Source: Bacteroidota bacterium (lineage in GTDB: Bacteria > Bacteroidota > Bacteroidia > Bacteroidales > F082). From it: a stretch of 64,000 bases of DNA. The position numbers and the translations under genes were made by a program. Below, piece after piece: positions 1-64,000 of the stretch. Where the stretch lies: assembly GCA_009773165.1 (NCBI GenBank), contig WOUZ01000005.1:62001-126000 (forward strand), given 5' to 3'. The notes beneath the pieces were generated by a model. The model was not told the origin of the DNA, did no database searches, and saw only the letters and a list, made by a program, of their open reading frames with translations. Positions within the stretch are counted from its first letter, which is position 1. The number at the start of each line of letters is the position of its first letter.

Positions 1-750
1 ATTCTTCCCAGTCTGGCTTCACGTGTCAAGAATGCTCTTAGAATCAAAAACCCGGCCTGCATCCCTTACGACATCATTTTTGGATGTCCGGGCTGGATTC
101 AAGGCATGATACAGGCGCATTCATTCATACAATCAGGCATGGCTAAAAGGTGTTTGGTTATTGGAAGCGAAACGCTTTCAAGAGTAGTTGATAAATACGA
201 CCGTGATATCATGATTTTCAGCGATGGCGCTGGAGCAGTAATTGTTGAAGGAATAGCTGAAGAAGAGAAAAGAGGGTTGTTATCATTTTCTTTCGCATCA
301 CATACCGATGAAGAAGTCGGATATCTTTATTTTGGCAAATCCAATTCCCCTGATCATGACCCTAATGTGGGGTATATGAAAATGCTGGGCAGGAAAATAT
401 ATGAATACTCACTTACACAGGTACCTTTGGCGATGAAACTGGCTTTGGATCGCAGCGGTATACCAATAGAACAACTGAAGAAAATCGTTATACATCAAGC
501 CAACGAAAAAATGGATGAAGCTATCGTTCAGCGTTTTTTCCGTCAATACCATATAAAAATCAATACCGAAGAAATGATGCCTATGAGCATCCGGACGCTG
601 GGCAACAGCTCGGTTGCAACGGTACCTACTCTGTATGATATGATTTTGAAGGGTGAGATCGAGAATCACCAAATCGATAGCGGTGATGTGATTATGTTTG
701 CCTCTGTAGGAGCAGGAATGAACATCAATGCCTTTGTTTACCGCCAATGA
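1..750 (+). CDS. 3-oxoacyl-ACP synthase III (FabH)-like protein, 5' end missing
   Basis: The reading frame is open from base 1, so the N-terminus lies outside the window. About 249 residues are visible. They show the thiolase-fold KAS III signature: the catalytic cysteine in the stretch DIIFGCPGW (codon at 85-87), the histidine in VIHQANEKM and the asparagine in LGNSSVATVP, which together form the Cys-His-Asn triad. Family members condense an acyl-CoA with malonyl-ACP to start fatty acid synthesis. The residues around the cysteine (GCPGW rather than the usual ACSGF) and the HQAN motif fit a FabH-like paralogue that could serve a specialised pathway instead of housekeeping lipid synthesis. Without the N-terminus and flanking genes I cannot decide between them. 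Confidence 0.85.
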   Translation: MLPSLASRVKNALRIKNPACIPYDIIFGCPGWIQGMIQAHSFIQSGMAKRCLVIGSETLSRVVDKYDRDIMIFSDGAGAVIVEGIAEEEKRGLLSFSFASHTDEEVGYLYFGKSNSPDHDPNVGYMKMLGRKIYEYSLTQVPLAMKLALDRSGIPIEQLKKIVIHQANEKMDEAIVQRFFRQYHIKINTEEMMPMSIRTLGNSSVATVPTLYDMILKGEIENHQIDSGDVIMFASVGAGMNINAFVYRQ

Positions 751-860
751 TGACATTTTAATTTTCATCAACTAACCGTTTTTAACAAAGAAATAAAACA
801 TAAGTAGTTGAAAACGAATTAAAAAATGAAGCAATAGATCAACAACAGATTTAAAGACCA

Positions 861-1223
861 ATGAAAAAAACCGTTCTCGTTCTTGGAGCATCCACCAATC
901 CGGCACGCTTTTCTAATATTGCCATTCACAAATTGTTAGCTCACCACCACACTGTTTTCGCAGTAGGAAATCGTGAAACCAATGATTTTGTTGTGCCTAT
1001 TCACACTAAAATTCCTGAGAACATTCATGTTGATACCGTTACGCTTTACCTCAATCCGGGTCGTCAAGCGGCTTATGAAGATCAAATTCTGGCGTTGAAG
1101 CCCGCTCGTATCATTTTCAATCCGGGTACCGAAAATCACGCTTTTGCTCAGCTTGCACAACAAAACGGCATTCATACCGTTGAAGACTGTACGCTCGTGA
1201 TGTTGAACAGTGGCGCTTTTTAA
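861..1223 (+). CDS. CoA-binding domain protein (YccU-like)
   Basis: A 120-residue single-domain Rossmann-fold protein. It opens with a short strand followed by the nucleotide-binding loop VLGASTNPARFS and contains the VDTVTLYLNP and PARIIFNPGTEN segments typical of the CoA-binding family (PF13380, YccU-like), related to the CoA-binding domain of succinyl-CoA synthetase. The length is normal for the family. The cellular role of these stand-alone proteins is not established. The ATG at 861 follows a 110-base spacer after the upstream KAS III-like gene. Confidence 0.8.
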   Translation: MKKTVLVLGASTNPARFSNIAIHKLLAHHHTVFAVGNRETNDFVVPIHTKIPENIHVDTVTLYLNPGRQAAYEDQILALKPARIIFNPGTENHAFAQLAQQNGIHTVEDCTLVMLNSGAF

Positions 1224-1244
1224 ACATCAACAAGTTGATTTTAT

Positions 1245-1252
1245 TACTTTTG
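1245..1252 (+). promoter_or_regulatory. Bacteroidota -7 box TACTTTTG
   Basis: Matches the TAnnTTTG -7 consensus of the Bacteroidota primary sigma factor. Transcription would start near 1258, which rules out the longest possible start of the next gene (1235) and favours 1280 or 1307. No convincing -33 TTTG is seen at the usual spacing. Confidence 0.5.
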
Positions 1253-1306
1253 CGTTTCATTTTCATAAGAGGCTATTTCATGTCACACGACAAAAAACAC
1301 GATACA

Positions 1307-2473
1307 ATGCAAAAAAACAGGTTCAGAGGTCTTATTTTACTCTTTTTTCTAAGTTTCCTTGCACCTTCGCTCACTGCTCAACCCGATTGCACGATCACAA
1401 GCCAGCAGCTGTTTCCATTGTGCAAAGGCACAAGCGTGACTTTGACGGCGGTTCAACAGCCTAACTGTGTGTATGAATGGTCTTTCAATTCGCTTACCAC
1501 AACAATTATCACCTTCGATGCGGTGGAAACGATAAACGTCACCCTTCGTGTGCGGGATACGCTGACACTGGAAGAGTGTCTCAGCACCCCTTTTGAAGTA
1601 AGTGTCCACCCTGAGGTTAATATTGGTTTTGAACAAATGCAGCTGACATGCACAAATGGCGACAGCGACAACGGAAATACGGCCATGGTAAAAGCTGTTG
1701 CCACCGGTCAAAGCGGACCCTATACCTATAATTGGGATGTGCGCCCTATTCAGATTGCTCCAGGAAACCCATCACTCGCCATTGGGCTGAAAGCGCATCT
1801 GTGGTACTTTATAAATGTTGTGGATCAAAATGGCTGTACGACAAAGGATTCCATATATACAAAAGCATATCCAAATCCTGTTATTGAAATAAAAAGCACT
1901 CCCGATACCGCATTTATTCAAAATCCATATGTAACCTTTGAGTTTACAAACAAATCTATTGATACTGTACAAGTTACGAGTCATTATTGGGAAATGGGTG
2001 ACAACACTCCCAGGGTCGATCTTGAAAAACCGGTGCATGTGTATACAGAAGTTGATGATTATTCGGTGATTCTGACAGTGTTCAATCAATATGGGTGTGA
2101 CACTGTTTATTTAAAGGATGTCAAAGTGTTACCTATTAAATTAAGTATTCCTAATGTAATCACGCCCAACGGCGACAACATTAACGATGTACTTATCATA
2201 ACTGAGGGATCAACTGAAGATGAAACAGACAACCCATTGAAGTCTGTTAGCAGCGATGGTGGAATACGGCCACTTTCAGCTTATTACAAAAAAACAACCC
2301 TTGTGATTTTCAACCGTCAGGGCAAGAAATTATACGAGTCATCCAATTACAACAACGACTGGGGAGGCGCAGGACTTAGCGATGGCGTGTATTTTTATGT
2401 ACTTCAATGCGAAGGTTTTAAAAGTAATGAAGTTTACAAAGGGTCAATCACCATCTTCGGTAGCGGAAATTAA
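1307..2473 (+). CDS. Secreted PKD-like protein with type B T9SS sorting domain (CHU_C)
   Basis: About 388 residues. The ATG at 1307 gives a clean signal peptide (Lys/Arg, then a hydrophobic run ending in SLTAQ); the frame is open upstream but those codons overlap the -7 box at 1245. The middle holds PKD/Ig-like beta-sandwich segments (for example SHYWEMGDNTP near residue 230). The last ~100 residues contain PNVITPNGDNINDV, a VIFNRQGKKLYE segment, a Y.NDWGG motif and GVYFYVL, the hallmarks of the CHU_C or gliding-motility-associated C-terminal domain used as a type B signal by the type IX secretion system. The protein is expected outside the cell or attached to its surface. The substrate or partner is unknown. 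Confidence 0.85.
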   Translation: MQKNRFRGLILLFFLSFLAPSLTAQPDCTITSQQLFPLCKGTSVTLTAVQQPNCVYEWSFNSLTTTIITFDAVETINVTLRVRDTLTLEECLSTPFEVSVHPEVNIGFEQMQLTCTNGDSDNGNTAMVKAVATGQSGPYTYNWDVRPIQIAPGNPSLAIGLKAHLWYFINVVDQNGCTTKDSIYTKAYPNPVIEIKSTPDTAFIQNPYVTFEFTNKSIDTVQVTSHYWEMGDNTPRVDLEKPVHVYTEVDDYSVILTVFNQYGCDTVYLKDVKVLPIKLSIPNVITPNGDNINDVLIITEGSTEDETDNPLKSVSSDGGIRPLSAYYKKTTLVIFNRQGKKLYESSNYNNDWGGAGLSDGVYFYVLQCEGFKSNEVYKGSITIFGSGN

Positions 2474-2499
2474 CCATTCTATTGATTCAGCTTTTTTAG

Positions 2500-2507
2500 T
2501 ATTTTTG
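2500..2507 (+). promoter_or_regulatory. Bacteroidota -7 box TATTTTTG
   Basis: Consensus -7 box about 80 bases upstream of the DUF1573 lipoprotein gene. It probably drives the DUF1573-yajC-YbbR-coaE genes. Confidence 0.45.
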
Positions 2508-2586
2508 CATCTTGATTCACTTTTATTTGTGATCAAAATTTGTTTCGTAAAGCTGATACTTAAACCCTGAATACGCGAAAAACCGC

Positions 2587-3039
2587 ATGAGACACGTGAT
2601 TCGTTTTCTGATTTTGGTTCCTTTTTTCTTACTTGCCTGTCAAAGTAACATCGACGATCGTTCTACCCGACTGGTAAACAATCCGAAGTCGGCCACCGAG
2701 AGTGATAGAAAAGAAGTTGCTCAGATAGCTTTCACAAATATCGAGCATGATTTTGGCCGTCTGATACAGGGCGAAAAAGTCGTACACATTTTCAAATTCA
2801 AAAACAGCGGTAACGTGGACCTAATTGTTAGTCAGGTAAGTGCAAGCTGTGGCTGTACTGCCAGCAAGTTCACCAAAGAACCTCTCAAACCGGGTGAAGA
2901 AGGTAAAATTGAAGTAACCTTCGACTCCAATGGACAGCGTGGAATTCAAAACAAAACCATTACCGTTATCAGCAATGGTTTGCCTCAAACAACAGTCCTG
3001 CGCCTGAAAGCACAGGTTACAACACCGGAATCCTATTAA
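2587..3039 (+). CDS. DUF1573 domain lipoprotein
   Basis: 150 residues. The N-terminus is a lipoprotein signal with lipobox LLAC (Cys18), so the mature protein should be lipid-anchored. The domain from about residue 47 to 145 is DUF1573, an Ig-like/ASH-related beta fold, with the typical HDFGRLIQGEKV start, the SASCGCT motif and the LKPGEEGKIEVTFDS strand. In many Bacteroidota this gene precedes yajC and coaE, as here. No enzymatic function is known for the family. Confidence 0.85.
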   Translation: MRHVIRFLILVPFFLLACQSNIDDRSTRLVNNPKSATESDRKEVAQIAFTNIEHDFGRLIQGEKVVHIFKFKNSGNVDLIVSQVSASCGCTASKFTKEPLKPGEEGKIEVTFDSNGQRGIQNKTITVISNGLPQTTVLRLKAQVTTPESY

Positions 3040-3050
3040 ACAATTATCAT

Positions 3051-3377
3051 ATGAATTATTTACACATTTTACTAATGACACCCCCTGCTGAAGGTCAGGA
3101 AGGCGGAGGATTGATGTCGTTCCTTCCCCTGATACTTATCATGGTGGTATTTTATTTCTTTTTCATCCGTCCGCAGATGAAAAAAGCAAAAGACCAGCGT
3201 AAATTCCGCGAAGCCCTGAAAAAAGGCGATAAAGTGATTACCATCGGTGGTATCCATGGAAAAATCCTTAGCGTTGATGACAGCACAGTAATGCTCGAAG
3301 TTGAAGGCGGCAACAAACTCCAGATCGAGAAAAGTGCCATCATTTCCGACTCAGCACAGGTTGGTCTGGCAAAATAA
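3051..3377 (+). CDS. yajC: Preprotein translocase subunit YajC
   Basis: 108 residues. One transmembrane helix (FLPLILIMVVFYFFFIRPQ, about residues 23-41) is followed by the conserved RPQMKKAKDQRKF stretch and the KGDKVITIGGIHGKI segment, which define YajC. YajC associates with SecDF and YidC at the Sec translocon. It begins 11 bases after the DUF1573 gene, so the two are very likely co-transcribed, and is followed by a hairpin terminator. Confidence 0.95.
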   Translation: MNYLHILLMTPPAEGQEGGGLMSFLPLILIMVVFYFFFIRPQMKKAKDQRKFREALKKGDKVITIGGIHGKILSVDDSTVMLEVEGGNKLQIEKSAIISDSAQVGLAK

Positions 3378-3385
3378 ACCGGTAG

Positions 3386-3424
3386 CAGGCGGTCATTAAA
3401 AAATGGCCGTCTGTTATTTTTTTG
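3386..3424 (+). terminator. Rho-independent terminator after yajC
   Basis: A 12-base stem (3386-3397 with 3402-3413, including G-T wobbles) is followed by a T-rich run at 3414-3423. It covers the TTG at 3422 that could otherwise begin the next reading frame. The terminator may be partial, since the gene order on both sides is operon-like. Confidence 0.65.
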
Positions 3425-3451
3425 ATCTTAACAGATAAAAAAGGAATTAGC

Positions 3452-4429
3452 ATGCAATCGCATCAGGAACATCTTCAGCCGCTCATTGCATCTGCCCCAA
3501 AAAAAAGACGACTTTACGCCTTCTTTTTTTTCCTTGTGTTTTCAACCCTTCTTTGGCTCTTCGTTAAACTTGCCGGAACTTATACAATAAGCATCGAGAT
3601 CAGTTTGCACCTTGTTGAGCCCCCAATCGAATACTGGATACCCACCAAACAAGCCAATCAGCAGATCAAAGCTACCGTCACATCCAATGGTTTTAAGCTT
3701 CTGCGGTTTCTTTCAACAAGCTTTAAAGAAAATCGAATTGATGTGCCGGTAAATCAATTAAGCTTTAGAAGACAAAATCAAAATTCATTGTATCTTACTG
3801 CATCTGAATTGCGTGGATATCTAGGGTCGGTGCTTGATATCAACGAAAATGATTTTGAACTCACCGAAGGCGATGTCTATTTCACGGTTGAACCATTGCT
3901 GAATAAAAAGGTTGGAATCAATGTAAAGCATGAATTGAAATTTCAGGATCAATATGCGCTGTATGGAAAAGTTACCACCTCCCCTGACAGCATCATGATT
4001 TATGCTCCATCCTCCGTCTTCGATACACTTCAGGCGATTTCAACGCTACTCATAAAACAGGAAGCAGTGAATGCTTCATTTTCAAAAGAAATTGGTTTGA
4101 GCTTTGATCCAATTCTTATACATCCTGAAAACGAACAAGTTGTAACTCAATTCAATATTGAGCGATTTACCGAATCAACAGTAGAAATAAAAATAGATAA
4201 ACCTTCAAAACCAAAAATGAAGCTTTTTCCTTCAACAACACGCATAACCTATGCTGTAGCCATGAAGGATTTTAAATTTATCAATGCCGATCAGTTTTAT
4301 GTTATGCTCGACACAAATGGTATCAGCACAAGAAATAAGTTTTTAGGTTTATCGTTGATACAACAACCTGAAAACATACAAGTTACCCGCATCGAACCCG
4401 ATCAAATTGAGTACATATTACTGAAATGA
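3452..4429 (+). CDS. YbbR-like domain protein (CdaR-related)
   Basis: About 325 residues from the ATG at 3452. A basic N-terminus (KKRR) is followed by one transmembrane helix (about residues 20-42), and the remaining ~280 residues should be extracytoplasmic beta-rich YbbR repeats. YbbR/CdaR proteins regulate the diadenylate cyclase CdaA in Firmicutes; in Bacteroidota the protein sits between yajC and coaE, as here. I chose 3452 because the earlier in-frame TTG (3422) lies in the T-run of the preceding terminator. Its stop overlaps the coaE start by four bases (ATGA), indicating translational coupling. Confidence 0.75.
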   Translation: MQSHQEHLQPLIASAPKKRRLYAFFFFLVFSTLLWLFVKLAGTYTISIEISLHLVEPPIEYWIPTKQANQQIKATVTSNGFKLLRFLSTSFKENRIDVPVNQLSFRRQNQNSLYLTASELRGYLGSVLDINENDFELTEGDVYFTVEPLLNKKVGINVKHELKFQDQYALYGKVTTSPDSIMIYAPSSVFDTLQAISTLLIKQEAVNASFSKEIGLSFDPILIHPENEQVVTQFNIERFTESTVEIKIDKPSKPKMKLFPSTTRITYAVAMKDFKFINADQFYVMLDTNGISTRNKFLGLSLIQQPENIQVTRIEPDQIEYILLK

Positions 4430-5013
4430 GCTTAAAAGTTGCCATTACCGGAAACATTGGAAGTGGTAAAACTACTGTCACCAAGCTATTCTCAGAGCTT
4501 CAAATCCCTGTTTTTTATGCCGACACTGTGGCTAAGGCCTGTTACAAACAAGCTGAGGTCCATGAGCACATGGTGTCCCGATTTGGTCCCGAAATCTATG
4601 ACTCAAATAACAACATAGCAGCTTCGCTCCTATCCTCCATTATTTTTACAGATCCGGAGGCAATGGTTTTTGTTGAACAATTGATCCATCCATTGGTGCA
4701 AAAGAGTTACAAGCTATGGCTTGAAAATCATACACAAGCACCTTATACACTTTATGAAGCCGCCATACTATTTGAAAAGAAGAGAGAACACTACTTCGAC
4801 AAAGTTATTTACGTCTACACACCTGAAGTACTTCGCATAGAGCGGGTAATTGCACGTGATCAGACAGACAAGCATCTGCTCAAGAAACGCATGGACCGGC
4901 AGTGGGACGACGAAAAAAAGATGCGTGTAGCAGATTTCATAATTTATAATGAAGACCTTCAAACGCTGCCTGAGCAGGTGATAAATATACATTTTCAGAT
5001 AATTGATAGATAG
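4426..5013 (+). CDS. coaE: Dephospho-CoA kinase
   Basis: 195 residues. CoaE phosphorylates the 3' hydroxyl of dephospho-CoA, the last step of coenzyme A synthesis. The P-loop GNIGSGKT spans residues 9-16, followed by the YADTVAK substrate-binding aspartate (ADxxA/V region), the HPLVQ motif, the YEAAILFE segment and the LID-region RDQTDKHLLKKRM. Length is normal for the family. It overlaps the preceding YbbR-like gene by four bases. Confidence 0.95.
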   Translation: MSLKVAITGNIGSGKTTVTKLFSELQIPVFYADTVAKACYKQAEVHEHMVSRFGPEIYDSNNNIAASLLSSIIFTDPEAMVFVEQLIHPLVQKSYKLWLENHTQAPYTLYEAAILFEKKREHYFDKVIYVYTPEVLRIERVIARDQTDKHLLKKRMDRQWDDEKKMRVADFIIYNEDLQTLPEQVINIHFQIIDR

Positions 5014-5264
5014 TTTCTCTTTTTAAGTTACAGAGGTTTTTGTAGCAAGTTTAGTTGAGAAAATCACTTAGATATTCGTCCAATATTTTATGCACCAATT
5101 TAGGAAGTGATTTCCAAATTTCGGAATTAACGGTTAAAAGCCGCACCCAATTAATTGAGGTTTATCATTCATTATCAGCACCTAATTCATTAATAAATAG
5201 ATATGGTATAATTATTGATGAAGTTGAGTGGGAAAGTGTATATTTTTCCGACAAATACATAGAA

Positions 5265-6788
5265 ATGAAGAATTTTTTACATCAGTTTCATATTCATTTT
5301 TGGTTGATTTTACTGGGTTTGAGCCTTATTACTGTTATGGTTCAAGGTCAGTCTACCATTATGACAACCTTTGATGTGTACAACCAGTCTGAACTTTCTT
5401 CCCAAAACTGGAAAACGAACCCTTGGGACTATTTTCATATCCGAAATAATCACATAAGATTGAATAATCTCAATCATCCTGAGAGAGGTTCCGAAGAAAT
5501 CAACTTTTATCCCGATACAGTTATTGTATATTCACTTGAGAACGATCCACAACGCTATAGCTATTTCTACTCTACTGATGGAGAGCGACTTGTAACCTTT
5601 GTCAAAGAATTTAAAAATTCAACATGGGTAAATGTAGCTATGGAGAATTGCACCTATGATATTAATGGTAACAGACTAACTTCAGTTTGGCAAATTTGGC
5701 AAAGCACTCTTTGGGTAAACGGCGTTAAAACAATTAATACCTACGGAACAAATAATGTCCTACTTACACAAACGATGCAGGTTTGGTCGGGAAGCCAATG
5801 GGTAAATGACATAAGAATTACCAACACATATGACGCATCCGGAAATAAAGTTGCTGCGTTGCGTGAGAAATGGCTAAGTGGAGTCTGGGAGAGTGAATAT
5901 TACGAACTACTTGTTTATGACGGAAGCAACAATTTGCTCAATATTACTGGTCAATTCTGGAATGCAGTTTACTGGCTTAATGATCAATACCTTGAGTTTA
6001 CCTATACCACTGACAATAAGCCACTCAGCGGAGAATACCGTAGTTGGGTAAACGATGAATGGTTGAATATTTATCGTGAAGATTTTACTTATAGTTCAAA
6101 CGGCTTGCTTTCACAATACCTCGGTAAAACATGGCTCGGCTCAGGTTGGTTGTTTTCCGAAAAAAATACCTATACATACAACAGCAATGGGTATGTAGAA
6201 TATGTAACAAATCAAACATGGCAGGTGAACCAATGGGTGAATTCAAAAAGGACTTTCTTTACCAGCAATACATTTGGGGGCATCGTTACATCACTTGAAG
6301 AAATCTGGAATAGCGGGCAATGGGTAAACGATGCATTGTTCAATTGTGTATATGATGAATACAGTAATGCTTCAAACTGTGAATTTTACAAATGGAATGG
6401 TACAACTTGGGAGCAAAGTCAGGATACAGTTTTAGAACTTAATTACTCAAATGGTGTTGAAACGGTTTTCCTAACAGGATATAAAGCAACAGCAAGTTAT
6501 ATTTCATTACTTGTTGGAATTAACTCAATATCTAACAATAATTTAGAATTCTATCCAAATCCTGCTTCTCATGTTCTTTATTTCAGAAATACAGTTCCGT
6601 TGGAAAAGGATACAAATATTGAACTTTACAGTTTGGATGGTAAACTCGTTTCTTCAATTATACCAATACCACTTCAAAACGATAGTTTTAGTCTTAGAAT
6701 CGAACTGCCTGAACTTCCAAAAGGGATGTATATCATCAAATTTGAATCAGAAAATCAATTGAAATCAGAAAAAATAATTATACAATAA
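5265..6788 (+). CDS. Secreted 29-residue W-repeat protein with type A T9SS sorting domain
   Basis: About 507 residues from the ATG at 5265, which starts a signal peptide (MKNFLHQFHIHFWLILLGL...VQGQ). The frame is open 70 codons upstream, but that part has no signal-like or conserved features. Residues ~116-405 hold ten tandem units of exactly 29 residues, each opening with W-x4-W and often continuing with VN, then a TY/VY at position 15-16 and an N/G-rich turn. The C-terminal ~80 residues begin with FYPNPASHVLYF and end in GMYIIKFESENQ...KIIIQ, a type A T9SS sorting domain. The function is unknown; a cell-surface or secreted beta-rich protein is likely. It precedes another T9SS cargo gene by 32 bases. 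Confidence 0.8.
   Translation: MKNFLHQFHIHFWLILLGLSLITVMVQGQSTIMTTFDVYNQSELSSQNWKTNPWDYFHIRNNHIRLNNLNHPERGSEEINFYPDTVIVYSLENDPQRYSYFYSTDGERLVTFVKEFKNSTWVNVAMENCTYDINGNRLTSVWQIWQSTLWVNGVKTINTYGTNNVLLTQTMQVWSGSQWVNDIRITNTYDASGNKVAALREKWLSGVWESEYYELLVYDGSNNLLNITGQFWNAVYWLNDQYLEFTYTTDNKPLSGEYRSWVNDEWLNIYREDFTYSSNGLLSQYLGKTWLGSGWLFSEKNTYTYNSNGYVEYVTNQTWQVNQWVNSKRTFFTSNTFGGIVTSLEEIWNSGQWVNDALFNCVYDEYSNASNCEFYKWNGTTWEQSQDTVLELNYSNGVETVFLTGYKATASYISLLVGINSISNNNLEFYPNPASHVLYFRNTVPLEKDTNIELYSLDGKLVSSIIPIPLQNDSFSLRIELPELPKGMYIIKFESENQLKSEKIIIQ
5610..6437 (+). repeat. Tandem 87-bp coding repeat (29-residue W-x4-W units)
   Basis: Unit boundaries fall at 5610 and then every 87 bases (5697, 5784 ... 6393). 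Nine full units and the start of a tenth keep the 29-residue period with no insertion or deletion, although the DNA has diverged strongly between copies. The first residue is Trp in all but unit 1 (Phe), and the sixth residue is Trp in all ten units. Confidence 0.85.
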
Positions 6789-6820
6789 AAAGTAAACAAT
6801 TAAACACTAATACCTCCAAC

Positions 6821-9547
6821 ATGAAACACTTATTACACGCTTTCAGAACTGCTTTTGTTGCACTTGTATTGCTCATAAGCAGTGGTGCAATGGCACAACC
6901 TTTTGTAACTGTGCTCCAACCGCAGTTAAACGATGCATGGGTGATAGGCTCAACGAAACTCATCTCATGGAATACTAACTTTACACAACCTGTAAAGATT
7001 GAATTAGTAAGCACTGCTACTTCTACAGTGCAGACAATTATTGCATCAACTCCGAATTCGACTTACAGTTGGTATATTGACCCTTTGGTTTTTTCAGCAA
7101 GCGCAGGAGCAACATACAAAGTAAAGGTAAGTAGTACCGTAGCCAGTTCTTACAACGACGAGAGTGAACTTTTTTCCCTCGTAAATTCTCTACCAGGAAG
7201 TTACGTAACACTTCATCAACCTAATGTAGAAGGTATTCATTGGCTTTCAGGGTCAACTTACATCATTTCATGGACAAGCGATATAACCGGCACATTTAAA
7301 ATCGAACTCTTAGATGAAACACCCGGTGCAGTAACCCCAACATATACTATTACGTCTGCGGCAGCCCCTTCTACTCATGAATGGACTATACCAGGAACAA
7401 TCCCTGATGGCTCTAAGTATAGGGTAAAAGTTACAAGTAACTCCAATCCAGCCCGGAACGACATAAGTGATCAACAATTTGGTATCACTCAAACACCTTT
7501 TGGAGCCACTGTAGAAGTATTGCAACCTTCTGATGCTGGTATTAGTTTGTTAAGAGGAACGCCATATTTGATTTCTTGGATTGATTATATTCCGGAACCA
7601 GTTGATATCGAACTTTATAGCATCAATCCATTCACCATTGCGTATGATGATGCCAGTAATTATGTTGGACCATGGGTAGATGGTAATAATGGGGGTGATG
7701 GTTTCAACGCATGGGATATCACTACTGGTACTGCCGGGGGCACAGCTTCTGCTACTATTGAAAATCCTACTCTCGGCGGCATCGTTGGAATGGACAATCC
7801 ATCTTTTGGTGTTGTAGCATACAGCAACCCGAACAGTTCATTGAATTTTGTTCGTGCTGATCGTGTTTTAACAACACCTTTGGAGGTAGGAAGTACTCTT
7901 TCATTGGAATGGGCTTTCCATTGGGCAACAGGTGCTCCGGGTGGAGATAAAGGAATTGTCTTATACACCGGTGGAGTAGCAGGAACTGAACTTATTAGAA
8001 TTAATGTCGTAGGAGATGTTGCGCAAATCAGCATTAATGGTAATCCAATGTTTACTGTTTTTGGTGATAAAGCAATGGACCTCAGCTTCGAGTATGTAAC
8101 AGCAACAACACTCCGAGTACAAGGAACTGGCCGTGACGGAGTTGAAACATATGATCATACCTTTAATATTAGTGGAGCACCTGATGCTATTCGTTTCTAT
8201 TCAGAAGGCCAGTTAGAATCTGGTTATCTTGATCGTACTTTATATTTCAACAACCTTCGTATTACACGTCACACTATGGATATTGCTACTGCAGTTGTAG
8301 GCTCAACCCATATCTGGAATATACCCGGAAATTTGTCAATCCATTCAAACAATTATAAAATCATCGTAAAAAATGCTTCAGAAACAGTTTCTGACGAAAG
8401 TAATAACTATTTCTCAATAGTTGCAAACTTACCTGGTACTACTATTACTGTTCTACAACCTAGCACTGGTGGTTTAAATTTAGTAAAGGGCACTTCATAC
8501 CTCATTTCGTGGGAAGATAATGTTCCCGGACCTGTTGATATCCTCCTATATCCCGGAGCTGTTCTTCTTGCTAATGACGTAGTAGGCTCAACATGGGTAT
8601 GGCCAATTTCTGGTGCTCTTGCAAACGGATCATATTATATTCGTGTGCAGGCAGCTAATGATGCTGCAATTTATGACAACGGTTTAAACTTTAATATTGT
8701 AAGTTATCCAGCTTCCGGCACAATTGAAGTGTTGCAACCTTCACTTGGTGGTATCGTTTGGTTGAGGGGAAATGCGTACTTGATTTCTTGGACATCTGAC
8801 TTTGCAACAGGTCCAGTGAATGTTGATTTGTTCAAAGGTGGTGTTTTTCATGCTAACCTTGTTTCAAACTACGAAGGTTCTACTTGGGTTTGGAATGTAC
8901 CTGCACTCACCTATGCTGCAGCTACCGACTATAAAATTCGCGTAACAGCATTTGGAGGTACTGTATCAGATTATAGTAATTTCGATTTTACATTAGCTGA
9001 CACCCCTGGCGGAACGATTGAAGTACTTCAGCCAAATGGCGGAGAAATACTCTATATAAATCAGGGATATTTGATCTCATGGATTGACAACATACCTGAA
9101 GCAGTTGATATTTACCTTGTAAATTCTTCTCCTGCTTCAGAAGTTCTTTTAGAAGATGATGTTATTGGTTCAACATGGGTATGGAATGTAACCCCTGCAA
9201 CTTCTCCTGATAATTCTTACAGGATTCGCATTAAAAGCTCTCTTTCTGGTTCAATCCATGATGAAAGTTTTGCCGATTTTACAGTTGCAGTTCTTCCAAT
9301 GGCTTTCAGTGTTTATCCAAATCCTGCTAACAATCAGGTTACAGTGAAATTTGATGAGTTGGCCAATGAGACCTTCATACTTGAAATCACTAACAGATTT
9401 AACATGAATGTGTTAACAAGAGTTGTTGATGCAACAGCAATGAAGGAATACCGTATCTCAACTGCTGAGTTGCCAACCGGTGTTTATTTCATGACAATTA
9501 CTTCCAACAAAACAAAATCCGTCCAGAAAGTGATGGTTCAACATTAA
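6821..9547 (+). CDS. Secreted Ser-Thr-rich repeat protein with inserted beta-sandwich and type A T9SS sorting domain
   Basis: 908 residues. A signal peptide ending at AMAQ (residue 26) precedes six ~95-residue repeats (about 28-122, 128-223, 229-533, 540-627, 633-726, 731-822). Each starts with a VxVLQP segment, contains (Y/L)LISW and a VDIELY-like strand, and closes with GSTWVW...YxIRV...DxSxxxFxI. This matches the Ser-Thr-rich Kre9/Knh1-like family (PF10342) common in bacterial surface proteins. The third repeat is split by a ~210-residue insert (275-486). Residues 829-908 (FSVYPNPANNQV...VQKVMVQH) form a type A T9SS sorting domain. It lies 32 bases after the other T9SS cargo gene and may be co-transcribed with it. 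Confidence 0.8.
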   Translation: MKHLLHAFRTAFVALVLLISSGAMAQPFVTVLQPQLNDAWVIGSTKLISWNTNFTQPVKIELVSTATSTVQTIIASTPNSTYSWYIDPLVFSASAGATYKVKVSSTVASSYNDESELFSLVNSLPGSYVTLHQPNVEGIHWLSGSTYIISWTSDITGTFKIELLDETPGAVTPTYTITSAAAPSTHEWTIPGTIPDGSKYRVKVTSNSNPARNDISDQQFGITQTPFGATVEVLQPSDAGISLLRGTPYLISWIDYIPEPVDIELYSINPFTIAYDDASNYVGPWVDGNNGGDGFNAWDITTGTAGGTASATIENPTLGGIVGMDNPSFGVVAYSNPNSSLNFVRADRVLTTPLEVGSTLSLEWAFHWATGAPGGDKGIVLYTGGVAGTELIRINVVGDVAQISINGNPMFTVFGDKAMDLSFEYVTATTLRVQGTGRDGVETYDHTFNISGAPDAIRFYSEGQLESGYLDRTLYFNNLRITRHTMDIATAVVGSTHIWNIPGNLSIHSNNYKIIVKNASETVSDESNNYFSIVANLPGTTITVLQPSTGGLNLVKGTSYLISWEDNVPGPVDILLYPGAVLLANDVVGSTWVWPISGALANGSYYIRVQAANDAAIYDNGLNFNIVSYPASGTIEVLQPSLGGIVWLRGNAYLISWTSDFATGPVNVDLFKGGVFHANLVSNYEGSTWVWNVPALTYAAATDYKIRVTAFGGTVSDYSNFDFTLADTPGGTIEVLQPNGGEILYINQGYLISWIDNIPEAVDIYLVNSSPASEVLLEDDVIGSTWVWNVTPATSPDNSYRIRIKSSLSGSIHDESFADFTVAVLPMAFSVYPNPANNQVTVKFDELANETFILEITNRFNMNVLTRVVDATAMKEYRISTAELPTGVYFMTITSNKTKSVQKVMVQH
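7643..8278 (+). other. Domain insertion inside the third repeat
   Basis: Residues ~275-486 break the third repeat after its first half (IELYSINPFTIAYDD) and before its second half (TAVVGSTHIWNIPG). The insert is Gly/Asn-rich with features of a jelly-roll or lectin-like sandwich, for example SLEWAFHWATG, GIVLYTGG and a LYFNNLRITRH closing strand. The assignment of its fold is inference. Confidence 0.6.
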
Positions 9548-9562
9548 TAATGTTTTGCTTAT

Positions 9563-9597
9563 AAAAAAAAGACCTGAGTTTTCAGGTCTTTTTTTTT
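9563..9597. terminator. Bidirectional terminator between convergent genes
   Basis: GACCTGA (9571-9577) pairs with TCAGGTC (9582-9588), flanked by an A-run on the left and a T-run on the right. It can stop transcription from both the T9SS cargo gene (+) and the DUF4199 gene (-). Confidence 0.85.
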
Positions 9598-9659
9598 GCA
9601 CCATTTTTTGGATATTATCAGAAATAATCAAGGTAATTACAAATTGCTCTGGACGTAGA

Positions 9660-10181
9660 TCACGCTTGATCTTTGGTCCTTTCCATGAAGCTTGACTTTG
9701 TTTTGATAAAAAAAGCGACAACTGCTGATGTGATAACACCCATCACAGCAGCACCTATAACACTCTGTTTGATGTAGTTTTCCAAACTGAAATAAGCCTC
9801 AGCTTCTTCCCGTGTTGCATGGTAACCTGTCGATACAGAATATTCAATCACGTTTGGAAAATACTCAGGTGTTATTATTACAGATGTGATCCATTGTGTA
9901 AGCGGCGAAAAAAGTGTTACTATTAATGAGATTATCAAGCCGGAAAAGAGTCCCTGCATGTAGTTCATTTGTCCATTATAATAGTTTTTCTTTTTGTCAC
10001 GCAAAGCCAAAACGTAAACTGCAATGGCAGGGATCGCAAATACATTCGTGAGGTACATATGCTTGTCGATATGCGTGCTGTGTAATCCTGATAGTTTTTC
10101 CAGGACCATCCATAGTAACGACATGGCTATAAAAATAAAGGCCCATTTAATTTCGATGCTGATCTTTTTCATTGATTTCAA
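9660..10181 (-). CDS. DUF4199 membrane protein
   Basis: 173 residues with four probable transmembrane helices (around residues 11-27, 45-60, 78-98 and 138-160). The pattern, including NYMQGLFSGLIISLI in the third helix region and a loop with RE(E/A)AEAYFSLENY before the last helix, matches the Bacteroidota DUF4199 family. No function is known. The start may also be the Met three codons downstream (MKKISIE). It stands alone between the convergent terminator and a 290-base spacer. Confidence 0.75.
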   Translation of the reverse strand: MKSMKKISIEIKWAFIFIAMSLLWMVLEKLSGLHSTHIDKHMYLTNVFAIPAIAVYVLALRDKKKNYYNGQMNYMQGLFSGLIISLIVTLFSPLTQWITSVIITPEYFPNVIEYSVSTGYHATREEAEAYFSLENYIKQSVIGAAVMGVITSAVVAFFIKTKSSFMERTKDQA

Positions 10182-10471
10182 TTTTTAGTTCATAAATTTA
10201 TTGATTCCGAACAGAGGAATATGGCTGCCAATATCTGATTTTTTTTGAAACAGCCAAAAAAGCATTATCATTATTTGAATGAAAATGCCAGGAATTCATG
10301 AATAAAAACAAAATTTTAACAAAAGAGCGCAAAATCACAGCAACTCAAAGCAATTATTGAAGATTTTGCTGTAAAAATGGACATGCACGTAACCTAGATT
10401 CAAAAAATTAACATTTCCTGAAAAGGTATTCTACTGGTGATCTATGACCGACTAATCAAGAAATTACTTTT
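10182..10471. other. 290-base spacer without a gene
   Basis: AT-rich sequence upstream of DUF4199 and downstream of the porin gene (both on the minus strand). I find no open frame with coding character, no hairpin with a T-run and no convincing promoter box here. Confidence 0.5.
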
Positions 10472-11764
10472 CTAAAAGTAGTAAATAGCTGAAAAGAGCA
10501 ACCTCAGATTATTTACTTTCTCAGAAGCAGTTATAACGCCATTTGCATCCCTGTTGAGTTGTCCCTGAGCGTTTTTTGTCGCATAAGAAGCTGATGTATA
10601 CTCCAATTCAGTAGCAAAATTGAATTTACCCTGAATGAAAACAATTCTGGGAGAAATCCGGATCAACGATTGGATGTTAGCCCCGCGTATGGTAGCGTCG
10701 GTTCCTGCAACTTTATTTGAATAGTATAAGATAGATTTCTTCGAACCCAGATTTTGAGAATAGCCGGCCCACAATCCAAACTGAACTTTTTTACCGTTGG
10801 TCTGGAACTCACTCCAGGCTGTAAACTGGTTCAAAGTGGTGTAGGACACCGTATTTTTTGTAGTGTCGGTTATATTATGGACGGCATAACCTCCCAACAT
10901 GATCAGATCGAACAAGTTTTCACCATAAATACCTTGCAATTTAAAGGTGTATGTTGGACTCTGCCGTTTAAAATAAGCTGTTGCAGAAAATCCTGCGACT
11001 TTTTCGTCGGTAACAAAAACAGCGTTATTTTTTGTTGTAGTGAGCAAAGGCTGCAATGTTTTGTAATCCACACCCACACCAGCATTGGTAGTTGTTTCAT
11101 TACTATTGTGATTATAAGAAATCAACGCACTCACATTTGGTATGCCTGCATGTTGCAACGAAACGGAGCCCTGTGGACTCGTGAAATCACGCTGAGCGGC
11201 AATGACAGCTGCTACCTTAAACTTACCAAGAGTTTGAGTGACTCTTATTTGAGGATTCCGTGAGAAAGGTTGAAAAGGCGCTCCGGTATTGAATGAGATG
11301 ACACCTGAAAAGCACTCAGGTATGAAGAAAGCATGCCAAAATTGCCCTGCCAGCAGCTCTGTTTTTGGCCAGTTTAGCTTCACAAAGGCATGACGTAAGC
11401 GGAAGCCGTTAGCATCGATAAAAGCTGCATTTTCATTTCCAAAAAAGTCGGCTTCTAAAACTCCTGATGTTTTTGCACCAAAAGCATCCGGTCCGGTAAT
11501 TTTTCCTGTTAAACGTGATTGAATTGATAAAAAGTTGAAGGATGACTTATCATTGATATCGATTCCATTGGCATCAAACACTTTCTCTTTCGGAAATAAT
11601 AAAAAGTCACCCTCGCGAATTGTATATACTTCACGGGAATCGAAAAAGAAATCCGTTTTAACAAAACCCGAAAAACTAATTCCATATTTGGGTTCAGTGT
11701 TTTTTTCCTGTGCCTGACCCATCAATGGAATGATGCAGGTCAAGAATATGAATAATTTCTTCAT
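10472..11764 (-). CDS. Outer-membrane porin (DcaP-like beta-barrel)
   Basis: 430 residues. A signal peptide (MKKLFIFLTCIIPLMGQAQ) is followed by alternating-hydrophobicity strands typical of a beta-barrel and a C-terminal aromatic ending (LLFSAIYYF) used by the BAM machinery. FSGFVKTDFFFDSR near the N-terminus and LLAGQFWHAFF around residue 140 resemble DcaP-like porins. It starts 16 bases after actP on the same strand, so it is probably co-transcribed with the symporter and could admit small carboxylates across the outer membrane; substrate choice is inference. Confidence 0.75.
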   Translation of the reverse strand: MKKLFIFLTCIIPLMGQAQEKNTEPKYGISFSGFVKTDFFFDSREVYTIREGDFLLFPKEKVFDANGIDINDKSSFNFLSIQSRLTGKITGPDAFGAKTSGVLEADFFGNENAAFIDANGFRLRHAFVKLNWPKTELLAGQFWHAFFIPECFSGVISFNTGAPFQPFSRNPQIRVTQTLGKFKVAAVIAAQRDFTSPQGSVSLQHAGIPNVSALISYNHNSNETTTNAGVGVDYKTLQPLLTTTKNNAVFVTDEKVAGFSATAYFKRQSPTYTFKLQGIYGENLFDLIMLGGYAVHNITDTTKNTVSYTTLNQFTAWSEFQTNGKKVQFGLWAGYSQNLGSKKSILYYSNKVAGTDATIRGANIQSLIRISPRIVFIQGKFNFATELEYTSASYATKNAQGQLNRDANGVITASEKVNNLRLLFSAIYYF

Positions 11765-11780
11765 AATACACTAACTGACA

Positions 11781-13703
11781 TTAATCGTTATGATAGTTTT
11801 CCACTTTACTTTTGTTATCCTTTTGGCTTAAAAGCGATACAACAACTAAAACCAAAGCTGAAAGAGGTATGGAAATGATGCCAGGGTTGTCCAATGGAAT
11901 AGGAGCAGCCGATTTCAATAACCCATAACGCTCATACATTGAGGGCGATAGCAAAATAATAAACACTGATGACAAGATACCAGTAACAATAGAAAATGCA
12001 ATTCCTTTAGCAGTTGTCTTTTCCCAGAAAAGCAGAAAAAGAATGGCAGGAAGGTTGGCTGAAGCTGCAACAGCGAAAGCTAATCCAACAAGGAAAGAAA
12101 CATTCATGCCTTTAAAAAGTATTCCTAAAAGAATGGCAAAAATCCCAACTCCAAAGGCTGCAATCTTACCAGCTTTCACCTTTTTCCTGTCGTCCATTTT
12201 CATATTGAGGTACTTATCCATAAAGTCATGGGCAATTGCACCTGATGAAGCAACAATCAACCCACTTACTGTACCTAAAACTGTTGCAAAAGCAATAGCA
12301 GAAATTATGGAGAATAGCCCGATGCCGAAATATTTTGCTAATAATGGACCTGACATATTACTGCTTTCAACATCAAGAACGCCATTTACTGATGCTCCCA
12401 AACCCATATAAAGGGTAAGCATGTAGAAAAATCCAATAGCTGCAATGGCAACTATTGTTGATTTTCGGGCAGCACGCTGACTCGAAACTGTGTAATAACG
12501 GATAAGGATATGAGGTAATGCTGATGTTCCGAGGAATAAGGCCAGCATCAATGAAACAAAATTCATTTTTGTCCAAAACGTAGCACCTGCTTTTGTAGAA
12601 ACTTTATAGAGTAGTCCGGGATTAATCATATCGCGGCCTGAGGTGGGAGTAGGATACCAAACCGTGGTATTTTTATTCGGCATTGCCTTTTTTGTGAATC
12701 GGATTAACTCACTGTTTTCCATAGTAGAAAGGAATTTAAACGGGCCCAGCGGACCTGTTTTGTCAACCTCAACGCCATCCACTACAATTTTTGTGAGATG
12801 ACCTACCTGATAAAATTTTTGAGCTGATTTTGGCTCACCGTTATATAGCGTTGTACCATCGTCAGCCACTGATATTGAAAGCATTTCTTCGAGATAGCTT
12901 GAGTCACCCGACAATTTAAACCACCTGACAACCTCATTTTTTTCGAGGCTCACAAAGGTGTATTTACCCTCAACAGTTACCGATTCTTTCAATGAATAGG
13001 TTGAATCAGTAATTCCAACTAATTTTTGATCTTCAACAACAGCTCCAACTTTAATAAACTCATGATACTTTTCTCCCGGATTTAAGGTTAAGCCATTGTT
13101 TAAGATATAAATGGTAAGAATGGTTGAAAAAACAATCAATAAAGCGCCTTTAATAAACTGCACGTAGGTTGTTGAAGTCATTCCGGCTGTTGCAACAATA
13201 AAAATAACTATTGTTCCAACAATTAACACGCCGGCATAATGAGGTAATCCAAGCAAAGGCACTACAAGATCGCCTGCACCAACCATCTGAGGAATGAGAT
13301 AGAAAACTGAAACAATCAACGTACTGATCGAAGCCGTAAGCTTGATTGATTTTGAGTTGAAACGGGCATCTAATGCATCTGTAAACGTATATTTTCCTAA
13401 TCTTTTTAGTGGCTCTGCTACCAAAAACAAAGCAACAACCCAGCCTGCCAGATAACCAATTGAATAAAGAAAACCATCATAGCCCGAGAAGGCTATCATG
13501 CCGCATATGCCTAAAAATGATGCTGCTGAAAGATAATCTCCGGCAAAAGCAATACCGTTTACTCCCCAGTGAATATTACCACCGGCAGCATAATATCCTG
13601 AAGCCGATTTCGTTTTCCGGGCGAAATAAAATGACAATCCTAAAACCGACCCAACAAACACCACAAAAATAATTATAGCCCAAATAGATACATCGTAAAT
13701 CAT
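11781..13703 (-). CDS. actP: Sodium:solute symporter, acetate permease ActP-like
   Basis: 640 residues with about 13 transmembrane helices. The start (YYAAGGNIHWGVNGIAFAGDYLSAASFLG) matches the Na+-coupled ActP/YjcG branch of the SSS family, which takes up acetate and other short monocarboxylates. The upstream neighbour is the small YjcH-type DUF485 protein, the usual ActP partner, which supports this over the proline or pantothenate branches. It is longer than E. coli ActP (549): an extra extracytoplasmic region of about 150 residues (roughly 205-355; contains VVRWFKLSGDSSYLEEM) sits between two helices. Similar long forms occur among ActP-like proteins called VC_2705-type. Confidence 0.85.
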   Translation of the reverse strand: MIYDVSIWAIIIFVVFVGSVLGLSFYFARKTKSASGYYAAGGNIHWGVNGIAFAGDYLSAASFLGICGMIAFSGYDGFLYSIGYLAGWVVALFLVAEPLKRLGKYTFTDALDARFNSKSIKLTASISTLIVSVFYLIPQMVGAGDLVVPLLGLPHYAGVLIVGTIVIFIVATAGMTSTTYVQFIKGALLIVFSTILTIYILNNGLTLNPGEKYHEFIKVGAVVEDQKLVGITDSTYSLKESVTVEGKYTFVSLEKNEVVRWFKLSGDSSYLEEMLSISVADDGTTLYNGEPKSAQKFYQVGHLTKIVVDGVEVDKTGPLGPFKFLSTMENSELIRFTKKAMPNKNTTVWYPTPTSGRDMINPGLLYKVSTKAGATFWTKMNFVSLMLALFLGTSALPHILIRYYTVSSQRAARKSTIVAIAAIGFFYMLTLYMGLGASVNGVLDVESSNMSGPLLAKYFGIGLFSIISAIAFATVLGTVSGLIVASSGAIAHDFMDKYLNMKMDDRKKVKAGKIAAFGVGIFAILLGILFKGMNVSFLVGLAFAVAASANLPAILFLLFWEKTTAKGIAFSIVTGILSSVFIILLSPSMYERYGLLKSAAPIPLDNPGIISIPLSALVLVVVSLLSQKDNKSKVENYHND

Positions 13704-13717
13704 ATGTTTGTCCTCCC

Positions 13718-13987
13718 CTATTTTATATTCATTTTATCTTCCATCCGTGTGCATATGGCATTGTAAATAAATCCCATGACAATAGCCAAAACGATTAGTC
13801 CAAACCCATAAACAATGGAAAGATTCTGTTTTCCAATGACATGGACACCCAGAAGCTCAGGATTGAAAAGGCCAATCATTACAAAACCGCTATACAACAA
13901 GGTATAGACAATAAATAAGGTGACTCCCAATTTTGATTTTTTTGCGGCAGCTTTGTCTGCTTCCATTTTTGCGGCAGGACCATGCAT
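13718..13987 (-). CDS. yjcH: DUF485 membrane protein, YjcH-like
   Basis: 89 residues with two transmembrane helices (LGVTLFIVYTLLYSGFVMIGLF and IVYGFGLIVLAIVMGFIYN) and a hydrophilic tail ending RMEDKMNIK. DUF485/YjcH proteins are encoded beside actP; their exact role in acetate transport is not known. The gap to actP is 14 bases. It is the first gene of the probable yjcH-actP-porin operon. Confidence 0.85.
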   Translation of the reverse strand: MHGPAAKMEADKAAAKKSKLGVTLFIVYTLLYSGFVMIGLFNPELLGVHVIGKQNLSIVYGFGLIVLAIVMGFIYNAICTRMEDKMNIK

Positions 13988-14095
13988 AGATTTTCAATTT
14001 TAATTAAAGAAATAGTTCGATTTATGATTCTTATCAGTGTCAAAACTAAGGATTAATTGCTAAATATGATTATTTTAAAACACTGATTAACAACA

Positions 14096-14109
14096 TTGAT
14101 CTGCAACAA
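14096..14109. promoter_or_regulatory. FNR/CRP-type operator candidate TTGAT-N4-AACAA
   Basis: The half-sites TTGAT (14096-14100) and AACAA (14105-14109) are separated by four bases and match TTGATnnnnATCAA at 9 of 10 positions. It lies in the divergent region between yjcH and the Crp/Fnr gene and overlaps the -33 element of the latter, a placement suggesting autorepression. Assignment to this regulator is inference. Confidence 0.5.
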
Positions 14110-14126
14110 CTTTTTAACTATTTTTG
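14096..14126 (+). promoter_or_regulatory. Promoter of the Crp/Fnr gene (TTG-N20-TATTTTTG)
   Basis: TTG at 14096-14098 and a perfect TAnnTTTG box at 14119-14126 are separated by 20 bases. Transcription would start near 14132, only a few bases before the ATG at 14139, so the mRNA would be almost leaderless. The box covers the alternative TTG start at 14124. Confidence 0.55.
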
Positions 14127-14138
14127 AAAAAAATCCCG

Positions 14139-14825
14139 ATGAGAATCGTAGAAAAAACGAGTTGCGAAACATGTGATCACAAGTGTGATATCTTTCTTAC
14201 TTCGAAAGAGATGGGATTGGAGCAAGAGCTGCATCCCCGGCAGGTCGTTTACAAAAAATATGAGTCTATCTGCCGGCAAAACACAGCTGTGACTCATGCC
14301 ATCATTTTATGTGAAGGAAACGCAAAGATGTATATTGAGGGCATCAACGGAAAAAACATCATCCTTAACATTTTAATGCCTTCGAATTACATTGGATTGC
14401 TCGCAGTTTTTGGAACACCTAACTATTCCTATAATGTATCTGCTTTAACCCTTTGCCACACGTGTCATATTGATATTGAAACGATTAAAAAACTTTATTA
14501 TCACAATCATAATTTTTTGATTCAGCTCAACCAAGCATTTGGTAGTTCGGTATCTGCGATTATGAAGAAATTAATCTCGTTGAACCAGAAGCAGTTGCGA
14601 GGTAAAGTCGCTGAAAGCTTAATCTACCTTTCACAGCTTTATGGCTCTAACACATTTTCATTAACAATAACCCGCAAGGAGTTAGGTGAACTATCGGCTA
14701 TTTCTGAAGAAAATGCAGTGAGGGTTCTCACCGAATTCAAAAATGAAGGAATAATTGGCTTGAATGGCAAGGTGATCGAACTACTGGATTTGGAAGTGCT
14801 TCACAAAATTTATACGATCGGATAA
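14139..14825 (+). CDS. Crp/Fnr family regulator with N-terminal cysteine cluster
   Basis: About 228 residues from the ATG at 14139. The N-terminus carries C9-x2-C12-x3-C16, followed by a cNMP-binding-like beta-roll (ILCEGNAKMYIEG, ILMPSNYIGLLAVFG), a dimerisation helix (MKKLISLNQKQLRGKVAESLIYL) and a winged helix (ITRKELGELSAISEENAVRVLTEFKNEGII). An additional CHTC pair is near residue 105. FNR uses four cysteines to hold an oxygen-sensitive [4Fe-4S] cluster, so a redox or oxygen sensor is plausible, but the spacing differs from E. coli FNR. It is divergent from yjcH-actP-porin and convergent with the sensor gene, which makes it the likely local regulator. Confidence 0.85.
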   Translation: MRIVEKTSCETCDHKCDIFLTSKEMGLEQELHPRQVVYKKYESICRQNTAVTHAIILCEGNAKMYIEGINGKNIILNILMPSNYIGLLAVFGTPNYSYNVSALTLCHTCHIDIETIKKLYYHNHNFLIQLNQAFGSSVSAIMKKLISLNQKQLRGKVAESLIYLSQLYGSNTFSLTITRKELGELSAISEENAVRVLTEFKNEGIIGLNGKVIELLDLEVLHKIYTIG

Positions 14826-14853
14826 AAATGCCTTTCAACCTGATTATTCAGCT

Positions 14854-17733
14854 TTATCCTTTGTAACTGCTCATAAATGTCGCACTCAGGCTGTCATGAT
14901 AACCATTCATCTGAGCAAAAACTTTCTTAAGGATCATTAGCTCCATCTCTGTTAACTTCTTGATTATGATATGATTGTTAATCGGAGTTTGTCTAATAAC
15001 CTGTGACAACTGATGCTTTAGCCTTTGTTGCAACAAAAAATTGAAATGAAAAACCACCTCATCGGCAGTTACCTGACTAAAAACTTCGAGAGCCCGAAGC
15101 GCATTGACCCTTTCAATGGTACCTTTAACGCGAATATCGTTGTGCAGGGCAAAGATGCGGGCAAACATGTTTACTGATGCCAATGCATTTTTGATATCTA
15201 TGGTTTCGGAATGTTTACCCATGCTTTCGGTAATCAGATTTCCAAAAACATTGATTGGCGGCTTGAACGAGTTGGCTGTTTGAGCTAAAAAGTAGAAGAA
15301 TGCTGTTCGGCCTTTCAAGGCTTCAAAAACCGATGCTTCGAGTTCATCAAACAGTTGCTGATCGCCATAAACAAGACGCAAGTCAAAAAATACTGTTATG
15401 TTCAGAATGTTCTCCGGTTCAGCATTTACAATCCAATCAACAAAGTAATCTTTCCAAACTCCGAGAGGCTGACACCATTTGGGATTGCTTGCCATATATC
15501 CACCATTGCAAAGAGGCAAACCACTTTCGTCGAGGCTGGCACATATTTTCTCACCTATTCCTAGAAAACGTTGCTGTAAATCTTCATTCGAAATATCAGG
15601 ATGCTCTCCAAAAATTAACGCATTATCCTGATCCGAATTAAAAGCAAGTTCCTCACGACCGGCGCTTCCAATTGTGACAAAAGCAAACGGTACCTCCGGC
15701 AGTCCGTTTTCTTTCAATACCAGCTCAATTATCCGGCGGGTAATGCGATCGTTGTATCCTGATATTATTGAGCTAACGGTAGTTGCATTGCCAACATCAT
15801 GAAGGACAGGCCTGATCAAACCGGGAATTTGCTTTCTGATGATACCCAATTCTTTTGCGTTTCCACAATTATCAATAGCTGCATCCAGACCTTCGGAAGG
15901 GTTTATGTAAACGCCAAATAAATTATTCTTGTCGAGGACTCCGACAATTTTACTTGTAGAATTTTTTATAGCAAGATGTGAAATAGTGTTTTTGACCATC
16001 AAAGCATAAGCTTTTTCAACCGACATCATTTCTGGAATAAAAATCACCGGTGCACTCATGCATTCAGTTGCCAGGGCCGTGTAAGGCAGTTGATTGCCCA
16101 GGAATCTGTTTATCAAGTCGTTGTGGGTGATGATTCCAATACATTTTTGATTCAAAGTAACTAACACATAATTGGATCTATGCCTCGACATGATTTCAAC
16201 AACTTCTGTCATTGTTGCCTCTCCCGGACACGTAATCACTGAACTCTGATAATCGCCTACCAATTTTTTATTTATTGTAAAAACAGTAGTGAGATAGTCA
16301 GTATAAGTAGCTGATGGATTGCTGGTTATGTTTGGTTCAGCAATTTCCATAAACCCATCGCAATAGGAAGGTTCACCGGAGTTTTCGTTCCAAAAGAGAT
16401 TCAATCTTACATTCAAATAAGTGCTGTCTTTTTTTTGCAACCTAAAAATTCGATTGGTGATATGACCATTCTCCTTTAGTTCACGAATGATCTTTCGAAA
16501 CTCAGAAGGAGTTTCAAATAAATCAGGGAGAGAAATTTTCATTATCTCATCTTCAGTAGAATAACCAAGTATATCTAACAACTGTTTGTTCACTTGAGAT
16601 ATTCTCTCTCTTCCGTTCAACGTAAAATGAAAAATACCTAAATTACTATATTTCATTATGTTATGAAGTTGAGCAGCTGTTTTATTTAGCTCAACCTTCA
16701 CCGAGCTATGCTCGCTAATGTCGCGAAAAGTAAGCAAAAGGCCTTCCTTTTCAAGAAATCGGACGGGTAAAACTGTTAAAATGGCTTCGGTGCTTTTACC
16801 CAATTTATCAGTAAGCAGCACTTCGAACTTCGTTTCATTGGTAATTTGAGAAAAATCGATTTCCTCTCTTGATGAAAAGATTTGAGAAAGAGGTAGTTTT
16901 TGCAGCTCCTCGCCTGTGTAATGTAATAAGGTTTGAAGAAAATTATTCGAATAAGAAATGACTGAATTGTGCAACAACATAAGGCCTTCGGTAGATGATT
17001 CAAGAAGTGAGCGATATTTTTCTTTCGACTCATGAAGTTGTTTTTCAGCTAGTTGTCTCTTATCCTCAATTTTTAAACTTTGATAGGTTATAAAAGCCAC
17101 CATCAAAGCAATAATGGCGCTAATGCCCACCAAAATCCAGATTAGATTGGTTGTTAGCGATGATATTTCATTTTCAACATCATCGAGATAAATTCCAGTT
17201 CCAACGATCCAATCCCAGGGAGCAAATTTTTTAACAAAACTCAGTTTTGGAACAATGTGAGTTGCATCATCTTTAAACTGCCATTTGTATCTAATGAAAC
17301 CCTCACCTGATTCATTTGCAATCCGAACGGCCTCCATAAATAGCTTTTTTCCGTCAGGGTCGGCAAATTCCTGAAGACTTTTACCAGTTAACTCATGCAC
17401 ATAAGGATGCATCACCATGGAAGGTGTCAGGTCAGTAATCCAGAAATAATCCTTTTTGTCAGTTCCATAACGCAGAACCTCAATTTCGTTCCTTGCTTTT
17501 TCCTTTGCTTCATCTAATGAAAGCACCCCTGAAGAAGCATCATGATCGTATTTATCCAAAATACTCCACACGGTATTGGTAAGTTCGTGAAGCATAATTT
17601 GCTTCTGCTTTATGGCGTTGTTTTCGAAAGCAGGAATAACAAAAGCAAAAACCGACAAAATAAAAAGCAAGATTGCCAGCACTGACGGAAGAACAATCTT
17701 TTGAAAGAAAGATGCATGTTTAACCTTTTTCAT
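14854..17733 (-). CDS. Membrane sensor: Cache-PAS-PAS-CBS-CBS-nucleotidyltransferase (DUF294)
   Basis: 959 residues. A first membrane helix (13-33) is followed by an extracytoplasmic single-Cache domain (~40-190; DYFWITD, MHPYV and PWDWIVGTGIYLDDV are typical), a second helix (196-217), two PAS domains (~238-345 and 352-465), a CBS pair (~492-545 and 555-610), a DUF294 nucleotidyltransferase domain with GSAGREE (689-695) and SDQDN (700-704), and a helical DUF294 C-terminal domain (~800-950). Cache domains of this type often bind small carboxylates; CBS pairs bind adenine nucleotides; the nucleotidyltransferase fold is that of GlnD. No kinase or cyclase domain is present. The gene overlaps the upstream metallophosphoesterase by four bases. 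DUF294/CBS proteins are often found beside actP, as here, but usually without the membrane sensor. What it modifies is unknown. Confidence 0.8.
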   Translation of the reverse strand: MKKVKHASFFQKIVLPSVLAILLFILSVFAFVIPAFENNAIKQKQIMLHELTNTVWSILDKYDHDASSGVLSLDEAKEKARNEIEVLRYGTDKKDYFWITDLTPSMVMHPYVHELTGKSLQEFADPDGKKLFMEAVRIANESGEGFIRYKWQFKDDATHIVPKLSFVKKFAPWDWIVGTGIYLDDVENEISSLTTNLIWILVGISAIIALMVAFITYQSLKIEDKRQLAEKQLHESKEKYRSLLESSTEGLMLLHNSVISYSNNFLQTLLHYTGEELQKLPLSQIFSSREEIDFSQITNETKFEVLLTDKLGKSTEAILTVLPVRFLEKEGLLLTFRDISEHSSVKVELNKTAAQLHNIMKYSNLGIFHFTLNGRERISQVNKQLLDILGYSTEDEIMKISLPDLFETPSEFRKIIRELKENGHITNRIFRLQKKDSTYLNVRLNLFWNENSGEPSYCDGFMEIAEPNITSNPSATYTDYLTTVFTINKKLVGDYQSSVITCPGEATMTEVVEIMSRHRSNYVLVTLNQKCIGIITHNDLINRFLGNQLPYTALATECMSAPVIFIPEMMSVEKAYALMVKNTISHLAIKNSTSKIVGVLDKNNLFGVYINPSEGLDAAIDNCGNAKELGIIRKQIPGLIRPVLHDVGNATTVSSIISGYNDRITRRIIELVLKENGLPEVPFAFVTIGSAGREELAFNSDQDNALIFGEHPDISNEDLQQRFLGIGEKICASLDESGLPLCNGGYMASNPKWCQPLGVWKDYFVDWIVNAEPENILNITVFFDLRLVYGDQQLFDELEASVFEALKGRTAFFYFLAQTANSFKPPINVFGNLITESMGKHSETIDIKNALASVNMFARIFALHNDIRVKGTIERVNALRALEVFSQVTADEVVFHFNFLLQQRLKHQLSQVIRQTPINNHIIIKKLTEMELMILKKVFAQMNGYHDSLSATFMSSYKG

Positions 17734-18527
17734 AAGATAAACCTACGATTTGTGTTCAAAGATACAGCGTTTATGCTCAAATTGTTACTGTCGTAAATTG
17801 CAAATCCGTTCACTTGGCCATTATCAGCCAAAGCAGGGATGGTGATGGTACAAACTTTATTTTTTATCTTCTTTTCACCAAAAGAAAAATAATTAAATCC
17901 AGGAAAAAGTTGTGAAAAAAGTCCGTCATTCGGTGCATTAAAAATTCCCATTCCTTCCATATGCATGTGACCACAGATACTTACCCTGCAATCATTCTGA
18001 TCCAGAAATTCAAAATGATCGAGTAGTTTCTTACCTTCCCCATAAAAGCTCGAAACATACCCTGTAAAATTCGGAAAAACAAAATGAGAGAACAAAACTT
18101 TATGATTTCCAAATGATTTGATCAAAAATTCAGGCAAATGGGATAAAAAAAAGGAATCGCTCTCATCAAGGAGTGTCGGGCAATCGTCGGCGTAATTCCA
18201 CACTTTTCCGTTTGAAGCAGAGTTTTTTTCTTCGGCAGAAAGTTGGTACCAATCAGGCGGAAACAGGAAGCCATTGTGGTACAGGGGAAATTTCTTCAAA
18301 TGAAAAATATCATGGTTTCCCAGTAATATATCACTGCAATTTCTTTTAATAAGGTCAATGCAAGCAGCTGCATCACGGGTTTTTTCATATTTTGCCCTTG
18401 AATAAGGAAAGCCAAGAATGTCGCCCAGACAAATAATTTGATCGCATTTTTCACGCTCAATCATTGCCAATGCTTTTTTTAAGCTTTCAATGTCTTCATG
18501 AATATCAGAAATGAGGGCAATTCGCAT
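17730..18527 (-). CDS. Calcineurin-like metallophosphoesterase
   Basis: 265 residues with the complete metallophosphoesterase motif set: SDIH (D8, H10), CLGDILGF, LLGNHD, LFSHF and GHMHMEG. These residues bind two metal ions and hydrolyse phosphomono- or diesters. There is no signal peptide, so it acts in the cytoplasm. Its stop overlaps the start of the Cache/CBS/nucleotidyltransferase gene (ATGA), which indicates translational coupling and a joint function. The substrate cannot be told from sequence. Confidence 0.85.
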   Translation of the reverse strand: MRIALISDIHEDIESLKKALAMIEREKCDQIICLGDILGFPYSRAKYEKTRDAAACIDLIKRNCSDILLGNHDIFHLKKFPLYHNGFLFPPDWYQLSAEEKNSASNGKVWNYADDCPTLLDESDSFFLSHLPEFLIKSFGNHKVLFSHFVFPNFTGYVSSFYGEGKKLLDHFEFLDQNDCRVSICGHMHMEGMGIFNAPNDGLFSQLFPGFNYFSFGEKKIKNKVCTITIPALADNGQVNGFAIYDSNNLSINAVSLNTNRRFIL

Positions 18528-18827
18528 TTTTATCCAGATTTATTGCACAAATGCACATATCAATTTTGATTTTTTATTCCAAAACCTTGTTTATCAATGA
18601 TCTCACAAAAGATGAAAGCTTGATCCCATAAGCATGATTACACTAAAAACCATTATCAATGAAAACCTTCATTCGCATCAGGCTGATTCTCGCCCCAAAG
18701 CTACATATAAAACCATGATTATTACATCTTTAAATTGTAAAAAACATGGCAATTTATTTTAGATATTTCGAAAGGAATATGGGTATTTCAAAAGTGAAGT
18801 TAGTTTTGGTTAAACATTTACTTTTAA
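18528..18827. other. 300-base spacer without a gene
   Basis: AT-rich. Near 18548-18555 (minus strand) TGCATTTG is a one-mismatch version of the -7 box and could serve the metallophosphoesterase gene. Otherwise I see nothing. Confidence 0.4.
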
Positions 18828-19370
18828 TCAGTCAATATCAAATGCCATATCGTAATTTTCGCCATTATAAGTAAATTGCCCCAGAATCTTGAAGTCATTT
18901 CTCTTATAATAATTTACAGCATTGTGGTTGTCCTTTTGAACTCCTCCCCACAAAATGATTCTTTTAACATGTAAATTTTTTAGCTCTGAAAGTATAAACT
19001 GAAACATTTTATTCCCTACGCCACAACCCTGCCAATCATCTGCAACTGATGGTGCAAATGTACAATCAGTCTTATTGTCAAGCGCCATTCCATACGATCG
19101 CAATCGAAAACTGTCGTGTTCCAGATATCCTATTTTTATCAATGAATATGCAATTATTTCATTGGTTTGAATGTCAATTCCAATATAACCAATCAGATTT
19201 TCTTCATGAGTATAATAATCCCAGATTGCTTGCCTGTCAAAGCTGTGAGGACCAAAACGTTTTTTAGTTTCATGACTTAATTTGTACAAATAATCACAAA
19301 GTGAATCAAAATCATTCTGGTTTAATCTGCGAAACACTATGTGATTACTATCTCTTGCTTCCATTGTCAT
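18828..19370 (-). CDS. GNAT family N-acetyltransferase
   Basis: 180 residues of one GNAT domain. The acetyl-CoA pyrophosphate-binding motif is DDWQGCGVGNKMF (Q/R-x-x-G-x-G/A), followed by the helix ILSELKNLHVKRIILW and the late motif NHNAVNYYKRNDFKILG. The enzyme would transfer an acetyl group to an amine; the acceptor is unknown. It stands alone between two spacers of 300 or more bases. Start may be Met1 or Met3. Confidence 0.85.
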   Translation of the reverse strand: MTMEARDSNHIVFRRLNQNDFDSLCDYLYKLSHETKKRFGPHSFDRQAIWDYYTHEENLIGYIGIDIQTNEIIAYSLIKIGYLEHDSFRLRSYGMALDNKTDCTFAPSVADDWQGCGVGNKMFQFILSELKNLHVKRIILWGGVQKDNHNAVNYYKRNDFKILGQFTYNGENYDMAFDID

Positions 19371-19761
19371 AGCAGGTCTTATATAAAATGACTGTATTGA
19401 TTACCAACTTGAAATATAACATTTTATAACATTCAACATGAATACTTATTACGAAACAGAAAATCGAAAATACGACAAAAAGCATTCAATTATGACTTCA
19501 ATTTGGCTATACTTAAAAAAAATGGCACAATTCTCATAAACAATCCACGAAATACTGAGCAAAGGATTCTAGTATGAAAAAATGATGTGCCAGAGAAATC
19601 AGTGTCCAAATGGATCAATAAAAATCCATCTTCCATGTATCAACCTATATCAAAAAACCTAAAAGTCGCACCCCAACTCAACTTTTTAGCATTACCTGCA
19701 TACTAATCTGCTCAAAATTGTGTTAATTTGCTGTGTGAAATAGTAACAAACATCTACGAAA
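19371..19761. other. 391-base spacer without a gene
   Basis: Divergent intergenic region between the acetyltransferase (-) and the Tudor-like protein (+). A near-match to the -7 box, TTAATTTG, lies about 40 bases upstream of the ATG at 19762. No RNA gene or hairpin was recognised. Confidence 0.4.
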
Positions 19762-20295
19762 ATGTCAAATGATCTTACTTTGGGAATTGGTTCCCGCGTA
19801 AAACACCCACAATACGGTAAAGGTGTTGTAATTCAATCCTATACTGATTCGTATGAAATCACTTTCCTCGATTATGGAAAGAAAACTATTCTAAAATCCT
19901 TTTTGGAGCTGGAAATTCTCGACTTCGTGAGCGACGAAACCGATCTGCTGAGTTTTGAAAAAGTGGAGAAAGTTTTCACACGTATCATCAGGAAATTTTC
20001 CGACATTCAGGAGGTAGTTCATATCGGTAACAAATGGAAAGGTGGCATTCTAAACATGCAGCCTGGCGACAGAAATCTTAAACCGAAAGAAGTGCCGATT
20101 GAAACATTTTTCCATAAAATAGTGATGGTTCGAGACAGGTTACGAGTAATGGAACAAAAAATCAACACATCAAATCTAACTGATGACGAAAAAGTTGATT
20201 TACAACAATATATCACAAAGATTTATGGAAGTCTAACTACATTTAACGCACTCTTTGCCGAAAAAGATGATTATTTCACTGGCGACTCGAAGTAA
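19762..20295 (+). CDS. Conserved hypothetical protein with N-terminal Tudor/SH3-like barrel
   Basis: 177 residues. The first ~55 (IGSRVKHPQYGKGVVIQSY...ITFLDYGKKTILKSFLELEI) resemble the small Tudor-like barrel found at the C-terminus of PcrA/UvrD helicases, where it contacts RNA polymerase. The rest is predicted helical, with a central VVHIGNKWKGGILNMQPGD segment and acidic/basic helices. I do not recognise the C-terminal part and no function can be assigned. Soluble and cytoplasmic. A terminator follows. Confidence 0.6.
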   Translation: MSNDLTLGIGSRVKHPQYGKGVVIQSYTDSYEITFLDYGKKTILKSFLELEILDFVSDETDLLSFEKVEKVFTRIIRKFSDIQEVVHIGNKWKGGILNMQPGDRNLKPKEVPIETFFHKIVMVRDRLRVMEQKINTSNLTDDEKVDLQQYITKIYGSLTTFNALFAEKDDYFTGDSK

Positions 20296-20370
20296 CCCAC
20301 AATTCTTTATTGCCTTTGTGAATTCAATAGTTGACCCAACTTTTTGAGACAAAAAGTTACATCCTGAATA

Positions 20371-20412
20371 AAGAAAAAAAGCGGATCAGGTAGTACTAAT
20401 CCGCTTTTTTAA
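20371..20412. terminator. Bidirectional terminator
   Basis: GCGGAT (20381-20386) pairs with ATCCGC (20399-20404), flanked by an A-run and a T-run. It separates the convergent Tudor-like gene and the truncated hemoglobin gene. Confidence 0.8.
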
Positions 20413-20434
20413 TCTTTAAAAATATTTTAAATTA

Positions 20435-20800
20435 TTACCGATTCTTGAGGAAATTGGCTGTATATGTGAAATAACTCCAAAGGAAGTTTCGTGGCTCTTC
20501 ATCCAATTCCACCTGATCCATAGCGGCTTTCATGCATTTAAGCCAATGTTCTTTTGCATTTTCGTCAATAGGAAAAGTAACATGCCGCATACGCAAACGT
20601 GGATGTCCTCTCTTTTCTGAATAGGTAGCTGGTCCACCCAGGTATTGTACCATAAAAAGAAACAGTCGAAGCTCTGCAGCTTCAAGGTCGCCAGGGTACA
20701 TCGGAAGTAGCACCTCATCTGTGCGCACACCTTCGTAAAAAAGCTCAATAATGCGTCTTAACTTCTCTTTACCAATACGTTCGTAATACGTCCTTTCCAT
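20435..20800 (-). CDS. Group II truncated hemoglobin
   Basis: 121 residues. QYLGGPATYSEKRGHPRLRMRH matches the group II (trHbO) E-F region, with the proximal heme ligand His73, and WLKCM provides the conserved G8 tryptophan. These proteins bind oxygen or nitric oxide; roles in oxygen handling and NO detoxification have been proposed. It starts 11 bases after yidC on the same strand, so it probably shares its transcript. Length is normal. Confidence 0.9.
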   Translation of the reverse strand: MERTYYERIGKEKLRRIIELFYEGVRTDEVLLPMYPGDLEAAELRLFLFMVQYLGGPATYSEKRGHPRLRMRHVTFPIDENAKEHWLKCMKAAMDQVELDEEPRNFLWSYFTYTANFLKNR

Positions 20801-20811
20801 ATTCAGACGTT

Positions 20812-22737
20812 TTATTTCATACCGCGTTGTTTGGCTGCTTCTTCCAGACGTTGCTGAAAGGCCGACTTTTTAACAGGTTTCTTTTTGTTTTCTTCAATTT
20901 TCAACCGTAGTTTGTCTTCGTTGATAGCAAAGCGGAACAAATACATCTGAGCAAAAGTGATAAGGTTAGCCAGCAAATAATAGTAGCTCAATCCTGAAGA
21001 GTAGTTGTTGAACAAACCAAGGAACATGACCGGCATAAGGTACATCATCGTCTTCATACCCGGAAGCTGTGTACTCTGACTTCCCATCATTTGATTGTTC
21101 ATATGAGTATAAATGATGGTCGAAATGGTCATAAGCAAGGTAAAAAGACTCACATGTTCACCATAAAAAGGGATATTGAAAGGCAGGTCAAGAACACTGT
21201 CGTAGCTGGATAAATCGTGTGCCCACAGGAACGACTTCTGCCGAAGCTCAATACTGGATGGGAAGAAACGGAACATAGCAATGAGTATCGGCATCTGCAA
21301 AAGCATCGGTATACAACCCGACATGGGGTTAGCTCCGGCTCTTTTGTAAAGTCCCATAATCGCCTGCTGCTTTTTCATGGCATCTTCCTGCTTGGGATAT
21401 TTGGCGTTAATCTCATCAACCTCAGGCTTTAAGACACGCATCTTTGCTGAAGATGTGTACGTTTTATAAGCAATAGGTAATAAAAATGTTTTTAAAATGA
21501 GTGTGAGAACAAGAATTACAATTCCATAATTCCAGCCAAAGCTTCCAAGGATGTTAAACACAGGGATTACCAAATAAATATTGATCCAGGCAAGCAGGAA
21601 AAATCCCCAGCCCAAAGGTATCTGTCTTTCAAGATCAAGATCATATGCTTTGAGCTCACTGTAACTGTTAGGTCCAAAATAGAAAAACATTGAAATTTTC
21701 TCTGAAGTACTTGGATTTACAGGCAAATCCATCGAGGCATTCATCGATTTCATATAGCGTACATTCGAAAACTTTTCTTTATCAAATGTCTTAAGATCAG
21801 CATTTTCGAAGAAATCGTTGGCGATCAGGGATGAACTAAAAAACTGTTGTTTAAACGAAATCCATTTCACACGGGTCTTAATACTTTCCTCATCACTTTT
21901 TGTTTCAGAAAGGTAATCTACTTCGTCATTTAAGTGTTTGTAGTAGATAGTTGGACCATTAAACCTGTCGACAGCCCTTTCCTGATTCAGCAAATCTACC
22001 GACCAGTCAAGGTTAACAAAACTTGTGTTTGAAGCAATAACAGATGACATTCCTTCAAAAACGATATTAAATCCAACTTTGTATGTATCGGGATATAAAA
22101 CGTATTCCAACGCAAGGTACTGCCCTGCATTTGTTTGGTTGCCATCAGCAGCGAAAGCTCTCAAACTGATTGTAAGGCTGTCGCCTGTAACCGAAGGAAA
22201 ATTCTCACCATTAAAAACAGCTCCGTTAAGATAAGGTACAAAAAATAATTCGGAAGTATTAATTGTTCGGTTCTTCGAAAAGAATGAAGCGTCAAGTTTT
22301 GCTGTCGAAGGATCGAAAATAACCAAAGGAAGGGTGTCCCATGTTTGGTAATTTTTTAGTTCTATCTGTTTTATAAACCCACCTTTAGAAGCAAAGGTAA
22401 GTTTCATTTGCTTGTTTTCGGCAATCCACTGTTTTTCTTCTCCACTTGCCGATACAGCAAAAAATCCATAACGATCCTGTAAAGCTCTGAAAGCATCTGA
22501 TGAATCACCCTGAATGACATCCAAAGGCAATGTTTCAACGGCTTTCACTTCTTCCTGCTTCAAGGCTTCAAGCATGCGCACTGAATCTATCAGTTGCTGC
22601 TGTTGCCGAACCATCATTATTGAATCCTGTTTTTGCTTTTGGGCAGCAAGTTCTTCTTTCGAAGGAGTCATCCAGATGGAGTAACCAACCAGAATAAGTG
22701 CTATGAGTATAAACCCGATTGTAGTGTCTCTGTTCAT
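20812..22737 (-). CDS. yidC: Membrane protein insertase YidC
   Basis: 641 residues. An N-terminal anchor helix (TTIGFILIALILVGYSIWM) is followed by a large periplasmic beta domain (~70-370) and the insertase core with five helices, starting around GWGFFLLAWINIYLVIPVFNILG and including the cytoplasmic hairpin (MRVLKPEVDEINAKYPKQEDAM) and the GCIPMLLQMPILIAMF segment. The C-terminus is basic, as expected for ribosome contact. YidC inserts membrane proteins alone or with Sec. It follows pyrG but has its own promoter. Confidence 0.95.
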   Translation of the reverse strand: MNRDTTIGFILIALILVGYSIWMTPSKEELAAQKQKQDSIMMVRQQQQLIDSVRMLEALKQEEVKAVETLPLDVIQGDSSDAFRALQDRYGFFAVSASGEEKQWIAENKQMKLTFASKGGFIKQIELKNYQTWDTLPLVIFDPSTAKLDASFFSKNRTINTSELFFVPYLNGAVFNGENFPSVTGDSLTISLRAFAADGNQTNAGQYLALEYVLYPDTYKVGFNIVFEGMSSVIASNTSFVNLDWSVDLLNQERAVDRFNGPTIYYKHLNDEVDYLSETKSDEESIKTRVKWISFKQQFFSSSLIANDFFENADLKTFDKEKFSNVRYMKSMNASMDLPVNPSTSEKISMFFYFGPNSYSELKAYDLDLERQIPLGWGFFLLAWINIYLVIPVFNILGSFGWNYGIVILVLTLILKTFLLPIAYKTYTSSAKMRVLKPEVDEINAKYPKQEDAMKKQQAIMGLYKRAGANPMSGCIPMLLQMPILIAMFRFFPSSIELRQKSFLWAHDLSSYDSVLDLPFNIPFYGEHVSLFTLLMTISTIIYTHMNNQMMGSQSTQLPGMKTMMYLMPVMFLGLFNNYSSGLSYYYLLANLITFAQMYLFRFAINEDKLRLKIEENKKKPVKKSAFQQRLEEAAKQRGMK

Positions 22738-22758
22738 GAAGGTATTTTAAAAGAGCTG

Positions 22759-22788
22759 CAAAAATAGCAATAATTACCATAGGACAAA
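22759..22788 (-). promoter_or_regulatory. yidC promoter (TTTG-N18-TATTTTTG)
   Basis: On the minus strand TTTG (22788-22785) and TATTTTTG (22766-22759) are 18 bases apart, a full match to the Bacteroidota -33/-7 promoter. Transcription would start about 15-17 bases before the yidC ATG at 22737. Confidence 0.7.
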
Positions 22789-22848
22789 GGCATGAATGTC
22801 CAGCAATTAATCATTACCAAATAGTTAATTAATGTGAAGAATTAAGGC

Positions 22849-24579
<1,731 letters not shown>

Positions 24580-24594
24580 TCACATCCTCATTTT

Positions 24595-24622
24595 AAAAAA
24601 GACAGCCAGCTATCTGACTGTC
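24595..24622 (-). terminator. Terminator after the GAPDH gene
   Basis: GACAG-C-CAG (24601-24609) pairs with CTG-A-CTGTC (24614-24622) with one mismatch. On the minus strand the hairpin is followed by a run of T (complement of 24595-24600). Confidence 0.75.
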
Positions 24623-24726
24623 TTTCTTTTATCACAAATCGTCACTTATTAACAGAATACTTTGTAGCAATTATGTTTCAAAGGTCAAAACACTTCTGAC
24701 ATATAAAAATCTAAAACGATATGCAA

Positions 24727-26172
24727 TTAATAATATCTGTAACTCTTTACTTTAGCAATATGTCGCGCCAAACGCACAACCTGACTAGTGTATCCAAATT
24801 CGTTGTCGTACCAAAGATATGCGATGACGGTGTGCCCGTCTTCAGACACCTTTGTTGCAGGACTGTCAAAGATACATGGACATGAATCGCCGATTCCATC
24901 CGACGAAACAAACTCAGTTGAGTTGGAATACCTGATCTGCTCGATTAATGTTCCACGTAGTGAAGCATCAAGGAAAAGTGCATTTACCTGATCTACATCA
25001 ACTTTCTTCTCAACTTCTATCGTCAAAATTGCCAGTGACATGTTTGGAACAGGAACTCTTACTGCATTGGAAGTGATCTTTCCTTTTAGCGAAGGAATTG
25101 CTTTGGCAGCTGCTGAGCCAGCTCCTGTTTCTGTTATCACCATATTAAGAGGTGCTGAGCGGCCACGTCTTGTTTTTTTGTGATAATTGTCCAACAAGTT
25201 CTGATCGTTGGTATAGGCATGAATGGTTTCAATATGTCCTTTAACAATGCCATAATTCTTTTCAAGTATCTCTAAACCTGGAACAATTGCATTGGTAGTG
25301 CAGGAGGCAGCTGAAAAAACGTTTTCATCATCCACTGAAACCATATGCTGATTCACACCATAAACAATATTTGGGATATCACCCTTCCCCGGCGCAGTAA
25401 GTAGCACTTTTCCAGCACCTTTAGCCTTCAGATGCCGCGAAAGATTTTCTCTGTCGCGAAAAACACCTGTATTATCGATCACAAGGGCATCATGTATTCC
25501 ATAGACAGTATAATCTACATCCTCAGGGTTATTAGCGGCAATAAACTGAATTATCTGCCCGTTGGCAATCATAGCAGCATGTTCCAGGTCTTCATTTGCG
25601 ACTCCAGGAAAAGGTCCATGTACTGAATCTTTTCTAAAAAGGGAAACCCTTTTCTTAATGTCTTCGGGAGAGTTGCTTCTGGTAACAATTGCACGCAAGC
25701 GTAAATGTGTTCCGTTACCGGCAAAAAGTATGAGTTCGCGTGCCAGCAACCTCCCGATCCTCCCAAAACCATAGAGCACAACATCCTGCATTTTAATACT
25801 TCGGGGAGGTGCATCGATAAAAGCTTTGAGCTTGCTTTTGACAAAAGCATTCACTGATGAGAATGTGTCTTTCTCGTCGGTCCATTCCGAGTTCAACCTT
25901 CCGATGTCAATGCGCGAAGGAGCAACATTTTCGTCATAAATAGCTTTTGCAATAAGAAGTGAATCTTCAACCTTTACAGGTTTCTTTAAGATGGTTTCTG
26001 CCCTGATGTGTTTATTCAGGATTTTTCCGGATCCGCGGTTGACAAGTACGGACCGGAGCAAGATCAATTCAATAGCTTTTTCGTACCATAATTTACTGAC
26101 AATATTGATAAGTTCGGCCGATGCCTTCTCCATCTCAATCCATGATTTCATTGAATTGTTAAATTTTTCCAT
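24727..26172 (-). CDS. gap: Glyceraldehyde-3-phosphate dehydrogenase, long form
   Basis: 481 residues, about 140 more than the classical enzyme. The Rossmann start VVLYGFGRIGRLLAR is at ~131-145 and the catalytic cysteine is Cys291 in SAASCTTNAIVP, with the partner histidine in HIETIHAYTNDQ. The N-terminal ~128 residues are helical and lack a known motif. Long GAPDH forms with such extensions occur in Bacteroidota and some Proteobacteria. The enzyme interconverts glyceraldehyde 3-phosphate and 1,3-bisphosphoglycerate; NAD versus NADP preference is not clear. A later Met (MKSWIEMEK) could also be the start. Confidence 0.9.
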   Translation of the reverse strand: MEKFNNSMKSWIEMEKASAELINIVSKLWYEKAIELILLRSVLVNRGSGKILNKHIRAETILKKPVKVEDSLLIAKAIYDENVAPSRIDIGRLNSEWTDEKDTFSSVNAFVKSKLKAFIDAPPRSIKMQDVVLYGFGRIGRLLARELILFAGNGTHLRLRAIVTRSNSPEDIKKRVSLFRKDSVHGPFPGVANEDLEHAAMIANGQIIQFIAANNPEDVDYTVYGIHDALVIDNTGVFRDRENLSRHLKAKGAGKVLLTAPGKGDIPNIVYGVNQHMVSVDDENVFSAASCTTNAIVPGLEILEKNYGIVKGHIETIHAYTNDQNLLDNYHKKTRRGRSAPLNMVITETGAGSAAAKAIPSLKGKITSNAVRVPVPNMSLAILTIEVEKKVDVDQVNALFLDASLRGTLIEQIRYSNSTEFVSSDGIGDSCPCIFDSPATKVSEDGHTVIAYLWYDNEFGYTSQVVRLARHIAKVKSYRYY

Positions 26173-26233
26173 ACATAGGTTGTTTTGATAAGGTATGATC
26201 TACAATTATGTGATAGCTGCTTTCAGCTTGCCA

Positions 26234-26241
26234 CAAATATA
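26234..26241 (-). promoter_or_regulatory. GAPDH gene -7 box TATATTTG
   Basis: Consensus TAnnTTTG on the minus strand, about 60 bases upstream of the GAPDH start. No clear -33 element. Confidence 0.4.
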
Positions 26242-26271
26242 AAACTTTTCCGCAATCGTTTTCGGAACTAT

Positions 26272-26308
26272 AAAAAAATAAAGGAAGAATCGTTAAATCC
26301 TTCCTTTA
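26272..26308 (-). terminator. Terminator after rpoD
   Basis: A nine-base perfect stem (26279-26287 with 26300-26308) followed on the minus strand by seven T (complement of 26272-26278). Confidence 0.8.
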
Positions 26309-26327
26309 CTTGTATTTAGAGTCATTA

Positions 26328-27194
26328 CTACTGTCCCAGATAGGCTCTTAGTAAGCGATTTCGTGCTGTATGTTTTAAACGGCGAATGGCTTTTTCTTTG
26401 ATTTGCCTTACACGTTCACGCGTCAAATCAAACTTGGCGCCGATTTCTTCAAGTGTATAACCATGACTCATTCCAATACCATAATACATATTGATGACGT
26501 CTCTTTCCTTTTCGCTGAGCGATGCCAGCGAACGCTGTATTTCACTGCCAAGCGATTCACGCATCAGAGGATCGTCGGTCTCTTCCACATCCTCAGGAAT
26601 ATACTGATCCAGAAACATTACATCGTCATCAATCTTCAGCGGCGCATCCATACTGATGTAACGTGTATTGATCTTCATAGCTGACTCTATCTTCGATTCA
26701 GAAATATCGAGTTGCTCTGCGATTTCATCTGTAGAAGGAGTGCGTTCAAAGATCTGTTCAAGTCGTGAAGAAGCTTTCTTAATTTTATTCAGTGATCCTA
26801 CCTGATTGAGCGGAAGCCTGATAATGCGCGATTGCTCTGCCAATGCCTGCAGAATCGATTGACGAATCCACCATACGGCATAAGAGATAAACTTGAACCC
26901 ACGCGTTTCATCAAATCTACGAGCTGCTTTAATAAGTCCAAGGTTGCCTTCATTTATCAAATCCGGCAAACTAAGTCCTTGATTTTGATACTGTTTAGCA
27001 ACTGATACTACAAAACGAAGATTGGCATTCACCAGACGTTCCAGCGCTTGTTGATCTCCGGCCCGTATCTTCTGGGCAAGATCAACCTCTTCATCTGCAG
27101 TAATCATCGACTCTTTGCCAATGTCCTGCAGGTACTTATCCAGCGAAGCAGTTTCCCTGTTCGTAATGGATTTGGTTATCTTCAGTTGCCTCAT
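26328..27194 (-). CDS. rpoD: Primary RNA polymerase sigma factor (sigma-70 family)
   Basis: 288 residues, the short form normal for Bacteroidota that lacks the long N-terminal region 1.1. Visible are region 1.2 ([26 protein letters not shown]), region 2 ([26 protein letters not shown] and the -10-binding [15 protein letters not shown]), region 3 and region 4 ([28 protein letters not shown]). It directs RNA polymerase to the TTTG/TAnnTTTG promoters found in this window. A nine-base inverted repeat lies upstream of the gene. Confidence 0.95.
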
Positions 27195-27304
27195 TTTTAA
27201 TTATTTATGTGATATATATCCTTTATATTTGACATTTAAAACTTTGCTATGATTCCCGTTCCCTGCAATTCATTTACAATGTGCTGATTCATAGACTTCA
27301 ATAT

Positions 27305-27342
27305 AATTTCATGGTCTTAAATGTCAAAAAACACATGAAATT
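27305..27342. repeat. Inverted repeat between htrA and rpoD
   Basis: AATTTCATG (27305-27313) is repeated inverted as CATGAAATT (27334-27342) with a 20-base loop. It lacks a T-run on the side needed to terminate htrA, so it may be an operator or simply a chance palindrome in AT-rich DNA. Confidence 0.3.
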
Positions 27343-27377
27343 CAAATAAAACGCAAGTTATTTAAAATTATTCTAAA

Positions 27378-28856
27378 TTACTGTATAAATTCAAAACTTA
27401 TTTTCATTCCGTTTGGATACATGCCCTGAACTCTCACTGTTCGGTTTCCATTTCCGTTCAAAGCCTTCTCAAGTTCACTTTTCGAATCCACTTTCATCCC
27501 ATTAATTTGAAGAATGATAAAATCTTTACCTATCCCTCCCCTGCGCAAAACACCATCCTTCACTTCGACAATTTTCAACCCGTTTGGTATATTAAAGGTG
27601 CTTCTGTCAGATTCCTTAAGGCGCTCCAAGGTAACTCCCAGACTCTCATTATAGAACTGTTCCTCCCGCTTTTTAACATCGGTTGTTCCATCCTGGTTAC
27701 GCAAAGTAACTGATTTCGTGAGCTTTTTACCATCTCTAAGAATTAAAGTGTTTACTTTTTCGCCTGGACGATATTGTCCGACAACTTCAAGAAGTTGCGC
27801 CAGAGTATTGACAGAACGGTCGTTAACTTCCAAAATAACATCGCCCGATTTTATTCCGGCAGATTCAGCACCACCATTCTCAACAACACGTGCTACATAA
27901 ACACCCTTTATTTCCTCTTCACCAGCTTCTTTAGCTAAAGCTTCATCCATCTCTCTTATTTCTACACCAAGATAGGCACGTTGCGGTTCACCAAAACGAA
28001 TGATATCATCAACAACCTTTTTTACGATATTTGCCGGAATTGCAAAAGAGTATCCTTCATAAACACCTGTTTGTGATGCAATTGCAGCGTTGATACCAAC
28101 AAGTTCACCTGAAGTATTCACCAACGCACCACCGCTATTACCCCTGTTAATCACAGCATCGGTTTGTATAAAGGAATCCACCGAAGACCTGTTCCCCAAA
28201 ATATTAATGTTTCGGGCTTTTGCGCTAACAATTCCAGCCGTAACTGTTGAAGTAAGGTTAAAAGGATTTCCTACTGCCAATACCCATTCACCAATTTTCA
28301 CATTGTCGGAATTTCCGAAAACAAGAAAAGGCAGCTGTTTACTTTCAACTCTAATCAAAGCAATGTCAGTAGTGGGGTCAGTGCCAACGATTGTTGCTTT
28401 CATTTTACGCTTATCATTAAAGGTAACCTCAATATTATCAGCACCTTCAACAACGTGATTATTTGTAACAATATAGCCATCGTCTGAGAGCACCACGCCC
28501 GAACCAAACCCAACTAAACTTCGTGAGTTGTTGTGATAGGGACTTCCATACAGATACTCGCGCAACGATCCAAAGAAATCGTCATAAGAAGTTGTACGTT
28601 GCTTCATCTCGGTACGAATATGAACAACAGCATTTACGGTACTTTCAGCGGCATCCACAAAACTTATATCCTGTGGGATAGATGCAAACTGGGTTTTGTA
28701 AACATTTAAATTCTCCGGCTGAACTGAGAGTCGTTCGGTTTCCTGTTTTGTCAAACTGCCCTGTCCTCCTTCAGAAGAAAACACGATGAGATAAATCGCT
28801 AAAACAATGAAACCACCAATCAATCCAAAAGCAAAATTTTTCAATTCATTTTTCAT
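27378..28856 (-). CDS. htrA: HtrA/DegQ-type periplasmic serine protease
   Basis: 492 residues. A single N-terminal membrane segment (residues 8-26) serves as anchor or signal. The trypsin-like domain has the triad His134 (TNNHVVEG), Asp164 (TTDIALIRV) and Ser241 (RGNSGGALVN). Two PDZ domains follow (~290-385 with YLGVEIREMD and GVYVARVVENGGAESAGIKSGD, and ~405-490). It degrades or refolds damaged envelope proteins. Linker residues 85-112 (YDDFFG...SPYHNNSR) correspond to the LA loop. It is the gene upstream of rpoD on the same strand, 183 bases away. Confidence 0.95.
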   Translation of the reverse strand: MKNELKNFAFGLIGGFIVLAIYLIVFSSEGGQGSLTKQETERLSVQPENLNVYKTQFASIPQDISFVDAAESTVNAVVHIRTEMKQRTTSYDDFFGSLREYLYGSPYHNNSRSLVGFGSGVVLSDDGYIVTNNHVVEGADNIEVTFNDKRKMKATIVGTDPTTDIALIRVESKQLPFLVFGNSDNVKIGEWVLAVGNPFNLTSTVTAGIVSAKARNINILGNRSSVDSFIQTDAVINRGNSGGALVNTSGELVGINAAIASQTGVYEGYSFAIPANIVKKVVDDIIRFGEPQRAYLGVEIREMDEALAKEAGEEEIKGVYVARVVENGGAESAGIKSGDVILEVNDRSVNTLAQLLEVVGQYRPGEKVNTLILRDGKKLTKSVTLRNQDGTTDVKKREEQFYNESLGVTLERLKESDRSTFNIPNGLKIVEVKDGVLRRGGIGKDFIILQINGMKVDSKSELEKALNGNGNRTVRVQGMYPNGMKISFEFIQ

Positions 28857-28972
28857 AGCTTTTTCATTTACTTTTACATTAAACGCTTAACTCTGTTTAT
28901 AAGTTTTATTTCCCATGTTAATTGATGTTAATCGACATTTTTTCTGTAATAACATCACGCTTAAAATTGTGT

Positions 28973-28980
28973 TAGTTTTG
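28973..28980 (+). promoter_or_regulatory. dapF -7 box TAGTTTTG
   Basis: Consensus TAnnTTTG about 70 bases upstream of the dapF ATG. Confidence 0.45.
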
Positions 28981-29052
28981 CAACAAAAAGTGAACCATAC
29001 TCGTAAACAATAGTACTGGTTAACGTTTATTAACAGCTTCATTTTCAAATTA

Positions 29053-29850
29053 ATGAAACAGAAGGTCTTAGATTTTTACAAATTTCATGGTGCAGGCAAT
29101 GATTTCATCATGATCAACTCATTTGATACGGAAGTTGTTTTGCAAACTGAGGAAATTGCTTTTTTATGCAATCGTCACCTCGGTATAGGAGCAGATGGAT
29201 TGATCTTTATTGTAAAGGATAAGGAAGTTGATTTTCGTATGATCTATTACAACTCAGACGGTTATGAAGGAAGCATGTGCGGCAATGGAGGTCGTTCAAC
29301 AGCTGCTTTTGCATTCCTTTTGGGTTTTATTGAAAAAAATTGTTCTTTCCGTGCTTTTGATGGCTTACACGAAGCGACAATAATTCATCATCATGAAAGA
29401 GATTTTGATGTTGAAATAAGTATGAAAGATGTGGTTGAATATGACCTTACTGAAAAAAGATTGATTGTAAATACCGGTTCGCCACATTATATCGAGCGAT
29501 CTGACAATCTGTCATCGGTTGATGTTGTAGCTAAAGGTCGTGAAATTCGAAATTTACCAGATTTTGAGCCGAATGGAATTAATGTAAATTTCTTTCAATC
29601 AGAAGGAAATAAAATTCACCTACGAACCTATGAGCGTGGTGTTGAGGATGAAACACTTTCGTGTGGAACAGGAGTCACTGCCGCTGCAATAGCAGCTTCT
29701 TTGTGGTATGGCAAAAATGAGTCGGTAATCTACACCAAAGGTGGGACATTATCTGTGAAGCTCACTAAGACAGATTCAGGATTTACGGGTATAAAGTTGA
29801 GAGGTCCTGTAACATATGTTTTTAATGGGCAAATAACGATAGGCATGTAA
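29053..29850 (+). CDS. dapF: Diaminopimelate epimerase
   Basis: 265 residues. DapF interconverts LL- and meso-diaminopimelate for lysine and peptidoglycan synthesis. Both catalytic cysteines are seen, in SMCGNGGRS and LSCGTGVTA, and the N-terminal FHGAGNDF motif is intact. Length is normal. It implies a meso-DAP cell wall, as in most Bacteroidota. Confidence 0.95.
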   Translation: MKQKVLDFYKFHGAGNDFIMINSFDTEVVLQTEEIAFLCNRHLGIGADGLIFIVKDKEVDFRMIYYNSDGYEGSMCGNGGRSTAAFAFLLGFIEKNCSFRAFDGLHEATIIHHHERDFDVEISMKDVVEYDLTEKRLIVNTGSPHYIERSDNLSSVDVVAKGREIRNLPDFEPNGINVNFFQSEGNKIHLRTYERGVEDETLSCGTGVTAAAIAASLWYGKNESVIYTKGGTLSVKLTKTDSGFTGIKLRGPVTYVFNGQITIGM

Positions 29851-29954
29851 AGAGCCCCTTTATCTTTTCAAAAAATCGAGATTTATCAAGCATTTCATAA
29901 CTTTTGATCTTTCGATCCGGGATTTTGTAGTAAATTAGCGGCGAACTTTCAAAA

Positions 29955-30500
29955 ATGCTATTAAAAGAAGGAAATATACGTCTTAGGGCAATCGAACCCT
30001 CAGATGCCACTGTTGTGTATCAGTGGGAGAATGATCCTGCAATTTGGTCAGTGAGTGAAAGACTTGCACCCTTGTCAAGCTTTGAGATAGAACAATTTAT
30101 ACTTAATAGCCAGGATATATTTGGAGCCCGGCAATTGAGACTGATGATCGACCTATATAACGGTGATCAGCCTGTTACGATTGGCACATCAGATATTTAT
30201 GATTTTGATCCTTTCCATCTACGTGCAGGAATCGGTATTTTTATCGAAGAAAAACAACGTAATAAAGGCTTTGCCCGAACTGCAATTACACTGACTGAGG
30301 AGTACTGTTTCGAGATTTTGGGTTTACATCAAATTTATTGCCTTATATCTGCAGAAAACAATGCAAGCATCAGACTTTTTGAATCACTAAATTATCGAAA
30401 AACAGGTTGTAAAACAGAATGGATTAAAAAAGGGGATCTATTTATAGATCAGCTTCAATATCAATTAAACAAAACGGATTTTAATCAACGAAAAAGATGA
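29955..30500 (+). CDS. GNAT N-acetyltransferase, RimJ/SpeG-like
   Basis: 181 residues. IRLRAIEPSDATVVYQWENDP is the usual opening of RimJ/RimL/SpeG-type GNAT enzymes, and EKQRNKGFARTAI is the acetyl-CoA binding loop, followed by NNASIRLFESLNYRKTG. Acceptor unknown (ribosomal protein N-terminus or polyamine are family possibilities). The last four bases overlap the mltG start, so translation is coupled. Confidence 0.85.
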   Translation: MLLKEGNIRLRAIEPSDATVVYQWENDPAIWSVSERLAPLSSFEIEQFILNSQDIFGARQLRLMIDLYNGDQPVTIGTSDIYDFDPFHLRAGIGIFIEEKQRNKGFARTAITLTEEYCFEILGLHQIYCLISAENNASIRLFESLNYRKTGCKTEWIKKGDLFIDQLQYQLNKTDFNQRKR

Positions 30501-31585
30501 GCACCTATCACAGTTCATATGGAAGTCCGCAAAAGCGACGGAGAACAAAGTTTCAAAGGAGATTAATAATTATCTTTCTTCTGACTTTAATTTCGGTTGC
30601 TGCTTTTTTGGCTATGAGTGTGAACCGAATGTTTTTCAAATCCAATGTTTGGGTTGCTGATGGAGGAGTTGCCGAAGTTTTAATTCCAACAGGTTCAAAC
30701 TTTGAAGATGCAAAAGAAATCCTTTTTGAAAAAGGTCTTATCGTTCGCAGAGGTGATTTTGAAAAGGTGAGCGATTGGATGAAATATACTGATTTTGTAA
30801 AACCAGGTCGCTATCTAATTGAAAACGAATTAAATAACTACACTCTGATCAGGCTGTTACGTTCAGGAGCACAAAAACCAGTTAATGTCACCTTTAATAA
30901 TATTAGAGACATTTATCAGTTGGCTGGGCGTGTTTCAGCTCAGATCGAAGCTGATTCGTCAGATATTGTAAAACTTTTAACAGATAAAGAATACCTCTCT
31001 TTTTTAGGTTATAACACTCAAACGATACCTGCGATGTTTATTCCTAACACCTATGAGTTTTATTGGACAACCAATGCAGAAGGGTTTGTATCGAGGATGT
31101 TTCAGGAAAAAGATAAGTTTTGGAATGATGAAAGGGAATTAAAGGCAAAAGCGTTGAACCTCACAACAAATGATGTAGCTACTCTCGCCTCAATCATTGA
31201 TAAAGAAACAAATAAAAACAGCGAAAAAGCTACCATCGCAGGTGTTTATTTGAACCGGCTAAAAATGGGTTGGCGCTTACAGGCCGACCCAACACTTGTG
31301 TTTGCCGCTGGTGATTTTGAAATCCGCAGGGTGCTCGACATACACAAAACGATCGAATCGCCCTACAATACCTATTTGTATTCAGGGCTTCCACCCGGCC
31401 CAATATGTATTCCATCTATTTCGGCGATCGATGCTGTTTTAAATTACGAAAAACACGCCTATTATTTTTTCTGCGCCAAAGATGACCTTTCGGGTTACCA
31501 TGCTTTCGCTTCATCTTATGCTCAGCATGAGGTAAATGCATGGAAATATCGCAGAGCCCTGGATAGGTTGAATATTAAAAACTAA
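30497..31585 (+). CDS. mltG: Endolytic murein transglycosylase MltG
   Basis: 362 residues. A basic cytoplasmic tail and one membrane helix (~23-42) are followed by a LysM-like region and the MltG/YceG catalytic domain with IPNTYEFYWTT, LASIIDKETN (catalytic Glu), VYLNRLKMGWRLQADPTLV and SPYNTYLYSGLPPGPI. MltG cleaves nascent glycan strands and sets their length. It overlaps the acetyltransferase by four bases and is followed by the phosphohexomutase after four bases. Confidence 0.93.
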   Translation: MSTYHSSYGSPQKRRRTKFQRRLIIIFLLTLISVAAFLAMSVNRMFFKSNVWVADGGVAEVLIPTGSNFEDAKEILFEKGLIVRRGDFEKVSDWMKYTDFVKPGRYLIENELNNYTLIRLLRSGAQKPVNVTFNNIRDIYQLAGRVSAQIEADSSDIVKLLTDKEYLSFLGYNTQTIPAMFIPNTYEFYWTTNAEGFVSRMFQEKDKFWNDERELKAKALNLTTNDVATLASIIDKETNKNSEKATIAGVYLNRLKMGWRLQADPTLVFAAGDFEIRRVLDIHKTIESPYNTYLYSGLPPGPICIPSISAIDAVLNYEKHAYYFFCAKDDLSGYHAFASSYAQHEVNAWKYRRALDRLNIKN

Positions 31586-31589
31586 TGAA

Positions 31590-32933
31590 ATGAAAGCATT
31601 CAAAGCTTACGATATACGCGGAGTCTGGAACAAGGACCTGCTTGAAGAAGATGTTTACCGCATTGGTTTTTTTCTTCCCAATCTTCTTAAGACCCAAAAA
31701 ATTCTTGTTGGTCGTGATATCCGTCATTCTTCAAATACCATTTTTAATGCACTTTGCCGTGGTATAAATGATGCAGGTGCAGATGTTGATGACGCCGGAC
31801 TTACAACTACTCCACTGATTTATTGGGCAACAGGTAAATATGAATATGGCGGATCTGTTATGATAACTGCTTCGCATAATCCAAAGGATCACAATGGATT
31901 AAAAATTTCTGGTGCAGGTGTCGTTCCGGTTGGTTATGACACAGGCCTTAGTAAACTGGAGTACCATGTCGAAAACACTGATATAAAGCCTGTTAAGGAT
32001 AAAGGCAAGATTAACATTGTGAATATTAGTGATGATTACATTCTTTTCCTTAAGAAATATGTTGTTGAATATGACAATATAAGATTTGGTGTTGACTGCA
32101 GTAACGGAATGGCATCACTTTTTATCAAACAGCTCATTGGCAATCACGCCTATTATATCAATGATATTGCTGATGGAAACTTCCCCGGACATGAACCAAA
32201 CCCGTTGGAAAGTGAAAATCAGGAACAGATTAAACAATTGGTAATCAACAGACAATGTGATTTTGGGGTTATTTTCGATGGCGATGCCGACCGTGTGATG
32301 TTTATAGATGAAAATGGTCGTTTCGTTTCTCCCGATTTAATCATTGCATTGATGGGGCACTATTTCTTCGAATACAGAGGTCAGGAAGGCCTGGTACTGC
32401 AAGATATCAGAAGCTCGAGAGCTGTTTCAAATTATCTCGCTCAATTTGGCACTACTGTTGAAACATGGCGTGTTGGAAGAGCTTATGGCGCTGCTAAACT
32501 TCGCGAAATAAATGGCATTTTTGGAGGCGAACTAGCCGGTCATTATTACTTCCGTGATTTTTATTTCTCCGATTCAGGGCTGTTAGCTGCTCTTATCGTG
32601 CTCGATTTACTCAATACCTTCAAGGCATCAGGCTTCACATTATCGCAGTTAATTCATACCATTTCGCCTTTCTTTAATAGTGGTGAAATAAATTTCAAAG
32701 TGGAGCATAAAAAAGAAGCAATGGATGCTGTTGTTGCTCATTTTACATCAAAGAAAGAGCCTGAAAGATTTCTTGATTTTGATGGTTATCGCCTTGATTA
32801 TGAAGATTTCTGGTTCAACATACGTCCATCTAACACCGAACCCTATCTGCGATTTATTGCTGAAGCAAAAGATCAGCAGCATCTCGACGACATCACGCAG
32901 CAAGTGAAACAGATTATTTCAACGTTCGATTAA
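31590..32933 (+). CDS. manB: Phosphomannomutase/phosphoglucomutase
   Basis: 447 residues of the alpha-D-phosphohexomutase family. The phosphoserine loop is TASHNPKDHNG, the metal site is FDGDADRVMFID, the sugar-binding loop is GGELAGHYYFRD and the phosphate-binding loop is RPSNTEPYLR. The GEMSGH-type sugar loop has AGHY in place of the more usual SGH(H/I). It supplies mannose-1-P or glucose-1-P for surface polysaccharides. Confidence 0.92.
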   Translation: MKAFKAYDIRGVWNKDLLEEDVYRIGFFLPNLLKTQKILVGRDIRHSSNTIFNALCRGINDAGADVDDAGLTTTPLIYWATGKYEYGGSVMITASHNPKDHNGLKISGAGVVPVGYDTGLSKLEYHVENTDIKPVKDKGKINIVNISDDYILFLKKYVVEYDNIRFGVDCSNGMASLFIKQLIGNHAYYINDIADGNFPGHEPNPLESENQEQIKQLVINRQCDFGVIFDGDADRVMFIDENGRFVSPDLIIALMGHYFFEYRGQEGLVLQDIRSSRAVSNYLAQFGTTVETWRVGRAYGAAKLREINGIFGGELAGHYYFRDFYFSDSGLLAALIVLDLLNTFKASGFTLSQLIHTISPFFNSGEINFKVEHKKEAMDAVVAHFTSKKEPERFLDFDGYRLDYEDFWFNIRPSNTEPYLRFIAEAKDQQHLDDITQQVKQIISTFD

Positions 32934-32941
32934 TTTATCCT

Positions 32942-33376
32942 ATGACTCTCAAAATAAACTCACTAAATATAACAGATTACAGGTTTCTACTGTTGCTTTT
33001 TGTTATAACAATAAGCAGCTGCGGGCCAAACATTAAGAAATCGGAGCGCCATCTAACAGCTGGAATTGATAAAATTTTTCAAGCCCGACATCAGGAGGCA
33101 CTTGAGGAATTAAATCTGGCTATCCGATATAACCCTGAGTCATCGGAAGCATTTTATTATAGGGGTGCTTGCAAAAGAAATCTTCAGGATATTGAGGGAG
33201 CAATTGAAGATTATAAAAAATCGATCGAACTTAATCCGGCTTATGCAGATGCTTATTTTAATCTGGGTTCGATTTACGATTACCTTCAGGATCGCTCAAT
33301 GGCTTGTTATTATTACATTAAAGCTGAGGCACTTGGCAGGCCAAACACGAATGAATATACCCGCTGGTGTAAATAA
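32942..33376 (+). CDS. TPR-repeat lipoprotein
   Basis: 144 residues. The signal ends in ITISSC (lipobox Cys ~27). Residues ~45-140 hold two to three tetratricopeptide repeats (ALEELNLAIRYNPESSEAFYYRG and AIEDYKKSIELNPAYADAYFNLG). TPRs mediate protein-protein contacts; the partner is unknown. It begins 8 bases after manB and likely ends that operon. Confidence 0.85.
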   Translation: MTLKINSLNITDYRFLLLLFVITISSCGPNIKKSERHLTAGIDKIFQARHQEALEELNLAIRYNPESSEAFYYRGACKRNLQDIEGAIEDYKKSIELNPAYADAYFNLGSIYDYLQDRSMACYYYIKAEALGRPNTNEYTRWCK

Positions 33377-33380
33377 TAGT

Positions 33381-33818
33381 CTACTGAGAATGCTCTTCTG
33401 GCACATTCCCAACTGTTATAGGGAAATCGACAAAACTTTTTAATACTGACACTTTGTCTGGATTTTCTAGGCATTCCATAATTTTGGTTTTGAATTTCCA
33501 GCACGTCATTTGTCGTTTTTCCATTTGTCGGGATAAAGCATAAGAAGAAATCTCAGGATGTGAACATACCAATTTTGCAAGGTCAATTGCTTCACTTAAA
33601 GGCATTTTGCAACGGTGAAAAATAGTATGCGCTGTTGCTGATTCTTCGGTTTTACAACGTGTGCAGCGTCGTGAATAAGGTTTTTTACCTTTGCAGTAAT
33701 TGGTGTGGCCGCATTTTTTACATACAAATCCATCGACCCATTTCTGGTCAGCCAGCATTTTTAAGTAAACATCTTCTTTCTCCAGCTCATTTAGCTGCAT
33801 TTCTTCAATCTTCTCCAT
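33381..33818 (-). CDS. Stand-alone IS1595-type zinc-ribbon protein
   Basis: 145 residues. FVCKKCGHTNYCKGKKPYS and RRCTRCKTEESATAHTIFHRCKMPLSEAI make a C-x2-C...C-x2-C zinc ribbon followed by the TxF(H)xxxxPL segment seen at the N-terminus of IS1595-family transposases. The helical tail resembles the family's HTH region (ALSRQMEKRQMTCWKFKTKIMECL), but the DDE/DxN nuclease domain is entirely absent and no inverted repeats flank the gene. It may be a domesticated DNA-binding regulator rather than a decaying element. It has its own promoter divergent from the thioredoxin lipoprotein gene. Confidence 0.75.
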   Translation of the reverse strand: MEKIEEMQLNELEKEDVYLKMLADQKWVDGFVCKKCGHTNYCKGKKPYSRRCTRCKTEESATAHTIFHRCKMPLSEAIDLAKLVCSHPEISSYALSRQMEKRQMTCWKFKTKIMECLENPDKVSVLKSFVDFPITVGNVPEEHSQ

Positions 33819-33859
33819 AAATTTTAAGAATTTTTAATGCTGTGGCATAAAATTTGAAG

Positions 33860-33867
33860 CAAAAATA
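33860..33867 (-). promoter_or_regulatory. -7 box TATTTTTG of the zinc-ribbon gene
   Basis: Minus-strand consensus box about 42 bases upstream of the ATG at 33818. Confidence 0.5.
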
Positions 33868-33901
33868 ATAAAAGTGATAATAAAGCGATTTAAAAAATTT
33901 A

Positions 33902-33909
33902 TATTTTTG
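33902..33909 (+). promoter_or_regulatory. -7 box TATTTTTG of the thioredoxin lipoprotein gene
   Basis: Plus-strand consensus box about 25 bases upstream of the ATG at 33934; divergent to the box at 33860-33867. Confidence 0.5.
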
Positions 33910-33933
33910 CAAAAATTTTAATAACATAACACA

Positions 33934-34416
33934 ATGATCAGAAACATTCTTCTCTCATTCACAGCACTTTTCATCCTTACAACAGCTTGTTCGAACACTA
34001 CGGGAAAACAAACTGAAGATAAACCTACCGAAACTGTAGCCAAAGGAAGTGGTTCAATAGAATATCTTACCTATGACACATTTATTACCAAAGTATGGAA
34101 TTTCGAGACAAACCCTCAGAACTTCGTATACGTAGGAGAAGTTCCGGCCATCATCGATTTTTATGCCGATTGGTGTGCTCCTTGCAGGAAAATTGCTCCT
34201 ATTATGGAAAAACTTGCCAAAGAATATGATGGAAAGCTTAAGGTTTACAAAATTGACGTTGATAAAGAACAAAAACTCGCAGGTGTTTTTCAGGTAAGAA
34301 GTATCCCAAGTATTTTGTTTGTGCCAAAAACAGGTCAACCTATGATGCAAGCTGGTGCTTTAACAGAAGAAATGTATCGTCAGATCATTGAAGAACAGCT
34401 CGTTAATAAGAAATAA
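33934..34416 (+). CDS. Thioredoxin-fold lipoprotein
   Basis: 160 residues. A lipoprotein signal (FILTTAC, Cys19) is followed by a Thr/Lys-rich linker and a thioredoxin domain with active site WCAPC and the cis-proline in RSIPSILF. The C-terminal end of the domain is intact. It is expected to act as an anchored disulfide reductase or oxidase in the periplasm. The domain is clearly a paralogue of the cytoplasmic thioredoxin encoded next, including the NFE insertion before the first strand. Confidence 0.9.
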   Translation: MIRNILLSFTALFILTTACSNTTGKQTEDKPTETVAKGSGSIEYLTYDTFITKVWNFETNPQNFVYVGEVPAIIDFYADWCAPCRKIAPIMEKLAKEYDGKLKVYKIDVDKEQKLAGVFQVRSIPSILFVPKTGQPMMQAGALTEEMYRQIIEEQLVNKK

Positions 34417-34446
34417 TAACACCCTTTTATTCAAAAATAATTTAAA

Positions 34447-34800
34447 ATGGAACATTTAACAAAAGAAACTTTCTTAACTAAAGTTTTTAACTTCGAACAA
34501 AACAAGGACTGGAAATTTGAAGGCGAATTACCTTGTTTAATTGATTTTTATGCTGATTGGTGCCAGCCTTGTAAGATGGTTGCTCCGATTCTCGAAGAAC
34601 TATCAAAAGAATATGATGGAAAAATCAATATCTATAAAATAGATACAGAAGATCAAACCGAACTTGCCGGGGCTTTTGGTATCAGAAGCATCCCTTCGCT
34701 CCTTTTCTGCCCTAAAAACGGTCAGCCGCAAATGGCAATGGGAGCATTACCTAAAGAAAGTCTTCGTCAGGCTATTAACGACGTTCTTCTAAAAAACTAA
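34447..34800 (+). CDS. trxA: Thioredoxin
   Basis: 117 residues without a signal peptide. Active site WCQPCK, cis-proline in RSIPSLLF. The middle residues CQPC differ from the common CGPC. Starts 30 bases after its lipoprotein paralogue and is probably co-transcribed; a strong terminator follows. Confidence 0.92.
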   Translation: MEHLTKETFLTKVFNFEQNKDWKFEGELPCLIDFYADWCQPCKMVAPILEELSKEYDGKINIYKIDTEDQTELAGAFGIRSIPSLLFCPKNGQPQMAMGALPKESLRQAINDVLLKN

Positions 34801-34817
34801 GAAATACGATTTTAAGA

Positions 34818-34848
34818 AATGTCACCCAAGCCGGGTGACATTTTTTTT
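34818..34848 (+). terminator. Rho-independent terminator after trxA
   Basis: Ten-base perfect stem (34818-34827 with 34833-34842) and a run of eight T. It covers the upstream in-frame ATG at 34819, so the next gene starts later. Confidence 0.9.
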
Positions 34849-34860
34849 GTCATTTTAATA

Positions 34861-34890
34861 TTGCAGCCTGACAGGATTCTGTTAATTTTG
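34861..34890 (+). promoter_or_regulatory. Promoter of the WbqC-like gene (TTG-N19-TAATTTTG)
   Basis: TTG (34861-34863), 19-base spacer, TAATTTTG (34883-34890). Transcription would start about 10 bases before the ATG at 34906, supporting that start. Confidence 0.6.
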
Positions 34891-34905
34891 CCAGCTTTCA
34901 TACCT

Positions 34906-35583
34906 ATGAGTAACAAAATCCTTCTGCCAACAGCATACTTTCCTCCAATTTTATGGATAGCTCTTGCTGTTCAATCCGAAGAAACATGGCTCGAATATTT
35001 TGAAACATTTCCAAAGCAAACAATCCGAAACAGATGTTTTATTTTGAGCGCCAATGGTCCGCTATTATTAAGCGTACCAGTCGTTCGCACCAATGGGAAC
35101 CATTCTAAAACAGTTGAAATGCAGCTGGCAAAAAATGAGCAATGGCAAAACAAACACTTCCGTGCCATCATGTCAGCCTATAGTAAATCACCCTACTTTT
35201 ATTTTTACAGCCATCATTTTGAAGCGTTCTATCAATCGAGATTTGATTCTTTAATTGAAGTTAATCTGGCTGCAATTGATGTGTTGAAGAAGATATTAAA
35301 AACAACTACTTTTTTTATCCCAACAAATGATTGGCAAAAAGACGGGAATAATCTTATTGATTTCAGAAGCTATTTTGACACTGTTCCTGATCAGCATCAA
35401 GAAGTTGTGAAGCCATATTTACAGGTTTTTAGTGACAGATTCCCTTTTAATCCAGATCTGAGTGTTTTGGATCTCATTTTCAATGAGGGACCATCGAGTC
35501 TTTCTTATTTAAAGAACCTTGATCTTCAGCCTATTCTGGATAAGCAATCCTTACATGGTAGCTATTCAGCAACTTCTTTTTAA
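34906..35583 (+). CDS. WbqC-like family protein
   Basis: About 225 residues. The opening KILLPTAYFPPILWIA, the NRCFILSANGPLLLSVPV segment and AYSKSPYFYFYSHHFE match the WbqC-like family (PF08889), some of whose members lie in O-antigen or surface polysaccharide clusters. The biochemical role is not established. The start at 34906 is chosen because the open frame upstream passes through a terminator and a promoter. The last 53 bases overlap the end of the convergent PgpH-type gene. Confidence 0.8.
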   Translation: MSNKILLPTAYFPPILWIALAVQSEETWLEYFETFPKQTIRNRCFILSANGPLLLSVPVVRTNGNHSKTVEMQLAKNEQWQNKHFRAIMSAYSKSPYFYFYSHHFEAFYQSRFDSLIEVNLAAIDVLKKILKTTTFFIPTNDWQKDGNNLIDFRSYFDTVPDQHQEVVKPYLQVFSDRFPFNPDLSVLDLIFNEGPSSLSYLKNLDLQPILDKQSLHGSYSATSF

Positions 35584-37582
35584 GGATACTTTTAACAATT
35601 TTAATCTCTTTGAAGGTGATATTTGCATTGGCAAACTGATTGGTTTCAATCTGCTTATTAATGATGTTTTCAATCAAATCATTAATTTTTTGTTCTGTTG
35701 GAGCTTTTAAACTTCGAGAAGCAGCTTCCACCGAATCCGACATCATCACAACAGCTGTTTCTTTTGAAAAAGGCAATGGGCCATGATAACTAAAATCGCG
35801 TTCATCTACATGTAAACCAGGGTTTTGGCGTTGTTGCATTACATAAAAATAATTCACCCTGCTTGTGCCGTGATGCGTTCTTATAAAATCGATAATTTGT
35901 TCAGGAAGCTTTGCTTTACGTGCACGCTCAATTCCATCAATCACATGATTGATGATTATACTTGCACTTTCGGCTGCTGTCAGATCGTCATGCGGATTAT
36001 AGCTACCCATTTGGTTTTCAATGAAATAATAAGGGTTGGTCATTTTACCGATATCATGATACAAGGCACCAGTCCGGGCGAGCAACACATTTCCACCAAT
36101 TGCATATAATGCCTCTTCGGTAAGGTTAGCAACCTGCATCGAATGTTGAAAAGTTCCGGGGGCTTTGGATGCCAGCTCTCTAAGCAGAGGACTGTTGGTG
36201 TTGCTCAATTCAAGCAGTGTGAGGTCTGTAATCTGACCAAAAAGACGTTCGAAGAAATAAATAAGTGGTAGCGCCAGCAATGTAAGTGCTGCACTCATTG
36301 CAAACATCCAAATCATTGAGGTATCAATAAGCGAAAACTCTGAAACCTGAATCAAACTAAATCCAACGTATACAATGATATATGTAAGAAAAATAAAGCC
36401 GGAAGTCCTGAAAAAATAAAATCTTCTCCCATGTAAATCCAGGCTGAAAACAACCACATATCCAACAATTAACTGCAGGAAAGCAAACTGAAAGGCATTG
36501 GGAACAACAATTGCAACCAGGAATATCGTTAGTAAATGAACCAAAACTGTGGTTCTGGAATCAAAAAAAGTAATTAAAATGATGGGTAACAATCCGAAAG
36601 GCAGCAAATAGACCAGTGAGGGAACCCTCGACAAAATGAGATATGTTGGAAGAATTGTAAGAAGCATCAGCAAAAGAATGAGATTGATCTTTTTCAATTC
36701 ATTGAATACCTCATTACGCAACAAGCGGATAAAAAGGAAAAGAGTAACAAAAACAGCCAGTACCAGAATAAACTGACCGGCTAATAAGGTGTTCATCCGT
36801 TTAAAATCGCCCGTTCTTTTCTCTGTCTCTAGACGTAAGGAATTTATTAAAAGAAACTTTTCTTCATCCACCAAATCACCTTCCGAGATAATCAACTCCC
36901 CTTGCTGAACCAAACCGAAAGTGGAAGAAACGCGATCGAGTGATTGGTTCAACTCCTGTTTCGACATCCCTTCATTATAAATAAGATTCTGAACAAAAAC
37001 CTCTCCTAAGAGATTCATAATAAGAGGTTTGTCGACAAATCGTGCTGTGTCAACCATCCGTGATGCATACTCAAAAGCAGATGAAATCGTGAATAAATCA
37101 GATAGCGCTATAACATTGGCAGCACGGTCTTTTACAACCTGAACCTTCATATCTTTATCAGCTTTGTCCAAGACCTTGTGATGCTGAATAATTCCTCTGT
37201 TTTGCACTGCATCGTAAAGCTTAAGTGTCAGTTGCCTGGTTTTTAAGCGATTAAGTAGCTGATCAGGTAGCTTTTCGTCAAGCATTTGTAAGAGGATATC
37301 TTTATTTTTTACAGTGATCTCCTTATCAAACTCAAAAAAAGGATAATTCTGAGTGGCTATTTTATCTTTTTCATCCTTGAGTTGACGATCACTTTTGTGC
37401 AATGAAAAATCAAAGGGAGCATAAAGCGTTTCATGCTGCCAGGGTTTACCTTCTTGAAATTCATATTGAAACTTCCCTACTCGCGGCAGAAACCACATCA
37501 CCAAAAATATGGCGAAAGCAAAAGAAATAATTTTGAACCAATGATAATAATGATGACGGAGATGATCAATAAATGCCTTCAT
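35531..37582 (-). CDS. pgpH: PgpH-type membrane HD phosphodiesterase
   Basis: About 683 residues. After one N-terminal helix there is a large extracytoplasmic domain (~40-260), seven transmembrane helices (~270-470) and a cytoplasmic HD domain with LARTGALYHDIGKMTNPYYFIENQ and FIRTHHGTSRVNYFY. This is the 7TMR-HD architecture of PgpH (YqfF), which hydrolyses cyclic di-AMP in Firmicutes. The Met at 37582 (MKAFIDHLRHH) gives a normal start; 14 more codons are open upstream. Its stop overlaps the end of the WbqC-like gene by 53 bases. Confidence 0.87.
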   Translation of the reverse strand: MKAFIDHLRHHYYHWFKIISFAFAIFLVMWFLPRVGKFQYEFQEGKPWQHETLYAPFDFSLHKSDRQLKDEKDKIATQNYPFFEFDKEITVKNKDILLQMLDEKLPDQLLNRLKTRQLTLKLYDAVQNRGIIQHHKVLDKADKDMKVQVVKDRAANVIALSDLFTISSAFEYASRMVDTARFVDKPLIMNLLGEVFVQNLIYNEGMSKQELNQSLDRVSSTFGLVQQGELIISEGDLVDEEKFLLINSLRLETEKRTGDFKRMNTLLAGQFILVLAVFVTLFLFIRLLRNEVFNELKKINLILLLMLLTILPTYLILSRVPSLVYLLPFGLLPIILITFFDSRTTVLVHLLTIFLVAIVVPNAFQFAFLQLIVGYVVVFSLDLHGRRFYFFRTSGFIFLTYIIVYVGFSLIQVSEFSLIDTSMIWMFAMSAALTLLALPLIYFFERLFGQITDLTLLELSNTNSPLLRELASKAPGTFQHSMQVANLTEEALYAIGGNVLLARTGALYHDIGKMTNPYYFIENQMGSYNPHDDLTAAESASIIINHVIDGIERARKAKLPEQIIDFIRTHHGTSRVNYFYVMQQRQNPGLHVDERDFSYHGPLPFSKETAVVMMSDSVEAASRSLKAPTEQKINDLIENIINKQIETNQFANANITFKEIKIVKSILKKKLLNSYHVRIAYPE

Positions 37583-37760
37583 GCGTTGATGGGTATGGAA
37601 AGCAAAAATAATCAATTGATTCAACGAAACAAATGAGCCAAAAACTTAAATTAAAATACCTGAAAATGAGTTACTCAAAGACGGCACAAATATTTGACTT
37701 GTCGAAATAAAGCGAAGCTCGCAAATGAAAGTCATCATCCTTTTTCTTAAGAAGAATAGC

Positions 37761-37768
37761 TACCTTTG
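37761..37768 (+). promoter_or_regulatory. -7 box TACCTTTG of the NlpC/P60 gene
   Basis: Consensus TAnnTTTG ending at 37768. It covers the in-frame TTG at 37766, so the ATG at 37790 is the more likely start. Confidence 0.5.
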
Positions 37769-37789
37769 AGGTTCTTAAAACTGTTGTTT

Positions 37790-38551
37790 ATGCCTTACGC
37801 TCTTAGCCGTCTTGGACAGATTCCAATCAGACATGCACCTTCTGAACGTGCCGAAATGGTCTCCCAACTTTTATATGGTGAATCAGTTGAAATTGTTGAT
37901 TTTCAGCATAATTGGACGATGGTTCGAACAGTTTTTGACAATTATGAAGGTTGGATATCTGCCGGACAACTTCAGGAAATGTTAGAAACTTCTAATCACT
38001 TACCAGATGCAGAAAAAACCATACTTTGTTCGCCCCTGGCAAATATTAACAACCACCTGCCCCAGCCAACCCTTATAGGTTTTGGATCAGAAATTCAAAA
38101 ATCTGACAAAATATCAGCATCCGGCCTGGTAAAAACCTTTCCGAATTTCCAGTTAACCTCTGATTCGGTTTCAGCTAAAAATATTGTAGAGAACGCTCAA
38201 TTGCTTCTTGGAACGCCTTATTTGTGGGGTGGTCGTTCTGTTTTTGGTATTGATTGCAGTGGTTTCGTGCAACTTTTATTTAAAGTTGCAGGGATTGCAC
38301 TTCCGCGCGACGCATGGCAACAGGCCGAAAAAGGTGAGCCTATCGATTTTATTGAAGAGGCAAAAACAGGAGATCTTGCATTTTTTGATAATGAAGAAGG
38401 CAAAATAAACCATGTTGCTTTGATTGTCGACAGTAAAAATGTCATACATGCGTCAGGTTATGTCAGAAAAGATGCCATCGACCACCATGGAATTTTTAAT
38501 AATTCCATTGGTAAATACACGCATAAACTTCGAATTATAAAACGTATCTAA
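37790..38551 (+). CDS. SH3 and NlpC/P60 domain cell-wall hydrolase
   Basis: About 253 residues. An SH3b-like N-terminal region (IPIRHAPSERAEMVSQLLYGESVEIVD...GWISAGQLQ) precedes an NlpC/P60 domain with YLWGGRSVFGIDCSGFVQLLF (catalytic Cys), INHVALIVD (His) and VIHASG. Such enzymes cleave D-Glu-meso-DAP bonds in peptidoglycan peptides. No clear signal peptide is present, which suggests cytoplasmic turnover of recycled muropeptides or a different export route. Confidence 0.9.
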   Translation: MPYALSRLGQIPIRHAPSERAEMVSQLLYGESVEIVDFQHNWTMVRTVFDNYEGWISAGQLQEMLETSNHLPDAEKTILCSPLANINNHLPQPTLIGFGSEIQKSDKISASGLVKTFPNFQLTSDSVSAKNIVENAQLLLGTPYLWGGRSVFGIDCSGFVQLLFKVAGIALPRDAWQQAEKGEPIDFIEEAKTGDLAFFDNEEGKINHVALIVDSKNVIHASGYVRKDAIDHHGIFNNSIGKYTHKLRIIKRI

Positions 38552-38693
38552 TTGTCTGATAGTTTTTTAATTCCATTTTAAAAATTACTAAGAAATATTT
38601 TATTAAAATTAAATCGCTTTAGTATCACTGTTTGGCATAATTTCTGATCTTTGCAATCTCAAATGTATTAATAACAATAAAGATTCAATAACA

Positions 38694-39044
38694 ATGGTAC
38701 TACCTACAAATCTAAAACATGTTGCAACAGCAGCCGAACTCACCGAGTTAATCAACAGCGAATCAAACGTAATGGTTTGCTGTGGCCGGATGGGCCCAAT
38801 GTGTATTCCTGTATATGGCATTATGGAAGAATTACAGGACGAATACACACATGTTGCATTCCGCGATATGATGTTTGATTCACCTGAAGCTTCAGCTATC
38901 AGAAATTTGCCTGAATGCAGAAGTTTTATGGGACTTCCTTTCACCGTTTATTTCAAAGATGGTAAAGTTGCAGCAGCTTCAAGCAGCATTCAAAACCGTC
39001 AGCAAATCACAACAATTCTTGATCGTTCATTTGGTAACGCGTAA
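38694..39044 (+). CDS. Thioredoxin-like protein with C-x6-C active site
   Basis: 116 residues. The region VMVCCGRMGPMCIPVYGIMEEL can be aligned with thioredoxin WCGPCKMIAPILEEL, but the two cysteines lie seven residues apart (Cys30 and Cys37), with Cys29 and a further Cys near 76 (PECRSF). The later GLPFTVYFKDGK resembles the cis-proline strand. It sits 141 bases before trxB, so a redox partner role is plausible. I do not know the exact family. Confidence 0.65.
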   Translation: MVLPTNLKHVATAAELTELINSESNVMVCCGRMGPMCIPVYGIMEELQDEYTHVAFRDMMFDSPEASAIRNLPECRSFMGLPFTVYFKDGKVAAASSSIQNRQQITTILDRSFGNA

Positions 39045-39058
39045 CAACGAATAACTTC

Positions 39059-39108
39059 AAAAAGGGTTGTAAGAAAAGAACTACTTTTCTGCACCCTTTT
39101 TATTTTTG
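39059..39108 (+). terminator. Terminator between the thioredoxin-like gene and trxB
   Basis: AAAAAGGGT (39059-39067) pairs with ACCCTTTTT (39093-39101), with a second inner stem (AGAAAAG/CTTTTCT), followed by a T-rich tail. Confidence 0.75.
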
Positions 39109-39133
39109 ACGCATGTGACAAATGCTTCCCGCG

Positions 39134-39141
39134 TATGTTTG
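39134..39141 (+). promoter_or_regulatory. trxB -7 box TATGTTTG
   Basis: Consensus TAnnTTTG 45 bases before the trxB ATG. It overlaps the upstream in-frame ATG at 39135, which is therefore not used. Confidence 0.5.
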
Positions 39142-39185
39142 CGCCAAACTTTAAAACCTTAATTAATTTCAAAAAATATTTTAAC

Positions 39186-40142
39186 ATGGAAGCAAAGCAT
39201 TATGATTCCATAATTATTGGAGCAGGTCCTGCCGGGTTAACGGCGGGAATTTACCTTTCACGAGCTAAAGCTAAAGTTCTGATATTGGATTCTGGAGTTG
39301 CTGGTGGTCAGATGATTCTTACCCATGAAGTAGCAAATTATCCTGGTTTCGAAAGCATCTCAGGTTATGAATTGAGTAATAACATGCGTAAGCAGGCTAA
39401 AAATTTCGGCTGCGACATCATGTCGGGCATTTCAATAGAAACAATTGATTTTGAATCAGATAAAAAAAGTCTGTCTTTGTCAGGAGGTAAAAGATTCACT
39501 TCCGATACCATTATCTTAGCCACAGGAGGAAGATCACGCAACCTGGGCGTTGCAGGCGAGGACAATTTCAAAGGAAGAGGTATTTCGTATTGTGCCACAT
39601 GCGATGGCGACTTTTTTACAGGCAGGAAGATTGCAGTTGTTGGTGGTGGAAACAGCGCAATGGAAGAAGCAGTATCCTTAACAAAATATGCAACCAAGGT
39701 CACTCTTATTCATCAGTTTGATCATTTTCAGGCTTTTCAACATGCACAAGATGAAGTTAAAGCCAATCCAAAGATTGAAGTGAAACTTAGTTCGAAAATC
39801 ACCTCATTTAATGGAGATGAGAAACTCGAATCGGTGACAGTTGAAAATCTGTTAACACATGAAAACTACGAAATTGCATTAGACGGGGTTTTCATTTTTA
39901 TTGGTTATGAAGCCAATACAGATTTCTTACAAGGACGCTGTATTGCTTTAAATGACGGTCAAGAAATCATCACTGATGCGAATATGCAAACCAACATTCC
40001 CGGTGTTTTTGCTGCCGGAGATGCTATTGCAAAGCGCTACCGGCAAATTACTTTAGCAGTGGCCGAAGGCACTATAGCAGCATTAAATGCGATGGAATAT
40101 ATTAACAAACATAAATCAACTGTTTCGCAACCAGTATATTAG
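39186..40142 (+). CDS. trxB: Thioredoxin-disulfide reductase
   Basis: 318 residues. FAD-binding IIIGAGPAGLTAGIYLSRA at the N-terminus, the redox-active CATC (Cys136, Cys139), the NADPH-binding VVGGGNSAMEEA and the C-terminal GVFAAGDAIAKRYRQI are all intact. The enzyme reduces thioredoxin with NADPH. The start at 39186 matches family length. Candidate partners in the window are trxA at 34447 and the C-x6-C protein just upstream. Confidence 0.95.
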   Translation: MEAKHYDSIIIGAGPAGLTAGIYLSRAKAKVLILDSGVAGGQMILTHEVANYPGFESISGYELSNNMRKQAKNFGCDIMSGISIETIDFESDKKSLSLSGGKRFTSDTIILATGGRSRNLGVAGEDNFKGRGISYCATCDGDFFTGRKIAVVGGGNSAMEEAVSLTKYATKVTLIHQFDHFQAFQHAQDEVKANPKIEVKLSSKITSFNGDEKLESVTVENLLTHENYEIALDGVFIFIGYEANTDFLQGRCIALNDGQEIITDANMQTNIPGVFAAGDAIAKRYRQITLAVAEGTIAALNAMEYINKHKSTVSQPVY

Positions 40143-40163
40143 CGAATAGAAAATCATAATTTT

Positions 40164-40225
40164 AGGTTGTAGGGCGGGTTATGGAAATACGATTTCTTTA
40201 TCAGCGCTTTACAACCTTTTTTTTT
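40164..40225 (+). terminator. Long-loop terminator after trxB
   Basis: AGGTTGTA (40164-40171) pairs with TACAACCT (40210-40217), followed by a run of T. The loop of about 38 bases is long, so efficiency is uncertain. Confidence 0.55.
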
Positions 40226-40390
40226 GTTTGATTACATTTTCAAGATTTTCCTCTGACGATTTTGTTTTATAGGACAAGTCATATCAGCATCAAAAAATTA
40301 TAAGGTCTTGTAATTTTTTTTGAATTATACCTGGTATAATTTAGAATGCTTCTATCTTTAAAAATCCATCAGCAGCAATAAAAAAACAGA

Positions 40391-40398
40391 TAATTTTG
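40391..40398 (+). promoter_or_regulatory. -7 box TAATTTTG before the FMN riboswitch
   Basis: Consensus box six bases upstream of the P1 stem, so the transcript would begin almost exactly with the riboswitch. Confidence 0.55.
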
Positions 40399-40403
40399 CA
40401 ACG

Positions 40404-40527
40404 TATTCTTCAGGGCAGGGTGAAATTCCCGATCGGCGGTTAAAGTCCGCGACTCTTGCTGGAAACAGCAGGATTGAGCCGGTGTAAATCCGGAACCGAC
40501 AGTTAAAGTCTGGATGGAAGAAGAATA
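40404..40527 (+). ncRNA. FMN riboswitch (RFN element)
   Basis: All conserved RFN blocks are present in order: CAGGGCAGGGTGAAATTCCC, the CGGCGGTTAAAGTCCGCGA hairpin, a variable hairpin (40456-40472), GAGCCGGTGTAAATCCGG, ACCGACAGTTAAAGTC and TGGATGGAAGAAGA. The P1 stem is TATTCTTC (40404-40411) with GAAGAATA (40520-40527). It binds flavin mononucleotide and normally represses riboflavin synthesis or uptake genes. Here the downstream gene is a TonB-dependent receptor. Confidence 0.97.
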
Positions 40528-40588
40528 ACCAATGGCAAAGTCATACAACACGATTTATAATCGGTTGTGTGTTATGTTGTAATACACC

Positions 40589-40656
40589 TCTTCTTCAATT
40601 GGAGATGTGTTGTTTGGTTTTCGTCATCAGCCCTGAATAAGACGCAGGGTTTTTTT
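40589..40656 (+). promoter_or_regulatory. Expression platform with terminator hairpin
   Basis: TCTTCTTC (40589-40596) can pair with GAAGAAGA (40517-40524) of the aptamer's P1 3' arm, offering an alternative fold. The stem CCCTG (40631-40635) with CAGGG (40645-40649) is followed by seven T (40650-40656), an intrinsic terminator 20 bases before the ATG. The switching model is inference. Confidence 0.6.
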
Positions 40657-40676
40657 ATGACTTAAATCAAAAAGAT

Positions 40677-43247
40677 ATGAAACGTATTGCACTCGTTTTA
40701 TTGCTATCTGTCAGTCATTTAGCAGTCTTATCACAAGAAATCATCCGGGGAAAAGTAGTTGAATCTGTCACTGGCTTACCTATTCAGGGTGTCCACATTC
40801 AACAAAAAGGTAATTTGACCGGTGTAGTCACAAACACCGAAGGTAACTTTGAAGTACTATTTGACACTTATCCTAAAACACTTTTTATTAGTTTTATTGG
40901 ATACGAGCCAAAAGAAATGTTGTTTACTGAACCTCAAAAGGATGAGCGACTTATAATTGAACTTAACGAGGTTCCAATAAATCTTGAAGAAGTTACAATC
41001 CTTTCTGATCAGGCAGTAGAAAGATACAACCCTATCTCATTCAGCACTTTCCACAAAGAACAGATAATAACCACATTAGGAGACAAACCCCTGCCCGAGG
41101 TTTTGAACTTCTCACCCGGTATTTTTGCCTCCCGTGATGGTGGGGGATCGGGAGATGCTACCCTCAGTGTAAGAGGTTTTCAACAAGAAAATATTGCTGT
41201 TTTACTGAATGGAATTCCAATAAACGGTGCTGAAAATGGCTTGGTTTATTGGAATAATTGGATGGGACTGGCTGAAATTACGAATTCAATTCAAATCCAA
41301 AGAGGCATAGGAGCTTCAAAAGTTGCTCTTAATTCCGTTGGAGGAACGATAAACTTAAACACACAAAACGCACATCCTGAGCGGGGTGGCACATTGAACT
41401 ACACTACGACTAATTATGGAAATCAAAAATTCAGTTTAAGTTATCACAGCGGCATAACTGAAAAAGGTTGGGCGTTTTCGTTTTTAGGGTCAAGGACAAA
41501 AGGTGATGGATATGTTGATGGAACATATGTTGATGGCTGGGCGTATTTTTTTAATGTCACAAAAGAAATAAGTCAGCGTCAGCGGATTGTTTTCACACTT
41601 TTGGGAGGTCCTGAAAGGCATGGACAAAGAAACCTCAAACTTAGCAAAGAGGAAGTTGACAGGTATGGAACAACTTACAACAAAGAGTGGGGCGTTTTTC
41701 AAGGCGAGGTGAGAAACAGTTCTGAAAATTTTTACCACAAACCCCACGCTGCTCTAAGTCATTATCTAACTCATGGCAAAGAAGGAATTTTAGCAACTTC
41801 GGTATATTTTTCTCCGGGCAAAGGTGGTGGAAAATGGAACGACAACTTTGGTTATGAAGCCAACTTATTTTCGTTTCGCGATAATGCAGGCCAAATTGAC
41901 TGGGATGCCATTTACCAATACAATGTTACAAACCCTGATACTTTTTTGCTTGCAAATGGCGAAAAAGTGCATGGCTACAGTAAAATCGTACAAACTAATT
42001 TTCTTGCAAGTCATATTTGGGCTGGTTTCATTTCAAATTTTGAAATTAAAATTACACCAGGCACAAAGTTAATAACTGGCGTACATTATCGGTATTTTAG
42101 TTCTGATCTCAAACAGGAAGTAGCCGATCTGTTGGGCGGTAAGTTTTATCTTGATGATTACAGCTGGTCGCTCGCCGGCGTTTCAGGAAGAGATCAACTA
42201 AAAATGCCGGGTGATGTTGTACGCGTTCAAAACGGGGCATTGATGCACCAAACAACTCTATTTTCGCAAATAGAGAAAAAAGCAGGTGTTTTTGATCTTT
42301 TTGCGGCAGTGAGTATTTCTGACAATAGATTTCGCCGGCATGACATTTATAATTATCCTGCAAACAAATGGAGCAAATGGGTAAGTAAGCCAGGTTTTGA
42401 TTTTAAAGCAGGAATAGGTTATCCTATTACTGATCAGCAACATATATTTGTTAATGCAGCTTATTTCAGTAAAGCTCCTTATTACAAATTCATTTTTGGT
42501 AATTTTAATAACAATCCGGTTTTAAACATTCGTAATGAAAAAGTTAAAACAATCGAAACGGGTTACCAATTGCAAAACGAACGATTAAATGTACGCATGT
42601 CGGCATATCTTACCTCCTGGGAAGATGTTTCATTTTTGTCAAATGAATACATACAGCTCGAAAACTCATCACAAACACGTGCTATGGTAAGTGGATTAAA
42701 TTCACTTCATAAAGGCATAGAAATAGAGAGTAATTATTTAATAATAAATGGTTTAACAATAAATGGAATCGCTTCATTAGGTGATTGGCAATGGCAAAAC
42801 GATGTTGCAGCTACACTTTTTAATGAAAGAGATATTGCCGTAGACACAGTAAATGTATTTGCAAAAGGACTTAAAGTGGGTGGACAGCCACAGCTGCAGT
42901 TGGGCTTAAGTATGGAAGCAAAGCTAATGAATTTATTGATGATTAAACTTGAGCTTATGCATTATGAAAAACACTATGCTCAGTTTGATCCATCAGGCCG
43001 ACAAGATGAGAATGACAAGTCTCAATCTTATCAACTTCCTTCTGTTACTCTCGTAAATTTATCATATTGCTTACCGATATCCATTGTTGATCAAAGACTT
43101 ATCTTTTATGGCAATATTAATAATATGCTAGATCAACAGTATATATTAAAAGGAGAAGATGGAATTAATCACGATTTAGCAAGCTTTCGTGGGTTCTGGG
43201 GATTTGGCAGAACCTTTGACATTGGCCTCCGTTTTGAGTTCAATTAA
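40677..43247 (+). CDS. TonB-dependent receptor under FMN riboswitch control (candidate flavin importer)
   Basis: 856 residues. A signal peptide ending ~VLSQ is followed by a CarboxypepD-reg-like domain (~20-105; IIRGKVVESVTGLPIQGVHI, FISFIGYEP), a plug domain (~120-230; LPEVLNFSPGIFASR, LSVRGFQQENIAVLLNGIPING) and a ~620-residue beta-barrel ending in RFEFN. Such receptors import scarce large nutrients through the outer membrane with TonB energy. The FMN riboswitch directly upstream makes riboflavin, FMN or FAD the likely substrate. There is no SusD-like partner and no inner-membrane transporter next to it. The gene stands alone as a monocistronic unit. Confidence 0.85.
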   Translation: MKRIALVLLLSVSHLAVLSQEIIRGKVVESVTGLPIQGVHIQQKGNLTGVVTNTEGNFEVLFDTYPKTLFISFIGYEPKEMLFTEPQKDERLIIELNEVPINLEEVTILSDQAVERYNPISFSTFHKEQIITTLGDKPLPEVLNFSPGIFASRDGGGSGDATLSVRGFQQENIAVLLNGIPINGAENGLVYWNNWMGLAEITNSIQIQRGIGASKVALNSVGGTINLNTQNAHPERGGTLNYTTTNYGNQKFSLSYHSGITEKGWAFSFLGSRTKGDGYVDGTYVDGWAYFFNVTKEISQRQRIVFTLLGGPERHGQRNLKLSKEEVDRYGTTYNKEWGVFQGEVRNSSENFYHKPHAALSHYLTHGKEGILATSVYFSPGKGGGKWNDNFGYEANLFSFRDNAGQIDWDAIYQYNVTNPDTFLLANGEKVHGYSKIVQTNFLASHIWAGFISNFEIKITPGTKLITGVHYRYFSSDLKQEVADLLGGKFYLDDYSWSLAGVSGRDQLKMPGDVVRVQNGALMHQTTLFSQIEKKAGVFDLFAAVSISDNRFRRHDIYNYPANKWSKWVSKPGFDFKAGIGYPITDQQHIFVNAAYFSKAPYYKFIFGNFNNNPVLNIRNEKVKTIETGYQLQNERLNVRMSAYLTSWEDVSFLSNEYIQLENSSQTRAMVSGLNSLHKGIEIESNYLIINGLTINGIASLGDWQWQNDVAATLFNERDIAVDTVNVFAKGLKVGGQPQLQLGLSMEAKLMNLLMIKLELMHYEKHYAQFDPSGRQDENDKSQSYQLPSVTLVNLSYCLPISIVDQRLIFYGNINNMLDQQYILKGEDGINHDLASFRGFWGFGRTFDIGLRFEFN

Positions 43248-43551
43248 GTTGTAAAATAATAATCTCATATTGAAACAATTGCACCAAAAAGCATGTTAAA
43301 AAACTCACAAAATTTATAGAAAAATCAGGCACTTTTTGAACCAGAAATGAAACGCTTAACATTGATAAAAAATGTTAAAAAAATTATACACATTTTATTA
43401 ACAGTCCTTAACTTTTATGTAATTGATTTAATGACACTTAAGCCATGTTTACTAAAAATATCAATTAATGTTAACAATTACTTAATCGAATAAAAGTCGA
43501 ATTATAATACTTTTGCCGCCATAATCACTTTATTAACCAAATTGCCTTACT
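43248..43551. other. 304-base spacer between two TonB receptor genes
   Basis: Very AT-rich, with several TTAA stretches. The only recognisable element is the -7 box at 43508-43515. No terminator with a clear T-run follows the first receptor. Confidence 0.4.
43508..43515 (+). promoter_or_regulatory. -7 box TACTTTTG of the Oar-type receptor
   Basis: Consensus TAnnTTTG 36 bases before the ATG at 43552. Confidence 0.5.
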
Positions 43552-46500
43552 ATGAAAAAGAGTTATCTTTTAAGTTTGCTGTCAGTTTTAATGATTTTTG
43601 GCTGGCATGCTGTAATGGGTCAGGGCTCAACCAGTTCAGCTATGAACGGCCGTGTTGAATCTACCAACAAAGAATCGCTTCCAGGTGCAACTATTGTTGC
43701 TGTGCATCAACCTTCAGGAACTATTTATGCTACTATTTCCAATGAAGAAGGACGTTACATCATCAATAATATGCGTATTGGTGGTCCATACAAAGTAACA
43801 GTTTCTTTTATTGGATTTAAAGAACAAGTTCAGGACAACGTAATGTTGAGCCTCGGTGTTGCTGCAAACTTAAATTTTAAACTATCCGAAGCTTCAACAG
43901 AGCTTTCTGAGATTGTCGTCGTTTCCAACAGAAACGACGTTTTTAGTTCTGACAGAACCGGAGCTGCAGCTTCTTTTAATCAGAACAACATTATGACAAT
44001 GCCAACGATTGGTCGTACCATCAATGACATTTTGACCTATAATGCTTATGGTAACGGTAGATCTTTTGCCGGACAAGACACACGTTTCAATAGCTTTACT
44101 ATTGACGGTTCAGTTTTCAACAACGGATTTGGTTTAGGTAGTTCATCACAGGCTGGTGGTCGTACTGGTACAACTGCAGTTTCTTTGGACGCTCTTGAAG
44201 AAATTCAGCTGAATATTGCGCCTTTTGACGTTCGTCAATCAGGTTTTGGTGGTGCTAGCATCAACGCAGTAACACGTTCAGGGACCAACGCATTCACAGG
44301 AACTGGTTATTTTCTTTTTAGAAATGATGGTATTGCCGGAAATAAAGTTGCCGGTAAAGAGCTTGGAACAGTCAATATTGACGAAAAAACCTTTGGTTTG
44401 AGTATTGGTGGTCCAATCATCAAAAACAAATTATTCTTCTTCCTTAATGCTGAGCAATTTACAAGCAGCGTTCCTGCTTTGGACTGGGTTCTTGATAAAC
44501 CAGGTGCAACTGGAAACGTTTCACGTACCACTCTAGCTGACATGCAGGACCTTAGCACATTTATGAGTAGTAAATTTGGATTTGACCTTGGCGCTTTAGA
44601 TGGTTTTAACAATGAAGTTAGCAGTAAAAAGTTCCTCGTTCGTTTGGATTACAACATCAATACCAAGAACAAACTTTCCGTACGCTATTCACACCACGAT
44701 TCAAAAGCTGATCAACGTATCAGTGATAGCAACAGTAGTAATACTGCAGGAAACGGTAACCGTACCAACCGTGCAGACGCCATTTCTCCTCAAAATACTG
44801 GTTACATCATCCAGGATAACACACGTTCAATCGCTGTGGAGTTAAACTCAACTGTAAACTCAAAACTCTTCAATAATTTTATTGCAACTTACAATAAACA
44901 AATTGAAGACCGCGATTATCGTACTGATGTCTTCCCAACTATTGACATTCTTTCAGCTGCAGGTGAAGCAACTTATACTTCAATTGGTTTCGATCCTTTT
45001 ACTCCATCTAACCAATTGAACTATTCAACACTAAACCTTACCGACAACATCACCTATTTCTCTGGAAAACATACAATTAATGCTGGTGTTTCTTACGAGT
45101 ATTACAAATCAAACAACGTCTTCTTCCCATCATCAAATGGCGTGTATGTTTATAACTCGATTGAAGATTTTAAATTAGCTGCTCAAGCTTATATTGACGA
45201 TCCAACCAATCCTGTTTCACCAGTAACTTTGGCTAAATATAACCTCAGATATTCAAGACTTCCTGATGGTGCAGATCCACTTCAGGTACTGAAAGTTTCG
45301 ACATTCAGTGCATATGTTCAAGATGAATATCAAGCAACTCCAAATCTTATGCTCACTTTAGGCTTAAGAGCTGATATTTTTGACTACAATGATGGAACTG
45401 CTGAAGAGTTTTATAACCCTATCATTGATACAATGGTATTCAAAGATGAAAACGGAGATAACTATCATTTGAACACAGGTGCTTTCCCTAAAACAAAGCT
45501 GTTGTTATCACCACGTTTTGGTTTTAACTATGATGTTAAAGGTGACAAAACCGTTCAAATTCGTGGAGGTAGTGGTATTTTTGTATCACGTATTCCACAG
45601 GTACTTGTTTCAAATCAACTTGGAAACAACGGTATCAACACAGGTTTGATCAGTGTATCTAACACAACCGCATATCCATTCCGTCCGAACCCGGCAGAGT
45701 TTTTACCAGCAGTTACTCCTGACATCAGCACTTTACCAGCTTATGTTATCAACGCTACAGATGAAGACCTCAAATACCCAACTTTGTGGAAAAACAGTTT
45801 GGCTATTGACTACAAACTACCTTACGGTTTAGTTGCAACAGTTGAAGGTATGTATAACAAAACGATCCAGGGATTGCGCTACATTGATGCTAACCTTAAA
45901 GATGCAGACCGCAATTTTACCGGTCCTGACTTACGTGACAGATATCCTTCTCCACGTTTCATCAACACTAAGGTAACAAATGCATTTGTTTTGAAAAATA
46001 CCACCGAAGGTTATTCATATACCCTGACTGGTAAACTTGAAAAAACAATGGATAAGAATTTTGGTGGTTTTGTAGCATATACCTACGGTGTTGCTAAGGA
46101 CATTCAGTCTGTTGGTAGCACAGTACAAGCAAATATGCCATCAGTATATGGACAGAATTTCCTTGATTTATCTTATTCAGACAATGACCTCCGTCACAGA
46201 ATCATTGGTTATGTTAACTATCGTTTAGAATATGGTCAGAAATATGGTGGATCAACTACCTTCTCATTAGGTATGGTTTCAAACAGCGGATTTAATGTAT
46301 CTTATGTTTATGGATCTGACCTCAATGGTGATGGCCAAACCAATGACCTGCTTTATATTCCAAACAATGCAAGTGAACTTACATTTGCACCAATTATGTC
46401 AGGTGATGTTGTCAGATATACTCCTGAAGAACAAGCTGCTGCTTTCGATAAGTATGTAAGCAACAACGAATATCTTAACAGCCGTCGTGGTGATTATGCT

Positions 46501-46845
46501 GAACGTAATGGTGATGTTTTCCCATGGTTGAACAGATTCAATCTATCTATCATTCAGGACGTTTGGGTGAAAGTTGGTAAAAAAGAAGTTAAAAATAAAT
46601 TGCAATTCAGAATTGACATTCTCAATGTTGGTAATTTACTTAACAACGATTGGGGTGTAGGTTATGTAAGCACAACAACTTCTCCGTTAACCATTGCTGG
46701 TGTTAATGCTGATGGACTACCTTCCTTCAGACTTCGTACACAAAACATTGATGGAACAACCGTTCTATTGCAAGATTCATACACAAAGAGCATCACCATC
46801 GACAATGCATGGCAAGCTCAGTTTGGAATCCGCTACTCCTTCTAA
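43552..46845 (+). CDS. Oar-type TonB-dependent receptor
   Basis: 1097 residues. Signal peptide to ~GQG, carboxypeptidase-regulatory-like domain (~28-115; [34 protein letters not shown]), plug (~125-260) and a large barrel with the closing strand [11 protein letters not shown]. The [27 protein letters not shown] segment is characteristic of the Oar/OmpA-related TonB receptor group, in which the myxobacterial Oar protein exports a protease and others import peptides or proteins. Substrate unknown. Terminated strongly at 46870-46903, so it is a single-gene unit. Confidence 0.87.
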
Positions 46846-46869
46846 TCTTATAGGATAAAGATCATACAG

Positions 46870-46903
46870 AAGCACCTGGGTTTAAAATCCAGGTGCTTTT
46901 TTT
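46870..46903 (+). terminator. Terminator after the Oar-type receptor
   Basis: AGCACCTGG (46871-46879) pairs perfectly with CCAGGTGCT (46889-46897), then a T-run. It covers a GTG at 46893 that would extend the next frame. Confidence 0.92.
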
Positions 46904-46916
46904 AACTTCTGCTTCA

Positions 46917-47774
46917 ATGAAAAGACCATTTATTTTATTCTTTAATTTACTGATTTGTGTTCTTTCAACAGTAGCACAAACAGATACTACTACCCCTTCC
47001 CTCCTTTCAGAAAGGTTGAAAAGTCAGGTTTTGGTTATTGGTCACCGAGGTGGCTTTGATTCTAATTATCCTGAAAACTCCCTGGCCCTCTTCGATTTTA
47101 CAACAAATAATGGAACAAATCCAATGATAGGTCTGGAAATTGACATTCGAAAAAGCGCGACTGGATCTCTATATTTAATGCATGATCCAACTGTTAACCG
47201 CACTACAAACGGGACAGGTGATATAACACAATTACAGGATACTTATCTAAACGGGTTACAATTAAAAGACAGCAAAGGTCAATCAACGGGTCAAAAAATA
47301 CCATTATTCTCAGATCTATTGAAGAGGTATCAAAACAAACCCGTTGTATTGATGTTAGACATCAAAGGGCCAATTATAGAGGAAGTTTTGCACCTGGTTC
47401 AACAATACGAAATGGAAGAACAATGCCTCATCCTGACATTCACCCCAGAAAACACTCAGACTGCCTTGAAGCATTCCAAAAATGCAATGATCTCAACCTT
47501 AATTACATCCGAAAAAGATTTTCAAGCATTGGCAGCTTATAATGAGCATTTTACGCGAATGGCAGCTTATATCAGAAAAGATATTGATCCCCAATTATTA
47601 AAAGTGCTCATTGAGTCAAAGATTACCATCTTAACCGATGTGCTTGAGATCGATAAACAACCATTTATCCCTCATGAGGTAACTTTTTATCAAGATGTCC
47701 TTCGAAAAAACAAGGTCGCAATTCTTGTAACCGATTTCCCACAATTTGTTTCAAAACATCTTCAAGGACAATAA
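46917..47774 (+). CDS. Exported glycerophosphodiester phosphodiesterase (GDPD)
   Basis: About 285 residues from the ATG at 46917, with a signal peptide (MKRPFILFFNLLICVLSTVAQ). The GDPD TIM-barrel motifs are intact: VIGHRGGFDSNYPENS, LEIDIRKS and LMHDPTVNRTTNGTGD. The enzyme splits glycerophosphodiesters (deacylated phospholipids) into glycerol-3-phosphate and an alcohol in the periplasm. It opens a row of four exported phosphoesterases. Confidence 0.88.
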   Translation: MKRPFILFFNLLICVLSTVAQTDTTTPSLLSERLKSQVLVIGHRGGFDSNYPENSLALFDFTTNNGTNPMIGLEIDIRKSATGSLYLMHDPTVNRTTNGTGDITQLQDTYLNGLQLKDSKGQSTGQKIPLFSDLLKRYQNKPVVLMLDIKGPIIEEVLHLVQQYEMEEQCLILTFTPENTQTALKHSKNAMISTLITSEKDFQALAAYNEHFTRMAAYIRKDIDPQLLKVLIESKITILTDVLEIDKQPFIPHEVTFYQDVLRKNKVAILVTDFPQFVSKHLQGQ

Positions 47775-47811
47775 TTCTGAAATTGACAGCAAGGTATTAA
47801 GTCATAAAATG

Positions 47812-47819
47812 TATTTTTG
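47812..47819 (+). promoter_or_regulatory. -7 box TATTTTTG before the NPP-type gene
   Basis: Consensus TAnnTTTG about 40 bases upstream of the ATG at 47860; it suggests an internal promoter and favours that start over longer frames. Confidence 0.45.
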
Positions 47820-47859
47820 TATATCAATTCGAAGATTAACCACAAATCATCCGCAATTA

Positions 47860-49089
47860 ATGCAATCTTTTCAAAAATTCAGCAGTTTTACCTCTTTAAT
47901 ACTGGTTCTTGTTGTCCTTTCCTCCTGCGTTAAAAAAAGTAAAGTTGAAGACCCGATCGTTGTAATCCTTTCATTAGATGGTTTCCGATGGGATTATCCA
48001 ACCCGAACAGCCACACCTAACCTTGATTGGATGGCAGAAAATGGTGTAAAAGCAGAGCGGATGATTCCAAGCTTTCCAACCACAACATTTGCCAATCATT
48101 ATACCCTTGCTACGGGTCTTTACCCTGACCATCATGGCATTCTCGTAAATCGTTTTTACGCACTTGATCTTGATGCTGAATACAACGCGCCGGGAGAAAG
48201 AGAGACAGTTGAAGATGGCAAATTCTATGGAGGTGAGCCAATATGGGTAACAGCCGAGACTCAGCAAAAAATTACTGCAACCTGTTTCTGGGTTGGTAGT
48301 GAAGCTGATGTTAAAGGTGTAAGGCCAACCTACTGGAAAAAATATGACCACGACATGACTTACAGCGACAGGATTGATACTGTAATGTATTGGCTCAGAT
48401 TGCCTGAAGAAAAACGTCCAAAACTGGTCATGTTGTATTTTGATGAACCTGACTCAAGCGGTCATGATTTTGGACCGGAAAATGACAGTCTGATGCCACT
48501 CATAACACGTCTTGACAGCCTTATAGGCGTATTTATCGCAAAAATGAATACGTTGCCTTATTCAGATCGCATCAACTTTATTGTTGTTTCGGATCATGGA
48601 ATGGCTCAACTATCGCCTGACCGTCAAATCGTTCTGGATCAAACCGTTGATACCAGCTTGATTGAACTGGTTGATGGCTGGAATCCAACAATGAACATAA
48701 AAGCGAAAGATGGCAAAATTGATGAACTGCTTGAACAACTTAAATCCATTCCACATTTAAAAGTATGGAAGCATGGTGAAGCACCCGAGCATTTAAATCA
48801 TTCAACCCATATAAGAACACATGACATGACGCTATTAGCCGAAGATGGATGGAGTATAAATTGGTCATGGATGAAATCATACTCCAAAGGAACACATGGC
48901 TATGATTTTCGAAATACGGATGTAAATGCTATTTTTTATGCAGTAGGCCCCGATTTCAAATCGAATTATGCAAAAAAACCATTCAAAAACATACATGTGT
49001 ATCCGTTATTGGCCCATTTGCTCAAATTGAAGCCAGCCCCGGTGGATGGACATTTTGATTCCATATCAGATGTTTTAAAAAACTATTAA
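47860..49089 (+). CDS. NPP-type nucleotide pyrophosphatase/phosphodiesterase lipoprotein
   Basis: About 409 residues. The signal ends in the lipobox LSSC (Cys23). The alkaline phosphatase-superfamily core has ILSLDGFRWDY (metal Asp), SFPTTTFANHYTLATGLYPDHHG (catalytic Thr), YFDEPDSSGHDFGP, VVSDHGMA and KGTHGYDF, matching ecto-nucleotide pyrophosphatase/phosphodiesterases. These release nucleoside monophosphates from nucleotides or hydrolyse phosphodiesters of lysophospholipids. It begins 85 bases after the GDPD gene. Confidence 0.9.
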   Translation: MQSFQKFSSFTSLILVLVVLSSCVKKSKVEDPIVVILSLDGFRWDYPTRTATPNLDWMAENGVKAERMIPSFPTTTFANHYTLATGLYPDHHGILVNRFYALDLDAEYNAPGERETVEDGKFYGGEPIWVTAETQQKITATCFWVGSEADVKGVRPTYWKKYDHDMTYSDRIDTVMYWLRLPEEKRPKLVMLYFDEPDSSGHDFGPENDSLMPLITRLDSLIGVFIAKMNTLPYSDRINFIVVSDHGMAQLSPDRQIVLDQTVDTSLIELVDGWNPTMNIKAKDGKIDELLEQLKSIPHLKVWKHGEAPEHLNHSTHIRTHDMTLLAEDGWSINWSWMKSYSKGTHGYDFRNTDVNAIFYAVGPDFKSNYAKKPFKNIHVYPLLAHLLKLKPAPVDGHFDSISDVLKNY

Positions 49090-49113
49090 GTGACATTTTT
49101 AAGATTTAAGAAA

Positions 49114-50442
49114 ATGAAAAAGACTTTAGCCGCATTCGTTGTCACACTAATATTCTTACAAATCAGTACCTTAGCTCAACATCCCTTGTTGCAATCAGGT
49201 CCAATGCCTGGTTATTCAGATATGCGGGAGGTCATGATATGGGTGCAAACAAATAAAGAAGCAAAAGTGCAGCTTTTCTATCAGGCAATTGACAAAAGCG
49301 ATATACAAAGGAGGACAGAAATCGTTTATACCAATAAAGAAATGGCTTTCACTGCACATCTTATCGCTGATACGGTTGAACCCGGCAAACGCTACACATA
49401 TGAGTTGCTTATAAATGATGGTGTAGTAAAATTTCCCTACCCAACTGAATTTCAAACTCAAAAAATTTGGAAGTGGAGAGGTAACCCACCTGAATTCAGT
49501 ATGTTAACTGGTAGCTGTGCCTACATAAATCAGCCGGAGCATGATCGGCCAGGAACTCCTTACGGTGGCGACTATCGCATTTTTGAGAATATGGCTACAC
49601 ATAAGACGGATTTCATGCTTTGGCTTGGTGACAATGTCTACTTACGCGAGCCGGACTGGAATACACAAACAGGCATCTTTGCTCGTTATACTCATAGTAG
49701 GTCTATTAAAGAAATGCAGCCCTTCTTAGCATCCACACATCATTATGCCATATGGGATGATCACGATTATGGTCCAAATGACAGCGATAGAGGATTCTTC
49801 AACAAAGAACAAACACTTAAAGCATTTGAAGCATTTTGGGGAAACCCAACTTATGGAGTAAGTGACCTTAAAGGTGCAATAACAAGTTTTCAATGGGGTG
49901 ATGCTGATTTTTTCCTTTTGGATAATCGTTGGTATCGCGATCCGGATTTCATTCAAAAACCAGAAAAGACATTACTTGGAAAGCAACAATTGCAGTGGTT
50001 GTTCGACAATCTTGTTTCAAGTACAGCTACGTTTAAAATTGTGGCTCTCGGAGGTCAGTTTTTGAGTACAGCCAAAAGGTATGAAACTTATGCAGCCAAT
50101 GGATTTGACACTGAGCGTCAGCAAATTATTGATTTTATACAAAAACATGCCATCAAAAATGTCATTTTTTTAACCGGAGATGTTCATTTCACTGAGATGT
50201 CGGTACTTAAAGAGGAAGCCAAACCAACAATCTGGGATTTAACGTTCTCTACTATGTCGGCAGGACCTAACAGCAGAGGTGGCGAATGGGAAAATGAGTT
50301 TCGTGTTCCGGGAACAGTAGTTACATCAAGGAATTTTGGGAAGATAGCTTTCCGCGGACCTTTAAAGAAGAGAGAATTGGTTGTTCAATGCTATGATACA
50401 GATAATGTACTTCAGTGGGAACGAATTATCAATGAAGAATAA
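49114..50442 (+). CDS. PhoD-type alkaline phosphatase/phosphodiesterase
   Basis: About 442 residues with signal peptide (MKKTLAAFVVTLIFLQISTLAQ). An N-terminal Fn3-like part (MREVMIWVQTNKEAKVQLFYQ...GKRYTYELLIND) precedes a PhoD-like metallophosphatase with LTGSCAYI, MLWLGDNVYLRE, AIWDDHDYGPNDSD and FLTGDVHFTEM. PhoD enzymes release phosphate from mono- and diesters. The ATG at 49114 is preferred over a GTG at 49090 next to the preceding stop. The gap to the NPP-type gene is 24 bases. Confidence 0.88.
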   Translation: MKKTLAAFVVTLIFLQISTLAQHPLLQSGPMPGYSDMREVMIWVQTNKEAKVQLFYQAIDKSDIQRRTEIVYTNKEMAFTAHLIADTVEPGKRYTYELLINDGVVKFPYPTEFQTQKIWKWRGNPPEFSMLTGSCAYINQPEHDRPGTPYGGDYRIFENMATHKTDFMLWLGDNVYLREPDWNTQTGIFARYTHSRSIKEMQPFLASTHHYAIWDDHDYGPNDSDRGFFNKEQTLKAFEAFWGNPTYGVSDLKGAITSFQWGDADFFLLDNRWYRDPDFIQKPEKTLLGKQQLQWLFDNLVSSTATFKIVALGGQFLSTAKRYETYAANGFDTERQQIIDFIQKHAIKNVIFLTGDVHFTEMSVLKEEAKPTIWDLTFSTMSAGPNSRGGEWENEFRVPGTVVTSRNFGKIAFRGPLKKRELVVQCYDTDNVLQWERIINEE

Positions 50443-50463
50443 ATGATTGATTTGACACATCTT

Positions 50464-51048
50464 ATGAAAAAAACATTTGTCATCTTATTTGTTTCTTTTC
50501 CATTTATATTACTTGCTCAAAATGTTGATATCGAGCTATTGAAGCATATAAATCTCAACCGCAATAAAGATTTCGATGGGTTTTTCAGAGCACTTACCCA
50601 TACTGCCGGGCCAGTTGCCTTTAGCATACCATTATTACTACTAGGTTTTAGCTTTGTCAAAAAATTAAAGTCACTCAAACAGAAGTCCTTTTATCTGATT
50701 TTTTCAGTACTTACAGCAGTAATTATAACAACCGTTCTTAAACATACTATTAACAGACCACGTCCGTTTGAAACCTACAGTTTCATCGAAAAAGTTACAT
50801 CCGGCGGAAGTCCTTCATTTCCCTCGGGACATACAACCGATGCCTTTGTGATAGCATCAGCTTTAAGCATCGCTTTTCCGCGTTGGTATGTGATTGTCCC
50901 ATCTTTTTTGTGGGCAACTGCAATCGCATACTCACGCATGGGCTTAGGTGTTCATTATCCTGTTGACGTGTTGTTTGGTATTTTAATAGGCTCAGGATCA
51001 GCAATTCTATGGTATTTTATCCGCAAGAAACAATTAATAAAGGAATAA
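50464..51048 (+). CDS. PAP2-family membrane phosphatase
   Basis: About 194 residues. After a signal-like first helix there are five more hydrophobic segments. The PAP2 catalytic motifs are present: KHTINRPRPF, SFPSGHTTDAF and SRMGLGVHYPVDVLFG. Enzymes of this family dephosphorylate phosphatidate, isoprenyl diphosphates or related lipids on the outer face of the inner membrane. It lies immediately after the PhoD-type gene (an ATG at 50443 is also possible) and ends the phosphoesterase row. Confidence 0.9.
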   Translation: MKKTFVILFVSFPFILLAQNVDIELLKHINLNRNKDFDGFFRALTHTAGPVAFSIPLLLLGFSFVKKLKSLKQKSFYLIFSVLTAVIITTVLKHTINRPRPFETYSFIEKVTSGGSPSFPSGHTTDAFVIASALSIAFPRWYVIVPSFLWATAIAYSRMGLGVHYPVDVLFGILIGSGSAILWYFIRKKQLIKE

Positions 51049-51085
51049 AAAAAAACCGGATTACATCACTGAAACCCGGTTTCTT
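51046..51085. terminator. Terminator between PAP2 and ECF sigma genes
   Basis: AAACCGG (51053-51059) pairs with CCGGTTT (51076-51082). The A-run at 51046-51055 gives a strong T-run for the minus-strand sigma gene; the plus-strand tail is weaker. Confidence 0.65.
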
Positions 51086-51102
51086 ATCCTTTTCTGAAAA
51101 TG

Positions 51103-51690
51103 CTAATACGTTAACGACACGTTACGTTCTTTCACCATTTTACGCATATTTATTAATGCATATCGCATACGGCCCAGAGCGGTATTGATACTAACATTAG
51201 TCATATCAGCGATATCTTTAAAGCTCATCTCGGAATAAAGCCTCAGATAAAGCACTTCACGTTGTTCTTCAGGCAGAAAATCAATCATCTTACGAATATC
51301 CTCATGGATTTGCTCAGTAATAATATGTTCTTCAATTGATTTATCACTTAACCCTAACTGATCGGCAATACGAAAATCATCCGGGGCACTATCTGTCATC
51401 GGAAGACGTTTTGCTTTTCTGAAATGGTCGATAATCAAGTTATGAGCAATTCGCATCACCCATTGAATGAATTTTCCTTCTTCATTGTAAGACCCGCCTT
51501 TAAGAGTGCGGATAACCTTGATGAAGGTATCCTGAAAGATGTCATCGGCCAGCTGCCTGTCTTTTACCAACATATGAATATAGGCAAAAACACGCGATTG
51601 GTGCCGGTTTAACAAAATTTCGAAACTGGATTGATTACCATTAAGATAACTTTCAACCAGCTCTTTATCGCTAAGTTCGATAGCATTCAT
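51103..51690 (-). CDS. ECF RNA polymerase sigma factor
   Basis: 195 residues. Region 2 (FEILLNRHQSRVFAYIHMLVKDRQLADDIFQDTFIKV, with IQWVMRIAHNLIIDHFRK) and region 4 (LPEEQREVLYLRLYSEMSFKDIADMTNVSINTALGRMRYAL) define a sigma-70 ECF protein. No anti-sigma factor is encoded next to it, unlike many ECF genes; such orphan forms are common in Bacteroidota. It could be regulated by its own level or by a distant gene. Confidence 0.9.
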   Translation of the reverse strand: MNAIELSDKELVESYLNGNQSSFEILLNRHQSRVFAYIHMLVKDRQLADDIFQDTFIKVIRTLKGGSYNEEGKFIQWVMRIAHNLIIDHFRKAKRLPMTDSAPDDFRIADQLGLSDKSIEEHIITEQIHEDIRKMIDFLPEEQREVLYLRLYSEMSFKDIADMTNVSINTALGRMRYALINMRKMVKERNVSLTY

Positions 51691-51878
51691 AGAGCTTCCC
51701 TTTTTTAATGAACTGAATTAAAGGGTATAAGTTGAATCTATAATGGTTCTCCTATGGGTTTTTATGGTGAAACAAATACGTTTTGTACACTGTTAATGAA
51801 TGCAAAATTATACACATTTTCATATAAAGCAAATATAATTGATAATTTCGCAAAAAAAAATCCTTCAAGGAAGATTTC

Positions 51879-54692
51879 ATGAGCCAAAGTAACCCAAAAA
51901 ATACGATCGAAATTACCCGTGCTCGGGTAAATAATTTGAAAAACCTTAGCATTTCGTTGCCAAAAAATAAGTTGATTATTGTGACCGGACTTTCTGGCTC
52001 GGGAAAGTCGTCACTTGCTTTTGACACTTTATATGCTGAAGGACAAAGACGTTATGTAGAGAGTTTAAGTTCGTATGCACGTCAGTTTTTAGGCAGGATG
52101 AATAAACCTGATGTAGATCATATCAGTGGTTTGTCGCCTGCAATAGCAATTGAACAGAAGGTTACCTCACGAAATCCCCGGTCAACTGTTGGCACTTCAA
52201 CTGAGATTTATGAGTACATCAAGCTCCTCTTTGCCCGAATCGGCATAACTATCTCCCCTGTTTCGGGGAAGGTTGTTAAAAAACACCGTGTAAATGATGT
52301 GGTTGATTATGTGTCCAAACAAACTCAGGGTGCTACAATATTTATCTTAGCCCCACTGAGTAATATAAATGGAAGAACAACATCTGAACACCTTACTGTG
52401 CTTATGCAGCAGGGGTTTGCACGAATTATGCATCATCAGAATGTAATGCGTATTGATGATTTTCTGAAAGAAAGTGAGCTTCCGGAACTGAATGAACTGT
52501 ACATTGTTGTTGATCGTTTGAAAATACAATCCTTCGATGATGATTTCCTTTCGAGGGTTGCTGATTCTGTGCAAACCGCTTTTTATGAAGGCAAAGGATA
52601 TTGCAAACTGGAAGTTCAAGATGAGGCAAACACTTCTTCCTTTGTTTTTTCGGATCGCTTCGAAGCTGATGGACTAACATTTGAAGAGCCTGGTGTTAAT
52701 ATGTTTACCTTCAACAACCCTTTTGGTGCGTGCAAAACATGCGAAGGGTTCGGATCAATTATTGGCATAGACGAAGATTTGGTAATCCCTAACAAAGCAC
52801 TTTCTGTTTATGAAGGAGCTGTAGCGTGTTGGAAAGGCGAGAAAATGAGTGAATTCAGGGATCGTTTGGTTTTCAATGCTTCAAAATTCGATTTTCCTAT
52901 ACATAAACCCTATTATGCGCTTTCAAAAGAACAAAAAAAACTCCTTTGGACCGGCAATTCATGGTTTGAGGGGTTAGACGACTTTTTTCAGCAACTTGAA
53001 GAGCAAAGCTATAAGATTCAATACAGGGTTATGCTTTCACGTTACCGGGGCAAGACTGTGTGTCCTGACTGCGAGGGTACTCGATTGAGAAAAGATGCAT
53101 CCTATGTAAAAGTGGGTGGTAAAAGTATTTCAGAAATTGTTCTTCTCTCTCTTGAAGAAGCTTCCGAATTTTTTAACAATTTGGAACTGTCAGAAAATGA
53201 ATCAATTATTGCAAACAGACTTTTAATTGAAATCAACAGCCGGCTTTCGTTTTTGCTCGATGTTGGTCTTGGATACCTAACACTAAACCGCCTTTCCAAT
53301 AGCTTATCAGGAGGAGAGTCGCAACGAATAAACCTTGCAACATCGCTTGGATCAAGCCTTGTAGGCTCAACATACATTCTTGACGAACCCAGCATTGGGT
53401 TGCACCCGCGGGATACACAACGACTCATTAAGGTTTTGAAACGGTTGCGTGATATTGGCAACACAGTTATAGTTGTAGAACATGACGAAGATATCATAAA
53501 GGCTGCTGATCAGGTAGTTGACATTGGGCCATTGGCTGGCAGGCTTGGTGGTGAGCTAATTTTTCAGGGGACATACGCAGAAATTTTAACCAGCGAGACA
53601 AGCCTCACAGGAAGATACCTCTCAGGAAAAGAACGTATTCCTGTTCCTGCTACCCGAAGAAAATGGAAAGACTATTTGGAAATCATCGGTGCAACAGAGA
53701 ATAACCTTCAAATGGTAGATGTAAAAATTCCTTTAGGTGTGATGACAGTAGTTACCGGAGTCAGCGGGTCAGGGAAATCATCATTGATACGCGGAATTCT
53801 ATATCCATCAATGAAAAAACTAACTGGAGGATATGCTGATAAAACAGGCAAATTTGGAGAGCTGAAAGGAGATACCCGACGCGTGGGGGCTGTTGAGATG
53901 ATTGATCAAAATCCTATAGGTCGCTCTTCACGTTCAAACCCTGTAACTTATGTCAAAGCATTTGACGATGTACGCCAACTTTATTCTGATTTAAAGCTAT
54001 CAAAAACAAGGAATTACAAACCTGGATATTTTTCTTTTAATGTTCCGGGGGGAAGGTGCGACGCCTGCGAAGGAGAAGGAAGTGTGAAAATTGAAATGCA
54101 ATTTATGGCGGATGTTTATCTCGAGTGCGATGTTTGTAAAGGCAGAAGATTCAAAGAAGAGGTGCTTGATGTACGTTTTATGAATCAAAATATTGCTGAT
54201 TTGCTGGATATGACCATCGATGAAGCCATCGATTTTTTTGAAAGTCATCAGAAGCATTCAACCATCGTTAAAAAAATCATTCAAAAATTACTGCCACTAA
54301 AAGAGGTTGGGTTAGGTTACTTAAAAATGGGTCAATCATCAAATACCCTTAGCGGAGGTGAAGCTCAACGCATTAAGCTGGCATTTTTTCTTACCAAGGG
54401 ACAAAGTGAGAAACCTACATTGTTCATTTTTGATGAACCAACAACAGGACTTCATTTTCATGATATCACCAAATTGATGGACGCTTTTAATGCTCTGATT
54501 GAAAATGGCCATAGTCTGGTGGTGATCGAACATAATCCGGAAGTGATAAAACGAGCCGATTGGATCATTGATATTGGCCCCGAAGGTGGTGATAAAGGTG
54601 GGAGAATTTTGTTCGAAGGCAGACCAGAAGAACTGAGAAACTGTAAGGAATCATTCACTGCAAAGGCTATCGAAGAGAAGCTTCACGCCTGA
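51879..54692 (+). CDS. uvrA: Excinuclease ABC subunit A (UvrA)
   Basis: 937 residues with two ABC ATPase modules: Walker A at GLSGSGKSS (38-46) and GVSGSGKSS in the second half, signatures LSGGESQRI and LSGGEAQRI. UvrA scans DNA for damage with UvrB. The second zinc finger is complete (RCDACEGEGS and CDVCKGRR). The first is degenerate: only ACKTCEG (~284-290) remains, while the upstream CPxCG pair is replaced by SDRFEADGLTFEEPG (~258-272). This resembles a second UvrA type known from Bacteroidota; whether the genome also has the standard type is not visible here. Confidence 0.95.
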   Translation: MSQSNPKNTIEITRARVNNLKNLSISLPKNKLIIVTGLSGSGKSSLAFDTLYAEGQRRYVESLSSYARQFLGRMNKPDVDHISGLSPAIAIEQKVTSRNPRSTVGTSTEIYEYIKLLFARIGITISPVSGKVVKKHRVNDVVDYVSKQTQGATIFILAPLSNINGRTTSEHLTVLMQQGFARIMHHQNVMRIDDFLKESELPELNELYIVVDRLKIQSFDDDFLSRVADSVQTAFYEGKGYCKLEVQDEANTSSFVFSDRFEADGLTFEEPGVNMFTFNNPFGACKTCEGFGSIIGIDEDLVIPNKALSVYEGAVACWKGEKMSEFRDRLVFNASKFDFPIHKPYYALSKEQKKLLWTGNSWFEGLDDFFQQLEEQSYKIQYRVMLSRYRGKTVCPDCEGTRLRKDASYVKVGGKSISEIVLLSLEEASEFFNNLELSENESIIANRLLIEINSRLSFLLDVGLGYLTLNRLSNSLSGGESQRINLATSLGSSLVGSTYILDEPSIGLHPRDTQRLIKVLKRLRDIGNTVIVVEHDEDIIKAADQVVDIGPLAGRLGGELIFQGTYAEILTSETSLTGRYLSGKERIPVPATRRKWKDYLEIIGATENNLQMVDVKIPLGVMTVVTGVSGSGKSSLIRGILYPSMKKLTGGYADKTGKFGELKGDTRRVGAVEMIDQNPIGRSSRSNPVTYVKAFDDVRQLYSDLKLSKTRNYKPGYFSFNVPGGRCDACEGEGSVKIEMQFMADVYLECDVCKGRRFKEEVLDVRFMNQNIADLLDMTIDEAIDFFESHQKHSTIVKKIIQKLLPLKEVGLGYLKMGQSSNTLSGGEAQRIKLAFFLTKGQSEKPTLFIFDEPTTGLHFHDITKLMDAFNALIENGHSLVVIEHNPEVIKRADWIIDIGPEGGDKGGRILFEGRPEELRNCKESFTAKAIEEKLHA

Positions 54693-54707
54693 TTTCGCAA
54701 AAATCGT

Positions 54708-54715
54708 TATTTTTG
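54708..54715 (+). promoter_or_regulatory. -7 box TATTTTTG of the His-rich lipoprotein gene
   Basis: Consensus TAnnTTTG about 100 bases before the ATG at 54812, leaving a 5' leader of ~90 bases. Confidence 0.45.
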
Positions 54716-54811
54716 CAGCAACATTTCTAATGAAATTACACGAATTTGTAGTGTAAAATAAGAAATTTTATCAATTCGTTTTCTAATAAACTCATTAATA
54801 TCTAACACTTT

Positions 54812-55966
54812 ATGAGAAATATCCCATTATTGGTTTATCTTTTTTTTATAATGGTATCTTGCGGAAACCCGACAGGACAAAATAATGATCACAGTCATGA
54901 CCATGATCACGATCATGATCACGGACACAGCCATACAAACGACAATACAACTGGAAAGACAACTGTTCATTATGAACAGGAAAAAAACTTCAGTCAGGTT
55001 AAACAATTAACTTTTGGCGGAGATAATGCAGAAGCCTATTTTAGTTTTAATGATGAGATGATTGTATTTCAGACAAATAACCCAGCATGGTCATTGGATT
55101 GTGACCAAATCTTTTATGCAAAGCTGGATGAAGCCAAGATGGACAAAGAAATCCCGCAAATGATCAGTACAGGTTTAGGAAGAACGACCTGTTCCTATTT
55201 TATGCCGGGAGACACAACTATTCTTTTCGCTTCCACCCATATGGGTAACGGTAGCTGTCCACACGTTCCTGAGCCAAGGGAAGATGGCAAATATGTTTGG
55301 CCTATTTATGAGGACTACAACATTTTTGTATCTGATCTCAAGGGAAATATTATCGATACCCTGACTAACAGAAACGGATACGATGCTGAAGCTACTGTTT
55401 CACCAAAAGGAGATAAAATTGTGTTTACGTCGGATCGCACGGGTGACCTTGAATTGTTCACTATGAATATCGATGGAAGCGATGTAAAGCAAATTACTTT
55501 TGGATTGGGTTATGATGGCGGGGCATTTTTCTCACCAGATGGTTCCAAATTAGTGTTCCGTTCATCACGGCCTCAAACACCTGAAGAACAAAAGGAATAC
55601 AAGGATTTACTAAAACAGGGACTGGTAATGCCTACCAATATGGAAATTTATGTGTGTAATGCTGATGGCTCTGATTTGAAGCAGGTCACTAATTTGGGAA
55701 AAGCAAACTGGGCTCCTTACTTTCATCCTAAAGGCGATAAACTTGTTTTTAGTTCCAATCATAAATCAAGCCGTGGTTATCAGTTCAATATTTTTATGAT
55801 AAATTTAGATGGAACAGGCTTAAAGCAAATCACTTTTGATGATACTTTTGATGCCTTCCCAATGTTTTCCTTCGACGGAAAGAAGCTTATCTTTTCAAGC
55901 AACAGGAACAACAACGGGACCCGCGACACCAATATTTTCCTTGCTGATTGGATTGAAACAGAATAA
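54812..55966 (+). CDS. His-rich TolB-like beta-propeller lipoprotein
   Basis: 384 residues. Lipobox MVSC (Cys17), then a His/Asp run at residues ~27-42 in which about every second residue is His (DHSHDHDHDHDHGHSH), a likely metal-binding tail. From ~65 to the end are PD40/TolB-type propeller blades, each with a (S)PDG(S/D)K(L/I)(V/I)FxS core (for example SPKGDKIVFTSDRTG and SPDGSKLVFRSSRP). TolB-like propellers mediate protein contacts or ligand binding. The His run suggests sensing or trapping of zinc, nickel or cobalt; this is inference. Confidence 0.8.
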   Translation: MRNIPLLVYLFFIMVSCGNPTGQNNDHSHDHDHDHDHGHSHTNDNTTGKTTVHYEQEKNFSQVKQLTFGGDNAEAYFSFNDEMIVFQTNNPAWSLDCDQIFYAKLDEAKMDKEIPQMISTGLGRTTCSYFMPGDTTILFASTHMGNGSCPHVPEPREDGKYVWPIYEDYNIFVSDLKGNIIDTLTNRNGYDAEATVSPKGDKIVFTSDRTGDLELFTMNIDGSDVKQITFGLGYDGGAFFSPDGSKLVFRSSRPQTPEEQKEYKDLLKQGLVMPTNMEIYVCNADGSDLKQVTNLGKANWAPYFHPKGDKLVFSSNHKSSRGYQFNIFMINLDGTGLKQITFDDTFDAFPMFSFDGKKLIFSSNRNNNGTRDTNIFLADWIETE

Positions 55967-56030
55967 TTTTCTCGTTATTGAATAACTAAAACCAGCAATG
56001 ACAAAGGTTATAACTTACGGATATTAGATT

Positions 56031-56067
56031 CAAAGCCTTGGTAAAACTTTACCGAGGCTTTGTTTTT
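56031..56067 (+). terminator. Terminator after the His-rich lipoprotein gene
   Basis: A 15-base near-perfect stem (56031-56045 with 56048-56062) followed by a T-run. It covers the TTG at 56060. Confidence 0.85.
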
Positions 56068-56086
56068 GAAAATAGATCATACAATA

Positions 56087-56584
56087 ATGAACGATAAACA
56101 TCAAAAAGTATTTAGCACACTCGAATCTCTAGGGATCTCATTTCAGGTAATTTATCATCCGCCAACTCCATCAGTTGAAGATGCTTTGTTGTATTGGAAA
56201 GATCTTGACGCCGTACATTGTAAAAATTTATTTTTTAGAAATCATAAAGGTAACAAGCATTATCTGGTGATTTTCGAATGTATGCAACAACTTAATATTC
56301 ATGATCTTGAGCAACGATTAAAGCAAGGAAAGCTAAGTTTTTCTTCTCCTGAACGAATGGAAAAATATTTGGGTTTAAGTCCGGGTAGTGTTTCTCCGTT
56401 TGGGTTAATCAACGACAAGGAGAAACATGTATACGTTTTTATTGATGACAAATTGAAAAATGCTGCAAGATTAAGCTTTCATCCGAATGAAAATACGGCA
56501 AGTGTTAGTATCAGCACGACAGATTTTATCCGGTTTTTGAATCACATGGGAAACAGCTATGAGTTTTTAACTCTTTATGAGTAA
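56087..56584 (+). CDS. YbaK/ProX-type aminoacyl-tRNA deacylase
   Basis: About 165 residues. The YbaK/EbsC fold appears from SLGISFQVIYHPPTPSVEDAL to CKNLFFRNHKGNKHYLVIFE (conserved Lys in KNLFF) and SPGSVSPFGLIND, matching the ProX-ala branch that removes mischarged alanine (or cysteine) from tRNA-Pro. The ATG at 56087 is preferred because the frame upstream runs through a terminator. Confidence 0.87.
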   Translation: MNDKHQKVFSTLESLGISFQVIYHPPTPSVEDALLYWKDLDAVHCKNLFFRNHKGNKHYLVIFECMQQLNIHDLEQRLKQGKLSFSSPERMEKYLGLSPGSVSPFGLINDKEKHVYVFIDDKLKNAARLSFHPNENTASVSISTTDFIRFLNHMGNSYEFLTLYE

Positions 56585-56715
56585 CCGTCTTCAACCTTCA
56601 TTATTATCCCACACAAGACTCCTCTATTAATTAAGATTGACATTTAGAATGATTCGAATCACCAGTTCACAAAGAAGAAGCTAATAATTCAGATTTTCTA
56701 AACGATGGATTTTAC

Positions 56716-56723
56716 TATCTTTG
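56716..56723 (+). promoter_or_regulatory. -7 box TATCTTTG of the arcA-cyclase operon
   Basis: Consensus TAnnTTTG about 72 bases before the arcA ATG; a leader of ~65 bases remains. Confidence 0.5.
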
Positions 56724-56795
56724 CAAAGATGCAATTGAAAATATAGTTCATTATCAATCACTTATTTACTTTCATTTATCAGAAAACCATAAACA

Positions 56796-58064
56796 ATGCC
56801 TGCTTCAGAAAAAATTCAAGTAAATATAAATTCAGAGATTGGCGAGCTCGAATATGTTATAACCCACACCCCCGGTGCTGAAGTTGAAAACATGACACCG
56901 GAGAATGCAGCCCGTGCACTTTATAGCGACATTTTGAACCTTAATGTTGCACTTCCTGAATACAATCAATTTCACGGGGTGTTGAAGAAATTTGCTAAAG
57001 TATTTGAAGTAAGAGACTTACTCGCTGATGTATTAAAGATAGATAGTGTAAAAACCAGCCTGATCAAAAAAATCTGCCAGTTTGAGTCGACGGATGACAT
57101 CTGCAGATATCTTCATGGATATACAAGCGAAGAGCTTGCCCGTCAACTGATTGAGGGTGTTGAAATGCGAAAAGATACACTTACCAAATTTCTTGATAAC
57201 GAACGTTTTTCGCTTCATCCGCTACCCAACTTTTTCTTTACACGTGATGCTACTTTCAGCATGAATGATAAAGTGATGGTTAGTCATATGGCCAACAAAG
57301 TGCGGGAACGCGAATCATGGATTATGGAAGCTATCTTTGATAATCATCCACAAATCAAAACAGAAACAGTAAATCCTGTTAGACTTTATGATAAATCAGG
57401 TAAAGCAACCATCGAAGGTGGGGATGTACTAATTGCTCGTGAAGATATTATTTTGTGCGGGGTAAGTGGCCGGACAACAAGTCAGGGGATCGACTCCATG
57501 CTTGAATATCTTAAAACGAAACCTGGAGTTAAACATTTGATATTACAGGAGTTGCCCTATTCTCCTGAATCATTTATTCACCTTGACATGGTTTTTACGC
57601 TCCTCGATCGCGACACTTGCATGATTTTCGAACCACTCATACTGCGATCAAGCCGGCATCTTACAATTCATGTTGTAATTGAGGAACAAAAGGTTGTTAA
57701 AATCACTGAAGAGTTGAATATTTTATCCGCTCTTAGTCAGCTGGGCATGGATTTAAAACCAGTTTTTTGCGGAGGACAAAACGACATCTTCAATATGGAA
57801 CGGGAACAATGGCAAAGTGGCGCAAACTTTTTCGCTCTTGCTCCTGGAAAAGTCATTGGTTACGGCAGAAATGTTCACACAATGGAGGCTTTGAACAATA
57901 TTGGATATGAAATTATTAAAGCCAAAGATTTTCTTAAAAACAAAGTTGATATTGAGCAAGTGAAGAAATTTGTTTTAACTATTGAAGGTGCTGAATTATC
58001 CCGAGGGGGTGGTGGTGCACGTTGCATGACAATGCCTTTGCGTCGTAAGAAAATTGATTGGTAG
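56796..58064 (+). CDS. arcA: Arginine deiminase
   Basis: 422 residues. The motifs ELEYVITHTPGAE, PNFFFTRDATF, IEGGDVLIA, HLDMVFTLLDRD and the C-terminal GGGARCMTMPLRR with catalytic Cys410 are all present. The enzyme hydrolyses arginine to citrulline and ammonia, the first step of the arginine deiminase pathway. ornithine carbamoyltransferase, carbamate kinase and an arginine-ornithine exchanger are not adjacent, so it may work for nitrogen or pH control rather than fermentation. The cyclase-HD gene follows after six bases. Confidence 0.95.
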   Translation: MPASEKIQVNINSEIGELEYVITHTPGAEVENMTPENAARALYSDILNLNVALPEYNQFHGVLKKFAKVFEVRDLLADVLKIDSVKTSLIKKICQFESTDDICRYLHGYTSEELARQLIEGVEMRKDTLTKFLDNERFSLHPLPNFFFTRDATFSMNDKVMVSHMANKVRERESWIMEAIFDNHPQIKTETVNPVRLYDKSGKATIEGGDVLIAREDIILCGVSGRTTSQGIDSMLEYLKTKPGVKHLILQELPYSPESFIHLDMVFTLLDRDTCMIFEPLILRSSRHLTIHVVIEEQKVVKITEELNILSALSQLGMDLKPVFCGGQNDIFNMEREQWQSGANFFALAPGKVIGYGRNVHTMEALNNIGYEIIKAKDFLKNKVDIEQVKKFVLTIEGAELSRGGGGARCMTMPLRRKKIDW

Positions 58065-58070
58065 CCAGAA

Positions 58071-60575
58071 ATGAAAGAAATCCTGGTCATACCCCGTTTT
58101 TTTAGCATCAGAATTTACCTGGTTGCTTCAGGGATTTTCTTTATGCTGGTTATGCCTATTTCGGTTATAATGCTGTTTAAATATGGTCCTTATTGGCTCG
58201 AGGACAAACAAATTCTAGAAGCAAATAATGCCAAAGAACAAGTAAATTTATCTGCAAATCAGTTCGATACACTATTTATCGATTCCATTGAAGTTAATTC
58301 TACACAGAAAGCTGCTGATAATTCAATTGTAATCGAACCGGAAGATCTTGATTTTCCATATGCCTTTAGCTTGCTCACACGGATGATGTTTGTTAGTATT
58401 GCTTTAGGTTTTGCATGGAATTATCCCTTCAAGTTATATTTCCGCAAAAAACGTAGATTACAGCAACCGTCAGCTAAACTTGAACTTTTTTGTCGGAAAT
58501 GGCTTTTGAAAGTACCACATGTAAATGCTTTGATAATAGGTTTTGGCTTTGCTACAGCGCTCACTTTCATGGCCTTTGAAATTTACGGAACATCATTTAA
58601 AAGCGATACAACTTTTGATTTTTTTCAACAGTTTTTTTTCATTTCAACACTTGGTGCAATCCTCACGATCATTTTTGTGTATTTCTGGTTTCGACATCGT
58701 GTCAGGTTTATATACCTTGAACATGTTTTCGACAGTGTGAGTCTTTACAAGACTACAACTACAAAATACCGTGATCATATTGTCAGGCGATTATGGATCA
58801 ACAGTTTAATGACCACACTCTTACCTTTAACGATCGTCATTTTTTATTTGTCATTAACCAAAACGTTTATTAGTGAAGTAGGTGCTCCAAACCTCAACAA
58901 GGACCAAATCACTGTACTTTTTGGTAAATATGTTTCAATCATCGACCAATCCAGTCTCTTTCAAAGCGAACACCTTTTTTACGTCAATGCAATCGACAGT
59001 TTATTGATGTTTATTGGGATTTTTACCGGAATCCTAATTAGTATCATTTACCTGTTCTTTTTCGTAAACTGGACACATTACAGCATTGTAATACCACTGA
59101 GAGAAGTTGTAGAAAAAATGCGACAACCTATTGATAACGAGTTGGATAGATTAGCAATTCTGCGTACAGATGATGAAATAGGCGAGTTAGCAAATGGCTA
59201 TAATGAGATGGCTCTCCGTATTACAAATAATATCAGGACCCTTTCGCAAATTACGGAGGCAAACCAGCGGTTCGTTCCAGTACAGTTTTTACAAATGCTT
59301 GATAAAGAAAGTATTACAGATGTATCGGTAGGTGATCAAATACAAAAAGTAATGACAGTACTTTTTGTTGATATTCGTTCATTCACTTCACTTTCAGAGC
59401 AACTAAGTCCAAAAGAAAACTTTGACTTTTTAAATGAATACCTGGGTTTTATGGAACCAGTTATTCGGGCACATCATGGTTTTGTGGACAAGTTTATTGG
59501 GGATTCAATTATGGCTCTTTTTCATCAAAAGCCTGAGGATGCTATTGATGCAGCCATTGAAATGCGCGAACAACTCAAACTTTTTAACGAGCGTTTGATA
59601 GCCGAAGGCAAGCCACCCATTGAAACCGGTGCAGGGATTCACACCGGAATTTTAATCCTGGGTGTTGTTGGAGGAGAAGGACGAATGGAAACAACAGTTA
59701 TTTCTGATGCCGTTAATCTTGCATCCCGGCTTGAAGGTTTAACAAGAACTTACAACACCCCAATAATTGTTTCAGAGGCAACAATTTTTTCTTTGGCAAC
59801 ACATAACTCTTATAAAACAACTTTTATTGATGAAGTATTTGTTAAAGGACGAACTGGAAGTGTCAAGATTTATTCTATTGATGGCCATTGCAATGAGCAT
59901 GAAAAAAGCTCTTTAAAACCAGCATTAGACGAAAGAATCACCAAACTAAAAACGATTGTTTCCGATCTTGTACAAAAAAACGAGCTTCTCTACCCCTACC
60001 ACAATCTTGCACATACTATGGATGTTTTTCAGGCTGCTACCAACTCCGGAATCTATCATTCCTTTGAAGGAGAAGAATTAATAATTTTGCAGGCTGCTGC
60101 TTTACTCCATGAAACCGGCATGTCGTGGGGAACTGAAAATCATGAAGAAAAATCAACCAGATTCGCTGAGCAAGTTTTACCTCAATTGGGCTTTAATCCA
60201 GAGCAGGTCAATCGTGTCAATCAATTGATTATGGCAACAAAAATGCCACAAGAACCGTTTGATCTATGTTCTTCGATCCTGTGCGACAGTGACCTGGATT
60301 ACCTAGGAAGACCTGACTACGTCCCCATCTCATCACGTTTAAGAGAAGAATGGATTATGCAAAATGGCTATCCCACTGATATGAGGGTCTGGCTTTTAAC
60401 GCAGATCGACTTTTTAACTCAGCATCAGTATTTTACCGATTTTTCACGTCAACGAAGGGAGAGTAAAAAAAACGAGAACCTCCTTCACATTAAATCTCAT
60501 CTGGCATTAATGGATAAGTTGGAAACCAGTGAAGATAAAACTTCATCAAAACCTAAGACCCCCGAAGAATTATAA
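58071..60575 (+). CDS. Membrane class III nucleotide cyclase fused to an HD phosphohydrolase
   Basis: 834 residues. Five to six transmembrane helices (about 13-37, 100-117, 150-170, 188-206, 243-262 and 308-331) lead to a HAMP-like linker (VVEKMRQPIDNELDRLAILRTDDEIGELANGYNEM). The class III cyclase domain (~425-605) has both metal aspartates (Asp434 in FVDIRSFTSL, Asp478 in KFIGDSIMALF), Lys474 and Asp546 (adenine-type specificity pair) and Asn549/Arg553 of the transition-state pair (DAVNLASRLE). The C-terminal ~190 residues are an HD-superfamily domain: YHNLAH (His644, His648), LLHETG (His680, Glu681 instead of Asp) and CDSDLDYLG (Asp739/741). Synthesis and degradation of a nucleotide signal in one protein is suggested. 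It follows arcA by six bases. Confidence 0.82.
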   Translation: MKEILVIPRFFSIRIYLVASGIFFMLVMPISVIMLFKYGPYWLEDKQILEANNAKEQVNLSANQFDTLFIDSIEVNSTQKAADNSIVIEPEDLDFPYAFSLLTRMMFVSIALGFAWNYPFKLYFRKKRRLQQPSAKLELFCRKWLLKVPHVNALIIGFGFATALTFMAFEIYGTSFKSDTTFDFFQQFFFISTLGAILTIIFVYFWFRHRVRFIYLEHVFDSVSLYKTTTTKYRDHIVRRLWINSLMTTLLPLTIVIFYLSLTKTFISEVGAPNLNKDQITVLFGKYVSIIDQSSLFQSEHLFYVNAIDSLLMFIGIFTGILISIIYLFFFVNWTHYSIVIPLREVVEKMRQPIDNELDRLAILRTDDEIGELANGYNEMALRITNNIRTLSQITEANQRFVPVQFLQMLDKESITDVSVGDQIQKVMTVLFVDIRSFTSLSEQLSPKENFDFLNEYLGFMEPVIRAHHGFVDKFIGDSIMALFHQKPEDAIDAAIEMREQLKLFNERLIAEGKPPIETGAGIHTGILILGVVGGEGRMETTVISDAVNLASRLEGLTRTYNTPIIVSEATIFSLATHNSYKTTFIDEVFVKGRTGSVKIYSIDGHCNEHEKSSLKPALDERITKLKTIVSDLVQKNELLYPYHNLAHTMDVFQAATNSGIYHSFEGEELIILQAAALLHETGMSWGTENHEEKSTRFAEQVLPQLGFNPEQVNRVNQLIMATKMPQEPFDLCSSILCDSDLDYLGRPDYVPISSRLREEWIMQNGYPTDMRVWLLTQIDFLTQHQYFTDFSRQRRESKKNENLLHIKSHLALMDKLETSEDKTSSKPKTPEEL

Positions 60576-60589
60576 GATCAATAAGGTCG

Positions 60590-60597
60590 TATATTTG
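60590..60597 (+). promoter_or_regulatory. -7 box TATATTTG of the glycosyltransferase-ligA unit
   Basis: Consensus TAnnTTTG 41 bases before the ATG at 60638. Confidence 0.5.
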
Positions 60598-60637
60598 CCT
60601 AATAATTATTTTCCTGATCTCAAAATGACATACAATC

Positions 60638-64000
<3,363 letters not shown>

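Follow-up and report, generated by a model that had tools for sequence, protein, structure and literature searches.

The TonB-dependent receptor TBDR1, which is encoded behind an FMN riboswitch in the window (the whole 64-kb stretch of DNA that was analysed), is very probably a TonB-energized outer-membrane receptor for riboflavin (or FMN/FAD) in a bacterium that does not make riboflavin, with its gene switched by an antiterminator and RibF acting downstream. Since the genes for vitamin B2 synthesis are absent and the switch of B2 synthesis now stands before a receptor, TBDR1 is probably a B2 importer. It is also likely that TBDR1 is the founder of a group of FMN-riboswitch-controlled outer-membrane flavin transporters, which replaced riboflavin synthesis in many Bacteroidales lineages while the riboswitch of one site was passed between synthesis operon and receptor. 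Because operon and receptor exchange at one site, the presence of TBDR1 would mark riboflavin dependence. The passage of flavins across the outer membrane has hardly been described so far. If this reading is true, TBDR1 is a testable flavin receptor family, riboflavin dependence is common in some parts of the Bacteroidales, and there is a simple genomic marker of bacteria that need vitamin B2 from their neighbours.

The layout of the locus agreed with the first-pass annotation, which had described an RFN element at 40404-40527 with its own -7 box, followed by an intrinsic terminator and one TonB-dependent receptor gene. All features lie on the forward strand. The covariance model RF00050 matched the FMN riboswitch aptamer at 40402-40529 along its full length of 138 positions. 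The match scored 115.3 bits where the gathering score is 66.2, with an E-value of 3.6e-26 in the 64 kb window, and it was the sole RF00050 match in the genome, which is 98.85% complete. Directly 5' of the aptamer, the letters TAATTTTG at 40391-40398 fit TAnnTTTG, which we take to be the consensus of the Bacteroidota -7 box. Such a box was present within the 28 nt leading up to a point just inside the aptamer start in 58 of 65 loci (this one and its relatives), compared to 1.3% of random stretches of this length from the same loci. Downstream of the aptamer, at 40629-40656, lies a hairpin with a T-run that resembles a terminator; the folding energy of 40622-40662 was -12.2 kcal/mol, and none of 200 shuffles was equally stable. 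TBDR1 (856 aa) occupies 40677-43247. The next receptor-like gene starts at 43552 and has its own TAnnTTTG box at 43508-43515, so that a single-gene unit for TBDR1 is a reasonable reading of the letters.

By computation, the leader may adopt alternative folds, in which a terminator is either included or freed. In the minimum-energy fold of 40402-40660, the 5' strand of the aptamer (40402-40416) was paired with 40630-40644 with two mismatches. This strand may therefore also serve as the 5' arm of an antiterminator, whose partner 40630-40644 contains the 5' arm of the terminator hairpin. The variable contact base of this pairing covaried across 78 anchored loci, with 40 A-T, 29 G-C, 3 G-T and 6 other combinations, and in the 65 of these that are TBDR loci none of 500 shuffles matched the observed pairing. 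The GCCC anchor of the pairing was missing in 13 of 91 loci, and four of the ten positions past it paired no better than shuffles, which ignore relatedness. The 20 rows of the aptamer model R1 came from the same kind of loci, and the hits of this model are therefore not independent. We infer the switching, together with the ligand, the TonB dependence and the direction of transport, as follows. When FMN is low in the cytoplasm, the aptamer 5' strand and the terminator 5' arm would form the antiterminator, the receptor would be transcribed, and flavin would be drawn in through the outer membrane. With abundant FMN, the stabilized aptamer would leave the terminator hairpin to form and TBDR1 would be turned off. 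The imported flavin would then cross the inner membrane via a carrier and be converted into FMN and FAD by RibF.

To follow the association across genomes, 119 genomes were tabulated. Under strict filters, 65 of them, our own included, carried one FMN riboswitch each, and the gene behind it was TBDR1 in 51 and riboflavin-synthesis genes in 14. Fifty of the 51 were assigned by protein match; in the remaining genome (G016), the contig with the switch breaks off and another contig carries the receptor. Altogether 53 of the 119 genomes were counted as TBDR1-bearing, with the switch undetected in two: in G002 the contig ends inside TBDR1, and G053 is a genuine exception, with no switch in the 2.1 kb upstream. 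The flavin import proposed in the first-pass annotation would lose ground if most orthologues lacked the element. The opposite was observed: the element was present in the 51 genomes, and of 28 additional TBDR1 genomes from the order 26 had it, the contig ending upstream of the gene in the other two. Apart from G053, and wherever upstream DNA was available, the cofactor riboswitch directly upstream is kept across the TBDR1 orthologues, which were found in 14 families of Bacteroidales. Elsewhere in the phylum, an FMN riboswitch was detected in 29 of 395 genomes, our own included. The 29 other loci in 28 genomes had ribBA or ribD homologues in 28 cases and no TBDR1 within about 1.5 kb on either side; the one left, a sub-threshold switch match (L204), had none of the seven query proteins in that range.

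The distribution of riboflavin-synthesis genes was then compared. In the genome of the window, RibD, RibE, RibH and DHBP synthase (RibB) were not found, while RibF was kept. DHBP synthase was found in none of the 81 TBDR1 genomes (0 of 53 in the sample and 0 of 28 further ones), compared to 46 of the 66 remaining genomes of the sample. The Fisher test for the 119-genome tabulation gave p 1.7e-17, which ignores relatedness and is a rough guide only. The 51 switch-TBDR1 genomes had no RibD above cut-off, no RibE or DHBP synthase and a single RibH (in G056), while the 14 switch-rib genomes had RibD in 13, RibE in 13, DHBP synthase in 14 and RibH in 14; the count includes G015, whose RibE is below cut-off and whose other genes are broken pieces. 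RibF was present in 114 of the 119 genomes, and the five without it are outside the 51. Inheritance accounts for part of this common lack of rib genes, which are missing from most of the sampled genomes of the window's family. Among the 54 switchless genomes, 20 had no more than one of the four rib markers. TBDR1 was undetected in 18 of these 20, which must have another flavin source or be incomplete assemblies. The available text of one study describes gut Bacteroidetes as mostly making all vitamins except B12 (PMC6593275). As an inner-membrane partner the PnuC family was uninformative, because its genes occur in 102 of the 119 genomes regardless of the state of the pathway; no Rfam riboswitch was found at our genome's PnuC gene in a 6.4-kb stretch.

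Near such sites the first-pass annotation had suggested looking for rib genes, and in two relatives these occupy the site of the receptor itself. In G050 and G023, ribD-ribE-ribBA-ribH replaces TBDR1 between the same upstream genes with the switch and the same downstream TBDR2 and phosphodiesterase genes. In a tree of the adjacent thioredoxin-reductase gene (35 of 36 loci), G050 was nested within the TBDR1 genomes, and in the ribBA tree the genes of G050, G023 and G066 grouped together (100/99), which fits an older riboswitch-rib arrangement in the window's family. The FMN-riboswitch ribDE(BA)H operons of Bacteroidota thus share with TBDR1 the aptamer, a similar switch anatomy and, in these two relatives, the site, although they serve synthesis and TBDR1 is proposed to serve import. 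One riboswitch seems to be re-used at one site, either to make riboflavin with the rib operon or to take it up with TBDR1. The switch association, the 0 of 81 for DHBP synthase and this swap together argue for the outer-membrane flavin importer that had been proposed from the letters.

The older rib state would also suit a relic riboswitch, in which an unrelated receptor with another cargo came by chance to stand behind the switch after deletion of the rib genes, and G053 is an instance of TBDR1 without the switch. However, a plain deletion would place TBDR2 at the switch, not TBDR1, and covariation was seen between aptamer and expression platform. We rejected this explanation as extremely improbable because one receptor subfamily, TBDR1 and not the adjoining TBDR2, stands behind full-length switches in 14 families. 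Only slightly less improbable is that TBDR1 imports a nutrient other than flavin, for example a metal complex or a different cofactor, whose use is coordinated with the flavin supply. FMN riboswitches elsewhere precede a few genes that are not obviously flavin-related, according to the accessible part of PMC4418817, and siderophore receptors are among the near folds of TBDR1; against this, the receptor occurs only in genomes without DHBP synthase, which most of the others have.

The cargo of TBDR1 may instead be FMN/FAD or a carrier-bound flavin and not free riboflavin, with FAD trimmed by a periplasmic phosphodiesterase/nucleotide pyrophosphatase and a PhoD-like phosphatase. We regard this as rather unlikely, though it is a better candidate than the two explanations above. 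A PF01663 phosphodiesterase-cluster gene lies downstream in 35 of the 65 loci and a PhoD-like-cluster gene in 16 of 65, although many of the loci are truncated (the domains were checked on the window's genes and on cluster representatives), and G050 and G023 have the phosphodiesterase gene 3' of their rib operon as well. On the other hand, a second receptor gene, preceded by a promoter box of its own, intervenes in the window, a relative of the phosphodiesterase was absent in the fetched DNA of seven TBDR2-like loci from genomes without TBDR1, and a GDPD gene, found by domain search in the window's cluster, suggests general phosphoester use.

The predicted fold of the TBDR1 protein is that of a receptor. 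Pfam domains CarbopepD_reg_2 and TonB Plug (PF07715, 42.6 bits vs. 23.9) were detected, and no Pfam barrel family matched. The AlphaFold2 model (pLDDT 84.7, pTM 0.79) aligned with BtuB, FecA and YncD over 520-619 residues, and its structural neighbours were TonB-dependent transporters. With a plug and a predicted outer-membrane beta-barrel, TBDR1 is by its model a TonB-dependent transporter. The TBDR1 alignment comprised the proteins of 42 of the 51 genomes, with broken or contig-cut genes and L032 (start not found) excluded. Residues such as W387, W497, R505, R668 and W706 distinguish TBDR1 from TBDR2. Membership of SusC/RagA was rejected (TIGR04056, 50.7 bits vs. a cut-off of 368.25, N-terminal part only), as was that of BtuB (NCBIfam models TIGR01779, 35.4 vs. 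599.7 bits; NF007926, 37.3 vs. 836 bits), and the best match in a PDB sequence search, 9gbc_A, covered the N-terminal part only. Foldseek ranked 9c4o and 6v81 (PqqU/YncD; PQQ) 1 and 2, while VIA-align placed BtuB at the top, closely followed by FecA, YncD and siderophore receptors. As the two tops differ, structure singles out no ligand. The cobalamin receptor BtuB, which is under B12 riboswitch control, shares 15% identity with TBDR1 and serves another cofactor. PqqU (YncD), the PQQ receptor of E. coli, is likewise a TonB-dependent receptor for a redox cofactor, but its identity to TBDR1 is 14%, and the ligand cannot be told from a rank among such receptors. We know of no riboswitch for PqqU.

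The known flavin carriers RibU, RibM/PnuX, RibN, ImpX, RfnT, RibZ and RibXY are located in the inner membrane, and TBDR1 is set apart from them by its plug domain and predicted plug-barrel fold. They serve B2 uptake, and several were found via FMN riboswitches (PMC4418817, PMC6593275). As far as the text of these two sources was available, no outer-membrane receptor is among the named carriers, and the list in PMC6593275 holds RibU, PnuX, ImpX, RibN, RfnT, RibZ and RibXY only. No word starting with riboflavin or flavin occurs in the main text of a 2024 review on TonB-dependent substrates (PMC11658791). By title and listing, no report of an FMN riboswitch before a TonB receptor was found; supplements and most subscription papers lay outside the search, and an earlier mention is possible. 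None appears in the accessible portions of PMC4418817, PMC3766115, PMC2211319, PMC6041382, PMC11658791, PMC5816637, PMC5613172, PMC5756330, PMC12405394, PMC6593275, PMC6615432, PMC11475020, PMC11162775 and PMC12319065. Riboflavin can pass the outer membrane of E. coli via porins, as stated in the available part of PMC12319065, so a receptor for it is not required everywhere.

The nearest known counterpart of TBDR1 appears to be OMthi (BT2390) of Bacteroides thetaiotaomicron, a TonB-dependent thiamine receptor linked to a TPP riboswitch and supported by mutants, according to the accessible text (PMC5613172). Both are Bacteroidales TonB-dependent receptors beside a cofactor riboswitch, with vitamin import supported by mutants for OMthi and proposed for TBDR1. 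A flavin counterpart of OMthi was not found in the literature searched, as far as its text was available, and TBDR1 is most likely a new vitamin branch of the riboswitch-controlled TonB receptors. The two differ in that TBDR1 has an FMN riboswitch and no inner-membrane partner behind it. Moreover, B. thetaiotaomicron retains thiamine synthesis, whereas the host of TBDR1 is without riboflavin synthesis genes, and OMthi transcripts changed little with thiamine (both for B. thetaiotaomicron from the available text of PMC5613172).

A complete FMN riboswitch (RF00050) lies in the window at 40402-40529 of the + strand (115.3 bits against a gathering score of 66.2, E 3.6e-26), with a TAnnTTTG box (40391-40398, +) directly 5' of it. 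A terminator-like hairpin with a T-run (40629-40656, +) follows, and then TBDR1 (40677-43247, +), encoding a TonB-dependent receptor of 856 residues with carboxypeptidase-regulatory-like and Plug domains, which is the sole gene between the hairpin and the next promoter-like box. This arrangement of RFN element, box, terminator and single receptor gene, from which the first-pass annotation had proposed a candidate flavin importer, was borne out, with coordinates within a few bases. None of the NCBIfam models matched TBDR1 at or above cut-off, and no second FMN riboswitch match was found in the genome that contains the window (98.85% complete, 40 contigs).

When the leader is folded without ligand, its minimum-energy structure pairs CGUAUUCUUCAGGGC (40402-40416), the aptamer's 5' strand, with GCCCUGAAUAAGACG (40630-40644), which includes the 5' arm of the terminator; the helix has two mismatches. 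This pairing is probably the alternative to the terminator. It was surveyed in 91 loci, 65 from the sample described below and 26 from elsewhere in the order. A GCCC anchor was present downstream in 78 of them, followed by a T-run in 66, and the base opposite the variable A/G of the aptamer matched in 69 of the 78 (A-T 40, G-C 29), wobbled in 3 and failed in 6. At this base, none of 500 shuffles, which ignore relatedness, reached the pairing observed in the 65 anchored TBDR loci; five further positions beat most shuffles (0 to 14 of 500 reached them) and four did not. Loci with riboflavin synthesis (rib) genes showed a switch anatomy like that of the TBDR loci. Since some of the 13 loci without an exact anchor had a near match and some had no clear terminator, control there may be at the level of translation.

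The comparison sample comprised 119 genomes, namely the own genome and others of its genus, family and order. Of these, 65 had one FMN riboswitch apiece, and the loci of all 64 switch-bearing relatives were fetched. By protein comparison, a TBDR1 homologue stood behind the switch in 50 of the 65 loci, own included, with blastp identities of 37-62% to TBDR1 in the others, the lowest from a fragment. G016, whose contig stops just past the gene start and whose receptor sits on another contig, was counted with them, giving 51 switch-TBDR1 genomes. The remaining 14 had rib genes behind the switch (ribD-led 12, ribB or ribBA 2), although one ribD-led assignment, that of G015, came from broken pieces only. 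In one locus (L037, G030), a stop codon splits TBDR1 into two frames.

In the reverse search, a profile of 42 TBDR1 proteins gave matches above 1000 bits in 50 of the 119 genomes, clearly apart from those of a related receptor gene, TBDR2 (at most 834 bits). Switch-TBDR1 genomes accounted for 48 of these; the other two were G002, whose contig ends within the gene, and G053. The same search across 393 genomes of the order gave 31 genomes at an E of 1e-250 or below, of which 28 were new, and TBDR1 occurred in 14 families in all. RFN elements upstream of orthologous receptors, for which the first-pass annotation had proposed to look, were present in 51 of the 65 switch-bearing genomes and in 26 of the 28 further TBDR1 genomes, the contig ending there in the other 2. 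A covariance model built from 20 TBDR1-type aptamers was run on 80 named contigs, every one from a MAG (two carry the label Lentimicrobium sp., most others Bacteroidales or Bacteroidetes). It detected the switch in 74, one of these being a partial match truncated where the contig stops. Of the six without a match, five are truncated in the same way, and the sixth, taken as the contig of G053, has no switch. G053 is a true exception to the association of switch and receptor, because 2.1 kb of DNA 5' of its TBDR1 contains no switch, and the control element was apparently lost. Its TBDR1 lies about 80 nt 3' of a small candidate crcB-like gene. In the rest of the phylum, FMN riboswitches matched in 28 of 394 genomes, none of them beside TBDR1.

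RibE (TIGR00187), RibH (PF00885) and DHBP synthase (PF00926) had no match in the own genome, and RibD (TIGR00326) gave only short deaminase-like matches under cut-off. Across the sample, with RibD counted over cut-off and the other markers at E up to 0.001, the 51 switch-TBDR1 genomes had RibD, RibE and DHBP synthase in 0 and RibH in 1 (G056), the 14 switch-rib genomes had RibD in 13, RibE in 13 (that of G015 under its cut-off), DHBP synthase in 14 and RibH in 14, and the 54 switch-less genomes had them in 34, 30, 32 and 33, respectively. The solitary ribH of G056 (C200, 10032-10442) may be a remnant or contamination. DHBP synthase was likewise absent from the 28 further TBDR1 genomes and from G002 and G053. 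In total, none of 81 TBDR1 genomes has it, compared with 46 of the 66 remaining genomes of the sample; the counts given here ignore relatedness. RibF, which converts riboflavin to FMN and FAD, was matched in 114 of the 119 genomes, including the own and all 51 switch-TBDR1 genomes, and imported riboflavin could therefore become FMN and FAD.

As counter-evidence, 20 of the 54 switch-less genomes had at most one rib marker, and no TBDR1 was detected in 18 of these. Some are fragmentary; however, G034, G055 and G074 are 98-99% complete. These three, which have neither rib markers nor an FMN riboswitch, possess a second gene of the PnuC family, adjoining an EamA gene in G034, which is perhaps another flavin uptake route.

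The first-pass annotation had also suggested a search for rib genes near the switch, and two genomes, G050 and G023, carried them at the TBDR1 site. There, 7TMR-HD, NlpC/P60, a small gene and thioredoxin reductase precede the riboswitch, and ribD, ribE, ribBA, ribH, TBDR2 and a PF01663 phosphodiesterase follow it. In many TBDR1 genomes, these flanks recur (domains tested on the window and G050), with TBDR1 standing where G050 and G023 have the rib genes. A simple deletion of the rib genes would place TBDR2 behind the switch, where TBDR1 is found instead; judged by identity, the two receptors are separate subfamilies (mean 48% within TBDR1, 52% within TBDR2, 33% between them). In the thioredoxin reductase tree, G050 was nested among TBDR1 genomes (100/97 and 99/97), G023 was on a long branch that leaves its placement unsure, and two changes were required to explain the two rib loci. 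For ribBA, the genes of G050, G023 and G066 formed one group (100/99), in keeping with an older rib state that scattered lineages retained or regained. In G015, the rib genes behind the switch show several in-frame stops, reflecting decay or poor assembly, the latter being an option because a PnuC gene of this genome also has stops.

The accessible text of earlier work describes OMthi of B. thetaiotaomicron, a TonB-dependent thiamine receptor that adjoins a TPP riboswitch and is backed by mutant data (PMC5613172), so the kind of receptor is already known, whereas TBDR1 lies behind an FMN riboswitch. For flavins, the word TonB is absent from the main text of a survey that covered 842 FMN riboswitches from 1133 genomes (PMC4418817), and the portions available of other sources give no FMN regulons for Bacteroidaceae in a regulon survey (PMC3766115), only rib genes behind seven RFN elements in a metagenome survey (PMC2211319), and only RibU, PnuX, ImpX, RibN, RfnT, RibZ and RibXY as vitamin B2 carriers (PMC6593275). 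Since riboflavin is described, in the part available, as passing E. coli porins passively (PMC12319065), a flavin receptor would be of use chiefly where supply is low or the outer membrane is less permeable. Text searches found no report of an FMN riboswitch before a TonB receptor among the records listed. On strong comparative support, TBDR1 would therefore represent a known kind, the TonB receptor next to a vitamin riboswitch, for a new vitamin, flavin.

A separate cluster 3' of TBDR1 (43552-50442) encodes a large receptor-like protein (OMP_b-brl_4), which we take to be Oar-like, GDPD, a PF01663 phosphodiesterase and a PhoD-like phosphatase. A gene of the PF01663 phosphodiesterase cluster lay downstream in 35 of 65 loci, and phosphoester or flavin-nucleotide scavenging is a possible role. 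Immediately 5' of the riboswitch, three loci have a gene for a DUF819 membrane protein (family tested in L090; L091 and L094 assigned by clustering), a possible candidate for an inner-membrane partner.
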